Shown here piece after piece: positions 1-43,989 of a stretch of 43,989 nucleotides of DNA. Every line of letters starts with the position of its first letter. Within the stretch, counting starts at the first letter, position 1. The stretch comes from a virus, in IMG/VR virus record IMGVR_UViG_3300023223_000329, positions 1 to 43,989 of that record; one strand, written 5' to 3'. Both the position numbers and the translations under genes were made by a program. The notes under the pieces are model-generated. The model searched no databases and was not told the origin of the DNA. It saw only the letters and a list, made by a program, of their open reading frames with translations.

Positions 1-126
1 CAAGACATACTGCAAAGGAGATACGGCTTTAACGATTCCAGGATTGTCGAGGCTCACATTAAGAAAGTCTTGGTCAAGAAAGGCGAAGAGTATATTGAAT
101 GGCGAATTGAGGCGCTTAACCCTTGA
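1..126 (+). CDS. rusA: RusA-type Holliday junction resolvase, C-terminal part (5' truncated by window edge)
   Basis: Open from base 1 to a TGA at 124-126, in the frame of the complete gene at 43580-43915. It encodes the last 41 residues, including the GFNDSRIVEAHIKK segment typical of RusA C termini. One residue differs from the full copy (L instead of V in KV-V/L-VKK) because of the T/G difference at base 70. It is the same gene seen again across the contig junction, not a second rusA. Confidence 0.9.
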   Translation, partial: QDILQRRYGFNDSRIVEAHIKKVLVKKGEEYIEWRIEALNP

Positions 127-200
127 TAACCGTGTTCATGGGTGTGGAAACTAAAAGAGGTTAAATATGAAAGAAGCAATCAGATGTATAAATTGCAGCC
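1..200. repeat. Terminal overlap, left copy
   Basis: Bases 1-200 match 43790-43989 with two substitutions: T at 70 against G at 43859, and T at 161 against C at 43950. The sequence contains the end of rusA, a short spacer and the start of the next zinc-ribbon gene. Overlap through the middle of a gene suggests a circular or circularly permuted molecule read slightly past one unit length, rather than a true functional direct terminal repeat. The mismatches indicate strain variation or sequencing error. Confidence 0.9.
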
Positions 201-391
201 ATGATGCCTATTGGTGCGATTCAAAGCCGGATGAAGACGGGGATATGCATGAGTGCGACCATATTAGTTGCGATCACTGCGGGATGCATTACACGCTAGT
301 CTCCGAGGAAAGTCACAATGCTGAGTCTTTCGAAGAAATGAAAAATATCATGCGTAAAGTATACCACGGTATTGATTATAAACAGTTGTAA
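167..391 (+). CDS. Small zinc-ribbon protein (74 aa)
   Basis: Four-cysteine ribbon: CINC near the N terminus, then CDHISCDHCGMH, so CxxC pairs about 25 residues apart, with an acidic middle. The C-terminal third is probably helical. AGAGG lies 6-10 bases before the ATG. It follows RusA by 40 bases and is the last gene before the 573-base non-coding stretch, so its transcript probably continues into that RNA. Function is unknown; phage proteins of this type often modulate host enzymes, but nothing here identifies a target. Confidence 0.8.
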   Translation: MKEAIRCINCSHDAYWCDSKPDEDGDMHECDHISCDHCGMHYTLVSEESHNAESFEEMKNIMRKVYHGIDYKQL

Positions 392-420
392 AACTTGTTA
401 ATGGGAGTAGAATTGAAGGT

Positions 421-469
421 GAATTTGTAGTTCTGGGGGTTGTTGATTCAGCCCCTTTGATTCAAATTC
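421..469 (+). ncRNA. Stem-loop element 1 of the structured region
   Basis: GAATTTG (421-427) pairs perfectly with CAAATTC (463-469). Inside, GGGG (435-438) can pair with CCCC (452-455). It begins 30 bases after the stop of the zinc-ribbon gene. No U-run follows the stem, so it does not look like an intrinsic terminator. Confidence 0.5.
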
Positions 470-486
470 TGCCAGACGGCTTTACT

Positions 487-558
487 AGAGCCTAGAAGTG
501 ATAAGTTGAGTATCAATCCTTCATGACAAAACTCATTTTATCAAATTCCTAGACCTCT
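487..558 (+). ncRNA. Stem-loop element 2 of the structured region
   Basis: TGATAAGTTGAGT (499-511) pairs with ACTCATTTTATCA (531-543) at 12 of 13 positions including one G-U. The helix is extended outward by CTAG (492-495) with CTAG (549-552) and AGAG (487-490) with CTCT (555-558). The apical loop is 19 nt. Confidence 0.55.
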
Positions 559-566
559 TCATAGCC

Positions 567-714
567 CAGATTGATTTTGTGGTGGTATTGGTGTGTAGCT
601 CAATGTAAGCGCGGTCTAATAGCCGCCACCCGGCAAAGGTAGGTAGAGCAGCTCCGGCAGGGGTTGGTTGCTGGTTCGAGTCCAGCCACGCAATGCCCCT
701 TCAAATTCAATCTG
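567..714 (+). ncRNA. tRNA-like structure on a long closing helix
   Basis: The outer helix is 567-579 with 702-714 (12 of 13 pairs). It continues as GG (581-582) with CC (698-699), GGTATTG (584-590) with CAATGCC (691-697) and, after a bulged G, TGTG (592-595) with CACG (687-690). Then come TA, a D-like stem GCTC (598-601) with GAGC (646-649), and a T-arm GCTGG-TTCGAGT-CCAGC (670-686) with a canonical T-loop. The D-loop holds a roughly 36-nt insertion with its own hairpin (611-626). The anticodon-like stem (651-664) has only a 4-nt loop, so it cannot decode. This is a tRNA mimic or a degenerate tRNA inside a larger RNA. Confidence 0.65.
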
Positions 715-723
715 TAGTTTGGC

Positions 724-868
724 GCAGTTAGTGTTGTTTAGTGTGTGTGTTGAACCGCGAAAGTGGCTCCATGCCGAAGGATGAAATGCGGGACTGATCA
801 CCCGATATATCTAGACAACTGGGACTTGGGCGTGCCCAGCAGCACACACTCTTAACAATATTAACTGC
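724..868 (+). ncRNA. Long-helix structured RNA element with GNRA-capped hairpin
   Basis: Bases 724-752 pair with 840-868: 27 of 29 positions form Watson-Crick or G-U pairs, with only two U-U mismatches. The enclosed 87 nt hold a CCGC-GAAA-GTGG hairpin with a GNRA tetraloop (755-766), a CGGG/CCCG hairpin (789-804) and TGGG/CCCA (827-838). A helix this long with several internal hairpins is very unlikely by chance in a genome with such dense coding. Confidence 0.7.
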
Positions 869-964
869 CCGTAACGTGTATAAACAAAAACGGCACCGGA
901 TGTTGCGTAGACGGAGCTTTATTCAGACCCCTTAAGACCGGGGGCTAAAACCAGTTATGAGAGC

Positions 965-1159
965 ATGATTAAAAATTGTGGTTATTGCGGAAAACCTGTT
1001 TTTTATGATTTCCCTAGAGATAAAGACGGGAATATTGTGATTAACAGGCTAGAACCAATTAGCAAATATTGGCTATCGATTGATGGTAGTAGATTTGGAA
1101 CCATAATAGAACCGTATTGCAGCGCCAATTGTTCATTGGACAAATACGAATCAAAATAG
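965..1159 (+). CDS. Small cysteine-containing protein (64 aa)
   Basis: The N terminus carries CGYC and the C terminus has C-x3-C (CSANC), consistent with a zinc-binding pair arrangement. No recognised family. It sits directly downstream of the 573-base structured region. The ribosome binding site is weak (GAGAGC before the ATG), so the upstream RNA could influence its translation. Probably real because it is flanked on both sides by structured non-coding elements and shares the small zinc-protein style of its neighbours. Confidence 0.6.
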   Translation: MIKNCGYCGKPVFYDFPRDKDGNIVINRLEPISKYWLSIDGSRFGTIIEPYCSANCSLDKYESK

Positions 1160-1213
1160 TGGTAATCCACTGATGGGCCTGTCCCGGGCACAAGGAAGAA
1201 GTAGGGATTTGGA

Positions 1214-1289
1214 CAATAACTGAGTAAGGCAGTACATAGCAGTAGTAAGATCTAAGGTAGATGCTCCTAAGGTCTAATGACAAGTATTG
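1214..1289 (+). ncRNA. Duplicated covarying RNA element, copy 1
   Basis: Outer stem CAATAACT (1214-1221, one bulge) pairs with AGTATTG (1283-1289). The inner hairpin is 1248-1275: AGATCT pairs with AGGTCT, then an A-A mismatch, then AGG with CCT, with an 8-nt loop. Copy 2 lies at 39325-39399, with GGG/CCC in place of AGG/CCT, a compensatory change. The element lies 44 bases upstream of the gene at 1319. A role in the 5' leader of that gene (cis-regulation) or as a processed small RNA is inferred. Confidence 0.65.
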
Positions 1290-1318
1290 CTTTTGATAAC
1301 TAACAAAGGGGAGATGAG

Positions 1319-1723
1319 ATGAGTGATAACTGTACATACTGCGATGAGTTGTTAGTTGGTGATTGGTTAAGCTGTGAAGATGGAGAGTTTTGTCACCATG
1401 AGCATGCCCATATTTGGAGGCTTGAGACAGAACACACAGCGCAAAGAAAAGAGATTGCAGTGCTGGAGAATGATCTAGAGCGAGGATTTGAAGTGCTTGA
1501 GATGTACGGCATACCGAAAGCCAGAGCGAGAACTGTTGATAACGGCATTCAGGTATTTGACACAAGGCTGCAAAGAGAAAGGCAGGGGCTAAAACACAGA
1601 ATAGAAGAGCTTGAAGAAATGCTTGGCACGGCTATAGGCGATACTGACCTAAGATTTATTGACGAGGATCAAGTCCCCGCATGGCTACCTACTGCGAAAA
1701 TGACGATAAACCGGAAAGGCTAG
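1319..1723 (+). CDS. Cysteine/histidine cluster plus coiled-coil protein (134 aa)
   Basis: The N-terminal 30 residues hold CTYC, a further C and a CHHEHAH cluster, suggesting a metal site. Residues about 35-55 and 80-105 are Glu/Leu/Arg-rich and probably coiled coil. Strong Shine-Dalgarno (AAGGGGAG) before the ATG. It lies behind copy 1 of the duplicated RNA element; copy 2 precedes another cysteine-rich gene that also begins MSD. Function unknown. Confidence 0.75.
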   Translation: MSDNCTYCDELLVGDWLSCEDGEFCHHEHAHIWRLETEHTAQRKEIAVLENDLERGFEVLEMYGIPKARARTVDNGIQVFDTRLQRERQGLKHRIEELEEMLGTAIGDTDLRFIDEDQVPAWLPTAKMTINRKG

Positions 1724-1750
1724 CCCCCTAACTACAGAGAGGAGAGAGTA

Positions 1751-1903
1751 ATGGAATACATTTACATTTATGGGTTTGTAGTTTGCGGCTGGGCGTTTCA
1801 CTTATCTAACAGCGGGGAAAGCTGGTGGGTGGATTTGGTTGCAGCTATTTTATGGCCCATAACAGTGCCGGCGATACTGCTTGGTAAGCTACTGAATGCT
1901 TAA
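1751..1903 (+). CDS. Small membrane protein (50 aa)
   Basis: Reads MEYIYIYGFV..., with two hydrophobic stretches (about residues 3-16 and 28-45) separated by a polar SNSGESWW turn, so probably two membrane passes with a short loop. A purine-rich AGAGAGGAGAGAG precedes the ATG closely. It is the first of two consecutive genes that start behind near-identical AGAGAGGAGAG leaders. No family recognised. Confidence 0.65.
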   Translation: MEYIYIYGFVVCGWAFHLSNSGESWWVDLVAAILWPITVPAILLGKLLNA

Positions 1904-1933
1904 TTACAGAGTTATAACAGAGAGGAGAGGCTA

Positions 1934-2113
1934 ATGAATAAATCAAACTGGTGGATGTGTATATTTACAATATCATGGCTCTTGATGGGATCGTCAGTCG
2001 CCGCCCTGCTGATATCTTCTAACGATGCCTTTTTCATACCATTCATTTTCTTTGGATTGTGCATGACCGCTGCGTTTTTGAGAGCTATGCATTGTGTTGT
2101 CTATTACGATTAA
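1934..2113 (+). CDS. Small membrane protein (59 aa)
   Basis: Encodes a protein with two clear hydrophobic segments (residues about 8-27 and 33-52), beginning MNKSNWWMCIF and ending CVVYYD. Preceded by AGAGAGGAGAGG, nearly the same leader as the gene before it. Probably an inner-membrane protein made early. Function unknown. Confidence 0.65.
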   Translation: MNKSNWWMCIFTISWLLMGSSVAALLISSNDAFFIPFIFFGLCMTAAFLRAMHCVVYYD

Positions 2114-2168
2114 CCCCCTAACTTCACACACTAGTATTCCACTGAATAATTCAATAGAGGAGAGACGT

Positions 2169-2687
2169 ATGGTTGCGTGCAAAAGTCCAGCGGAATGGCC
2201 TAGCCAAAGCGATCTTAAGGAAAGGTATATATATAACCCGAAGACGGGAGTTTTTACCTGGAGGGTGGATTTCGGTTGTAGAAAAGCGGGAGATATAGCC
2301 GGGGGCATATGTGGGAGTAGGTACCGGTATTTATGCATTAATAGAGTTCTTTTTTTGGCTCACAGGGCAGCATGGATCTATGTGTACGGTTATTTGCCAG
2401 AAACTGGGCTTGACCATATAAATCATGACCGCGATGACAATAGGATAGATAACCTAAGAATCGCCTCTTACGCAATAAATAGCAGAAACCGAAAAATTCC
2501 ATCAGCCAATAAGTCTGGCGTAATGGGAGTCAGTTGGAGCGAGCCTAATAAAAAGTGGCAAGCACGTATTTGGATTTCCCGCAAAGGAATTAGCTTAGGC
2601 TCCTATGAGGATTGGTTTGATGCTGTATGCGCTAGGAGGTCAGCGCAAAACCGTTATAACTTTCACCCTAATCATGGACGCTGTTGA
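2169..2687 (+). CDS. HNH homing endonuclease with AP2-type DNA-binding domain (172 aa)
   Basis: The ATG at 2169 is chosen over an earlier in-frame start because GAGGAGAG lies just upstream. The centre contains LDHINHDRDDNRIDNLR (an HNH core: H, N, D-N spacing), and the C-terminal half has SGVMGVSWSEPNKKWQARI and GSYEDWFDAVCAR, which match AP2-like DNA-binding repeats of phage homing endonucleases. It is a free-standing selfish nuclease within the early small-gene block; no interrupted gene or intron border is visible around it. Confidence 0.9.
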   Translation: MVACKSPAEWPSQSDLKERYIYNPKTGVFTWRVDFGCRKAGDIAGGICGSRYRYLCINRVLFLAHRAAWIYVYGYLPETGLDHINHDRDDNRIDNLRIASYAINSRNRKIPSANKSGVMGVSWSEPNKKWQARIWISRKGISLGSYEDWFDAVCARRSAQNRYNFHPNHGRC

Positions 2688-2713
2688 TATTTATGAGTCA
2701 TATGTGAATGCGG

Positions 2714-2741
2714 TGGCTTTCTGCCCCCAATACAATATAAT
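2714..2741 (+). promoter_or_regulatory. Candidate promoter for the lysis-proximal operon
   Basis: A perfect TATAAT occurs at 2736-2741, 30 bases before the next ATG, in the 83-base gap after the HNH gene. The best -35 is a weak TGGCTT at 2714-2719 with a 16-base spacer. Position at the head of the block leading into the lysis genes supports it. Confidence 0.4.
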
Positions 2742-2770
2742 TTAGCTTTCTAACTAAACGAGTATTCATT

Positions 2771-3139
2771 ATGACCTGCCTGCAAACCCAAGATGAAGCA
2801 ATAGTTGAAGTTACAGAGCGATTGGAGGGCTTATTTAACAACGTATCTCCAGAGGTACAGAAAGCCTTACAACACATCAATCAAGTATGGGAGAAGGCAG
2901 TAAAAGAGATTTCAGACGGTGGGAAATTAAAGCAGAAGACTTGCGAAAGAATGTCAGAGTTGATGCTATCCACAGAAAGGTCAGCTAAAGACAACGTCGA
3001 GGCTGGCGTAGATGTACACCTCTCTCTCAATGCTTACGACGGGTTACGACTGATTCACCAGACAATGTCACTGATTGGGAAAGCTCACGGGGCTAATGAG
3101 GGCGAAAAGGACTGTTGTCCATTCTGCGGTGGTTGCTAA
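2771..3139 (+). CDS. Alpha-helical protein with C-terminal zinc knuckle (122 aa)
   Basis: Mostly helical and charged, ending in CCPFCGGC, a compact four-cysteine motif. The start follows the TATAAT box by 30 bases with a modest ribosome site (AACGAG). Its TAA at 3137-3139 shares a base with the ATG of the next gene, so the two are translationally coupled. No function recognised. Gene order places it immediately ahead of the membrane and lysis genes. Confidence 0.7.
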   Translation: MTCLQTQDEAIVEVTERLEGLFNNVSPEVQKALQHINQVWEKAVKEISDGGKLKQKTCERMSELMLSTERSAKDNVEAGVDVHLSLNAYDGLRLIHQTMSLIGKAHGANEGEKDCCPFCGGC

Positions 3140-3666
3140 TGCTAGAATTGTTCGCCACAGTCGGTGATTTTTTACACCTTCGGGAAGTGTTCATCAATGT
3201 TAAGTGGGCCTTCTTGCTTGCTTATATGATCACGCTGGTTCCGTGCATGATGTTCAAAAACCGCACGGCTTGCACTATGATTGCCTATACAAGCGCGTTA
3301 GAAATAATCGCTTGGAGCGACAGCCTTTGGCTTAATCCACTGGCGTTAATGTCGATTAACTTACTTCTTTTCACTGCTTTGTACGCCATTCACGCATTAT
3401 TCGGGTCTTTAGCTGGTCTATTTGGAGATAAAATACTTCGTTTAGGTGGTCTGATAGTGATTACAGAGGCCCTTTTCTACGCCATTGGGGGTTATTCGCT
3501 GTTCTATCACTCGACCATCAGCATACTTTTTGGAATGATTTTGTGGTTCACCTTCAAGGCAAGCTATACTTCCCTGAAACTTCAAGATAGTGAAGGGAGC
3601 GAAGGAAATGGCTCAGTCTACCAAAAAGTGGAAGAAGATATTATCTGCATGCCTTTCTTTAGGTAA
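3139..3666 (+). CDS. Multi-pass membrane protein (175 aa)
   Basis: About five hydrophobic stretches (roughly residues 14-35, 42-58, 65-90, 100-120, 125-145) and a charged C-terminal tail. Start taken at 3139, where TAATG couples it to the preceding gene; an alternative ATG at 3115 (overlapping 25 bases) behind AAGGA is possible. It stands directly before the small membrane proteins and the lysozyme, so a part in lysis or membrane modification is plausible but unproven. Confidence 0.65.
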   Translation: MLELFATVGDFLHLREVFINVKWAFLLAYMITLVPCMMFKNRTACTMIAYTSALEIIAWSDSLWLNPLALMSINLLLFTALYAIHALFGSLAGLFGDKILRLGGLIVITEALFYAIGGYSLFYHSTISILFGMILWFTFKASYTSLKLQDSEGSEGNGSVYQKVEEDIICMPFFR

Positions 3667-3742
3667 GCACAACACGTTCCGTTATTGGTTATTAGTTATT
3701 GTGTGGTGGGTAGTTATTGGAGCTTTAGTTTATGGAGAATGA
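3608..3742 (+). CDS. Tiny single-span membrane protein nested between lysis genes (44 aa)
   Basis: Begins MAQSTKKWKK, a basic N terminus, then one strongly hydrophobic Trp-rich span (RYWLLVIVWWVVIGALVYG). It overlaps the end of the upstream membrane gene by 59 bases in another frame and runs 11 bases into the next gene. GGAGCGAAGGAA precedes the ATG. Its size and topology fit a small holin, pinholin or holin regulator; this is inference from location and topology. Confidence 0.5.
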   Translation: MAQSTKKWKKILSACLSLGKHNTFRYWLLVIVWWVVIGALVYGE

Positions 3743-3986
3743 TTTTGCTCAAGCCGCTGTCAGTGAGATAAGCCCTGCAAACATGGGCAAATTTTACAAG
3801 TGGAGCATGGGTGTTTGTATTGTATTCACCTTTACCTGCGCGACCCTCATCTGGAATTCGGCCAATAACACCAAGAACATCGCCGCTCTTGCCATAACGG
3901 TATCTGAACTGTCTGCAAGCACTATCCGCATGGAAGAGGGATTAAAAAAAAATACAGAGATAGACGACCTGAGACATCCTCAATAG
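3732..3986 (+). CDS. Single-span membrane protein, possible holin or holin regulator (84 aa)
   Basis: A short polar N terminus, one membrane span at about residues 24-42 (WSMGVCIVFTFTCATLIW), then an amphipathic helical tail that ends charged. Eight bases separate it from the lysozyme. Phages with a cytoplasmic T4-type lysozyme need a holin, and the neighbours at 3608, 3732 and 4405 are the candidates. I cannot decide which one forms the lethal hole. Confidence 0.6.
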   Translation: MENDFAQAAVSEISPANMGKFYKWSMGVCIVFTFTCATLIWNSANNTKNIAALAITVSELSASTIRMEEGLKKNTEIDDLRHPQ

Positions 3987-3994
3987 ACTGCCCT

Positions 3995-4405
3995 ATGGAT
4001 AACGACAGACTCATAGAACTCCTAAAGCGCCACGAAGGGGTAAAGCAATACCCTTACGTAGACACTGCGGGTAAAATGACAATCGGGGTAGGGCATAACT
4101 TAACTGACAACGGCATGACGATAGACACGATTGAAATCATGCTGAAAGAAGACATTGATTTAGCCAAGGGCGAATTGGACAGAATCTACCCTGATTGGTG
4201 CGACCTCTCAGAAGGCCGTCAGATCGTCATGGTCTCAATGATGTTTAACATGGGTTGTCCTACCTATTTAACCTTTAATCGCTTCTGGGCTGCTCTGAGA
4301 CGGTCTGACTACAAAGAAGCGGCTGTACAGATGATTGACTCAAGATGGTCCAGACAAGTCGGTCAAAGGTCACACGATTTAGCACTGCTAATGGAGGAAG
4401 GATAA
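3995..4405 (+). CDS. Endolysin, T4-type lysozyme (glycoside hydrolase 24)
   Basis: Cleaves the peptidoglycan glycan backbone at the end of infection. The catalytic triad spacing of T4 lysozyme is preserved: Glu14 in RHEGV, Asp23 in YVDTAG and Thr29 in KMTIGVGH (E-x8-D-x5-T). At 136 residues it is slightly shorter than T4 lysozyme. No signal peptide or signal-anchor is visible at the N terminus, so export depends on a holin. The stop shares a base with the ATG of the following membrane gene. Confidence 0.93.
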   Translation: MDNDRLIELLKRHEGVKQYPYVDTAGKMTIGVGHNLTDNGMTIDTIEIMLKEDIDLAKGELDRIYPDWCDLSEGRQIVMVSMMFNMGCPTYLTFNRFWAALRRSDYKEAAVQMIDSRWSRQVGQRSHDLALLMEEG

Positions 4406-4581
4406 TGATTAAAGGTTATCGCACGGTTGTAGTAATGGCCCTCGGGCTTGTTTATTCGCTATTGGCGGGTACTGGTTTTGTCATACCTGAAGATGAGCAG
4501 GCGGCAATCTCTACGGGGATCGTGTCGGTCATTGGCTTGGTATTGAGATTTATGACTGATAGCAAGGTAGGCGAATCGTAA
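4405..4581 (+). CDS. Two-span membrane protein, holin-like (58 aa)
   Basis: Starts at the ATG overlapping the lysozyme stop (TAATG) with GGAGG eight bases upstream. An in-frame start inside the lysozyme gene is less likely. Two hydrophobic segments (residues about 5-27 and 34-50) are followed by LRFMTDSKVG, a tail also seen in small proteins encoded next to phage lysozymes that are variously annotated as holins. It closes the lysis operon before the terminator. Confidence 0.65.
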   Translation: MIKGYRTVVVMALGLVYSLLAGTGFVIPEDEQAAISTGIVSVIGLVLRFMTDSKVGES

Positions 4582-4594
4582 CAACCTCTTAAAC

Positions 4595-4646
4595 GGTAGG
4601 GCTGACTGGCTCACAAGAGCTTTCCCTCTCTTGCGTCAGTCCTGCC
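4595..4646 (+). ncRNA. Long stem-loop in the 3' end of the lysis transcript
   Basis: GGTAGGGCTGAC (4595-4606) pairs with GTCAGTCCTGCC (4635-4646), all 12 positions including two G-U. After an internal loop, CAAGAG (4614-4619) pairs with CTCTTG (4628-4633). It precedes the terminator by 22 bases. It may protect the 3' end or act in RNA processing. The preceding CTCTTAAACGGTAG resembles CTCTTCAAACGGTAG at 16172. Confidence 0.55.
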
Positions 4647-4667
4647 ACCTAAAGCGCAAGGACTTAA

Positions 4668-4695
4668 GCTCTCGTAATATTGAGGGCTTTTTTTT
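4668..4695 (+). terminator. Intrinsic terminator after the lysis genes
   Basis: GCTCTC (4668-4673) pairs with GAGGGC (4682-4687), with one G-U and an 8-nt AT-rich loop, followed by eight T residues (4688-4695). It is the clearest intrinsic terminator in the window and ends the transcription unit containing the lysozyme. Confidence 0.8.
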
Positions 4696-4721
4696 GCTTG
4701 CTATTCTCATAAAACTATAGT
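4694..4721 (+). promoter_or_regulatory. Candidate promoter immediately after the terminator
   Basis: TTGCTT (4694-4699) and TATAGT (4716-4721) are separated by 16 bases. The position between a strong terminator and the next gene block (from 4756) supports promoter function. The -35 is poor. Confidence 0.4.
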
Positions 4722-4755
4722 ACCTTCATATCAAATCAGCGGATACACAGATAAT

Positions 4756-4932
4756 ATGCCATCTACAGACAAGTATACAGGATTGATCAAGATTAAGGGC
4801 TGGAAGGTCAAAGAGGCACTAGAGCATTGGGGAAGGGGGTACGACTGGTATCACCGGAACTGTAACGGCACCGAAGCACAGCAAAACAGATTGACTGATA
4901 TGTGCAAGGGCTTAGAGGAGAGGGGAGCATGA
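4756..4932 (+). CDS. Small basic protein (58 aa)
   Basis: Begins MPSTDKYTGLIKIKGWKVKE, charged and probably mainly helical. No good Shine-Dalgarno precedes the ATG, but the reading frame ends in an ATGA overlap with the next gene, which has a strong GAGGAGAGGGGA site inside this one, a usual coupling arrangement in this genome. No family recognised. Confidence 0.5.
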   Translation: MPSTDKYTGLIKIKGWKVKEALEHWGRGYDWYHRNCNGTEAQQNRLTDMCKGLEERGA

Positions 4933-5108
4933 GTACCGAAAGAGTGTTTGAAATTATAACTATTACGGTTCTGTGCGCTATAGGAGCATTGGCCGCAATT
5001 GGCGGGATCATGGCTCTATTTGCCGAAATGGGTTGGTGGGTAGTGGTATATATCCCGGTGGGATTTATTGTCGTTTCTACAATTATGAAAGGCTCAAGCA
5101 GCCACTAG
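4929..5108 (+). CDS. Two-span small membrane protein (59 aa)
   Basis: Starts at the ATG of an ATGA overlap, behind GAGGAGAGGGGA. Hydrophobic segments at residues about 8-31 and 36-52, with a short GSSSH tail. Likely an inner-membrane protein; function unknown. The genome carries at least ten such very small membrane proteins. Confidence 0.65.
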   Translation: MSTERVFEIITITVLCAIGALAAIGGIMALFAEMGWWVVVYIPVGFIVVSTIMKGSSSH

Positions 5109-5118
5109 GAGATAATAT

Positions 5119-5676
5119 ATGAAATGCGCCAGTACTTATTGTGATGATAGCACAGTTGGAGCCTTGATTTGTCCGGCGTGCACACTTAATGCGCTCAAAG
5201 GCCATCAAGTATATGCCAAGAAAGCTGGAGGATCGGTTGCCGAGGAAAGGGCAGAGTTATTTGCTTGGACAGGATTCTATCTCACCCAGACTACGCTAAA
5301 AACATGCTTGAGTGCGAAAGAAACTTCGAGGCTGCCTGCTTGGCTGCTAGGGCAATGGAGGAGACATAAGATGGGGTACGCAATTCCTAATTACACAGAT
5401 GAAGAAAAAGAAAGAGCTAAAGCCACGCTTAATCTTGGATGCCAACTGATCGGAGTTATGTATGGAGGCCAGCTTCATGCGGATATCTGTAACCGTGTAG
5501 CAAGTGGCGAAGAGGTAAGCAGGAAAGAGTTACAAGAGTTGTTTGATTCCGAAGAGTGGAAGGCCGCAACGGACATCATGGCTCAAGCCAGTGTATCGGC
5601 AGTGAATTGGACACTGGGAATAAGCGGCGTTGTCGTATTTGTGGTAGTCGTACTGATGTCATATTTTGCTCAATAG
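5119..5676 (+). CDS. Zinc-ribbon protein with C-terminal membrane anchor (185 aa)
   Basis: The N terminus has two cysteine pairs (C-x4-C and CPAC), the middle is soluble and charged (about residues 90-150), and the last 25 residues are a hydrophobic span (VVVFVVVVLMSYF), so it is likely tail-anchored. AGGAGA precedes the ATG at a good distance. No family recognised. It is followed directly by a structured RNA element. Confidence 0.65.
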   Translation: MKCASTYCDDSTVGALICPACTLNALKGHQVYAKKAGGSVAEERAELFAWTGFYLTQTTLKTCLSAKETSRLPAWLLGQWRRHKMGYAIPNYTDEEKERAKATLNLGCQLIGVMYGGQLHADICNRVASGEEVSRKELQELFDSEEWKAATDIMAQASVSAVNWTLGISGVVVFVVVVLMSYFAQ

Positions 5677-5681
5677 TGATT

Positions 5682-5806
5682 AGTGAAGTTGGTGCTAGTT
5701 CGAGATTTCGTTAGCAGATGCCTGAACTTGATGAAAGGGACCCAAAGGACCCTCTGACCGCCGTCTAGTCAAGACCTCAGCCATGCTGGCTAGCATCAAC
5801 CTCACT
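5682..5806 (+). ncRNA. Rod-like structured RNA element (about 125 nt)
   Basis: Closing helix: AGTGA (5682-5686) with TCACT (5802-5806), one mismatch, then GTTGGTGCTAG (5688-5698) with CTAGCATCAAC (5790-5800), 11 pairs including one G-U. Inside, AGCA/TGCT, CTGA/TCAG and CTTGA/TCAAG stack in order, capped by an AGGG/CCCT hairpin. The helices nest without conflict, which argues strongly for a real fold. The bases lie between two genes and contain no open frame. Confidence 0.65.
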
Positions 5807-5850
5807 ACTTATTAACATCTTCAGTGAATGAACAACAAAGAGCTAATAAC

Positions 5851-6105
5851 ATGAGTGAACTAAACAAAGAGCGAGTAACCCCAACGTATATTCGATCTAT
5901 AGCCGATACGCAGGTGACTCAACACGGGTGGTTGATGCTATTGGCAGAGGAAATCGAAACTCTCACCAAGGACAAGGCAGAGCTGGTAGAAGTGTTAATT
6001 GATTTAGCTAGAGGCCAACTGCAAGTGCCAGATTATGAAAATTATGTCGTTTCTAGATGTGTCCAAATGATAGCCAAGCACATCACCCAAAAGGAGCCAT
6101 CATGA
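5851..6105 (+). CDS. Small soluble protein (84 aa)
   Basis: The ATG at 5851 (MSELNKERVTPTYIRSIAD) has AAAGAG at good distance; an earlier in-frame ATG at 5824 lacks a ribosome site. Mostly helical, slightly acidic. The stop overlaps the next start (ATGA). No recognisable family. Confidence 0.65.
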   Translation: MSELNKERVTPTYIRSIADTQVTQHGWLMLLAEEIETLTKDKAELVEVLIDLARGQLQVPDYENYVVSRCVQMIAKHITQKEPS

Positions 6106-6377
6106 ACCCCAATGAGGCAAAGGACTTAGAAGAACTAATTGAGTTTTTGGAAATCTACTCGATCCAGAAGCTGCCAAGCCTAGCAACTGCGGCACGTACA
6201 GCCAAATTATTGCGCTCCCTCCAATCCAAAGTACTGATAGATAAACACCATGCAATATCGGCGCTGGCTGAACTTCGGGCGAGACAAATGCTTTTGAGCG
6301 ATGAAGGCCGGTCCATTGACGAACTGGACGAAGCGATGACGCACATATTCACTGCCATCCAAAAGGTGAAGACATGA
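6102..6377 (+). CDS. Small helical protein (91 aa)
   Basis: Begins at an ATGA overlap, with AAAAGGAG upstream (MNPNEAKDLEELIEFLEIYS). The sequence is dominated by amphipathic helices rich in Leu, Ala and Glu, with no cysteine. The stop overlaps the next start by four bases, making a coupled three-gene set (5851, 6102, 6374). Function unknown. Confidence 0.65.
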   Translation: MNPNEAKDLEELIEFLEIYSIQKLPSLATAARTAKLLRSLQSKVLIDKHHAISALAELRARQMLLSDEGRSIDELDEAMTHIFTAIQKVKT

Positions 6378-6679
6378 GCACTTGCTTTAAACACAATTGT
6401 ACTCTCGACACTGCCGGGACTTGCCAATACTGTGAAGCCGAGCGGAATCAATATCAATCGCTTCCAAATCAAGAGCCTCAATGCAAGCCATACGACTCAA
6501 GAGAGCAACTAGACCGCATAGAGAAGATGCTCAACGACGTTCTATCAAGGCCGGTATATTTTGGCATAGACTGGGCTAAGGGAGAGGACACTTACACAGA
6601 GCAGACACTCAACTGCACCTGTGGAACCTCAGCGGTTTGTCCCCTTCACCAAGATCCCAACCTTGAGAGAGCAGGATAA
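6374..6679 (+). CDS. Cysteine-rich small protein (101 aa)
   Basis: Cysteines fall in pairs: C-x3-C then CQYC near the N terminus, and CTC plus a later C near the C terminus, with a helical centre (YDSREQLDRIEKML). Consistent with one or two zinc sites. Last gene of the block before the late-region promoter candidate. No family recognised. Confidence 0.65.
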   Translation: MSTCFKHNCTLDTAGTCQYCEAERNQYQSLPNQEPQCKPYDSREQLDRIEKMLNDVLSRPVYFGIDWAKGEDTYTEQTLNCTCGTSAVCPLHQDPNLERAG

Positions 6680-6719
6680 CTCCCCCACTGCGCCTGCGAT
6701 AGCCTCAACGGCGACTTTT

Positions 6720-6728
6720 TGCTAGAAT
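6720..6728 (+). promoter_or_regulatory. Candidate extended -10 promoter at the head of the late genes
   Basis: TG-C-TAGAAT forms an extended -10 (TG at 6720-6721, TAGAAT at 6723-6728) in the 54-base gap before the first gene of the terminase block. No convincing -35 is present, which is usual for extended -10 promoters. The proposed role at the start of the late block is inference from position. Confidence 0.35.
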
Positions 6729-6733
6729 ACACT

Positions 6734-6880
6734 ATGCATAATCTTCTAAAATGGATATTAAAGCGTAAGCCCAAGCAGAAACCGCTTGAAAAACCAAAGC
6801 TTACAATGGAAGATAACCTAACCCAACACGCTAATCTCTTACACCAAACCAAGCCAGAACCAGGCACTAAGGTACACTGA
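6734..6880 (+). CDS. Small basic protein (48 aa)
   Basis: Begins MHNLLKWILKRKPKQKPLEK, a hydrophobic/basic N-terminal helix followed by a Lys/Pro stretch and a polar tail. It ends in TGA overlapping the ATG of the next gene (TGATG). It lies 6 bases from the proposed -10, so its mRNA leader would be very short or leaderless. Modest support, mainly from coupling. Confidence 0.45.
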   Translation: MHNLLKWILKRKPKQKPLEKPKLTMEDNLTQHANLLHQTKPEPGTKVH

Positions 6881-7188
6881 TGAAACGTAGAGGATTCTTC
6901 ACTAAGCTGGTCTTAGGCGCTGCAGCAGTTCCTAGCGTGGCTAAGGCTGCAATCAAAACACCAAAGCCAAGAATGGACTATGAGACAGATCCTAATATAA
7001 CTGGGTTTGGGCTCGCTCGGACTAAGAATGAAGGGGATCCTATACAAATCGATGATTGGACTCCCAGTGCAGACTATGAGCACGGAGATGTGGTAATAGA
7101 TACATCAGGTGCTCTATACAGAGCATTGCCAGCTCTAAACATGGGGCATCCTCCCCTCACTACCCCGCACGTATGGCAGCCAATCTAA
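6880..7188 (+). CDS. Tat-signal exported protein with carbohydrate-binding-like module (102 aa)
   Basis: The N terminus is a twin-arginine signal: MKRRGFFTKLVLGAAAVPSV followed by AKAA, with RRGFF and an A-x-A cleavage site near residue 23. The mature part has the W-xx-Y-x-GD-V ... Y-RA pattern of small chitin/cellulose-binding (ChtBD3/CBM5-12-like) modules: WTPSADYEHGDVV, YRALPA. Both ends are gene-overlapped. Export of such a module by the host Tat system during infection is unusual. Alternatively the RR stretch is fortuitous. Confidence 0.65.
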   Translation: MKRRGFFTKLVLGAAAVPSVAKAAIKTPKPRMDYETDPNITGFGLARTKNEGDPIQIDDWTPSADYEHGDVVIDTSGALYRALPALNMGHPPLTTPHVWQPI

Positions 7189-7331
7189 TGCCCCTTAAAA
7201 AAGGCAAGAGCCGCAAGGTAATCAGTCAGAACATAAGGACAGAGCGCAAGTCAGGTAAATCACGCAAGCAGAGTATTGCCATCGCCCTTTCAAAGGCCGG
7301 GAAGTCAAAGAGGAAGAAGAAACGTGGCTAA
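7188..7331 (+). CDS. Small basic conserved phage protein (47 aa, DUF6496-like)
   Basis: Starts MPLKKGKSRKVISQNIRTER and ends with a KSIAIALSKAGKSKRKKK-like basic tail (here QSIAIALSKAGKSKRKK). The K-G-K-S ... A-I-A-L-S-KAG pattern is that of a short basic protein common near phage packaging genes. Starts in a TAATG overlap and runs 8 bases into the terminase small subunit. Likely DNA-binding; exact role unknown. Confidence 0.75.
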   Translation: MPLKKGKSRKVISQNIRTERKSGKSRKQSIAIALSKAGKSKRKKKRG

Positions 7332-7827
7332 CCCAGTAGGCAGACCAACAGACTATACACCAGACCTAGCAGCCTCTATTTGCGAGAGATTAGCAGCTGG
7401 TGAGTCTATGAGAAGCGTGAGCAGAGATGACGAAATGCCATCAATGACTAGCCTTTTCAAATGGTTACGAGAACACGAAGAATTTGCGCAGCAATACGCG
7501 ATAGCCAAGGATGAAAGCGCAGATGCTCTTGTAGAGGACATGCTTGATATAGCTGACAACCAAGTAGAACAGCCGATTCTAGTAAACGGAGAGCCGGTCA
7601 TAATCGATGGAAAGCCCCTGATGGCAAAGGATGCAGTCTCTGTTAACCACGCCAGACTCCGCGTAGACACTAGGAAGTGGGCGGCCTCAAAGCTCAAGCC
7701 TAAGAAGTACGGAGATCGCATCACTCAAGACGTGAACATCAACAACTACACAGAGATGGATGATGATTCACTGGCTAGAAAGCTGACGGAATCAGAGCAA
7801 GAACACGCGCAATCGCAGGTTCATTAG
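7324..7827 (+). CDS. Terminase small subunit (167 aa)
   Basis: DNA-recognition subunit of the packaging motor. The GTG at 7324 behind AGAGGAAGAAG is preferred to an upstream in-frame start. Residues 4-45 (GRPTDYTPDLAASICERLAA then MRSVSRDDEMPSMTSLFKWL) form a helix-turn-helix typical of this family, followed by a helical oligomerisation region. The tail (LKPKKYGDRITQDVN) matches the usual KWxxxKLxPKKYG end. It lies 1.4 kb ahead of the large subunit, with five small genes in between including an HNH gene. Confidence 0.85.
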   Translation: MANPVGRPTDYTPDLAASICERLAAGESMRSVSRDDEMPSMTSLFKWLREHEEFAQQYAIAKDESADALVEDMLDIADNQVEQPILVNGEPVIIDGKPLMAKDAVSVNHARLRVDTRKWAASKLKPKKYGDRITQDVNINNYTEMDDDSLARKLTESEQEHAQSQVH

Positions 7828-7878
7828 TACCGATACGTTACATTTCACATATAGAATGTATACGTGTATACTCTATAC

Positions 7879-8307
7879 ATGGAAATATATCACCAAGTCT
7901 GGCTAGACAATCACCCTGAATACGATGGGGCATGGTTGCAACAAGCTATCGATGCTGGTTTTGATGTCCATCATGTAGACGAAGATCACTCCAATAATGA
8001 ACCTGATAACCTTGTTTTGATTGAGCGAAGTGACCACATGCGCCTGCATAGAGGTGGAGCGCCTGTTAGGGATGTGCATACTTGGGAAGAATCTAAGGAG
8101 CGGGTGAAGCTAGGCCAAGAGGCTTATCGGTTGCGAAAAGAGGGCGGGGATACGTGGAAGGCAATAGGGGTCCAGCTTGGCTATGAAGATAACCCCGCAA
8201 CCAGCGCGCTAGGAGTGGCAGCTCGTTATGCAAGCTACCATAAGATGCAATGGCCTGTCCCGCACAAAGAAGGATGCCGCTGTAGCTGGTGCGCGGGCAG
8301 AAGATAA
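7879..8307 (+). CDS. HNH endonuclease with C-terminal zinc cluster (142 aa)
   Basis: The start ATG at 7879 gives MEIYHQVWLDNHPEY; a GTG at 7864 is possible. Residues about 27-55 hold FDVHHVDEDHSNNEPDNLVL then HMRLH, an HNH core (HH, N, N, H). After a helical region (WKAIGVQLGY, helix-turn-helix-like) comes GCRCSWCAGR, a cysteine cluster. HNH proteins beside terminase genes are recurrent and can aid DNA packaging (HK97 gp74), but this one could equally be a homing nuclease. Confidence 0.8.
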   Translation: MEIYHQVWLDNHPEYDGAWLQQAIDAGFDVHHVDEDHSNNEPDNLVLIERSDHMRLHRGGAPVRDVHTWEESKERVKLGQEAYRLRKEGGDTWKAIGVQLGYEDNPATSALGVAARYASYHKMQWPVPHKEGCRCSWCAGRR

Positions 8308-8382
8308 ACACTATTCACAAATCTAACCATCAAGGCTTTGTCACTATTATGCGCGGAGCCTGGATACGGAAAAGGGGATGAG

Positions 8383-8844
8383 ATGGAAGAACCTCAAAGA
8401 GTAGTATATCGCTCCAACGTGAACCCAGATGATTGGGTTATTGCTCGCGGATCTGAACAAATCAAACACTTCAAGGACTTTGGCTGGACCCCGACAAAAG
8501 AAATAGATGTCTTTCAATCTAAGATAAAATCACTTATCGATGTGACCATTAAGTTAAGCGCCCAATCTTATGAATTATGCGAGCATCCCACAGAGGTAGT
8601 GCAAAATTCAAACTTTGGGTTTAGTCCTAGGATTATAAAGCGAGTGCATGTCACTTACGCTGTTGATGGAGGGCTTGAAGATATGGTCGGTCTGGCTGTG
8701 GGTCTCATCAGGGCTGAGCGCGCCGTCAAGCCAGAAGGCGGAGAAATCAAAGCACGGCCCGTAACTATGCTATTGAGGTCGGTTACTGTTACCGAGAAAG
8801 GTGATGCAGTACTGCGCTGCTGTGTGTATGGGGGGAAATGGTGA
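8383..8844 (+). CDS. Hypothetical protein (153 aa)
   Basis: The ATG at 8383 is chosen for AAAAGGGGATG just upstream. Predicted mixed alpha/beta soluble protein; residues about 115-150 look like beta strands (PVTMLLRSVTVTEKGDAVLR). Its stop overlaps the next start (ATGGTGA). No recognised family. It lies inside the packaging gene block between the HNH gene and the terminase large subunit. Confidence 0.65.
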   Translation: MEEPQRVVYRSNVNPDDWVIARGSEQIKHFKDFGWTPTKEIDVFQSKIKSLIDVTIKLSAQSYELCEHPTEVVQNSNFGFSPRIIKRVHVTYAVDGGLEDMVGLAVGLIRAERAVKPEGGEIKARPVTMLLRSVTVTEKGDAVLRCCVYGGKW

Positions 8845-9071
8845 AAGTCGGCGGGTTACTGAGAATATATGATAGTCAGGACTGGTGGTATCTCAAAGGA
8901 AGGGGATGGGTTGCTATGACTAACAACGATAGAGAATGCGAGGACTACAGCCACCTAATGGAGGAAGAGGTTCTGATTGACGGGCATCTTTGCACTGTTA
9001 AGGGTGTTGAGAGCCATCTTACTTGCAGCCAACGAGTCGGCGCGCATATTGGTTTATTGGTAACAATGTAG
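8838..9071 (+). CDS. Small beta-rich protein (77 aa)
   Basis: MVKVGGLLRIYDSQDWWYLK suggests an SH3-like or small beta-barrel fold: alternating hydrophobics, GRGWVAM, then EEEVLIDGHLCTVKGVESH. It overlaps the upstream gene by 7 bases. No family identified. Confidence 0.6.
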   Translation: MVKVGGLLRIYDSQDWWYLKGRGWVAMTNNDRECEDYSHLMEEEVLIDGHLCTVKGVESHLTCSQRVGAHIGLLVTM

Positions 9072-9075
9072 GGCT

Positions 9076-9255
9076 ATGGAATCAATAAGGAACAAATCGA
9101 TTGGTCAGATGGGCACAAGAGATTGGGATTGGTTTTGTTTTGAGGGAGTTGTCTTTATTGCTGGGATTTGCTTGATTGGCTTCAATTCTTCTTGGTGGGT
9201 TTGCTTTGGCGTAGTGCTCCTTGCTTTTCATCATAATCTAGAGCAGCACACATAA
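9076..9255 (+). CDS. Small membrane protein (59 aa)
   Basis: A polar N terminus (MESIRNKSIGQMGTRDWDWF), then two hydrophobic spans around a GFNSSWW turn, ending in LEQHT. The start is four bases after the previous stop; GTAGGG provides a short ribosome site. It fills the gap before the terminase large subunit exactly, which supports it. Confidence 0.55.
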   Translation: MESIRNKSIGQMGTRDWDWFCFEGVVFIAGICLIGFNSSWWVCFGVVLLAFHHNLEQHT

Positions 9256-9272
9256 TATGATATAATCCCTCA

Positions 9273-10733
9273 ATGGACCGAGCCAAGACCATTGAACGAA
9301 TCCAACTCCTAGAAGAATCCACAAGGCGCAACAAGCAGCGCCGACTCTCCAAGTTATACAAAGGGATGTATGACTGGCAGCACAGGTTTAACAAACGCAC
9401 GAAGGACTACATTGCCTGTCTACTCATGGCAGCGAATCAAGTTGGTAAGTCTCAGACAGGCTGTATCATCGATGCTCACCATTTAACCGGTGACTATCCT
9501 GAGGATTGGGAAGGGCATACGTTTGATTTCCCCCCTCTGATTTGGTTGCTAGGTTATTCAGGTGAGAAGACAAGGGATCTACTGCAGCAGAAACTATTCG
9601 GTCGATTAAACAACGGGAAGTTCGAAGGTGGGTATATTCCAGCTGAACTGATTGTTGACTACAAGGCTATGCAGGGGACAGCAGGAGCGTGTAGAGAGGT
9701 CAGGGTCAAACATGCGAAGGGAGTATCAGTGTGTCAGTTCTGGTCCTACTCACAGGGTCAGCACGCGTTGATGGGTGATGTAGTCGATTGGTATCACATT
9801 GACGAAGAACCGAAGGATCAGAACATCTACCCTCAGGTTATAACTAGAACGCTGAACGGAGACAGAGGGAAGGGAGGAAGGGGGATACTGACTCTCACAC
9901 CTGAGAATGGCAAGACCCAACTAGTGTGTCAGTTCATGGACGATATTAAACCCAGTCAGTACATGCAGACAGCTACCTGGAATGATGCCCCCCATCTTAA
10001 CAAAGAGACGCGTGAGGCTATCCTCGCCAACTACCCCAAGTATCAACGAGACATGCGGTCAAAGGGCACTCCGTTAATGGGCGCTGGTTTGATCTACGAA
10101 CACGATGAAGAATCAATATCTTGCCCCCGGTTTAATATTCCCAAACACTTTTGGCTAATCAACGGCATGGACTTTGGATGGGATCACCCTCAAGCACATG
10201 TACAGATAGCTATTGACCCTGATTCAGCTACTATCTACGTCGTTCAAGCGTGGAAGGCGTCTAAGAAGCAACCTTTTGAAGCATGGGACGTGGTTAAGCA
10301 GTGGGCTAAGAACGTGCCTACATCGTGGCCAGGTGATGGACAGCAACATAAACAACAGGCAGGGAATAAGGACGCGGTTAAGCAGAAGGATTTGTACGTT
10401 GAGCAAGGGTGGGAGATGCTTGATGAGCCGGCTGTGTGGTCAGATGGAGGGAACGGTGTGGGTGTTGGGTTGTTGCAGATCAATAACTTAATGCAGAGCA
10501 ATCACTTTAAAGTCTTTGATGATTTACACGAAGTCCTTGAAGAGATCAGGGAGTACCACACTAAGTTGAATGCTCAAGAGATAGCGGTAGTGGTGAAGAT
10601 CAAGGATGATTTGATCGATGCGATACGTTATGCGTACATGATGGCTAGGTTTGCGGAACAAAAGGATTTCATAGATAATGATCAAGATGAGTACGTAGAA
10701 GAGTACAGACCTTCAGGAGCTATGGGATATTGA
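9273..10733 (+). CDS. Terminase large subunit (486 aa)
   Basis: Packaging ATPase and nuclease. The Walker A-type motif MAANQVGKSQTG lies near residue 53, the Walker B with catalytic Glu is WYHIDEEP near residue 173, and a coupling-motif-like LTLTPENG lies near 210. The RNase H-like nuclease starts with GMDFGWDHPQA near residue 295, and the last acidic motif is in DLIDAIRYAYMM near residue 450. Length is normal. The stop overlaps the next start (TGATG). The AANQ-type Walker A is common in short-tailed phage terminases. Confidence 0.95.
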   Translation: MDRAKTIERIQLLEESTRRNKQRRLSKLYKGMYDWQHRFNKRTKDYIACLLMAANQVGKSQTGCIIDAHHLTGDYPEDWEGHTFDFPPLIWLLGYSGEKTRDLLQQKLFGRLNNGKFEGGYIPAELIVDYKAMQGTAGACREVRVKHAKGVSVCQFWSYSQGQHALMGDVVDWYHIDEEPKDQNIYPQVITRTLNGDRGKGGRGILTLTPENGKTQLVCQFMDDIKPSQYMQTATWNDAPHLNKETREAILANYPKYQRDMRSKGTPLMGAGLIYEHDEESISCPRFNIPKHFWLINGMDFGWDHPQAHVQIAIDPDSATIYVVQAWKASKKQPFEAWDVVKQWAKNVPTSWPGDGQQHKQQAGNKDAVKQKDLYVEQGWEMLDEPAVWSDGGNGVGVGLLQINNLMQSNHFKVFDDLHEVLEEIREYHTKLNAQEIAVVVKIKDDLIDAIRYAYMMARFAEQKDFIDNDQDEYVEEYRPSGAMGY

Positions 10734-11017
10734 TGAGTATATATAAACCTGATACGTGTATACGAGGACATGCTACCTGCGACCCTTTGGCTAGAATTGA
10801 GAGCACCTGTGGTTCAAGTTTCACTTGTTGCGGGCTGAATGACGGAAGCAACAGAGTATTGGAGCAGGACAAGTACACTATTTGCTTCAAGAACTCAAAG
10901 ATTGATACCGAAGAGCATTGGGATAGAATTGATTTGGTTGACCAGCTCTCTATACTCTCCCAAGCATTAAGCGTGGAAACTCATCTAGAAGACAATCTGA
11001 ACGCTGGACAGAATTAA
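10733..11017 (+). CDS. Hypothetical cysteine-containing protein (94 aa)
   Basis: Begins MSIYKPDTCIRGHATCDPLA, with six cysteines in the first 50 residues, and an acidic helical C terminus. Coupled to the terminase gene by TGATG. An in-frame TTG one codon earlier is not needed. No family recognised. Confidence 0.6.
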   Translation: MSIYKPDTCIRGHATCDPLARIESTCGSSFTCCGLNDGSNRVLEQDKYTICFKNSKIDTEEHWDRIDLVDQLSILSQALSVETHLEDNLNAGQN

Positions 11018-11034
11018 ACAACGGGATATTAATT

Positions 11035-11424
11035 ATGATACCGACTGACACGTTAAAACGGTTAAGTACCAGTGCGTTTGATGACAATGATCTAATTCAA
11101 TTCTGTAAGTGTGGATGGCAGACACCAGAACCACAGGAGGCTATAGCGAGATGTCCTGAGTGTTCAGCGAGTCCTCAAGCGGTGAGGTTCGACAAAGAGT
11201 TCAGGGATAAGATAACGCCTGATAAGCCAAAGCCAAAGGCAGAAGCTCCTAAGCAGGTAGAACCTAAGAAAGAGAAGCCCCTACCTGAGAAGCCAGTCGC
11301 AGAGAAAGCTAAAGAACCGGTTAAGGAAGTACCGAAAGCAGCTCCGAAGAAGCAAGCCAAGCCTGCAGCTAAGAAGCCAGCGCCCAAGAAAGCCGCCAAG
11401 AAGAAGGCAGCGAAATCTAAATGA
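11035..11424 (+). CDS. Zinc-ribbon protein with histone H1-like tail (129 aa)
   Basis: Residues 1-58 include CKCGW and CPEC, a four-cysteine ribbon. Residues from about 62 to the end are Lys/Ala/Pro/Glu repeats finishing in AAKKPAPKKAAKKKAAKSK, like the C-terminal domain of histone H1 and bacterial H1-like proteins. It is therefore probably a DNA- or RNA-binding protein. Located between terminase and portal, it may associate with packaged DNA, but this is inference. Stop overlaps next start (ATGA). Confidence 0.75.
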   Translation: MIPTDTLKRLSTSAFDDNDLIQFCKCGWQTPEPQEAIARCPECSASPQAVRFDKEFRDKITPDKPKPKAEAPKQVEPKKEKPLPEKPVAEKAKEPVKEVPKAAPKKQAKPAAKKPAPKKAAKKKAAKSK

Positions 11425-11816
11425 ACAAATGGGATGACCATTATCTAAGCTTTGATCAGGTCCGAGTGCTGACGCCTTTGAGAGAAGCTATCCTATGGCT
11501 AGAAGCCCAGAACATTAGTGGAGGGGCTTTGCACATCATTGTTGAGGATGGTAACTATACTGACGAGAATGTTGATTTCTGCATTAACTACATCAAGTCT
11601 GGTGATTATGCGCACAACATCAAGCAATGGAAGATGGATGTAAGTGACGAACACATTGTTACGCAACTAGAGATAGCCGAAGCGTTAAGAGCGTTATCGG
11701 AGAATGTCAGAGAGATGGTATGCTCGGGTAACGGACTTACTGAAGACCTATTTAATCACTTGTACAACCAACCCATTATACAGGCCGTTAAGCCTAAGAT
11801 TTATATCCCCTCATGA
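11421..11816 (+). CDS. Hypothetical protein upstream of portal (131 aa)
   Basis: Soluble, acidic, helical: MNKWDDHYLSFDQVRVL at the start and EIAEALRALSENVREMV in the second half. Both ends overlap neighbours by four bases (ATGA). No family recognised. Conserved position ahead of the portal suggests a virion or head-assembly related protein. Confidence 0.65.
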   Translation: MNKWDDHYLSFDQVRVLTPLREAILWLEAQNISGGALHIIVEDGNYTDENVDFCINYIKSGDYAHNIKQWKMDVSDEHIVTQLEIAEALRALSENVREMVCSGNGLTEDLFNHLYNQPIIQAVKPKIYIPS

Positions 11817-13975
11817 GCATTAAACAACTCCAAGGATTTATCGGACAAACCAACATAGCTGAAGACCTTGACGAAGAGGTATTGACTGCTATTGGCTCCA
11901 GGGTTAAGCGTCAGTACGACGAAGACCTTGCTTCTATGACTGATTGGAATGAGTCGGTTAAGAATGGCGTTGACCTGATGAAGCAAGAGTGGGAGTCGAA
12001 GAGTACGCCTTGGGAGGGTGCGAGTAATTACAAGGATCCACTATTAAGTCAGGCATCGGTCCAGTTTGGTGACAGGGCTACACTTGAATTGTTAAGAGGT
12101 AAAGAATTAATCGCTGCTGAAGTGATCGGAGTAGATACTCAGGGCGAGAAGGAGAAGAGCGCTGACCGTGCGACTACGATGATGAACTATCAGGTCAATC
12201 ACGATATGAACGATTGGCGCAGTGGTCAAGAAAGATTGTTTTATATCCTACCTAATGTGGGTGTAGTGTTTAAGAAGATGACCTACGACCCTGATGAAAG
12301 ACAGGCTGAAGCGGTATTAATTCAGTATCCTGATTTCGTAGTCAACCAAGCCACTACCGACATGAATAGCTGCAGGTCTTTTTCTCAGTCGATGGACATG
12401 TCGGCTAACGAGGTTGAGTACCGGGTAAGGACTGGCAAGTGGTTGGCTTTACGCGAAGAACCCAATAACGAGAAGGACATCGATAAGAAAGGCGATGCGG
12501 GTAGTAATGAGGCCGAGAAGGTCACGGATTCTATTGATAATCCCGAGATGTACATTGAGCAACAGACGTTCTTTGACATTGATGAAGATGGGTATGAAGA
12601 GCCTTACATAGTCACGATGCACCACAAGTCTAATGAAGTGGTTAGGATAGTCGCTAGATTTGATGAACAGTCTATCTTTGTCAGATTGAATGACCGCGTA
12701 ATTCCTTTATCAGACGCTCTAGCAGTACGCCAGAAGGAAGAGATTGAATCCTTTGGGGGAATGGAAGCCTTGAACCTAATGGGTCTTCCAGAGCCTGAGG
12801 TGGACCCTGATACCCTAGATTTAGTCAAGATAGTTCCTTTTCAACAAATTACTAAGTACGGTTTTATCCCTGCACCTGATGGGACGTTCCTAGATTTGGG
12901 GTATTCACATCTATTGGGTGCCTTAACACAGTCATTGAACGCAAGCACCAATCAAATAACCGACCGAGCTACCCTTAATAACGTAGGTGGTGGGTTATTG
13001 TCGAAAGAATTCCGCAAGGATATGGGTGCGTTTAGGTTAAGGATTGGAGAGTGGAGGCGTACTAACGTCCCTGCGGATAAGATGAATGGTATCTTACCTA
13101 ATCCTACCGGTGAGCCATCACAAGCCCTATTTACTATGGTTGAGAAGACCCGGGAAGTAGGACAAAAGCTATTGGCTACGGTTGATATCTCTGGTCAGAT
13201 CACTGCTCAAACCTCTCCAACTACGGCGTTAGCGATTATTCAAGAGGGCATGATACCTACCTCGGCGTTGTTCAAGCGTATATTAAATGCGGAGTCGAAT
13301 GAATTCAGAATATTGTTCAGATTAAACCAACGAACTTTAGACAATGAGGAATACCAAGAGATTCTTGATGATCCTCAAGCGAATGTAGAGACAGACTTTA
13401 ATATTAAGTCTATGGACATTTCCCCGACTGCGAGTGCTGAGATGAGCACTAAGATGCAGCGTATTCAAGTCGCTCAGATTGAATTAGAACAGTTTGATCG
13501 CGTGTTACAGACAGGGGGTAATCCAGTTCCGATAGTGAAGAACTTCTTTGATGCCATAGGTAGCCAGATAATAGATCAGATTTACCCAGAAGAAGGCTCT
13601 ATGTCACCTGCTGAACAGAAACAGTTACAACAATTGCAACAAGCTCAAGAAAAAGCGAATCAATTGCAGGAACTACAACTACAGATTCTAGAAAGAGAGC
13701 AGAATAGATTAGACCAAGATTCTCAAGCAGATAGAGAAGAGACTGCAGCGAAGGTAGCTAAGTTAGGCGCAGAGTTAGAAGAAACTCTGATGAATGCCGC
13801 GAAGTTAGGCGAAGAGGCTGAGACTGAAGCCTTAAACAATCAGTTGACCAAGTACACTGCCAATGTGCAGATAGCGTTAGATAAACTATTAGCCGTAGGA
13901 GCTATAAATGATAGAAATATTGCAGCAAGTCCAGCGTTACAAGCGCCAATCAATCCCGCGCGAACAATTCAGTGA
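11813..13975 (+). CDS. Portal protein, P22 gp1-like size (720 aa)
   Basis: Dodecameric gate of the head through which DNA enters and leaves. The N-terminal STPWEGASNYKDPLLSQAS segment (about residues 63-81) and the DPDTLDLVKIVPFQQITKYG region are typical of the large portals of P22-like podoviruses, and the length is close to P22 gp1 (725). Residues about 600-690 are Gln/Glu-rich coiled coil, fitting the long helical barrel of P22 portals. The 3' end overlaps the next gene by 68 bases. Confidence 0.88.
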   Translation: MSIKQLQGFIGQTNIAEDLDEEVLTAIGSRVKRQYDEDLASMTDWNESVKNGVDLMKQEWESKSTPWEGASNYKDPLLSQASVQFGDRATLELLRGKELIAAEVIGVDTQGEKEKSADRATTMMNYQVNHDMNDWRSGQERLFYILPNVGVVFKKMTYDPDERQAEAVLIQYPDFVVNQATTDMNSCRSFSQSMDMSANEVEYRVRTGKWLALREEPNNEKDIDKKGDAGSNEAEKVTDSIDNPEMYIEQQTFFDIDEDGYEEPYIVTMHHKSNEVVRIVARFDEQSIFVRLNDRVIPLSDALAVRQKEEIESFGGMEALNLMGLPEPEVDPDTLDLVKIVPFQQITKYGFIPAPDGTFLDLGYSHLLGALTQSLNASTNQITDRATLNNVGGGLLSKEFRKDMGAFRLRIGEWRRTNVPADKMNGILPNPTGEPSQALFTMVEKTREVGQKLLATVDISGQITAQTSPTTALAIIQEGMIPTSALFKRILNAESNEFRILFRLNQRTLDNEEYQEILDDPQANVETDFNIKSMDISPTASAEMSTKMQRIQVAQIELEQFDRVLQTGGNPVPIVKNFFDAIGSQIIDQIYPEEGSMSPAEQKQLQQLQQAQEKANQLQELQLQILEREQNRLDQDSQADREETAAKVAKLGAELEETLMNAAKLGEEAETEALNNQLTKYTANVQIALDKLLAVGAINDRNIAASPALQAPINPARTIQ

Positions 13976-14171
13976 ATGGAAACACAGCCCAGTAACTGAG
14001 GCCCTTCTCCTTGATTTAGCTGACTCGCTTTTAGAGCAGTTAGATGAGGAACTTCCGAGAGATTCTGTAGACAAGTCTTTAATTCTTGCTCACCAGCGCG
14101 AAGGCGCCAAGGAGATGTTGAAGATTCTGTTTGATTGGGAGCCAAGGGAAGTAGGTGATGCCGATGCCTAA
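13908..14171 (+). CDS. Small helical protein overlapping portal end (87 aa)
   Basis: MIEILQQVQRYKRQSIPREQ, helical with conserved-looking ESWKHSPVT-like segment (EWKHSPVTEALLLDL). Starts 68 bases inside the portal gene in another frame; the region upstream has GTAGGAGC as ribosome site. In related phages a small protein of this kind often follows the portal. Function unknown. Confidence 0.6.
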   Translation: MIEILQQVQRYKRQSIPREQFSEWKHSPVTEALLLDLADSLLEQLDEELPRDSVDKSLILAHQREGAKEMLKILFDWEPREVGDADA

Positions 14172-14412
14172 TACTATCCCAAAATTGCTGGAGGAGGGGA
14201 TTCGCCAATTATCTGCTGAAGGATTTAAAAAGATAACCGGTGATCTGTTAGATAAGCAGGTGGCCGAATATAGAGGATTACTACAAGCGGCGATAAACGA
14301 GAGCTTGGCCGGTAAAATCCAAATAGTCGTAGACAGTTTTTGCGACGAAGCTGGCGTAGATGAGATTAGGGTTAAGGTAATCGTTGAAATGGCGGGGGTT
14401 AAAGATGATTAA
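14164..14412 (+). CDS. Hypothetical protein (82 aa)
   Basis: MPNTIPKLLEEGIRQLSAEG; alternative ATG at 14158. Two helices followed by a beta hairpin (GKIQIVVDSF, IRVKVIVEMA). Overlaps neighbours on both sides by 8 bases, so part of a tightly coupled set between portal and scaffold genes. No family recognised. Confidence 0.6.
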   Translation: MPNTIPKLLEEGIRQLSAEGFKKITGDLLDKQVAEYRGLLQAAINESLAGKIQIVVDSFCDEAGVDEIRVKVIVEMAGVKDD

Positions 14413-14833
14413 ACCACTAGGTAACTACGTATTAATCGAGCCAGAGAAGATAGAGACCACATACGGTGAGACGAAGATTATTCTTCAGGATGACACGGCA
14501 AAGAAAGAACACGCTATCAAGCAGACCGGGAAGGTCATTGCTATTGGCCCTACTGCGTTTAAGCGCTGGAAGGGGTGCGAGAGCCCCAGATGGTTAACGG
14601 AAGCTCTTTCTAGATACGCTAAGAACACACCATCTACTCGCTTCTTTGAGGCTATTTGTGACTTCTGCAAATGGGAAGATCCTGATTACCCTCCTCATAA
14701 ACAATGGGGTATTAAGATAGGCGATATTGTAGAACACCGTAAGTACAACGCGATGGATTCAACCGAAGAAGGATTCGAGCATATTAGATATATCCCAGAC
14801 ATAGAGATTCTAGGAGTGATTACAGATGAGTGA
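14405..14833 (+). CDS. GroES-like co-chaperonin (142 aa)
   Basis: Matches the GroES fold in order: IKPLGNYVLIEPEKIET at the start (compare GroES IRPLHDRV), a mobile-loop region with TKIIL where GroES has the GroEL-binding IVL, then GKVIAIGP, IGDIVEHRKYNA and a closing IPDIEILGVI. A roughly 45-residue insertion with three cysteines (from CESPRW to DYPPHKQ) sits where the roof loop lies, making it longer than host GroES (97). It probably partners host GroEL to fold the capsid protein, as T4 gp31 does. No GroEL gene is present. Confidence 0.8.
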   Translation: MIKPLGNYVLIEPEKIETTYGETKIILQDDTAKKEHAIKQTGKVIAIGPTAFKRWKGCESPRWLTEALSRYAKNTPSTRFFEAICDFCKWEDPDYPPHKQWGIKIGDIVEHRKYNAMDSTEEGFEHIRYIPDIEILGVITDE

Positions 14834-15626
14834 AGAAAAAAGCATAGAGCAAATCGCCGAAGAGGCTAAGCAGGAAGAGCCTGCCAAGGAGCAATCAGGT
14901 GAGGAGTTAACACCCGAACAACAGTTTGAGTCCAATCAAGAGCAAATCGCCTCCAATGGCGGCTGGAAGCCTTTTGAAGAGTATGTAGAGAGCGGTGGCA
15001 ATGCTGCAGATTGGGTGCCGGCAGCGATATTCAACGTCAAAGGCGAGTTTATTGGCAAGCTCAAGGCTAAGGATAGGGAGATAGACAACCGATTATCCAA
15101 TGTCAATCAAGTACACGCTGCTCAATTGGAGGTTCAGCGGAAGGAGCTCACTGCTAAGCGCGATGCTGCAGCACTTGAAGGGGGTGAAGAGAATCTTGAG
15201 ATAGTCAAGAATGCCCAACACCAGCTGGATACGCTTAATGTCGCTCCTCAAGTACAGACTACAAGCCCAGAATTGGAGCAATGGAACGAACAAAACCCAT
15301 GGGTTAATGTCCCTGGCGCTAAGTCCACGTATGCAAGGACGTTGTTTTCAGGTGCTTTGGCTCAAGGTCAGTCTATCCCTCAGGCTATTGCTTTAGTTAA
15401 CGTTGAAATGGCAAGAGAGTACCCTGCTCAACAAAGAACCAAACCTCAGGCTTCTGAGTCGGAGAAAGGTTCTAAGCCTTCAGGGTTTAAGCGAGGCGAA
15501 AAGACGTTGAGCATGTCTGATATCACCCATGCAGAACAAAAGATGATCGATGCGTTACCCGGGGCATGGAAGAACAAATCACAAGCTGAAATATTACAAG
15601 CTGTTAAAGATTCCAGAGAGGCATAA
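14826..15626 (+). CDS. Probable scaffold protein (266 aa)
   Basis: Highly charged: an acidic N-terminal third (EEAKQEEPAKEQSGEELTPE), a long predicted helix around residues 80-140 (LKAKDREIDNRLSNVNQVHA ...) and a basic, helical C terminus (MIDALPGAWKNKSQAEIL). This composition and its position between portal and capsid genes are those of podovirus scaffolds, which nucleate capsid assembly and leave before packaging. No sequence-level family hit can be claimed by eye. Confidence 0.7.
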   Translation: MSEEKSIEQIAEEAKQEEPAKEQSGEELTPEQQFESNQEQIASNGGWKPFEEYVESGGNAADWVPAAIFNVKGEFIGKLKAKDREIDNRLSNVNQVHAAQLEVQRKELTAKRDAAALEGGEENLEIVKNAQHQLDTLNVAPQVQTTSPELEQWNEQNPWVNVPGAKSTYARTLFSGALAQGQSIPQAIALVNVEMAREYPAQQRTKPQASESEKGSKPSGFKRGEKTLSMSDITHAEQKMIDALPGAWKNKSQAEILQAVKDSREA

Positions 15627-15628
15627 TC

Positions 15629-16156
15629 ATGAACGAAGATAATGAATTGTATGGTCAGGACGATGATCGAGAACGAGTTAACTCAGATAAGGCTGAGGAC
15701 CAAGCACAGGGATTAGCGGCCAATGTGGATCCACGTAATGCCAATGCTGAAACCCGCCCTCCTCGTGTTGCGATGAAGCGAGGGGCGAATGTGACCTTTG
15801 CTGATGTGGATTTTGATCGTGAGAAGTTTCACTATTACGCCTTCTTGGACGACCCTAATAAGCCTGGTCGAATCGAAAGCGCAAGGGCAGCGTATTGGGA
15901 AGATGTGCCAAATCGCACCGGCACACCTGCGACTCGACCCGATAAAAGTGGTGGAACTCACCGATTAATGCGGCTTCCCATCGAATATTGGCGAGAAGAT
16001 TTAAATACCAAGAAACAAAAGATACGTGCTAGAATGGCCACAGAGAACAAATTAGGTAAGAACGAGTACGCACCTGACGCCAAGACCGGCGCTGCAGGAG
16101 GCGGAAAAGAGATGTATCGTTCGACAAGCACGTCGGACAACCCTTTTGCTGAATAG
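15629..16156 (+). CDS. Hypothetical head-region protein (175 aa)
   Basis: An acidic disordered N terminus (MNEDNELYGQDDDRERVNSD), a central folded part (VTFADVDFDREKFHYYAFLD) and a basic, Gly-rich C terminus. Two bases after the scaffold stop. Likely an assembly or minor head protein from its position. No family recognised. A structured leader of the capsid genes follows. Confidence 0.65.
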   Translation: MNEDNELYGQDDDRERVNSDKAEDQAQGLAANVDPRNANAETRPPRVAMKRGANVTFADVDFDREKFHYYAFLDDPNKPGRIESARAAYWEDVPNRTGTPATRPDKSGGTHRLMRLPIEYWREDLNTKKQKIRARMATENKLGKNEYAPDAKTGAAGGGKEMYRSTSTSDNPFAE

Positions 16157-16171
16157 CAAAATATAGTTAAG

Positions 16172-16206
16172 CTCTTCAAACGGTAGACCGCCGTAAGTTG
16201 AAAGAG
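16172..16206 (+). promoter_or_regulatory. Stem-loop in the capsid gene leader
   Basis: CTCTT/AAGAG, CAA/TTG and ACGG/CCGT nest into one hairpin (16172-16206), with a single A bulge and a 3-nt side bulge. The T-rich bases that follow are interrupted, so termination would be weak. It lies in the 97-base gap before the decoration/capsid genes and may stabilise or set the level of that abundant message. Confidence 0.45.
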
Positions 16207-16253
16207 AAACACGTTGTTTATTGTTTTTTATTCAATTTATTGGAGGTTTACTC

Positions 16254-16811
16254 ATGTCTGGATTTGACTTAGTAGGCTCAGAATCCAATGGTTCCATTGA
16301 CGGCAAACAGAAGAAATTCGCTGTAGATGCTGGTCATGCGGGAGTATTGGGTCCAGGAGACTTAGTTTTAATCACAGGTGACGGTTCTGCAACTGGACGA
16401 TCAGAAGTAGATATCGGCACCGCAAACGCAGCGAATACTGGCGTTGTTAGCTCAGTAGTTCCCAACATCGCTGGCGAAGCACTTTCTATCACACACCTCG
16501 CAGCCACTACGGCGGGTGATGTTCTTGTTAACGTTGATGCTTTTGCTACGTATAACGTAGCTGTATCCAATGGCCCTTTGGTTGTTGCTAACGTTGGCTT
16601 GAATGCCCCTGCAGTTGTTACAGCGGGTACGGTGACTGGTAGCGTATTCACATCAAATATGGGGGTTAATGCTACTGGTGTAGCCGTAACTGCCACCCTT
16701 CCACTTCATATAGTAGCCCTGAAAGAAGATAGTGCCGGTGTCTTAGGAAACCGCGCAATTGTTCGTGTGAACGAAACTACTTCTAAACTCGGTTCTACTG
16801 GTATTGCATAA
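16254..16811 (+). CDS. Putative capsid decoration/stabilisation protein (185 aa)
   Basis: The ATG at 16254 (MSGFDLVGSESNGSIDGKQK) follows TTGGAGG and is preferred to an upstream in-frame start. Gly/Ala/Val/Thr-rich with alternating beta pattern throughout, no Cys. A beta-rich protein of this size directly upstream of the major capsid protein, with a strong ribosome site, fits a head decoration protein; this is inferred from context. Confidence 0.6.
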   Translation: MSGFDLVGSESNGSIDGKQKKFAVDAGHAGVLGPGDLVLITGDGSATGRSEVDIGTANAANTGVVSSVVPNIAGEALSITHLAATTAGDVLVNVDAFATYNVAVSNGPLVVANVGLNAPAVVTAGTVTGSVFTSNMGVNATGVAVTATLPLHIVALKEDSAGVLGNRAIVRVNETTSKLGSTGIA

Positions 16812-16822
16812 GGAGACAGCTA

Positions 16823-17746
16823 ATGGCTGGAGTAATTGGTACAGGTAGTCTCCCGCGCTTACTACAAGATGGTGTGTCGGAGATTTTTGGTAATTCTCTC
16901 AAAGAGCATGAAACCAAATGGGACAAGATGTTTCGATCTTTAGATTCTAGTAAGAATTTCGAGGTTGATGTTCAGTTCGAAGGCTTCACACGTTCTGCAG
17001 AGAAAGACGAAGGTGATGATATTACCTTTGATTCCAGACGACAGGGTTTTACCCCGAAGTATCAGCACACGACTCTTGCAAAAGGGTTTATTGTGACTGA
17101 AGAAGCTTTGGAAGATGAGCTCTATGGTCAACTGGATGACGGCGCACAAGCTCTAGGACGGGCGATGCGAATCGGCAAGGAAATTGATGGAGCTGATGTA
17201 TTTAACAACGGCTTCGACTCTACTGTCACTATGATCGATGGTGATGGAGATGAGTTGTTTTCAACTTCTCACCCCAACGGGCCTTCTGGTGGCACGTATA
17301 CGAATAGGCTGGCAGTGGATGCCGATCTATCCGAAGCGACCCTGGAAGACGCTATAGCGATTGCGATGACTATGGATGATGCTCGTGGTCTTCCTGCAGC
17401 ATTGCAAGTTACACGTTTAGTTGTAGCTGCTGGTAACAGTGTCTTCAACGCACAGAGAATACTGGGATCTGTTCTACAGAATGATACTAGTGAAAACGCC
17501 ACTAACGCAGTGCGCGATATGAACTCTGTACGTGATGGCTTCTTATCCAACCCTTATTTAACTGATGATGACGCGTGGTTCTTGTTAACGGACGCCCCTA
17601 AAGGGCTGAAGTATTACACCCGTCGAGCAGTGAGATTCGGTCAGGATAATGCGTTTACCTCAGGCAATGCGCGCTTTAAGGCTGATGAACGTTATGTGTT
17701 CGGCTGGACGGATGCGAGAGGTGCGATTGGCTCGCAGGGGAACTAG
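16823..17746 (+). CDS. Major capsid protein (307 aa)
   Basis: Forms the icosahedral shell. Features of the HK97 fold: an N-terminal arm, FEVDVQFEGFTRSAEKDEG (probable E-loop) and KGFIVTEEALEDELYGQLDD (spine helix region), then ATLEDAIAIAMTMDD and NPYLTDDDAWFLLTDAPKGL, which recur in Mu gpT-like major head subunits. Strong AAGGAGACAG ribosome site. Its place after scaffold and decoration genes agrees. Confidence 0.88.
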   Translation: MAGVIGTGSLPRLLQDGVSEIFGNSLKEHETKWDKMFRSLDSSKNFEVDVQFEGFTRSAEKDEGDDITFDSRRQGFTPKYQHTTLAKGFIVTEEALEDELYGQLDDGAQALGRAMRIGKEIDGADVFNNGFDSTVTMIDGDGDELFSTSHPNGPSGGTYTNRLAVDADLSEATLEDAIAIAMTMDDARGLPAALQVTRLVVAAGNSVFNAQRILGSVLQNDTSENATNAVRDMNSVRDGFLSNPYLTDDDAWFLLTDAPKGLKYYTRRAVRFGQDNAFTSGNARFKADERYVFGWTDARGAIGSQGN

Positions 17747-17782
17747 GCCCTGTAGTAGTCCATGTAAGAATATAGCGGGCCT
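17745..17782 (+). terminator. Weak terminator or attenuator after the capsid gene
   Basis: AGGCCC (17745-17750) pairs with GGGCCT (17777-17782) around a 26-nt loop, followed by TTCATTTATT. The loop is long and the U-run imperfect. It could reduce read-through from the capsid gene, or be an RNA processing hairpin. Confidence 0.3.
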
Positions 17783-17860
17783 TCATTTATTGGAGGCTCG
17801 TTATTTTAAAAGAACTATGAAATTTCAAACAGACCCCATGCGGGTTCATAGGATTAAATC

Positions 17861-19237
17861 ATGTCAGGAAATTACCCCAATCGATTTAAAGATGTCGTTA
17901 CTATAGGCGGAGACCCATTCTCTGCAGATAACCCGGGCGAAACGTTCTGGGTTAACAACTCAACAGTATTGGCTAAAGGCGGAAGTGGAGGTTCAAACGG
18001 AAATCCCGGAACCTATAAGCTGCCCTTCGAAACAATAGAAGGTGCTATAAACAGCGGGAAATTCTTAGCGAATCGTGGCGACCGAATGCGGGTTATGCCT
18101 AACCACTCTGAAGATATTTCTGCAGCGGCAGGGATTGATGTGGATGTAGATGGTATACACATCATTGGTCTCTCAGATGGTGACGCACAGGCAACGGTTA
18201 CCTTTAGTAACACAGCAGCCACTTTTGAAATCAATTGTGACAACTGGCGCGTTGAAGGTATTAACTTTGAAGCCACGGTTACCGGTGTATTGGTTGGTGT
18301 CGATATTGTGGATGGTGCAGATGACGGGGCCTTGGTTGGTAATCGCTTCTCTGCCGAAACTCTTGGTACTGATGAATTCATCGATGCAGTCTCTATTACC
18401 ACAAGTGATCGAGTTGACATCCTTGGCAATTCCTTCGACATGGATGAGGCTGGCGCTGATTCTGCTATTCACTATGATGGCATTTGTCTAGGCGGAACGG
18501 TCTCGGGTAACTATGTTACTGGTGACTATGCAGTAGCGTGTATTGAAAGTATTACTGCAGCACAGGAACAATTGGTTATTACTGAGAACACACTGATTAA
18601 CGGTGCTCACTCAGGTCTGAATACGCTACCTTGTGTTGTTCTGTTAACCGGAACTTCGGGCATTTTCCAAAACAACCAGCTTTATACCAACGTAGTCGGC
18701 GCTGTAACGGCTGCAGTAGCCGCTGACGGGCTGTTCTTTGGTGGCGGTAATTTTGTCCAGACTTCAGCAGAAACGGCTCCTATCGCTCTTGAGGGCGGTG
18801 CGAGTGTTATCGTGAGGTCTTCTGTAGCGACTGGTAAAGCTGATGAAACGGATGCCTTGGCTTTATTTACGGTAGCGGGTGGAAATGTCTTTGTTCATGG
18901 CGTGACTCAACGGGCCGAAGTGGTTGCGAATAGTGCGGTTTTACTCGGTGTTCAGGTCAATGCGACTGATGCGACTCTTGACTCAGTTCTAGTCACCGAT
19001 ACCAACTTGTCAACGGAGACCACAATAGGCGATTACGCTGTTTCGACTGCTGCTGGTGGTGCTTTTACTGTTGTACAGGTTGAAACCACAACTACGAGCG
19101 TGATGTGGAATACCCCTGTAACAGTCCCGGTGGGTTCGATTGAACAAGCTGCATCAGGTACTCCGGGGACTTTAGTAAGTGGATATATTATTTACTGGTC
19201 CGAAGCAACAGCAGGTGCAACCTTAGTGGCTGCCTAA
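17861..19237 (+). CDS. Right-handed beta-helix protein (458 aa)
   Basis: Repeated short beta strands and N-rich turns: GIHIIGLSDGDAQATVTFSN, WRVEGINFEATVTG, ALVGNRFSAE, VDILGNSFDMDE, VSGNYVTGDY, LVITENTLINGA, IFQNNQLYTN. The N-x-F/x-G-N ladder is that of pectate-lyase/tailspike-type beta-helices. It could be an enzyme or binder for surface glycans. It lies next to the capsid gene and 14 kb before the tail fibre gene, so a capsid fibre or head spike is possible. No catalytic residues can be assigned by eye. Confidence 0.7.
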   Translation: MSGNYPNRFKDVVTIGGDPFSADNPGETFWVNNSTVLAKGGSGGSNGNPGTYKLPFETIEGAINSGKFLANRGDRMRVMPNHSEDISAAAGIDVDVDGIHIIGLSDGDAQATVTFSNTAATFEINCDNWRVEGINFEATVTGVLVGVDIVDGADDGALVGNRFSAETLGTDEFIDAVSITTSDRVDILGNSFDMDEAGADSAIHYDGICLGGTVSGNYVTGDYAVACIESITAAQEQLVITENTLINGAHSGLNTLPCVVLLTGTSGIFQNNQLYTNVVGAVTAAVAADGLFFGGGNFVQTSAETAPIALEGGASVIVRSSVATGKADETDALALFTVAGGNVFVHGVTQRAEVVANSAVLLGVQVNATDATLDSVLVTDTNLSTETTIGDYAVSTAAGGAFTVVQVETTTTSVMWNTPVTVPVGSIEQAASGTPGTLVSGYIIYWSEATAGATLVAA

Positions 19238-19238
19238 T

Positions 19239-20057
19239 ATGGGTACTTTATCTCTATTGGAAGATAAGAGTATTTACACCTTCACCACGGGCGATTTCCT
19301 AACGGATGTCGCTCTGGGTGCTATCCCTGGACTAAGTACAATTCCGATAGTGACAGGCATTAATCCTGTATTAGGGAATAGTGGCTTTGAGGATATTTGG
19401 GATGAGGGAGGGTTATTCGCCTTTCCTACTTCCGCTGAGTCTTGGGAGATAGTGAGTGATAGTGCTAACGATACGTCTGCAGGCACGGGATTAAGAACAC
19501 TTCTAGTGACTTCGCTGGATGCTGATTTTAACCTCCAAAATAGTGTAGTAATCATGAACGGTACGTCTGCTGTAGCGGTATCTGGAACTCATATTCGAAC
19601 CAATCGAATGACGGGTATTACTTCGGGTTCTAATGCAACAAATGTTGGGAATATCACTTTACAAGTGGCAAGCGGTGGTAACGTCCGGCAGAAAATAAGA
19701 CCCGATGAAGGCACGAGCTTTTCCAGTTTCTACACAGCACCAGCAGGAAAGACCGCGTTGATCTATCAGACATTTGCCAATACGCCGAAAGGTGAAGATG
19801 CTCAATTAAGATCTAGAGTTCGAATAAATGCAACCAACCCCACTGAATTAACCGGCGGAACGATCACGTCGTATCAAGATGATTTGGTTTTTCCTTTAAA
19901 GACGTTAGGGGTATTTGGTGAAAAGACGGATTTTTGGATTCAAGGATTTTCAACTAATCCCAGCATTACAGTAACGGTTAGTTTTGAGATTATGGAAGTT
20001 GATGCTATTAAGTTTAGGGGCGATGTCACGGCATTGGCAATGGGTTTCGTCATATGA
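19239..20057 (+). CDS. Beta-rich virion-associated protein (272 aa)
   Basis: MGTLSLLEDKSIYTFTTGDF; residues about 40-270 look like a jelly-roll domain (SGFEDIWDEGGLFAFPTSAE, then strands such as NVGNITLQVASGGNVRQKI and PSITVTVSFEIMEVDAI). It may correspond to head or tail fibre domains seen next to capsid genes of marine phages. One base after the beta-helix gene stop; stop overlaps next start. Confidence 0.6.
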   Translation: MGTLSLLEDKSIYTFTTGDFLTDVALGAIPGLSTIPIVTGINPVLGNSGFEDIWDEGGLFAFPTSAESWEIVSDSANDTSAGTGLRTLLVTSLDADFNLQNSVVIMNGTSAVAVSGTHIRTNRMTGITSGSNATNVGNITLQVASGGNVRQKIRPDEGTSFSSFYTAPAGKTALIYQTFANTPKGEDAQLRSRVRINATNPTELTGGTITSYQDDLVFPLKTLGVFGEKTDFWIQGFSTNPSITVTVSFEIMEVDAIKFRGDVTALAMGFVI

Positions 20058-20377
20058 GCGAGAAACTGGAGAGAACCAGAAATACCAACGATGTGGCCAC
20101 GAGAGGAAGCGTAACGGCAACTGGAACCGCTCAAACATTAGCGCCGGACAATCCAGACAGAATAGGATTTCATGTCAACAATGGGCCCGCGCCAGAGGCT
20201 GCATGGGTGAGACTTCGACCTGCTACGGAAGCGGCATCTAGCACAGAAGATATATTCTTGGCCGAGAAGGGAGAGGGTGACACCCGATGGGATATGCCGC
20301 CAGATAATCCTTATACAGGAGAGATTTCTGTTATTAGAGAAAACAGTAATGTCGTTGTTAATTTTGTGGAGTGGTAA
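20054..20377 (+). CDS. Small beta-rich structural protein (107 aa)
   Basis: MSEKLERTRNTNDVATRGSV, then strands GTAQTLAPDNPDRIGFHVNN and a second half with GEISVIRENSNVVVNFVEW. The pattern (response of a measured value at N, DRIGFHVNN) resembles small head/tail-associated beta proteins. Coupled both sides (ATGA, TAATG). No family identified. Confidence 0.6.
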   Translation: MSEKLERTRNTNDVATRGSVTATGTAQTLAPDNPDRIGFHVNNGPAPEAAWVRLRPATEAASSTEDIFLAEKGEGDTRWDMPPDNPYTGEISVIRENSNVVVNFVEW

Positions 20378-20685
20378 TGGCTTTTGTTGAACTGATTACT
20401 AATGGGCTAGACACCAATGATAAGGGAGCTACAACAGCGCTTCTTAATGTTGAAAACGCCACGCAAGTTTCTTTCTCTGTTGCTGGCGCCACTGGAGCTC
20501 ACGACGATCATGAGATAGCGTTACAACTCTCTTTTGATGACGCGAAATGGTATCCGGCAGGGAAGAGAGTTACTAAGCTGGGTTTTGCGCAGAATATCCC
20601 TATAACAACGAAATCCGTAAGGCTGAGAGTGGCTAGAGAAGAAGGTTCAATATCAACCGTGAACACGATCATACAGGCCAAGTAA
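20377..20685 (+). CDS. Small beta-rich structural protein (102 aa)
   Basis: Start at 20377 in a TAATG overlap (MAFVELITNGLDTNDKGATT). Strand pattern VSFSVAGATGAHDDHEIALQ, then KSVRLRVAREEGSISTVNTI, like a beta-sandwich. Together with its neighbour it forms a pair of small beta proteins ahead of a lectin-like protein. Virion component by position. Confidence 0.6.
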   Translation: MAFVELITNGLDTNDKGATTALLNVENATQVSFSVAGATGAHDDHEIALQLSFDDAKWYPAGKRVTKLGFAQNIPITTKSVRLRVAREEGSISTVNTIIQAK

Positions 20686-20699
20686 TTAGAGATTAACTA

Positions 20700-22130
20700 A
20701 TGGGAACGATATCAAAATATCAAGGATTTGACGGTGGCACGGTATCAGATGCGGGTACGGTTGTGGGCGTAACTCTTGACACTGATTCTGACGCGTTGCT
20801 TGATCTCGCTTTAGTGCAGCTCAACGGTGACAATATTCTAAAGTCTGCCGGTGCTGTTACTGAAATGACCAATGTAGCCGCGAAAGCTTCGGGCGGTGCT
20901 GGTTTCGATCCAGACGTAGTATTAGGCACGGGCGCTAATCTCAAGGAGTCGATTAGTGGTTCTGTTTTGTTGTATAGTGCCTCGACAGATTTTATCAGCA
21001 CGCCAGATAGTGCAGCTTTATCATTTTCGGCAGATTCAGATTTTAGAATCACCCTCACATTATCGGACTACACCCCTTCCGCTTCTTTTGACATTATTAC
21101 AAAATGGAACGATATAACCAGTAAGAAATCATGGCGAACAGAAATACTGACAGACGGGAAGCCTAAATTTCACTGGTCCGAAGATGGCTCAGTAAGCATT
21201 ACAGCAACTTCTACGGCAGTTCCTAGTTTTACCGATGATCAAGAAGAAAGTTTACGTATAACCCATGATTTGGATAATGGGGCTTCTGGAAATGATGTTA
21301 AATTCTTTGTGCCAGGTACTGCGATAACCCTAGCCGATGGCACGAGTTGGGACCAGCTTGGAGATACTGTAACTACTGCCGGCACAACGTCTTATCATGA
21401 TAATGACGAGCCTGTCTTGGTCACCGGAATAAGAAGTTCCTCCGCTCTATCAAGAAACATGACCGGTAATTACGCAAGGATGACAATTTATAACGGTATT
21501 GATGGAACGCTGGTGGCCGATATGAACCCGGCTGACCAGACAGACGATGCCAATGGGGATACGAGCACGTTTGTAAGTAGTGGAATAGGTGGAGAGACAT
21601 GGACCCAGGACGGCGACTGTTACATCCAGAACACAGATCACTCGTTGGTTGACTCAATTGGCTCAGTAGCGATTGAAAACACAGCAGGTCAGGATATAGC
21701 ACCGAAATTTACGGCGATGTTTATGTTTCGATTTAAAGACCCCACTCCAGGGGCTGATCAGTTCTTATTCGATGCTCGATCAGATGCAGGTAAGTCTGTC
21801 AGAGTCTTTAGTGATTTTTCCAATTCTAACAAAATAACCTTGGATGCTGGCGGTACTCCTATTGCGTTAACAGGGGTTTATGATAATGATTTTCACGTCT
21901 TAACGGTTCAGATGAACGCCGATGCCACGACTAAGTTAACCTTGGATTCTGAGACGGTGACCGGTGATGCCGGTACGGAGACTTTAGATTATATCACTTT
22001 CTTTGGTGATTTATCAGGCGCAAACACAGGGCCTATAGCGTTTGGGGAAGGGCTATTCTGGGCTTTTGAAACCACTGACTCTCAAAATGTGACCGGTCAG
22101 AACTTCCTAGCAGATAAGTATTTACTATGA
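20700..22130 (+). CDS. Adhesin with two LamG/concanavalin-like domains (476 aa)
   Basis: Two related beta-sandwich halves: about residues 95-270 (TPDSAALSFSADSDFRITLT, FDIITKWNDITSKKSWRTEI, FHWSEDG, LRITHDLDNG) and about 325-476 (APKFTAMFMFRFKDPTPG, FLFDARSD, FHVLTVQMN, LDYITFFGDLSG). This is the LamG-like jelly-roll pattern often found in phage adhesins. Likely glycan binding on the virion. The gene ends in an ATGA overlap. Confidence 0.72.
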   Translation: MGTISKYQGFDGGTVSDAGTVVGVTLDTDSDALLDLALVQLNGDNILKSAGAVTEMTNVAAKASGGAGFDPDVVLGTGANLKESISGSVLLYSASTDFISTPDSAALSFSADSDFRITLTLSDYTPSASFDIITKWNDITSKKSWRTEILTDGKPKFHWSEDGSVSITATSTAVPSFTDDQEESLRITHDLDNGASGNDVKFFVPGTAITLADGTSWDQLGDTVTTAGTTSYHDNDEPVLVTGIRSSSALSRNMTGNYARMTIYNGIDGTLVADMNPADQTDDANGDTSTFVSSGIGGETWTQDGDCYIQNTDHSLVDSIGSVAIENTAGQDIAPKFTAMFMFRFKDPTPGADQFLFDARSDAGKSVRVFSDFSNSNKITLDAGGTPIALTGVYDNDFHVLTVQMNADATTKLTLDSETVTGDAGTETLDYITFFGDLSGANTGPIAFGEGLFWAFETTDSQNVTGQNFLADKYLL

Positions 22131-22369
22131 GCAATAGACTATTAAAGAAATGTATGCGCTGTGAGGCGGATCAAGGATTCTGGAACCCAGAGGTAAGGGA
22201 TGAGAATGGAGAGATAATCACGCCTAGAACCTTAGTCCATGCAAGAATTCCCGACTCGGACTTTATAGAAATGACCACAAACAGTAATGCCACTTTTGTT
22301 CACAGAGGCGGCCCAGATGTTATCTGGCCCATATCGACTTTGGCTGAGTCTTACAGAGGTAGACCATGA
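22127..22369 (+). CDS. Small zinc-binding-like protein (80 aa)
   Basis: MSNRLLKKCMRCEADQGFWN carries one CxxC; the rest is beta-rich (LVHARIPDSDFIEMT) and ends ESYRGRP. ATGA overlap with the adhesin gene. Only two cysteines, so a zinc site would need a partner or dimer. Unknown role among structural genes. Confidence 0.6.
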   Translation: MSNRLLKKCMRCEADQGFWNPEVRDENGEIITPRTLVHARIPDSDFIEMTTNSNATFVHRGGPDVIWPISTLAESYRGRP

Positions 22370-22426
22370 ACATATTTAACATTGAGGTCCGCCCACAGAC
22401 TATGTAACAGAATATTAGGAGAGAAT

Positions 22427-23101
22427 ATGTCATACGATCAAAGAACAATGCCAGTTTTAACCAATGACCCAAATGGGGCTTTTGAGGATCAGACTACTTC
22501 TGGGGCAGCTGATTTAACTCTTGATGGTGATTTGGTTTCTGGTGGTGTAGCAACCGCCGCAGCGGCTCAAATCTTTGTGATTGAGGGTTCTGGGGATAAT
22601 ACGGGGATAGACTTCACTGTCACGGGGACAGACCCCAACGGGCAGACGCATTCCCAAACTATAGATGGGGTGAATAATGCAAAGGCCAAGACAACCGTGT
22701 TCTTTGCCACTGTTACCGGAGTGTCTACTGATGGCGCCATAACAGGAAATGTGGAAGGTGGATGGGAGGCGGCAGACGGGATGGTGACGGCGGCTTATGT
22801 GGTCAATTGGCGACAATCGCCCTTCAATATGGATTTTATCTTTGAGCTTACTGCAGGCACAATGACTCTATCCGCTCAATATACAGCCGATGCTCCAGAT
22901 CCAACCTTAAAAAACGGGGCGGCTTACACCAATACCTATTCAGACGATGCCAACTGGCGAGACGTTGACGGATTAGCGGACGTAATCGCAGACGATCAAT
23001 CTAATCTAGCCTTCCCTGTAATGGCGGTGAGGTGGATTCAGACCATTGGGTCCGCTACAGGAACGGCGACAGTAACCAATATTCAAGGCCAAAACGGCTA
23101 G
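22427..23101 (+). CDS. Beta-rich virion protein (224 aa)
   Basis: The ATG at 22427 (MSYDQRTMPVLTNDPNGAFE) is chosen for TTAGGAGAGAAT upstream. Repeating Thr/Gly/Ala/Val strands with a T-G-T-D-P-N-G-Q motif (FTVTGTDPNGQTHSQTIDG) like Ig-like or jelly-roll domains; the last part RWIQTIGSATGTATVT is typical of phage fibre or head proteins. Virion component by position, function unassigned. Confidence 0.62.
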   Translation: MSYDQRTMPVLTNDPNGAFEDQTTSGAADLTLDGDLVSGGVATAAAAQIFVIEGSGDNTGIDFTVTGTDPNGQTHSQTIDGVNNAKAKTTVFFATVTGVSTDGAITGNVEGGWEAADGMVTAAYVVNWRQSPFNMDFIFELTAGTMTLSAQYTADAPDPTLKNGAAYTNTYSDDANWRDVDGLADVIADDQSNLAFPVMAVRWIQTIGSATGTATVTNIQGQNG

Positions 23102-23110
23102 GAGTTAATT

Positions 23111-23227
23111 ATGTCTAGAGTAAGACAAACAGCTCAACAAACAGCGGGCCATCAATTGCCTCAAGGAGCGAAGGTTCATGCAGGCAAAAAGGCGAGCAAG
23201 AAGAAAGGTAATCCGAAGCACACCTAA
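23111..23227 (+). CDS. Very small basic protein (38 aa)
   Basis: MSRVRQTAQQTAGHQLPQGA followed by a Lys-rich tail (KKASKKKGNPKHT). AGGAGTTAATT precedes the ATG, and its TAA shares a base with the ATG of the next gene. Net charge is strongly positive, suggesting nucleic acid or acidic-surface contact. Confidence 0.6.
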   Translation: MSRVRQTAQQTAGHQLPQGAKVHAGKKASKKKGNPKHT

Positions 23228-23487
23228 TGGCCATTATTCGTAAAGACAGATATGTAAAAGGGTCTCATAATTCTGTGAGCGATGACTCTGGTCAAAAATA
23301 CAAGCGTAAGGACATGAAGCTCGATTGGAAGAATAATTTAGTGGGTAGGGATGAATGGACCGCTAAACAACCTCAGCTAATTATCAGACCTAGAGCGGAC
23401 AAGCCAGGGATAACTGACCAGACCAGAACCGAAAACCAGACAGAGACTTTGCTTGATCCAACCTTTGACCCAACCGGTGGAGTATGA
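23227..23487 (+). CDS. Hypothetical protein before the tail accessory gene (86 aa)
   Basis: MAIIRKDRYVKGSHNSVSDD; a W-rich middle (LDWKNNLVGRDEWTAKQPQL) then a polar tail ending DPTGGV. Coupled to the next gene by ATGA. Proteins with this RKDRYVKG...SDxSG start occur beside head-tail joining genes of similar phages; the exact function is unknown. Confidence 0.62.
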   Translation: MAIIRKDRYVKGSHNSVSDDSGQKYKRKDMKLDWKNNLVGRDEWTAKQPQLIIRPRADKPGITDQTRTENQTETLLDPTFDPTGGV

Positions 23488-24812
23488 CTAGATCGAGAGT
23501 ACTAACCAAAAATGTAGGCAAGATTATCGAAGAAGCGCTTCGAGATGCCCGCATTATCCCTGTAGAACAGCCTATTCAAGGGATTGACTTTGACCGTGGG
23601 TTGGATTCTTTAAATAACGTCGCTAAACACTGGCAAACCCAAGATATTAACCTTTGGTTGAAAGAAGAGGCTGTATTACCTCTAAACGTAGGTCAGGCTA
23701 AATATTTACTCGGTCCTGATGGGGATGAGTGTGCCAACGCTGATGAATTCTTCACCACGACTTTAAATGCCAACCAGGTTGCTACCGATACCGTCATAAC
23801 AGTCACTTCCACGACTGACATGATTGCGGCCCCTAATATTTTAACTACAGACCCTACGCTTTCCACACAAGACTGGACCGCTATTAACTCAGCGACTTTA
23901 TCGGCTAGTGCCAGTGGGTTATTGATTACAAACGTGGGCGCAACGGCTGGTGGAGCAGACTTTTCCTTAGAGACGACCATAGGACAGACGTACAGGGTTA
24001 GATTTGATTACACCTTGGGTACGAGTGTCAGTTGTGTGTTTTCGGTCTTAAACGGGACCACAGTAGAGGATACGGTCACTTTATCGGCCACTACGTTAAA
24101 TAACGAACTAAAAATCACTGCGACTACGGGAACGATTACTTTCAGGGCTCAAAATACTTCTACAGTGGCTGGAGAGACTTCGACGGTAGTGAATTTAATC
24201 CAAGTAGATGAAGTCACTGGATCCAGAATAGGTTTTGAGATGGATGATGGGACTAGATTTTGGGATAACGTCCTGAATGTCGATTCTTCCACGTCTATAG
24301 ATATTGTTACCGGACTACCCAGTGCTGCGACTAGTGGGAATTCAATATTTTTCTACACCACTATTATCCCAAGACCTATGAGGCTTTTAACGACTCGATA
24401 CGCAGATTCAATTACAGGGAGTGAGCAGCCTACTAACCGATGGAGTAGACAAGAATACTTTAACCAACCGGATAAGGATTCTAGTGGAACGGTAAATCAA
24501 TGGTACTACTCTCCTTCATTAACCGAGGGTGAGTTGTTTATCTGGCAAGTCGCGGGGTCGGTGAATAACATTTTAAGATTTACTTACATAGTCCCGGCTT
24601 TTAGTTATACAGAGAACACGGACGTTTTAGAATTTCCGAGTGAGTTTTACATGCCTTTGAAATGGGCCATTGCAGCAGATATAGGGCCTTCCTACGGCGT
24701 TAAACAGGACAGACAATTGGTACTTGAGGCTAAGGCTGATCAGACCTTAGATGACGCGTTGAGCCATGATATTGAATACGATTCTATGTCAATGCAGCCG
24801 GAATTTAACTAA
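23484..24812 (+). CDS. P22 gp4-like tail accessory factor with inserted beta-sandwich (442 aa)
   Basis: gp4 of P22 plugs onto the portal and starts the tail. The N terminus (NVGKIIEEALRDARIIP then GLDSLNNVAKHWQTQDINLW) and the C-terminal part (WSRQEYFNQPDKDSSGTVNQ, WYYSPSLTEGELFIWQV, FPSEFYMPLKWAIAADIGPS) match gp4-type proteins. Residues about 120-250 form an extra domain, WTAINSATLSASASGLLITN through TTGTITFRAQNTST, like a carbohydrate-binding jelly roll, which makes the protein much longer than P22 gp4 (166 residues). Confidence 0.8.
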   Translation: MTRSRVLTKNVGKIIEEALRDARIIPVEQPIQGIDFDRGLDSLNNVAKHWQTQDINLWLKEEAVLPLNVGQAKYLLGPDGDECANADEFFTTTLNANQVATDTVITVTSTTDMIAAPNILTTDPTLSTQDWTAINSATLSASASGLLITNVGATAGGADFSLETTIGQTYRVRFDYTLGTSVSCVFSVLNGTTVEDTVTLSATTLNNELKITATTGTITFRAQNTSTVAGETSTVVNLIQVDEVTGSRIGFEMDDGTRFWDNVLNVDSSTSIDIVTGLPSAATSGNSIFFYTTIIPRPMRLLTTRYADSITGSEQPTNRWSRQEYFNQPDKDSSGTVNQWYYSPSLTEGELFIWQVAGSVNNILRFTYIVPAFSYTENTDVLEFPSEFYMPLKWAIAADIGPSYGVKQDRQLVLEAKADQTLDDALSHDIEYDSMSMQPEFN

Positions 24813-26305
24813 TGGCTACTTTACCCATAGGAGGGCGATTTTGGCAGTCTGAAAGCTTACCTGTTTCAGCGCAGGAATGTGTAAACCTGTATGTGAATAA
24901 GCCTCAGACTACGGCAGTGACGGTAGAGAATTTATTTATCACCCCGGGGATTCCTGAAATTACAACTGCAGGCACGAATGTAAGCAATCGAGGCGGCCAT
25001 GTATTTCAAGGCATTCCTTATGTTGTGAATGGAAATGATCTTTATCGGATTAACAGAAGTATCGATGCTTTTGGGGTGGCGAGTTACACAACAACTAAGG
25101 TCAATGGCGCGGTGAGTATTCCAGGGGATGAGCGGGTTATTATTGCGGATAACGGAAAAGAAGGGGGGCAGATGTGCATTGTGGTCCCTGAGAGTACGAC
25201 TAAATTCAATGCCTTTATCTTCACTCTCTTGCCAGATACTTTGGTTGCGATTTCGGATGTAGACTTTAACGGACCTGTTTCGAGTGTGAATTATATAGAT
25301 GGGTTTTTTCTATTCACCAAACAGGAGACTCAAGAAATTTTTATCTCTGTATTGAGGAATGGATTGTCTTATATAGCCACTGACAACACAGATGCCGAAG
25401 CAGACCCGGACAATGTGGTAGCCGCGTCTATTTTAAACAACGAACCTCAAGTATTCGGGACGCAGACATTACAGCCTTTTCAGAATATCCCTGCAGGTGC
25501 GGCGTTTCCTTTTCAGAGTGTTCAGGGAGGAATTCAGCAAAAGGGACTGGATAGTAAGTTCGCTATAGCGAGAATTAGTGACGCCAAAGGAAGAGAGAGC
25601 TTAGTTTTCTTAGGGTCGGGAGAGGGCGAGACGCCTTCGGTCTGGATAACGGAAGGAGGCGCACCGGTTAAGCTTTCCACCACGCCTATCGATAATCAGA
25701 TAGCGATGTATTCAGATACCACGATTTCGAATTGTTTCACGTGGAGCTATAAGCAGTCGGGCGCGCAGTTTGTTGGCTTTCACTTCCCTGATGAGGAGAC
25801 GTTTGTGTATGACTTCACCTCTGGAGAGTGGGCCACAAGAGAGTCTTTGGATGGATTAGATGCGATTATTCCTTACCGCGTGTCTTCAATCATGGACGCT
25901 TACGGGGTTTTGCTAGTGGGGGATTTAATCTCTACAAAAATAGGGATTTTAGACAGGGAAGTTTTTACTGAATTTGGCGAGACTATTCGGAGACGGTTTG
26001 TCACTCCTCAACTCGATAATGAAGGACAGCCTTTTAATATTGACGCCCTTGAATTGTGGGGAGATGAAGGAATAGGACTTACTACCGGTCAGGGTTCAAA
26101 CCCTACAGTCTTGATGAGCTTTTCCACCAATGGCGGGAGGTCTTTTTCAAACACGATGGCACGAAGCTTTGGAAAGATTGGAGAATTCACGAATAGAACT
26201 ATCTGGAATTCATTAGGAAGGGTTTCAAGAGAAATCTGCTTTAAGTTTGAAGTTTCGGATCCAGTAAGATGGGGATTCGCTAAAGTGGAGGCTCAAATTG
26301 AATGA
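24812..26305 (+). CDS. P22 gp10-like packaged-DNA stabilisation / tail protein (497 aa)
   Basis: Attaches below gp4 and closes the tail. It opens with LPIGGRFWQSESLPVSAQEC and VNLYVNKPQ, then a series of about 40-residue beta blades, and has the ISNCFTWSYKQSGAQFVGFH and FVYDFTSGEWATRES motifs of the gp10/phage-stabilisation family. Length is close to P22 gp10 (472). Starts in TAATG with the gp4-like gene; ends in ATGA. Confidence 0.85.
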   Translation: MATLPIGGRFWQSESLPVSAQECVNLYVNKPQTTAVTVENLFITPGIPEITTAGTNVSNRGGHVFQGIPYVVNGNDLYRINRSIDAFGVASYTTTKVNGAVSIPGDERVIIADNGKEGGQMCIVVPESTTKFNAFIFTLLPDTLVAISDVDFNGPVSSVNYIDGFFLFTKQETQEIFISVLRNGLSYIATDNTDAEADPDNVVAASILNNEPQVFGTQTLQPFQNIPAGAAFPFQSVQGGIQQKGLDSKFAIARISDAKGRESLVFLGSGEGETPSVWITEGGAPVKLSTTPIDNQIAMYSDTTISNCFTWSYKQSGAQFVGFHFPDEETFVYDFTSGEWATRESLDGLDAIIPYRVSSIMDAYGVLLVGDLISTKIGILDREVFTEFGETIRRRFVTPQLDNEGQPFNIDALELWGDEGIGLTTGQGSNPTVLMSFSTNGGRSFSNTMARSFGKIGEFTNRTIWNSLGRVSREICFKFEVSDPVRWGFAKVEAQIE

Positions 26306-26559
26306 TTAAGCAATTTCCCTTAAATCAAAGATTCATTGACGAAAATGGTAGAATACTCCCAGGAAGGGCTTACGACCTCCTACGACAGCTTATACAGCTA
26401 GATATACTTGAAGGGTCAGGGTCGCCTGAATTGGTCGTAGAGGCCACTACAAGACGTCTCTATATGGATACGGCAGGAACGGCAGGAAATATACTTTACA
26501 TCAAGAGAGATGCCGATGATGGCTCTGGTGATAGAACGGGCGGTTGGATACTTGTATGA
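26302..26559 (+). CDS. Small tail-region protein (85 aa)
   Basis: MIKQFPLNQRFIDENGRILP, helical start and a beta C-terminal half (LVVEATTRRLYMDTAGTAGN then GGWILV). The second half resembles the G/D-rich N-terminal cap of phage tail fibres. Overlapped with neighbours on both sides by four bases. Function not assigned. Confidence 0.6.
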   Translation: MIKQFPLNQRFIDENGRILPGRAYDLLRQLIQLDILEGSGSPELVVEATTRRLYMDTAGTAGNILYIKRDADDGSGDRTGGWILV

Positions 26560-27002
26560 ACATACGACTAGCACAATCAGGCGATAAAGAAAGAGTTCTG
26601 GAGATGGCGCAGAATTTCTATTCTGTTTCAGGTTATGAGGAGCATATTCCTTTTGACCGGGAGACCTGTGCAGACTTGTTTGACACATCAATGAGTATGG
26701 GGCTTTGTTCGGTGGCTGAAGATCATGAGATTGTAGGCTTTGTGTTAGGTATAGCAGCGCCGGCCTTGATGAATAAGAATTATTTAATGGGTTGTGAATT
26801 GGCGTGGTGGGTAGAACCGGCTTATAGAGGGCATGTAGGGATTGATTTATTAAAACAAATTGAAGATTCGGCCCGAAAATTAGGCTTGAGAATGTGGTCG
26901 ATGGTTGCTTTAGAAACTCAAAACCCAGAAATGGTAGAGAAGATTTACCTAGATTCCGGTTATACGAAAACCGAGAGAACTTATACAATGAGGTTGCACT
27001 AA
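26556..27002 (+). CDS. GNAT-family N-acetyltransferase (148 aa)
   Basis: Transfers acetyl from acetyl-CoA to an unknown acceptor. It starts MNIRLAQSGDKERVLEMAQN; beta4 is CELAWWVEPAYRGHVGIDLL, where PAYRGHVGI is a variant of the acetyl-CoA pyrophosphate-binding RxxGxG/A loop, followed by a helix and the C-terminal YLDSGYTKTERTYT, typical of GNAT strand-helix ends. The gene lies within the tail/ejection gene cluster and is coupled on both sides, so it is expressed late with virion proteins. Confidence 0.85.
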   Translation: MNIRLAQSGDKERVLEMAQNFYSVSGYEEHIPFDRETCADLFDTSMSMGLCSVAEDHEIVGFVLGIAAPALMNKNYLMGCELAWWVEPAYRGHVGIDLLKQIEDSARKLGLRMWSMVALETQNPEMVEKIYLDSGYTKTERTYTMRLH

Positions 27003-27538
27003 TGGCCGTCACAACAGCAGCAGCATTATTAGCAGCGGGTACTGCGGGTCTGGGTGTCGCAGCGGCCCGTCAAGACCGCAAGTCAGCTGAGAAATCAGTA
27101 GAATCTGCAGAACGCCAGAGAGATGAATCTCAAGCCTTTATTGAGAAATCAATCAAACAGGCTCGGGGTGATTTGTTTAAATTATTCCCTTCGGCTCAAG
27201 AATCTGCAGCGACTGGATTACAAGCAGGATTGGATGTGTTCGGTCAGACTGTTCCTCAACAATTACAAGCTTTTCAAGGTGGTAATGTAGCGGCTCAACA
27301 GCAGTTAATTCAAGGTCTTCAGCCTCAACGAGCGGCTATATTGGGCCAAGAGGTTAACTTCGACCCACAGGCTACGCAATTAGGACTGCCTGAGTTTGAT
27401 TTTAATACTCCACAGTTTGGAAGTATTGGCGAATTAGGGTTGCAGGGTGGCGCACCACAAGACCAGTTACAGGGACTTGATCCACAATTAGTACAACAAC
27501 TAATCGCTGAGTTTCAGGCATCACAGGGGGTTGCGTAA
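27002..27538 (+). CDS. Probable small ejection/internal virion protein (178 aa)
   Basis: The start at 27002 (TAATG overlap) gives MAVTTAAALLAAGTAGLGVA, a hydrophobic Ala/Gly N terminus, then a charged helix (QDRKSAEKSVESAERQRDES) and a Gln/Pro/Leu-rich C terminus. The composition and position before two more Ala/Gln-rich genes are like the P22 gp7/gp20/gp16 set, whose N termini are hydrophobic. Role in DNA delivery is inferred. Confidence 0.65.
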   Translation: MAVTTAAALLAAGTAGLGVAAARQDRKSAEKSVESAERQRDESQAFIEKSIKQARGDLFKLFPSAQESAATGLQAGLDVFGQTVPQQLQAFQGGNVAAQQQLIQGLQPQRAAILGQEVNFDPQATQLGLPEFDFNTPQFGSIGELGLQGGAPQDQLQGLDPQLVQQLIAEFQASQGVA

Positions 27539-28896
27539 TGGTTGACATCGTACTTAGCGGGACGTCGGGACTTAACGCTCCTCTTGTAGGGCCGCAATTA
27601 TCTGATCTGGCACCACAGATAGGATTCCAAGGGCAGTTCGGCGGATTTACTCCAAACGATCCCGGACCAGCTCCAAGCGCCCAACCATTTGGCCTATCTG
27701 GGGCTGAGGACATTCTGGGCCGTGGTGCCTTAACTGGATTAGACCTTTTATCCCAAACACAACAATTAGGCGCGCAACGGTTTGACGCAGGTATTGGCGC
27801 TTTACAACAGGGCGCACAACAAGCACAGGCGCGTACTGGAGTTACATTAGACCAGCTTGGTAATATTATAGACCCAGCACTACTAAGACTCGCAACGGCA
27901 GGTGGTCAAGGACAGGCTGCGCTTACGGCGGGTCAACAACAAGTGGGTGGAATTATTGGCCAGGGCATTGAGGGTCTTGCCCCTGTCAGTGAGTTTACCG
28001 CACCCGGACAGCAGGCTAATCAACTGCAAGCGGCTTTAAGTGGCGCATTAGGTCCAGAAGCACAGGCACTGGCTTTCCAGAATTTCCAACAAGACCCGGG
28101 CACTCAGTTTTTACGAGAGCAGGGCGAAAGAAGTATTTTAAGAGGCGCTGCTGCTACAGGTGGTTTGGGTGGTGGGAATGTTCAAAGAGAATTAACCCAA
28201 TTTGGACAGGGTTTGGCTTTACAGGATTTGACAAGAAGGCAGCAACAACTTGGAGAGCTTGCGGGTAGGGGTTTAGGAGCCGCTGGAACTGCAGCAGGAC
28301 TACAGGCCCAATTAAGAGGGCAGCAAGCAGGGTTGGCTGGACAATTCGCTCAAGCGCAGAGCAGGATACCTCTTGACGTAGCGTCTCAACAAGCCGCGTT
28401 ATCAGGTCAGCAAGCGGGATTAACGAGTCAATTAGGCCAGTTTGCTGCAGGTATTCCTTTTGAGGCGGGTGCTAGAGAGGCGACTGCTAGACAACAGCAA
28501 GCCGGTTTAGAGACTGGCTTAGGTACAGCGGCGGCTGGGATTCCATTAGGAATAGCGGGTCAAATAGGGCAATTAAGAACACGAGCGGGCGAAGCGATAG
28601 CGGGTCAAATAGGCGGAACTTCTTCTGCATTGGCTGATTTGGCTACTCAACAAGGTGCGGGGATTTCAGATATTACCGGCGCGGGTGCGGCGAATATAAG
28701 TAATCTAATCCAAAGTGCCACGGCAGGTGATGTGAATGCGCGTCTACAGTTGGGTGCGCTATTGGCTAATTTAGCCTCACAACAAGGTTCTCAAATCTCT
28801 GGATTACCCATTATTCCGGGTGCGACCACGAATACCTTGCAACAGTTAGGGCAATTGGCTTCTGGTACTGGGGCTTTACTTGAGGGTTTACAATAA
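27538..28896 (+). CDS. Gln/Ala/Gly-rich probable ejection protein with tandem repeats (452 aa)
   Basis: Extremely rich in Gln, Ala, Gly and Leu. Residues 261-347 are three consecutive 29-residue repeats, each QQAGL ... GIP-hydrophobic. The N terminus (MVDIVLSGTSGLNAPLVGPQ) is non-polar, and the rest is predicted long helices with Gly breaks. Such low-complexity helical proteins in this position are typical of podovirus DNA-ejection or internal core proteins. Both ends overlap neighbours by one base. Confidence 0.7.
   Translation: MVDIVLSGTSGLNAPLVGPQLSDLAPQIGFQGQFGGFTPNDPGPAPSAQPFGLSGAEDILGRGALTGLDLLSQTQQLGAQRFDAGIGALQQGAQQAQARTGVTLDQLGNIIDPALLRLATAGGQGQAALTAGQQQVGGIIGQGIEGLAPVSEFTAPGQQANQLQAALSGALGPEAQALAFQNFQQDPGTQFLREQGERSILRGAAATGGLGGGNVQRELTQFGQGLALQDLTRRQQQLGELAGRGLGAAGTAAGLQAQLRGQQAGLAGQFAQAQSRIPLDVASQQAALSGQQAGLTSQLGQFAAGIPFEAGAREATARQQQAGLETGLGTAAAGIPLGIAGQIGQLRTRAGEAIAGQIGGTSSALADLATQQGAGISDITGAGAANISNLIQSATAGDVNARLQLGALLANLASQQGSQISGLPIIPGATTNTLQQLGQLASGTGALLEGLQ
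28318..28578 (+). repeat. Three tandem 87-base coding repeats
   Basis: Codons for residues 261-289, 290-318 and 319-347 of the ejection-like protein. The repeats share Q-Q-A-G-L at positions 2-6 and I-P near positions 17-18. Nucleotide identity has decayed, so the duplication is old or selected at protein level. Confidence 0.6.
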
Positions 28897-30161
28897 TGGC
28901 TAACGGACCAACAAGAGCGCAACAGATTGGATTAAGTCTTCAGGGTTTTGGCGCTGGGATACAGGGTAATTTGCCTCAATTTCAACAAGCTCAGAATCAG
29001 AGGGCGCAATTTCAGGCTCAAGAGCAGGAAAGACAACGGGTAGCAGAGACAGAGCGTCAAAAAACTGTCTTTTTGGATGCTGATGCGGGCTTGAAACTGT
29101 TGAATGATGGGAATTTCGACGGATTGTTGGCGCTTGGCATGAATCGATTACAGTCTTTACAAGGATTCCCCGGTGCCGACCCTTCAGATACTCAACGATT
29201 AACTCAATTGGCTGTTGCTGCTAAAAACGGCAGTGAAGAAGCGGAAGAATTATTAAGGAGTGAGCTTGAGACAGCTGTGAGTACGGGGAAGGCTTTGGGG
29301 ATTCTACAAGAGCCTGAATTGATTAAACTGGGTAAGGGTGATCGATTAATTGACCCTGTGACTAATGAAGAGATTGTAGGTCCGGTAACAGAAGACCCCA
29401 ATTTAGGTATTGTTCAAGCTTTCCCTGTAGGTGAGGAAGCTATCACGCTATTAACTGATGATAAAGGTAACTTCTTTGATACTCAGGGCAATCCCGTGGA
29501 AGTGGCACCTACTACTCGTATTATTGAGGGTTCTAGTCTTACAGGTGGTGCTGATGAATTGGGAATTACTAACAGTGAAGCGATTAAACTGAGAGATGCA
29601 GAAGTATCCACTAAAACGTTTATTTCCTCTGTAGGTGATGCGCTTAATATACTTCAAGAAACTCCAGATATTAATACTTTTATCGGCGGTGCAGCTGCGA
29701 TTGTCAACAACTTACAACAAGAAGCTAGAGCTATTGGCAGAAGCTTAGGGGTAGATATTGATGAAAGTCTATTAGACCCATCAACTCACTCTAGTACATT
29801 TGACGAACTGGGCATTCAGAACCAGAGAATGCGCTCTTTGATCAACGCCTTAGCTTTTCAGGCAGCAGCAGCGAGTGGGCAAACTGGACGTAGTGTTTCA
29901 GATAGGGACGTCACCCGATTCATCCGAGAAATAGGTGCAGACGCAGCTGACCCTAGAGCATTTGCAAGAGTACTTCGGGATGTGGCAGATAGGAGTGCTA
30001 GAAACTTTTTGATTAACTTTGAAACCAGAACAGGCGGAGAGTTTGAATCTAGCTTAGGTTTAGATCAATTACCTGCTTTTGGTCCTAGTGGTTTGACTGA
30101 GGATACGACTTTAGGTGATTTATCCGATGATCAATTGCTACAGAGGATTAGGGGGCAGTAA
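28896..30161 (+). CDS. Probable DNA-ejection protein (421 aa)
   Basis: Begins MANGPTRAQQIGLSLQGFGA, an amphipathic Gln/Phe-rich stretch, followed by a charged coiled-coil (QFQAQEQERQRVAETERQKT), then alpha/beta segments. The region FLDADAGLKLLNDGNFDGLL and the later ASGQTGRSVSDRDVTRFIRE recur in internal virion proteins of short-tailed phages. Coupled by ATAATGG overlaps. Role in forming the DNA channel is inferred. Confidence 0.68.
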   Translation: MANGPTRAQQIGLSLQGFGAGIQGNLPQFQQAQNQRAQFQAQEQERQRVAETERQKTVFLDADAGLKLLNDGNFDGLLALGMNRLQSLQGFPGADPSDTQRLTQLAVAAKNGSEEAEELLRSELETAVSTGKALGILQEPELIKLGKGDRLIDPVTNEEIVGPVTEDPNLGIVQAFPVGEEAITLLTDDKGNFFDTQGNPVEVAPTTRIIEGSSLTGGADELGITNSEAIKLRDAEVSTKTFISSVGDALNILQETPDINTFIGGAAAIVNNLQQEARAIGRSLGVDIDESLLDPSTHSSTFDELGIQNQRMRSLINALAFQAAAASGQTGRSVSDRDVTRFIREIGADAADPRAFARVLRDVADRSARNFLINFETRTGGEFESSLGLDQLPAFGPSGLTEDTTLGDLSDDQLLQRIRGQ

Positions 30162-32071
30162 TGGCTGAAGAAGACAAACTAGGCCTATTCCAAGAACTAG
30201 CCGCGAGAGGCTTGCAGGATCAATTGTCTTTACAGGATAGGAATCTATTCGACGAAGCGGTGAGGCGGAATCTTATTAAACTAGTTGCGCCCACTCCTGA
30301 TGAGCCTATATCAATTCCTGAAGCGATAATTGGCGGTGGTGAACTACTAGTCACTATGGGTACGGGTATGGCCGGTCAGGCGATTGGCGGTGTTGCTGGA
30401 ATCATACAAGGGGTTGCGTCTATCGTTTCAGGCGACGAAGACCCATTAGGCGCTGCAGTTGAACGATTAGAACAAGTGTCTGGAATTATTACTTTAGACC
30501 CTTCTACACGAGGAGGTGAGGCGATTATGGAAACTGTCTCGCCTGTTTTCGAGGCGCTTGGGGAAGCAACTCGTTTGGCCGGTACGCGAGAATTAGAAGC
30601 CACTGGTAGTCCTTTGGCAGCGACGGCCATGGAAACCGCTTTAAGCTTTGTACCAGGCGTATTGGGTATGCGTGGACCTCGTGCAGGTTCCTTAGCACGC
30701 AGAGAGAGCGCAGCAGTCAGGAAGGCGGCTAAAGACCTCGGAATTAACTTAAACGACGCTAATCCTGCTCAGAGGCAACAAGTTATCCAGGCTGCAGAAA
30801 GGGCAACGGGGGGACGCACTGCTGTAGCAGAAGGCTTTGAGGAGATTCAATCAGCAGTACAGAGCGCTAGAGTGGTAGCTAAGCAGGAAGTGGATAATCT
30901 TTATGCGTTGGCGAGAGCAGATGATGCGGGGATTACAATCGCACAAACGAGGGATTTTGCTGCTTCGGCAAAAAGAGCTTTAGCCGACTTTGATGTTGAT
31001 ACTATGCCTATAGTCCGAAGACGATTAGCCGAAATGGACAAAATAAACACCTTGCCAGAAAACGCGATTGTTAAGCTTAATGCTATTGCCAATTTCAGAA
31101 AGCGTATTAACAGGAATAAGCCGGCAGCTACTGATACATCACAGAACGCCGCGCTTGGTGTTTTAAAAGGACAATTAGATAGTTTCTTAGATGCGCAATT
31201 TAATGCCGATATGATTAGCGGTAATCCTGCAGCGCTTCAGAAATGGAGAACAGCAAACGATGCATTCAAAGAGTTTAAAAGAACCTTTGATGATAACAAA
31301 ACTATTAGACAACTTAGCACACAGAGAGCAACCCCCGAAGAGGTAAGACGCTGGTTATTCGGCGCGTCTACTGTAGGTGCTGCTAAACAAGCAGGCGATA
31401 CAATTAAGCGATTAAAAACGATTGTGGGCGAAGATAGTCCGTCAATGGTGGCAGTTAGACAAGATGCACTATTCGATATTATGGAGCCTTTGCTTAGAGA
31501 AGATCCTAACTTTGCTGGTTTCGCTAGTAATTATGATAGGTTTGTTAAGAACAACCCCACATTGAGGAAAGAACTATTCCCCGAATCAGTCGCTGATTTA
31601 GATAAACTTCGAGATTTGGCGACAGCTATTGATCGCAATCCTGCTATGAGCTTTGGTATTGATTTAAACACAGTTGCATCAAGGGCTTTGTTTGGTCATG
31701 GGATAGCTAAAGCAGGTTTAAAGGTTTCTTTAATGGGAAGAGTCTTTGGAGTGCTCAGATCGGCAGTGGGTAAGTCGAACAAACAACAAATTATGGAATC
31801 AGTTCTAGGTTATGACCCTCGCGCCCCTGTAATAGCTCCTCTGGGCGCCGTAGGCATAAGCGAGACGCTAGGAAGGCAAGAAGGGGCAGAAGCGGCTAGA
31901 ATCCCTAGAGCGTTGCCACAGGAGGCTACACAGGCATTGCCACAAGCCTTGCCACCTTCAGCACAAGGGTTGGCAGCACCTAATCAACTACCAAGTGGCC
32001 CATTGCCTGGGCTAGGGGACTCGCTAAGTCCGCAATTACAGCAATTGTTCCCCGGTGGAGTAGCCCAATGA
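30161..32071 (+). CDS. Large probable DNA-transfer / ejection protein (636 aa)
   Basis: The N-terminal part contains a hydrophobic Gly-rich region (about residues 48-92, GGGELLVTMGTGMAGQAIGG and VAGIIQGVASIV), which could insert in a membrane as in P22 gp16. The middle is long helical, and the C terminus is Pro/Leu/Gln-rich (LPQALPPSAQGLAAPNQLP). Last of three consecutive ejection-like genes. No lytic transglycosylase motif is evident. Confidence 0.68.
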   Translation: MAEEDKLGLFQELAARGLQDQLSLQDRNLFDEAVRRNLIKLVAPTPDEPISIPEAIIGGGELLVTMGTGMAGQAIGGVAGIIQGVASIVSGDEDPLGAAVERLEQVSGIITLDPSTRGGEAIMETVSPVFEALGEATRLAGTRELEATGSPLAATAMETALSFVPGVLGMRGPRAGSLARRESAAVRKAAKDLGINLNDANPAQRQQVIQAAERATGGRTAVAEGFEEIQSAVQSARVVAKQEVDNLYALARADDAGITIAQTRDFAASAKRALADFDVDTMPIVRRRLAEMDKINTLPENAIVKLNAIANFRKRINRNKPAATDTSQNAALGVLKGQLDSFLDAQFNADMISGNPAALQKWRTANDAFKEFKRTFDDNKTIRQLSTQRATPEEVRRWLFGASTVGAAKQAGDTIKRLKTIVGEDSPSMVAVRQDALFDIMEPLLREDPNFAGFASNYDRFVKNNPTLRKELFPESVADLDKLRDLATAIDRNPAMSFGIDLNTVASRALFGHGIAKAGLKVSLMGRVFGVLRSAVGKSNKQQIMESVLGYDPRAPVIAPLGAVGISETLGRQEGAEAARIPRALPQEATQALPQALPPSAQGLAAPNQLPSGPLPGLGDSLSPQLQQLFPGGVAQ

Positions 32072-32089
32072 CTACAGGAATAAAACGGC

Positions 32090-33520
32090 ATGTCAATTAG
32101 ATTCACAAACCCATTCTCACGATTCTTCAATGATAACTCTGCTTTATTGGCGAGCGGTCGGTTGAATTTCTTTGAGCCTGATGGTTCTTCTACTCGAAAG
32201 AAGACATTTAAAGAATTCACTTTAGATACTGCTAACGCGAATCCGGTTATTTTAAGTAAAGGGGGTGTGGTTCCTGATATCTTTTTAGACGGAGTTTATC
32301 GAGTTACTTTAGAATCTAAGAATATCGATGGGACTTTTACTCAGATTGATGAAGCGGTGAATTTCGGTGAGACGGCTGATTTCACCTTTGCTGACTGGAA
32401 TGTCTCGGTAAGCTATGGGGTGGGTGGGAATAATATCGTTACGGGTTCGGATGGGCGTTATTACGTTTCTATCGATTCCCCAAATCTAGCCAATGATCCC
32501 ACTTCTTCACCCACTAAATGGGAAGAGATACGCTTTCTAGGTGTGTTTAACACCAATGTTACTTATGTTGTCGGTGATATTGTTCAAGATACCACAGGGT
32601 TTTTGTGGAGAAGTATTGACGCGGCTAATTTAGGGAATACGCCTAGTGCAAGTTCTACTAAATGGCAGCCTGCTTTTACTCGCATTGTTGTTAAGGGAAT
32701 CACTGCAGGGTCTACACAAACTCAAGCAGGGGCTACGGCGTTAACAGCGGATATCAACGAAGTCACTGTATCGGGTACGGATTTGGATGGGGTTAAATTA
32801 CCTTCCGCTGCAGCCGGTAGTACGATAACAATAATTAATGCCGATTCAGCCCAGTCCATTCAAGTATGGCCGGCTACCGGAGATGATATTGATGGTGGAG
32901 CGACTGATGCAGTGGATCCAACCCCACTAGCAGCTGGAGGTAGTAGGGACTATGCAGCAGTTGATGCTACTAGCTGGTTTTCGTTGGGCGCAGCGCCTGC
33001 GGGGGCAGCAGGTACAATTCTTCTACAGACCGTGACAGCGACTGCGGCCGCCGATATAACCTTGGATGCATTTAGTTCAACTCATGATAATTATTTCGTT
33101 CTCATGAATGACTTTCTTACGGATTCTGGAAATCCACAGCTTCAATGTCAATTAAAGATTGCTGGGTCTTTTCGAAGCGCGGCCGGGTATCAGACTAAAG
33201 TTGACATTTCTCCGCTCGGAAGTAGTACAGTTACGACTATTGGCGCGGCGAATCAAACACAGGCAAATTTATCTAATACGGCTTCATTAACTACGAACTC
33301 GGTCAACGGGCTTAGTGGGCGGATAGATTTTTATGACGCAAACTCTACTTCGACTCAAGGATTTCACTCATCGATACCATTTGACCCGAGTGGCATCAGC
33401 AAACTTGAGGCCGATGCGTTTTACAATTTAACTACCGGAGCGTTATCTGGTGTTAAACTCTTCGCCAGCGCTAATAATATAACCGGTGTAGCCGAACTGT
33501 ACGCCTACGTCAAAGCATAA
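32090..33520 (+). CDS. Tail fibre/spike with phage head-binding-like N terminus (476 aa)
   Basis: Residues 1-100 resemble P22-type tailspike N-terminal anchors: FTNPFSRFFNDNSALLASGR, LNFFEPDGSSTRKKTF, DTANANPVILSKGGVVPDIF, LDGVYRVTLES. Then two copies of a carbohydrate-binding-like module (GSDGRYYVSIDSPNLANDPT and YVVGDIVQDTTGFLWRSIDA with NLGNTPSASSTKWQP). The C-terminal half is a beta-rich receptor-binding part. It follows the ejection genes, as expected for a receptor-binding protein. Confidence 0.8.
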   Translation: MSIRFTNPFSRFFNDNSALLASGRLNFFEPDGSSTRKKTFKEFTLDTANANPVILSKGGVVPDIFLDGVYRVTLESKNIDGTFTQIDEAVNFGETADFTFADWNVSVSYGVGGNNIVTGSDGRYYVSIDSPNLANDPTSSPTKWEEIRFLGVFNTNVTYVVGDIVQDTTGFLWRSIDAANLGNTPSASSTKWQPAFTRIVVKGITAGSTQTQAGATALTADINEVTVSGTDLDGVKLPSAAAGSTITIINADSAQSIQVWPATGDDIDGGATDAVDPTPLAAGGSRDYAAVDATSWFSLGAAPAGAAGTILLQTVTATAAADITLDAFSSTHDNYFVLMNDFLTDSGNPQLQCQLKIAGSFRSAAGYQTKVDISPLGSSTVTTIGAANQTQANLSNTASLTTNSVNGLSGRIDFYDANSTSTQGFHSSIPFDPSGISKLEADAFYNLTTGALSGVKLFASANNITGVAELYAYVKA

Positions 33521-33529
33521 GGAATAATC

Positions 33530-34015
33530 ATGCCTGAAGAAGTTATAAGACACCACGCTGTGGAAAAGTCGCCCCAATACCCAGACGGGAAAATATTTTT
33601 CACTGCGTCGGAGACTGCGGCCGCCAATGCAAAACAGGAGCTGCACGACAGCCTGCCCGAACAGAAAAACCGCCGAATCGCCGAGCTGCACATACTGAAA
33701 CAAGGCAACGTAGGAGGAGGGTTCACCTATAACAATAAAAAGCTGCACACTGACGAAAAGGCCCTGGTATGGTTAAACGGTATGTACAACCGAATCATCG
33801 TTAAACAGCTACCAGATGCGACACCGTTGACTTTTGTTAGTCGAGAAGGAGATTCCTATAAGATAACCGTTGGCGTTTTTAAGACAGTATATACTGCACT
33901 TACCGATTACTTGGCCGATGTTGAAGAATACGGGTCTGATCTGGAAGACACGATTATCGCGGCAGTGGATCAGGCTGCATTTGACGCTATCGATATAACG
34001 GTTGGTTGGCCTTAA
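33530..34015 (+). CDS. Probable tail fibre assembly protein (161 aa)
   Basis: Residues 46-75 (KNRRIAELHILKQGNVGGGF then TYNNKKLHTDEKALVWLNGM) match the pattern of DUF4376-type phage fibre-associated proteins. It directly follows the fibre gene with AAGGA as ribosome site, and ends the rightward late unit, 36 bases from a convergent gene. Chaperone function is inferred from location. Confidence 0.7.
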   Translation: MPEEVIRHHAVEKSPQYPDGKIFFTASETAAANAKQELHDSLPEQKNRRIAELHILKQGNVGGGFTYNNKKLHTDEKALVWLNGMYNRIIVKQLPDATPLTFVSREGDSYKITVGVFKTVYTALTDYLADVEEYGSDLEDTIIAAVDQAAFDAIDITVGWP

Positions 34016-34051
34016 CTCATGCTTCCTCCTTCATGCACTCTCGGATAAACC

Positions 34052-34306
34052 TCAAAATGGAATATCCCGATCATCGAATGAGTCTTGAGTTGGTTGTTGT
34101 GCTGCTTGTTGCGGCTGACCTTTAGGCTCACATTCATCCCCGATAGTCCCAGACATCCACTTCCCTTTTGGACCGTCTTTTAACCATGCTGATATCCAGT
34201 GTTCTTTCCCGTTAATATTGATCTTGCCTGTGTAATCAGGGCGTTTAGGGTTATCGCCTTTGTCGTTTCTGTTAAGGGTGAAAGTGTTGGTATTGTCGAA
34301 ACTCAT
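34052..34306 (-). CDS. Small SSB-like protein with acidic SSB-type tail (84 aa)
   Basis: Ends in DSFDDRDIPF, closely resembling the conserved acidic tail (DDDIPF) by which bacterial SSB recruits partner proteins. The N-terminal 55 residues (TFTLNRNDKGDNPKRPDYTG, ININGKEHWISAWLKDGPKG) are beta-rich but shorter than a full OB fold. Overlaps the annealing protein gene by four bases, so the two are co-translated, supporting single-strand DNA handling in recombination. SSB assignment rests mainly on the tail and the neighbour. Confidence 0.72.
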   Translation of the reverse strand: MSFDNTNTFTLNRNDKGDNPKRPDYTGKININGKEHWISAWLKDGPKGKWMSGTIGDECEPKGQPQQAAQQPTQDSFDDRDIPF

Positions 34307-35025
34307 TGCCTTACTCCTGCTATTGCAAATTCTGTTGATTGAATCGTTCTCTTCATCTTCTGATCTAATATCCCGTCATTGGACTTAGCCAGCCATAAAC
34401 TCGCTTGGTCGTTCTCTGGGATTTGTGACCAGTATTCCGCTGCGGCCTTAACATCTTCTGCTAGTAATGCCTCAATAAAGCTATCCATTACTATTCTGTG
34501 GAGAACGTAGGCTTTTTTGAATCTCTCCTGCTTTCCCGGTAGTAACCAAGCGTCCATAGACTTGTTCAGGTCTTTCTGCGCAGCATCAGTAAATACATAG
34601 CTCTTACCCTTTTTGACTATGGGCTCCCACCAATTCGGACTATTGTACAGATACCGTCCTATTCCCCAATTAACCGCCGCTCGTTTCAAAGCGTCCGAGA
34701 AGGCTCCTTTATCGCCCTCGTAGGCCGTGTCTCCTGCCCCGTCTGACTTCCATACCCAATCGGTAAACACCTCTACCCTCTCACCTCCTACCTTCGTGAA
34801 TCGAGGGGTAAGAATGCCTATAGAGCACTGCACCTTATTCCCTGCCGCCCACTCATGTTTGGACTGCCATCCAGAAGGCCCACAGACCTTATCTAAGCGA
34901 TCCATTACATCCCTAGCGTCTAAGTAGGCCAAAGCCATCCCCTTGTTCTTATCGGCTGTGGTGGACCCTACGCGCCAATGTATCTGCGACGAATGGAAAG
35001 GTTCTGATAATCTCGCTAAGTCCAT
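34303..35025 (-). CDS. Rad52-type single-strand annealing recombinase (240 aa)
   Basis: Anneals complementary single strands in phage recombination. Residues 14-140 carry the Rad52/Rad22 pattern: IHWRVGSTTADKNKGMALAY, LDARDVMDRLDKVCGPSGWQ, CSIGIL, then KSDGAGDTAYEGDKGAFSDA and LKRAAVNWGIGRYLY. The C-terminal third is more variable and helical. It lies at the distal end of the leftward early operon, paired with the SSB-like gene. No exonuclease partner is visible. Confidence 0.9.
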   Translation of the reverse strand: MDLARLSEPFHSSQIHWRVGSTTADKNKGMALAYLDARDVMDRLDKVCGPSGWQSKHEWAAGNKVQCSIGILTPRFTKVGGERVEVFTDWVWKSDGAGDTAYEGDKGAFSDALKRAAVNWGIGRYLYNSPNWWEPIVKKGKSYVFTDAAQKDLNKSMDAWLLPGKQERFKKAYVLHRIVMDSFIEALLAEDVKAAAEYWSQIPENDQASLWLAKSNDGILDQKMKRTIQSTEFAIAGVRQ

Positions 35026-35201
35026 GCTGCTCCCCCTAATATCTCTTGATTTAAGCCTCTTAGCTCACTTGCTAACAATCGGTGCATTTCTCTCTGATAC
35101 AGAATGTAATCAGAGGTGTCTTTAGTATATGGATTATCGCTAAATCCTAGTCCATCCTTGTAATCGGCCATAGCTTGTCCGGTAGGAGGCAAATTAGTCA
35201 T
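35016..35201 (-). CDS. Small protein (61 aa)
   Basis: MTNLPPTGQAMADYKDGLGF, ending GLNQEILGGAAWT. Overlaps the annealing protein start by 10 bases and the upstream gene end by 8. Polar, probably helical second half. No family recognised; confidence comes from the tight coupling. Confidence 0.6.
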   Translation of the reverse strand: MTNLPPTGQAMADYKDGLGFSDNPYTKDTSDYILYQREMHRLLASELRGLNQEILGGAAWT

Positions 35202-35541
35202 CTTCTTTCTCCTTTGGCTTAACTTCCCTCATTACAATTTCTCCACTATCGTACTCACCGTTATAATCTGGCCCACCACCACCTTGACCTGATAGCAAAT
35301 ACATCGCGCCGTCTTCTGGGTTATCAATTATTGGCGCTTCGCCACACATAATATTTTCTTGAAGCCACTCAAGCATTCCTCCACAGGCATCACATCCAGA
35401 ACACGACTGCCTTTTTAGCGGAATCATTCTCATTTGTTCGGAATATCCCCCTCCTGTCAGGTACAGCGATATTCGGCATCGGAATATTATTCCCTTGCAC
35501 TTATTGGCGGGCTTAGGCTCAAGACTAATCATATCCCTCAT
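35194..35541 (-). CDS. Cysteine-rich protein (115 aa)
   Basis: The ATG at 35541 sits in an ATGA overlap with the upstream stop and is preferred to longer in-frame starts. Contains CSGCDACGG (three cysteines in a knuckle) plus further Cys pairs earlier (KCKGIIFRC) and a Gly-rich stretch (SGQGGGGPDYNG). Probably zinc-binding. Function unknown. Confidence 0.65.
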   Translation of the reverse strand: MRDMISLEPKPANKCKGIIFRCRISLYLTGGGYSEQMRMIPLKRQSCSGCDACGGMLEWLQENIMCGEAPIIDNPEDGAMYLLSGQGGGGPDYNGEYDSGEIVMREVKPKEKEDD

Positions 35542-35783
35542 GTCTCTTTCTCCGGTGATATATCTTCCCAGCCAAACATCCCTCCAATAGCAGCAATAAT
35601 TACTATCTGCTCTGCCGGTGTTTTCCCCTCTAGGGCTTTGTCTATGCCCGCACAAGAGACGATAAGGTTTTGTTGGTCCAATCTAGCCGCTTCTTCCCTG
35701 CGTTGCTCACAGGACGTGTTAAGCATGTTCTCGGCTATCTTGTCTCTGTAGTGTTGGTTCATTAGTACGGTTACGTCTCCCAT
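35538..35783 (-). CDS. Small helical protein (81 aa)
   Basis: MGDVTVLMNQHYRDKIAENM; a charged helix (CEQRREEAARLDQQNLIVSC) followed by a small Ala/Ile/Gly-rich segment (IVIIAAIGGMFGWED). Starts one base after the YopX-type gene stop with GAGGGGAAA as ribosome site. No family recognised. Confidence 0.62.
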   Translation of the reverse strand: MGDVTVLMNQHYRDKIAENMLNTSCEQRREEAARLDQQNLIVSCAGIDKALEGKTPAEQIVIIAAIGGMFGWEDISPEKET

Positions 35784-35784
35784 G

Positions 35785-36168
35785 TTATTTCCCCTCTAGT
35801 AGTGATGGATTCTCGTGGATGTTGCCGATTACTTCGCACCCGCCATGCCTTATAAAGGGCTGGGGAAAATCGCAATAGCAGTTAAAGTCATGAAGATGGG
35901 CAGCAACAAATCCACAACCAAGGTCTGTATATCTAATCTGTCTAACATCACCGTCAGACTCAACAATATCCCCCTCACATATATCCGCACCGTTCTTGTC
36001 CTTTAGGCCGGTGTATTGCATAATTTCATAGCGAGATATTGGAGCATTTGGGACCAATCCAGAGCCATCGGAGTGGAGTATTTGTTCTTTCACATCATCC
36101 CAAGCAAAGGGGTCGGCAATCATGACGCAATTGGCCTTATCCCAGACTCTAAAGCGTATAGCCCTCAT
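35785..36168 (-). CDS. YopX-family protein (127 aa)
   Basis: Matches the family signature from the first residues: RAIRFRVWDKANCVM, then YEIMQYTGLKDKNGADICEG, DIVESDGDVRQI and a closing GCEVIGNIHENPSLL. YopX proteins are widespread in phage early regions of Firmicutes and Proteobacteria with no settled biochemical role. Overlaps upstream neighbour by four bases. Confidence 0.92.
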   Translation of the reverse strand: MRAIRFRVWDKANCVMIADPFAWDDVKEQILHSDGSGLVPNAPISRYEIMQYTGLKDKNGADICEGDIVESDGDVRQIRYTDLGCGFVAAHLHDFNCYCDFPQPFIRHGGCEVIGNIHENPSLLEGK

Positions 36169-36407
36169 GCTCTCCCCCTTGCAGCCTCATCACCCTCGTT
36201 AATGTCATCTTCCATGCTGTTCTGCCCCGCCGTTTCTTCCTCTACTGCCTGTACATGGCTTAGTACAATAGAAAAAGTGGCTGCCCCGAGTTCGTCAAGA
36301 CTTGTACACGTCCCCTCGTGATTAAAGCAGTGCTCAAACTCTGCCTTCTGCTCTGCCGAACAGTTTTCAATAGCCTCTATGGCGAAATCAATATCTACTG
36401 CGATCAT
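36165..36407 (-). CDS. Small acidic protein (80 aa)
   Basis: MIAVDIDFAIEAIENCSAEQ; strongly acidic with tail DDINEGDEAARGRA. Coupled to genes on both sides through ATGA overlaps. Acidic small early proteins sometimes mimic DNA, but nothing more specific can be seen here. Confidence 0.62.
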   Translation of the reverse strand: MIAVDIDFAIEAIENCSAEQKAEFEHCFNHEGTCTSLDELGAATFSIVLSHVQAVEEETAGQNSMEDDINEGDEAARGRA

Positions 36408-36856
36408 GGCTTAACACCCCATTTTGTTAATAGGCCAGCTACTTCCTTGGCTTTCTCGGCGGTCGATACATGGGCGGCGGCGTGAATGCTACAGAATCCT
36501 TGGCTAGTCGTTGTGTTCCATTGACGACAGTAATACACGGTATGTTTTGTATCGTCGTCTTCGAAATACGGTGTATAATCAGGGTCTACCAGCAAACAAG
36601 CTCTTATGATGGCATTGCTGACGCGTTGGAGTTTGGCGGCTTTTTCTGCAACAGCTTCCAGTTCAAAGATATTATGATGCCCCAAAGCGCAACCGGCTGT
36701 TATGGTATTACGGCCATTCACATGAGAAACCTTCCCATGCGCGGTGACCTGATGAAAATCGCCACCATTCGGGAACCAATCCTTATCAACCTCTTTAGGT
36801 GTTAACAAGATACTTCCATCTTCGTTCTCAACTTTGTCGTACTTCTCAATATTCAT
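36404..36856 (-). CDS. Hypothetical protein (150 aa)
   Basis: MNIEKYDKVENEDGSILLTP; contains scattered Cys/His (ITAGCALGHHN, YYCRQWN, GFCSIHAAAHV) that could bind metal. AAGGGAAAGG precedes the ATG. Second gene of the leftward operon. No family recognised. Confidence 0.65.
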   Translation of the reverse strand: MNIEKYDKVENEDGSILLTPKEVDKDWFPNGGDFHQVTAHGKVSHVNGRNTITAGCALGHHNIFELEAVAEKAAKLQRVSNAIIRACLLVDPDYTPYFEDDDTKHTVYYCRQWNTTTSQGFCSIHAAAHVSTAEKAKEVAGLLTKWGVKP

Positions 36857-36890
36857 ATCCTTTCCCTTGTTATGTGGAGCTAATAAGTGT

Positions 36891-37130
36891 CTAGTTTTTT
36901 ATTAAGGGCCGCCAGCTTTCGTCTTGGGTTTCTATTCCCGCCACGGCCTTTGCTCCATCGCACCGAATAAGATCTCCGTCGTCTTTCATCCACAAGATAT
37001 TGTGCCAACTAGCATCCCTTGGATTTCTTGCCTGCAAAAGCAGTCCATTGTTCGGGCTTTTAACAACCTGCCACTCTATCGTTTCTGTGCCCTCGGCCTT
37101 TTCTCCGTAAATCTTCTGAAATACTTTCAT
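36891..37130 (-). CDS. First gene of leftward early operon, hypothetical (79 aa)
   Basis: MKVFQKIYGEKAEGTETIEW, beta-rich with a C-terminal ETQDESWRPLIKN. GGAGAGGGAAG precedes the ATG. As the promoter-proximal gene it should be among the earliest and most abundant products. No family recognised. Confidence 0.62.
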   Translation of the reverse strand: MKVFQKIYGEKAEGTETIEWQVVKSPNNGLLLQARNPRDASWHNILWMKDDGDLIRCDGAKAVAGIETQDESWRPLIKN

Positions 37131-37166
37131 CGTTCTTCCCTCTCCTGTTCGTTAACTGTGATACCC

Positions 37167-37194
37167 AGAATACACGACTGGATAAATAAATCAA
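37167..37194 (-). promoter_or_regulatory. Candidate leftward early promoter
   Basis: On the minus strand TTGATT (37194-37189) and TATTCT (37172-37167) are separated by 16 bases, 37 bases upstream of the first leftward ATG. The -35 abuts the dyad at 37193-37219. Both hexamers match consensus at four of six positions. Confidence 0.4.
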
Positions 37195-37219
37195 CAATAT
37201 TATTACTTAAATAATTGTT
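37193..37219. promoter_or_regulatory. Candidate operator dyad between divergent early operons
   Basis: An imperfect inverted repeat: AACAATATTATT (37193-37204) and AAATAATTGTT (37209-37219), arms alike apart from one shifted A/T, centre ACTT. It lies between the two divergent promoters, next to a gene for a small HTH-like protein, as expected for an autoregulated switch. Assignment is inference. Confidence 0.4.
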
Positions 37220-37227
37220 ACAGGGTC

Positions 37228-37257
37228 TTGACAATGGAATACGTTTCAGGCGAGAAT
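37228..37257 (+). promoter_or_regulatory. Candidate rightward early promoter
   Basis: Perfect TTGACA at 37228-37233, then GAGAAT at 37252-37257 (four of six) with an 18-base spacer; the ATG of the first rightward gene follows 23 bases later with GAGGAAAAGC as ribosome site. This is the only intergenic perfect -35 hexamer I noticed in the window. Confidence 0.6.
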
Positions 37258-37279
37258 GGGCAAACATTGAGGAAAAGCT

Positions 37280-37501
37280 ATGATTAAAACAGGCAAGCAA
37301 GCAACGCAAATGGTGCGAAAGATCATTCGAAAGACTGACTGGAGTTGCAGACAGTTAACAGAAGAGATCAATATGCATCTATCCGTGGGCCACGAGATCA
37401 GCCACCAGACGTTATGGAGAATTCAATCAGGGCATACTCGCAGGCCAAGGTCTTATTATCTACATGCCATTGAGAGCGTGTATCAGGAGTGGTGCAAATG
37501 A
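37280..37501 (+). CDS. Small HTH-like DNA-binding regulator (73 aa)
   Basis: Basic protein with a probable helix-turn-helix in residues about 20-57: DWSCRQLTEEINMHLSVGHE then ISHQTLWRIQSGHTRRPRSY. The pattern (R/Q..T..EI....G..IS..T.WRI..G..R.P) is Cro/C1-type. First gene of the rightward early operon, adjacent to the candidate operator, so it probably regulates both early promoters. Ends in an ATGA overlap. Confidence 0.78.
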   Translation: MIKTGKQATQMVRKIIRKTDWSCRQLTEEINMHLSVGHEISHQTLWRIQSGHTRRPRSYYLHAIESVYQEWCK

Positions 37502-37713
37502 ATATGTCCGTGAGAAAACCGGTGAGAATATTTGCAACAATCGGAATATTCCTAATTGCAATAACCGCTATAGCAGGCGACAAATTCAAGTATGACATCG
37601 AGCAAGATGATAAGTTCTTGAGGGCGCATGGGTGGAATTCATTTCAAGAGCCATCCCCAAGCCGCTTAAGATTCATTTGGGAATTATTAATCAATGAAGG
37701 AGAATCGAAATGA
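37498..37713 (+). CDS. Small membrane-anchored or secreted protein (71 aa)
   Basis: MNMSVRKPVRIFATIGIFLI: a basic start then a hydrophobic segment to about residue 27 with AIAGD, where a signal peptidase could act. The remaining 45 residues are polar with W and a helical end. Coupled by ATGA to neighbours on both sides. Function unknown. Confidence 0.62.
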   Translation: MNMSVRKPVRIFATIGIFLIAITAIAGDKFKYDIEQDDKFLRAHGWNSFQEPSPSRLRFIWELLINEGESK

Positions 37714-38033
37714 GTTGGGATAATGTAGAGAAAAATGTAGCGAGTGGCCCGATGGGTCTTTTTAAATGGGTCGTAATTGGCTCGGTTTTACTTTTTGTTC
37801 TCATTGGCGGCCTGAATGCTTTGGGGCTGATCGGTGGAACCATTATTCAAAGAGAGGTATTTGAAAACAGTTTCCAGTATCGCGCTGGAATGGAGCAACG
37901 CGGAGCAATCCTTGAGGCTAATATTGCCGAATTGGATATGCTCATTCAACAGAACCCCGGCAACCGCCAGGGATTAGAAGCGCAAAAGCGAGTGGTTCAG
38001 ACTCAATTACGCGCAATCACTATCAATCAATAA
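37710..38033 (+). CDS. Membrane-anchored coiled-coil protein (107 aa)
   Basis: MSWDNVEKNVASGPMGLFKW, one membrane span (residues about 18-42), and a long helical/coiled-coil tail (AILEANIAELDMLIQQNPGN then RQGLEAQKRVVQTQLRAITI). Located between a small secreted-type protein and a lipoprotein gene; the three may act together at the envelope. No family recognised. Confidence 0.68.
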   Translation: MSWDNVEKNVASGPMGLFKWVVIGSVLLFVLIGGLNALGLIGGTIIQREVFENSFQYRAGMEQRGAILEANIAELDMLIQQNPGNRQGLEAQKRVVQTQLRAITINQ

Positions 38034-38044
38034 GGAATTATACC

Positions 38045-38590
38045 ATGAGGAAGTTATTAATATTGCCAGCAATTGTCCTAATTCTGGCCGGTTGCGAGGA
38101 AGCAAGCTCCCAATCTCGGGACGAATCTGCGGCAGTTAACAGACAGCAAAGCCAATACTCCATTGCTCAGCCAGTGCCGGGGTATGATTTTAGCCTTGAG
38201 CGTGATTTGGTTATTCAGCTTTACAATATCCGAAATCTGCGGGCTATCACTCATTCGGTTTGGCGCAGTGACAGGGGCTTAGTTGAAGGAGATTGCCCAA
38301 GCATCGGGTTTGGTATTCCCTACGATACAAGCCTGACAAATCCTCTGGTGATGGTTAGCAGACCGGGACCAAGGGCGGTGGCTGTAGAGCAAGCCGAACC
38401 TAACGGCATCTTTGCCAGTAAGAACACCGCAGCGACTTGGGTTATGTGTGCTGGCTCCACAGGGACTATAGAGCCCGTATACGTGGAAACGAAAGTAACG
38501 ACTTATCCTTATCCGGTCACTGTTGATTACGACACTAATCGGGTTCGAAAGTCCGGCGAAGCTACCGTCACCATTACAAACGGGCAATAG
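38045..38590 (+). CDS. Lipoprotein (181 aa)
   Basis: A classical type II signal: MRKLLILPAIVLILAGCEEA with lipobox LAGC, cysteine at residue 17. The mature part starts with a Ser/Gln-rich linker, then a beta-rich domain with two further cysteines (GDCPSIG and WVMCAGS) that could form a disulfide. Early expression of a lipoprotein is known in phages such as T5 (Llp), where it blocks the receptor; a role in superinfection exclusion is plausible but unproven. AAGGAATTATACC precedes the ATG. Confidence 0.8.
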   Translation: MRKLLILPAIVLILAGCEEASSQSRDESAAVNRQQSQYSIAQPVPGYDFSLERDLVIQLYNIRNLRAITHSVWRSDRGLVEGDCPSIGFGIPYDTSLTNPLVMVSRPGPRAVAVEQAEPNGIFASKNTAATWVMCAGSTGTIEPVYVETKVTTYPYPVTVDYDTNRVRKSGEATVTITNGQ

Positions 38591-38639
38591 TTGAACCTCA
38601 GTAATTAGCATGTTAGATTAGTAAGTGTGTTTTGTAGGC

Positions 38640-38657
38640 GGGGCTTTAATTAGCCCC
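38640..38657 (+). terminator. Stem-loop after the lipoprotein gene, weak terminator
   Basis: GGGGCT (38640-38645) and AGCCCC (38652-38657) form a perfect 6-bp stem with loop TTAATT, followed by TTACCTTT and, 14 bases on, ATTTTTG. The stem is strong but the U-run is interrupted, so partial termination or a processing signal ahead of the next RNA element is likely. Confidence 0.45.
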
Positions 38658-38678
38658 TTACCTTTAAAGCATTTTTGC

Positions 38679-38778
38679 CGGAAGCTTACGAGGCTTTACG
38701 GATCAGATAGGTCAAGTATCGTTACCAACCAGCTACACCATTGTAGCAAATCTGAACCCAAAGTCTAAGACGCTTCCG
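38679..38778 (+). ncRNA. Rod-like structured RNA element (100 nt)
   Basis: P1: CGGAAGC (38679-38685) with GCTTCCG (38772-38778), perfect. After a 6-by-6 internal loop, GGCTTT (38692-38697) pairs with AAAGTC (38760-38765). Then GGATCAGAT (38700-38708) pairs with ATCTGAACC (38750-38758), 8 of 9, and the tip hairpin is GCTACA-CCAT-TGTAGC (38732-38747). Four helices nest in order. It ends 26 bases before the GTG of the next gene and may be its leader or an independent small RNA. Confidence 0.68.
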
Positions 38779-38804
38779 AAAATTAACTTTTTGGAGGATT
38801 TATT

Positions 38805-39140
38805 GTGAGTGGAGAAATAGGAAATCAGGCAACGCAGAGAGCGTCAGAGGGCTCATCTGAGAGAATTGCAACTGTTGCGGGAGGAATGCAGAGGGGTCGC
38901 ATAAACAAGTCTACGATAAACGCTGATCAAGTCGCATGGTTGCTTGATATTGCTGGTCGATACATCCCGAAAGACACCCACCCATCCATTAGCAGACAGC
39001 ACGAGATGAAGAAATACGGAATGTTGTACGAAATCATGGAGATTATGGGGGTTGGGTTCGGTGGAGAAAACGCCGCTCATAATGGATCGCCTCCTGATTG
39101 CCGTTATATTGAGCCAGAACCCGAACCAACGCAGGGCTAG
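38805..39140 (+). CDS. Hypothetical protein (111 aa)
   Basis: GTG start behind a strong TTGGAGGAT. MSGEIGNQATQRASEGSSER is low-complexity; the middle is helical (DQVAWLLDIAGRYIPKDTHP) and the tail Pro/Glu-rich. Flanked on both sides by non-coding segments with structured RNAs. No family recognised. Confidence 0.65.
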   Translation: MSGEIGNQATQRASEGSSERIATVAGGMQRGRINKSTINADQVAWLLDIAGRYIPKDTHPSISRQHEMKKYGMLYEIMEIMGVGFGGENAAHNGSPPDCRYIEPEPEPTQG

Positions 39141-39324
39141 GCCGCATTATTGGTGACGCACAGAATAGCAGCAGCCATAAATGCGAGGTTACTGGAAGTT
39201 AGCAGTATCAACACGAAGTAAGACTCTCGGCGCTTGAGACCGGCGCAGAAAACCATTTAAGCGGACACAGATAAGGTAAGTTGTCAGGGCGTTCACGGAT
39301 TGATAAGCCTGATGTGGATAGTAG
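39141..39324. other. Gene-free spacer, part of a 297-base gap
   Basis: No open frame worth calling. Short local pairings exist (GCGC/GCGC near 39238-39246; TCAGG at 39284-39288 with CCTGA at 39308-39312), weaker than the element that follows at 39325-39399. It may be the 5' part of the same RNA. Confidence 0.4.
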
Positions 39325-39399
39325 AGAGATACTGGAGCAGCAGTAAGTAAAGCAGATCTAGGGCAGGTGTCCCCAAGGTCTATATGATGAGTATTGTCT
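39325..39399 (+). ncRNA. Duplicated covarying RNA element, copy 2
   Basis: Outer stem AGA-ATACT (39325-39333, one G unpaired) with AGTAT-TCT (39390-39399, TG unpaired). The inner hairpin 39354-39381 is AGATCT with AGGTCT, an A-A mismatch, GGG with CCC, and an 8-nt loop: same lengths and layout as 1248-1275. The inner triplet changes from AGG/CCT to GGG/CCC, keeping pairing. It lies 57 bases upstream of the Lar-like gene. Confidence 0.65.
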
Positions 39400-39437
39400 A
39401 GATTCTTACAATCAAAAGCAGTTAATAGGAGATCGTC

Positions 39438-39659
39438 ATGTCAGATATTATAAAATGTTGCCCTTTTTGTGGGAGCAAATGTGTTGAGGTAGCGCGAACC
39501 AATAAGGATGCTTGCTGGATTTGTTGCGCTGATTGTGGGAGCGAATCAAACAGCCACAAAACTAGAGAGGGGGCAATTAAGATTTGGAATGAAAGACATG
39601 AAGATAATGGAAGCCCCTCGCTAATCGTGGATGATATGGACAAAGATTACCCTAACTAA
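39438..39659 (+). CDS. Lar-like restriction alleviation zinc-ribbon protein (73 aa)
   Basis: Matches the Lar family layout: KCCPFCGSKCVEV, then ACWICCADCGSES and REGAIKIWNERHE (the conserved A-xxx-WN-xR end). Rac prophage Lar modulates type I restriction to protect unmodified DNA; many phage members are untested. Preceded by the second copy of the duplicated RNA element and by AATAGGAGATCGTC as ribosome site. Confidence 0.85.
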   Translation: MSDIIKCCPFCGSKCVEVARTNKDACWICCADCGSESNSHKTREGAIKIWNERHEDNGSPSLIVDDMDKDYPN

Positions 39660-39685
39660 CTATTTTGTCTTTAATAACGGGAGCA

Positions 39686-40168
39686 ATGGAAATGAAGATT
39701 ACAGATAGAAAAGCGATTCGAGGAATTATTGAAGAGGCGCTAGAGAATATAACGATAGCTCTTGAGGAAGACAGGCATCACCCGTCTATTCCAGAAGCAG
39801 GAACAGCTCCAACAGAGTCAGCAATGGATAACTGTAGGGACTATTTGGCGGCAGCTATCACTGAAATTGGCGCAGCGTATGGGGTTGTAGACTGTACTTT
39901 AGTGAATGTCCCGCTCAGTTTTGATGAATTAATGGGGTCCGTGACAATGGAAAATCATCAGAATTTTGACGAACTTTCATTGAAAGATGAGTTTATCAGA
40001 GATAATGGAGAGAGGAAATACCACTATTTAAACTTTGTCTACCAATACCAAAAGCAAGAAAGATATATTTGTGTAGAGATTCAAGCCACAACTGATAACG
40101 ATCATATCGCCCTTATGGGTTGTAGCGAGACAGAAAAAAAAGAAAAAATAGAATACGTCTGGACTTAA
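39686..40168 (+). CDS. Hypothetical protein (160 aa)
   Basis: The ATG at 39686 (MEMKITDRKAIRGIIEEALE) with CGGGAGC upstream is preferred to an upstream in-frame TTG. Acidic N-terminal helix, a central segment (CRDYLAAAITEIGAAYGVVD), and a beta-rich C-terminal half (KYHYLNFVYQYQKQERYICV). No family recognised. Confidence 0.6.
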   Translation: MEMKITDRKAIRGIIEEALENITIALEEDRHHPSIPEAGTAPTESAMDNCRDYLAAAITEIGAAYGVVDCTLVNVPLSFDELMGSVTMENHQNFDELSLKDEFIRDNGERKYHYLNFVYQYQKQERYICVEIQATTDNDHIALMGCSETEKKEKIEYVWT

Positions 40169-40232
40169 CCCCAAAGGAACCCCCAATGAAGACGCCTATA
40201 TAGACCGCTAACCGACCGGAAGGAGCAGAGAG

Positions 40233-40580
40233 ATGAGTGAAGTAACTGAAATACTGAAAGAGATAGAGAAGGCCCTGAAGATTGGAAGGCCCATTAATTT
40301 TCATGTGGCTGGAGTTACTCCATTAGGTGACTGGGAAAGGCATATTTTAGAGCGCGTCCAATCCCTTCTTACTTTGAATGTAGTGATAAGCGAGAAAGAA
40401 ATCAAAAAAATGCAAGTCGATAGCTATGACTGCAACAATATTATGGTGGTTCCGGCGTCTTCTCTGCTATCCCGCCTATCCACCAAAGATAAGCCCTTTG
40501 CCAGCTGCCAAGAACACGGGGATCTGAAAGAAAACGAAACCTCTTGGGATGGGCAATGCCTGAGATGTGAGGCCGAATGA
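40233..40580 (+). CDS. Hypothetical protein with C-terminal cysteine pairs (115 aa)
   Basis: MSEVTEILKEIEKALKIGRP, helical N-terminal two thirds, then CQEHGDLKENETSWDGQCLR and C, a possible zinc ribbon. GGAAGGAGCAG precedes the ATG. Stop overlaps the next start (ATGA). No family recognised. Confidence 0.62.
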   Translation: MSEVTEILKEIEKALKIGRPINFHVAGVTPLGDWERHILERVQSLLTLNVVISEKEIKKMQVDSYDCNNIMVVPASSLLSRLSTKDKPFASCQEHGDLKENETSWDGQCLRCEAE

Positions 40581-41032
40581 TCAAGCCTGAATACTCGCCA
40601 ACCTTTGAGACATTCTGGCAATGCTTGTTAATAGCGCGAAGAACAATGCCATGGATGCGCGCACTGGGCGGCAAAGAGGAAGCGTTTATACAATTTAAGC
40701 TGTTAAAGATCGATGAGTCAGACATTGATTATCTTACAAAACAGTATATAAATCAAGGGCATGCTATACTTAAAGGCACGAATTCAGGGGATAATCCCGC
40801 TCCAATCAAAGACATTTGCCGTTGGCTAAAGTATCGAAGGTTTGAAGATGAAACATGTGAATCAGGAGTTACTAGCGAAACTCTACCAAGATCCGATCAG
40901 CGAAAAGCCGCCGCAGCCGAAAGGTATCGACTCAAACATATGGCTAGAGGTGTGGAGCCGTCTGGAAGCGACGAAACTTGTGTGGGAGGAGTCGGACAGC
41001 TCAACCTCGGAGTACTGGAGAACAAGGCTTGA
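40577..41032 (+). CDS. Putative replication-associated protein (151 aa)
   Basis: SPTFETFWQCLLIARRTMPW, AFIQFKLLKI and IKDICRWLKYRRFED follow the FxxFWxxxP...KxxAxxxFxxL ... P...WLxxRRFED pattern of small phage replication or DnaD/O-type C-terminal modules. After RRFED the frame runs on for about 60 residues of unremarkable composition, 185 bases of which are shared with the next gene in another frame. The function is a tentative reading of the motif only. Confidence 0.6.
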   Translation: MIKPEYSPTFETFWQCLLIARRTMPWMRALGGKEEAFIQFKLLKIDESDIDYLTKQYINQGHAILKGTNSGDNPAPIKDICRWLKYRRFEDETCESGVTSETLPRSDQRKAAAAERYRLKHMARGVEPSGSDETCVGGVGQLNLGVLENKA

Positions 41033-41255
41033 GGGGCTTACAGAGGCAGATTTGATGAATGGCTGCGATGGGGCTGATAACTGGAGCAGATCTAAAGCTG
41101 ATTTCACTATTGGCGCTTTTAAGAAGCTGTGCCAAAAGCACATAAACAAGGCAGAGCACCATTTGCACGAGTCGCGTCAATTAGAACTACGCGCATCAGA
41201 CAAGAAAACGGTTGAATATTGGAAAGCCAAACGAAAAGAGAGGTCAGGACTATGA
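40848..41255 (+). CDS. Lambda P-like putative helicase loader (135 aa)
   Basis: The ATG at 40848 has GAAGG 8 bases upstream. MKHVNQELLAKLYQDPISEK at the N terminus; the second half has SEYWRTRLEGLTEADLMNGC ... DFTIGAFKKLCQKH, similar to the W-xxxL-xGLT ... F-xP-xxFxxLC end of lambda P-type replication proteins, which bring host DnaB helicase to the origin. Assignment is tentative. It overlaps the preceding gene by 185 bases in a different frame. Stop overlaps next start. Confidence 0.55.
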   Translation: MKHVNQELLAKLYQDPISEKPPQPKGIDSNIWLEVWSRLEATKLVWEESDSSTSEYWRTRLEGLTEADLMNGCDGADNWSRSKADFTIGAFKKLCQKHINKAEHHLHESRQLELRASDKKTVEYWKAKRKERSGL

Positions 41256-41536
41256 GGCCAAGACCAAAGTTTGCAGACGGCGAGGAGGTTTATGTTGTAT
41301 GCGATTCTGGCCCGGATATGCCAAGAGCAGAAATAACGAAAGTGGAGTGGGTTGATAGTTGGTGTCCGAACAACGACACATCACTGGTTGGTTATGAAGG
41401 ATATCGCTATAGGCTTAACGATCACGGCTCTTTGCGCTCCCCAGAATATAACTTGCGCAAACTCCCTCCAGAAGACCGCCTTTCTTGGGAAGACGTAAAA
41501 TATCTCATTAATCAACCCGAGGTAGAGCCATGCTAA
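41252..41536 (+). CDS. Small beta-rich protein (94 aa)
   Basis: MRPRPKFADGEEVYVVCDSG starts an SH3-like beta pattern (PKFADGEEVYVVC, AEITKVEWVDSW, GYRYRLND) and ends with a helical SWEDVKYLINQPEVEPC. Starts in an ATGA overlap behind GAGGTCAGGAC. The fold resembles YopX/DUF1642-like small early proteins but no firm family can be given. Confidence 0.6.
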   Translation: MRPRPKFADGEEVYVVCDSGPDMPRAEITKVEWVDSWCPNNDTSLVGYEGYRYRLNDHGSLRSPEYNLRKLPPEDRLSWEDVKYLINQPEVEPC

Positions 41537-41772
41537 CCCCTGACAACTTACCCAGACTATGGCTAAACATTTGCAGGGAATGCCGCGAAGACTTTGAAAC
41601 CTATGAGGCCCATGATAATCATTGCGAAGTTTGCAGGGAAAAGACCGTACCCCGCGCTAGACCTTTAAACAAGACGGACCCAAGGAGTACGCCGGTCAGT
41701 GAGTTAATGAGCATGAAGGATTACGATCCCGAGGATAAAGTGCTAATCAAAAGTCTATGGATAAGGGGATGA
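41530..41772 (+). CDS. Zinc-finger protein (80 aa)
   Basis: CRECREDFETYEAHDNHCEV plus C gives C-x2-C ... H-x4-C-x2-C, a zinc ribbon/finger arrangement, followed by a basic linker and an acidic C terminus. GAGGTAGAGCC upstream. DksA-like and similar small zinc proteins occur in phages, but this one cannot be placed. Confidence 0.65.
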   Translation: MLTPDNLPRLWLNICRECREDFETYEAHDNHCEVCREKTVPRARPLNKTDPRSTPVSELMSMKDYDPEDKVLIKSLWIRG

Positions 41773-41774
41773 AT

Positions 41775-42020
41775 ATGCTTGACCAAATAGCACAAATAGG
41801 AATTTTCACAACGGGAGTGGTGGCGCTTTATCTTGTTGGCCCGACGGATCCAAGGCAAAGGATGCGTGCTGGAATTTTCGGATTATGCGGTGAGCCGTTT
41901 TGGCTGATAACCGCTTTGATAAATGCTCAATGGGGAGTTGTGTTGCTGGTTGCTATATATGGCTACAACTGGTGGAGAGTATTTTCTAACAACAGGAAGT
42001 TGCTGAATGAACAAGCCTAG
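41775..42020 (+). CDS. Small membrane protein (81 aa)
   Basis: The ATG at 41775 has AAGGGG at six bases; an ATG six bases earlier forms an ATGA overlap but has no proper spacing. Three hydrophobic stretches: IGIFTTGVVALYLVG, AGIFGLCGEPFWLITALI and WGVVLLVAIYGYNWW. A protein with G-xx-GEPFW is often found next to early phage genes. Overlaps the methylase start by 14 bases. Confidence 0.68.
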   Translation: MLDQIAQIGIFTTGVVALYLVGPTDPRQRMRAGIFGLCGEPFWLITALINAQWGVVLLVAIYGYNWWRVFSNNRKLLNEQA

Positions 42021-42810
42021 GCGCCCCGCACTCAGATGGCATGGCGGTAAGTGGAAGCTGGCGGATTGGATAATTGGCCATTTTCCTAAGCATAGGGTTT
42101 ATGTTGAACCGTTTGGCGGAGCTGCTTCAGTATTGATTAAGAAAACCAGAAGCTATGCGGAGGTTTATAATGATCTTGATGGAGAAGTAGTTAACTTTTT
42201 CAGAATGCTTCGAGATTGCGGGCCAGAATTATGCAGGCTAGTCGATCTATCGCCATTCTCCAGAGAGGAATTCCAATTAAGCTACCAACCTTCAGATGAT
42301 CCAATAGAACAGGCCAGGCGCACCGTGATGCGCACATTCATGGGATTTGGTACAGACGCCCACAACAAAGTGAGTGGGTTCAGAGCTAATAGCAATCGGC
42401 CTGGAACCACTCCAGCGCATGACTGGGCTAACTATCCAAAGTCTATGACTGCATTGATAGAGAGGTTTTCTGGTGTTGTGATTGAAAATAGAGACGCATT
42501 AAAGGTTATGTACGCACATGATACTACTGAGACATTACACTACGTGGATCCGCCGTATGTTCATGTTACCAGGGGAGGGCATGCAAAATATCGCCATGAA
42601 ATGGATGATGATCAGCATGTCGAACTAGCTGAATTTCTAATGAAATTAGAGGGCGATGTTGTGTTAAGTGGCTATCGGTGTGATCTGTATGATGATCTAT
42701 ATTCATCCTGGACGCGAATAGACAGGAAAACTCACGCAGATGGTGCCCGGGACAGAGTAGAAAGTTTGTATTTAAGCGGATTGCAGATTCAGTCCCAATT
42801 ATTCGGCTAA
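42007..42810 (+). CDS. D12-class (Dam-like) DNA adenine-N6 methyltransferase (267 aa)
   Basis: Methylates adenine in DNA using S-adenosylmethionine. The N-terminal LRWHGGKWKLADWI replaces the PFxWxGGK motif X; FPKHRVYVEPFGGAASVLI is motif I (FxGxG-like, here PFGGAAS); the catalytic DPPY occurs in LHYVDPPYVHV near residue 182; KxSGFR and VVLSGYRCD agree with the later motifs. Recognition of GATC cannot be shown. With the Lar-like gene it suggests a defence against restriction. Confidence 0.9.
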   Translation: MNKPRRPALRWHGGKWKLADWIIGHFPKHRVYVEPFGGAASVLIKKTRSYAEVYNDLDGEVVNFFRMLRDCGPELCRLVDLSPFSREEFQLSYQPSDDPIEQARRTVMRTFMGFGTDAHNKVSGFRANSNRPGTTPAHDWANYPKSMTALIERFSGVVIENRDALKVMYAHDTTETLHYVDPPYVHVTRGGHAKYRHEMDDDQHVELAEFLMKLEGDVVLSGYRCDLYDDLYSSWTRIDRKTHADGARDRVESLYLSGLQIQSQLFG

Positions 42811-42813
42811 ATT

Positions 42814-43233
42814 ATGAAATTCAAATCCATCAACGGAACCCTAATTGCTGCCTGTGAAGACTCTTCAGACTACATACGTCTAGTCACTGATATGGGAGAG
42901 TGTGAGCTGTTTAGCATGGATTCAATCAGGACAATAGCGCAGAACAAAAAACTGTGGCCGATGTTATCTGATATTAGTAAGCAAGTGACGTGGATGGGGG
43001 CTAAACACAGTGCTGAGACATGGAAACACATAATCACCGCTGCATGGAAGGCTCAGGTCTTCGTACAGGGCATAGGCGGCACGTTAGTCGTTATTCCAGC
43101 CAAGACTAGCAGGTTGAGCAAGAAAGCCTTTACGGAGCTTATAATGTGCATACAGGTGTTTGGTGATGAGCAGGAAGTTAAATGGTCAGACCCTTCATTG
43201 GCCGCTTTTGCAGAATATAAGGAAGCAGCATGA
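42814..43233 (+). CDS. Hypothetical protein (139 aa)
   Basis: MKFKSINGTLIAACEDSSDY, beta-rich N terminus followed by helices (RTIAQNKKLWPMLSDISKQV). Three bases after the methylase stop and coupled to the next gene by ATGA. Part of the replication/recombination block. No family recognised. Confidence 0.62.
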   Translation: MKFKSINGTLIAACEDSSDYIRLVTDMGECELFSMDSIRTIAQNKKLWPMLSDISKQVTWMGAKHSAETWKHIITAAWKAQVFVQGIGGTLVVIPAKTSRLSKKAFTELIMCIQVFGDEQEVKWSDPSLAAFAEYKEAA

Positions 43234-43583
43234 ATAACGAGAAACCAACCAAAGCACAGGAAAAGGCATGGCTGCAGCGAGTCGCGGAGCATGGCTGTGT
43301 AATTAACGGACAGAGCGTTATCCAGTTGCACCACTGCGTAGGCCGGGAGGGGAAGCACAATAAATATCATATAGGCCGCTGGTTCGTATTGCCGTTATCG
43401 GTCGAACTACACGATGTATCGAGTGATCACCCGCATAATGTGACGCATCACCGGAAAGAGTTTGTAAAGACGTTCGGGCTTGAATCAGACCTTTTTGGCG
43501 AGATGTGTTTTGAGATGAACGCGGTAGAGCGATTGCCTTTTGATAGCGATGTGTTGCTAGCAATCATGGACACCAACCGATGA
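43230..43583 (+). CDS. HNH-like/Ref-type nuclease candidate (117 aa)
   Basis: CVINGQSVIQLHHCVGREGK and IGRWFVLPLSVELHD, then HHRKEFVKTFG resemble the HH-xxGR ... VLPL-xxxxH ... F-xxxFG pattern of small His-Me-finger phage proteins (P1 Ref, DUF968-like). A zinc-binding CxxC near the N terminus is missing (only one Cys), so activity is uncertain. It sits between a methylase-linked gene and RusA, a usual recombination neighbourhood. Confidence 0.65.
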   Translation: MNNEKPTKAQEKAWLQRVAEHGCVINGQSVIQLHHCVGREGKHNKYHIGRWFVLPLSVELHDVSSDHPHNVTHHRKEFVKTFGLESDLFGEMCFEMNAVERLPFDSDVLLAIMDTNR

Positions 43584-43915
43584 GAATCAATATTAAACCC
43601 CTGTCGGTCAATAGAGCATGGCAAGGCAAGCGGTATAAAACGCCGTCTTACAAGAGTTTCGAGAAGAATGCCTTTATGTTACTGCCAATACCGTCGAAGG
43701 TTGATATACCAGATCGGGATCTGAAGGTTTATTACGAATTTGGCTTTTCATCAAAGCTGGCAGATTACGATAATCCTATTAAGCCATTTCAAGACATACT
43801 GCAAAGGAGATACGGCTTTAACGATTCCAGGATTGTCGAGGCTCACATTAAGAAAGTCGTGGTCAAGAAAGGCGAAGAGTATATTGAATGGCGAATTGAG
43901 GCGCTTAACCCTTGA
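43580..43915 (+). CDS. rusA: RusA-type Holliday junction resolvase (111 aa)
   Basis: Cuts four-way junctions made by recombination. The RusA core is present: LADYDNPIKPFQDILQRRYG (D-x2-N-x2-K-x3-D catalytic pattern) followed by FNDSRIVEAHIKKV. The N terminus is NIKPLSVNRAWQG. The length is typical. With the Rad52-type protein and SSB-like protein on the other arm it completes a recombination set. The C-terminal part is repeated at bases 1-126. Confidence 0.92.
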   Translation: MRINIKPLSVNRAWQGKRYKTPSYKSFEKNAFMLLPIPSKVDIPDRDLKVYYEFGFSSKLADYDNPIKPFQDILQRRYGFNDSRIVEAHIKKVVVKKGEEYIEWRIEALNP

Positions 43916-43989
43916 TAACCGTGTTCATGGGTGTGGAAACTAAAAGAGGCTAAATATGAAAGAAGCAATCAGATGTATAAATTGCAGCC
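43790..43989. repeat. Terminal overlap, right copy
   Basis: Matches bases 1-200 with differences at 43859 (G versus T) and 43950 (C versus T). The first changes a RusA residue (V versus L); the second lies six bases before the start codon of the next gene, between its ribosome site and the ATG. Confidence 0.9.
43956..43989 (+). CDS. Zinc-ribbon protein, N-terminal fragment (cut by window end)
   Basis: First 11 codons of the gene that is complete at 167-391, repeated through the terminal overlap. It includes the first CINC cysteine pair. Not a separate gene. Confidence 0.9.
   Translation, partial: MKEAIRCINCS

Follow-up and report, generated by a model that had tools for sequence, protein, structure and literature searches.

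The largest gene-free stretch of the phage genome analysed here (the window, 43,989 nt) most likely gives rise to a folded RNA of large size that contains a tRNA-shaped part without an anticodon, as modelled by folding and covariance. By sequence comparison, this tRNA-like domain apparently belongs to a recurrent, patchily distributed and undescribed family of phage tRNA mimics. The region was read, with a probability of about 0.5, as a phage non-coding RNA of approximately 450-570 nt, encoded on the + strand, that carries a tRNA-elbow mimic of this family and is predicted to act as a docking scaffold. The odds lie slightly in favour of the broader statement that phages carry widespread, unrecognised tRNA-elbow mimics lacking an anticodon, built in this case into a new class of large ornate RNA where the early genes meet the late ones.

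Genome context

The genome is approximately 43.8 kb in length, and the first 200 bases of the record are repeated at 43790-43989 with two differences, from which it follows that the genome is complete or circularly permuted. Gaps were defined as stretches overlapped by no + strand ORF of at least 45 aa and no - strand ORF of at least 80 aa. By this definition, positions 392-964 (573 nt) are the largest gene-free gap and the runner-up, at 39141-39437, has 297 nt, in agreement with the first-pass annotation, which had described the region as the only gap above 300 bases. The sole ORF within 392-964 is a 61-aa frame on the - strand, for which no Pfam match was obtained at an E-value of 0.01. Around the circle, the region is preceded by genes for a DNA methyltransferase, NinB, a protein of unknown function, a RusA-like resolvase, and a 74-aa Cys-rich ORF, and is followed by a 64-aa Cys-rich ORF, HNH genes, TerS (7276), TerL (9273), and the portal and capsid genes. 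The RNA region thus lies where the early genes for recombination (NinB, RusA) give way to those for packaging. Relatives of the flanking 74-aa and 64-aa proteins were searched for and none was found. A promoter-like site on the + strand (TTGTAA-16-TAGAAT, 386-413), located just 5' of the structured part, was identified by a consensus scan at chance level. The second-largest gap adjoins a gene at 39438-39656 whose product matches Lar (restriction alleviation; Pfam PF14354).

Secondary structure of the region

The + strand of 392-964 folded at -203.9 kcal/mol, compared with -170.2 +/- 7.1 kcal/mol in dinucleotide shuffles (z -4.74, 0/100), and the - strand gave a z of -2.39. The four helical domains proposed in the first-pass annotation were present on the + strand across 417-872, which was delimited as the structured non-coding RNA region on the basis of the z values of separately folded pieces, the z of the whole region, and the absence of an ORF. 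Domain 1 (421-469) is a hairpin, 421-432/459-469, with an inner stem at 435-442/449-456 (pair probability 0.94-0.99; z -4.7 for 417-470 folded alone), and domain 2 (471-566) consists of helices 492-497/546-552 and 499-511/531-543 (z -3.2 for 470-568). Domain 3 (567-714) is a composite of helices 567-579/702-714 and 581-595/687-699 (pair probabilities 0.98 and 0.85) with a tRNA-like cap (z -3.8 for 567-713 folded alone). Domain 4 (724-868) contains the 27-pair helix that had also been reported at first pass, 724-752/840-868 (mean pair probability 0.96), together with an inner stem at 770-779/825-834 (z -5.3 for 717-872 folded alone). The remaining tail (873-964), which reaches the next start codon, is unstructured (z +0.5), and no intrinsic terminator was seen in it; the structured RNA therefore comprises about 455 nt and ends near 872. 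Thus, the proposal of an ornate RNA of about 570 nt held with respect to a large folded non-coding structure on the + strand, but not with respect to structure over the whole 573 nt. The longest helix in 60 shuffles had a mean of 15 pairs and a maximum of 28, and because one shuffle of the 60 contained a 28-pair helix, the improbability lies in the sum of the domains and not in the 27-pair helix alone.

Anatomy of the tRNA-like domain

The mimic was placed at 589-694 on the + strand by covariance model R2 (see below), with its acceptor at 589-595/687-693, D-stem at 598-601/646-649, and T-arm at 670-686. Direct reading of the sequence gave a 7-nt acceptor with a G-A mismatch or bulge, U8-A9, a GCTC/GAGC D-stem, a 6-nt variable loop, and a perfect T-arm (GCTGG-TTCGAGT-CCAGC). 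The D-loop (602-645) is expanded to 44 nt and, as judged from fold and sequence, holds one hairpin at 611-615/622-626 and a weaker, GGCA-bearing mini-hairpin (ACC-CGGCAAA-GGT) at 628-630/638-640; it still closes with the canonical GG-TA. The anticodon-like arm (652-663) reads CTCC-GGCA-GGGG and is closed by a tetraloop, with no anticodon, and all four of its pairs covary in the family. In the minimum-energy fold of the window, the 3' strand of the D-stem is paired with this arm instead. Both helices of domain 3 lead into the tRNA-like fold, which thus caps a helix.

The features that make the tRNA corner (U8, A14, D-stem, G18-G19, and T-loop) are kept, and the decoding part (the anticodon) and the amino-acid-accepting part (a free CCA end) are missing. 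Since a tetraloop occupies the place of the anticodon, the mimic cannot decode; charging is probably impossible as well, given that the acceptor merges into a longer helix and has no CCA end. With the corner kept and both the anticodon and the CCA end lost, an elbow mimic is the economical reading. No tRNA was found in the window by ARAGORN, and the Rfam tRNA model had no match in 300-1050 at E-values up to 10; because the corner is kept and the anticodon discarded, standard annotation with these tools leaves such loci blank.

Elements of the same build in other phages

A spaced pattern derived from the mimic of the window (AGCTCA, 22-52 nt, GTAGAGC, 12-42 nt, GGTTCRANYCC) was scanned over IMG/VR and gave at least 103 distinct matches. 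Among the matches listed, 68 of 103 were ordinary tRNAs with a fortuitous upstream AGCTCA, and 33 had an expanded D-loop together with a pairing acceptor; at least 13 of these 33 listed elements, which stem from phages of different kinds, had an anticodon-arm loop of no more than 4 nt, often GGCA (L374 was included on account of its GCAA loop). The common build combines the acceptor, D-stem, G18-G19, and T-arm of a tRNA with a D-loop enlarged by 22-50 nt and an anticodon arm closed by a tetraloop. GGCA is found in both the D-loop hairpin and the short arm in L332, L335, L340, L342, L375, and L439, and the window fits this trait, with GGCA in both its tetraloop-closed arm and its D-loop mini-hairpin. 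The acceptor is extended into a long helix in two other elements (approximately 21 bp in L375 and at least 16 bp in L332), as it is, with a bulge, in the window. The flanks of the mimic are unstructured in L360, L374, and L375, and the large RNA may accordingly be something that this phage has built around an element of more general occurrence. Nearly all members are overlooked by ARAGORN and Rfam, and no anticodon-less or expanded-D-loop phage tRNA-like RNA was found in the open-licence literature; because the same mimic goes unrecognised in many unrelated phages, it probably represents an overlooked family of viral tRNA look-alikes. Large, tRNA-rich phages (L344, L347, L364, L368, L404, L425, and similar ones) were also seen to carry tRNAs with D-loop inserts of 22-31 nt and an otherwise near-normal anticodon arm.

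Covariance model and covariation

Model R2 was built from alignment A4, which comprised the elements of nine other phages with the window left out; another alignment, A3, in which the acceptor had been broken up by MAFFT, was set aside. R2 recovered 589-694 of the window at 71.9 bits (E 1.3e-17), the next-best site in the genome scoring 10.6 bits, and the tRNA-like domain noted at first pass was thereby borne out independently. The nine elements had been fetched with letters of the window, so that the shared D-stem and T-loop letters are partly due to selection, and the scores of ordinary tRNAs were therefore checked as a control. These reached at most 56.2 bits over phage loci and at most 53.4 bits in a whole 6.5-Mb bacterial genome, and pattern-matching elements with an ordinary anticodon loop also scored below the window (e.g., L344, 51.6 bits). 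A tenth member with GGCA loops in the D-loop hairpin and short arm, L439 (64.7 bits), was found by R2, having been missed by the pattern because the end of its D-loop does not fit.

In the alignment of ten sequences, 22 of 33 pairs were changed on both sides, and the covariation score was 0.487 versus 0.182 in shuffled alignments (0/500) and at most 0.194 with partners slid. Covariation was concentrated in the acceptor helix (11/12 pairs) and the anticodon-like arm (4/4), neither of which forms part of the search pattern. The D-stem pairs never vary and so make no contribution. Pairing in the D-loop hairpins reaches only about 63% over the alignment, which means that their exact form differs between members or that they are misaligned. 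The acceptor and the D-, short anticodon-like, and T-arms were recovered by RNAalifold unaided. Covariation among homologues had been named in the first-pass annotation as a check on the whole RNA; it was strong in the tRNA-like domain, but for the other three domains no homologues were detected. A search of 398 genomes from the phylum of the Rhizobiales genome G001 returned one match, on a phage-like contig; scoring covered the best nine candidates of each genome, so that the apparent rarity in genomes holds only roughly.

Relatives of the phage and other tRNA-bearing regions

By DNA similarity against 50,697 phage records, the whole RNA gave only short matches, mostly to the T-arms of phage tRNAs, and no homologue of it was found in terminase relatives or RusA-bearing loci. 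None was found for domains 1, 2, and 4, whose structure therefore rests on a single sequence. The RNA is absent from L010 and L070, the closest phages in which the corresponding part of the genome is known. Among the terminase relatives searched, many of them fragments, none had a family member above the range of ordinary tRNAs; the mimic is thus not inherited along the terminase lineage and either moves or is often lost. A sliding fold scan upstream of TerL failed to flag even the window and was not used. In the relative L224 (capsid 46%, RusA 57%), a large stretch without genes, in which tRNA-like pieces occur, likewise comes directly after RusA. In L010, a phage RtcB RNA ligase gene (Pfam 426 bits) is followed by a small gene and then by a bare tRNA 3' end (T-arm and CCA) over 4860-6464, and an Rfam int-alpA RNA (RF02996) barely over the cut-off lies upstream of the RtcB gene at 4766-4835.

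Unannotated regions of 500-900 nt, in which short conserved modules are mixed with broken or repeated tRNA pieces, were seen in relatives and other phages, including L031 (2660-3270), L046 (590-1480), L063 (3240-3850), L067 (4280-4850), and L224 (3410-4360), and also in L217, L227, L223, L108, L220, and others. Their modules include ATTCGCCGAAAGGCA, GCCCATT..AGTGGGCA, and GCCGCATGAAAGGGCGGC, and the pattern ATTCGCCGAAAGGCAMA occurred in 34 viral contigs, a few of them perhaps by chance. Several regions end in a nearly identical 3' module of 146 nt (CAGCGCGCATGTTCGCAGTAATCC...), located at 3659-3804 in L063, 4155-4300 in L224, and 2728-2873 in L227, and present also in L212 and L217. On the - strand of L208, at approximately 1430-1560, the order of parts has the look of a circularly permuted tRNA (T-arm, acceptor strands with a TTCG tetraloop, then D-arm). 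Rfam recovered no model other than tRNA over the modular regions, which may constitute a second overlooked class of phage RNA. The motif ATTCGCCGAAAGGCA of related phages is real and widespread, but it is absent from the window, and a partial likeness to it in the D-loop of the window (CGCC-ACCC-GGCAAA) was kept out of the evidence. Unannotated gaps matching the alphaproteobacterial version of the modular regions were found in two cultured phages, Rhizobium phage RHph_N3_2 (L314, 2202-2893) and Pseudanabaena phage Pam5 (L315, near 2001-2056), which would allow experiments.

Proposed role and alternative explanations

In the proposed mechanism, the RNA would be transcribed as a separate, stable + strand molecule in which an extended helix is capped by the tRNA-shaped fold, with acceptor, D-stem, G18-G19, and T-loop kept and two small hairpins in the D-loop. 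The elbow would offer a docking site to a protein, of host or phage origin, that recognises this corner of tRNA; candidate partners are an enzyme that processes or modifies tRNAs, a nuclease, or, by analogy with Y RNA, PNPase. The rest of the RNA may serve as a scaffold that titrates or redirects this partner during infection. A recurrent family of DNA-phage RNAs with the tRNA corner but no anticodon would give a defined entry point to the tRNA-binding factor that phages must hold or mislead. The covariance model makes the family searchable at once, so that what was a single odd gap becomes a class open to testing.

Two other readings concern the RNA as a whole. The entire 450-570 nt could be a new giant ornate RNA that assembles into an RNA-only particle in the manner of GOLLD and ROOL, the tRNA-like part being one module; its size, four domains, phage origin, and tRNA-like segment fit that type (PMC12286853), but neither model matches, the whole RNA stands without a homologue, and in some members of the family (L360, L374, and L375) the mimic lies between unstructured flanks, which leaves this reading rather unlikely. 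It is unlikely, too, that the RNA acts in cis as the leader of the late (packaging) operon and governs processing, termination, or antitermination of the transcript that continues into HNH, TerS, and TerL. Its position between RusA and the packaging genes would suit such a leader, as would the chance-level promoter-like site at 386-413, the lack of a terminator after it, the RNA region at the same post-RusA place in L224, and the RNA regions of Rhizobium phages, which adjoin a NusG-like antiterminator. The scattered positions of other members argue against a purely cis role, since L340 has its element downstream of TerL and L399 has it antisense between the TerL and portal genes; moreover, RNase P acts poorly on acceptors that are extended as double strands.

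Three further readings start from the tRNA-like part. A decoy that uses a cheap tRNA corner to shield the tRNAs of phage or host from defence proteins that target tRNA would explain why the recognition features of the corner are kept and the anticodon dropped, and a patchy distribution is expected of counter-defence genes; however, most known defences that cleave tRNA recognise their target by the anticodon loop, a part that the mimic lacks, and this reading was considered quite improbable. Very improbable is a functionless, decayed phage tRNA gene or array lying beside unrelated hairpins: phage tRNA genes do often decay, and the neighbouring phage L010 has its bare tRNA 3' end, but independent phages share identical departures from tRNA (a swollen D-loop and GGCA tetraloops), and the covarying pairs of acceptor and arm had already made decay unlikely. 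The suggestion that the piece is a phage attachment site copying the 3' end of a host tRNA gene is barely credible. tRNA 3' ends serve as attP cores, and the T-arm with the 3' acceptor strand resembles them, but a complete cloverleaf without an anticodon, in which both tRNA halves are present and the acceptor pairs, contradicts it, and no integrase was found among the proteins scanned.

Comparison with known RNAs

Non-decoding tRNA mimicry is known from a few RNAs, such as tmRNA, Y RNA, and the 3' ends of plant viruses. No Rfam 15 family matched the window at gathering scores, and the MIR5998, SNORD79, rli22, and astro_FSE matches in the region were rejected as far below theirs. GOLLD and ROOL are phage-encoded, ornate RNAs of several hundred nucleotides located near tRNAs or tRNA-like segments (PMC12286853). 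The RNA of the window is likewise phage-encoded, ornate, several hundred nucleotides long, and furnished with a tRNA-like segment, but no conserved core was found in it, and its mimic occurs elsewhere without a structured surround. The first-pass suggestion of a diverged GOLLD or ROOL member was not supported, as neither model matched the window at the gathering score or 300-1050 at E-values up to 10.

Relative to ordinary phage tRNAs, the mimics share the letters of the acceptor, D-stem, and T-arm as well as G18-G19, but differ in having a D-loop of 22-50 nt, no 7-nt anticodon loop, and in several cases an extended acceptor, and they are mostly unseen by ARAGORN. tmRNA resembles the RNA of the window in placing a tRNA-shaped fold without an anticodon inside a longer RNA; the window, however, has no Rfam or ARAGORN tmRNA match (in 300-1050 the Rfam model stayed silent even at an E-value of 10) and no recognised tag frame, and it has a full GCTC/GAGC D-stem and no CCA end.

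The docking-scaffold reading finds its closest parallel in bacterial Y RNA (YrlA), a non-decoding RNA that carries a tRNA-like domain on a stem and tethers PNPase to Rsr (PMC8394870). As in the window, tRNA-like D, T, and acceptor parts are grafted onto a helix formed by the RNA's own ends. The Rfam Y RNA models had no match in the window (E-values up to 10) or in nine family loci (gathering score), no TROVE/Rsr gene was found in the phage or eight other records, outside which a host-encoded protein would lie, and the phage has no RtcB gene; Rsr/TROVE and RtcB were therefore rejected as partners encoded by this phage. YrlA is 90-150 nt in length and binds Rsr and PNPase, whereas the D-loop of the window is swollen by two hairpins and its arm ends in a GGCA tetraloop. 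The best reading is that the mimic family is built like YrlA but is not a member of it, and by analogy Y RNA may serve as the nearest working model for how the mimic acts.
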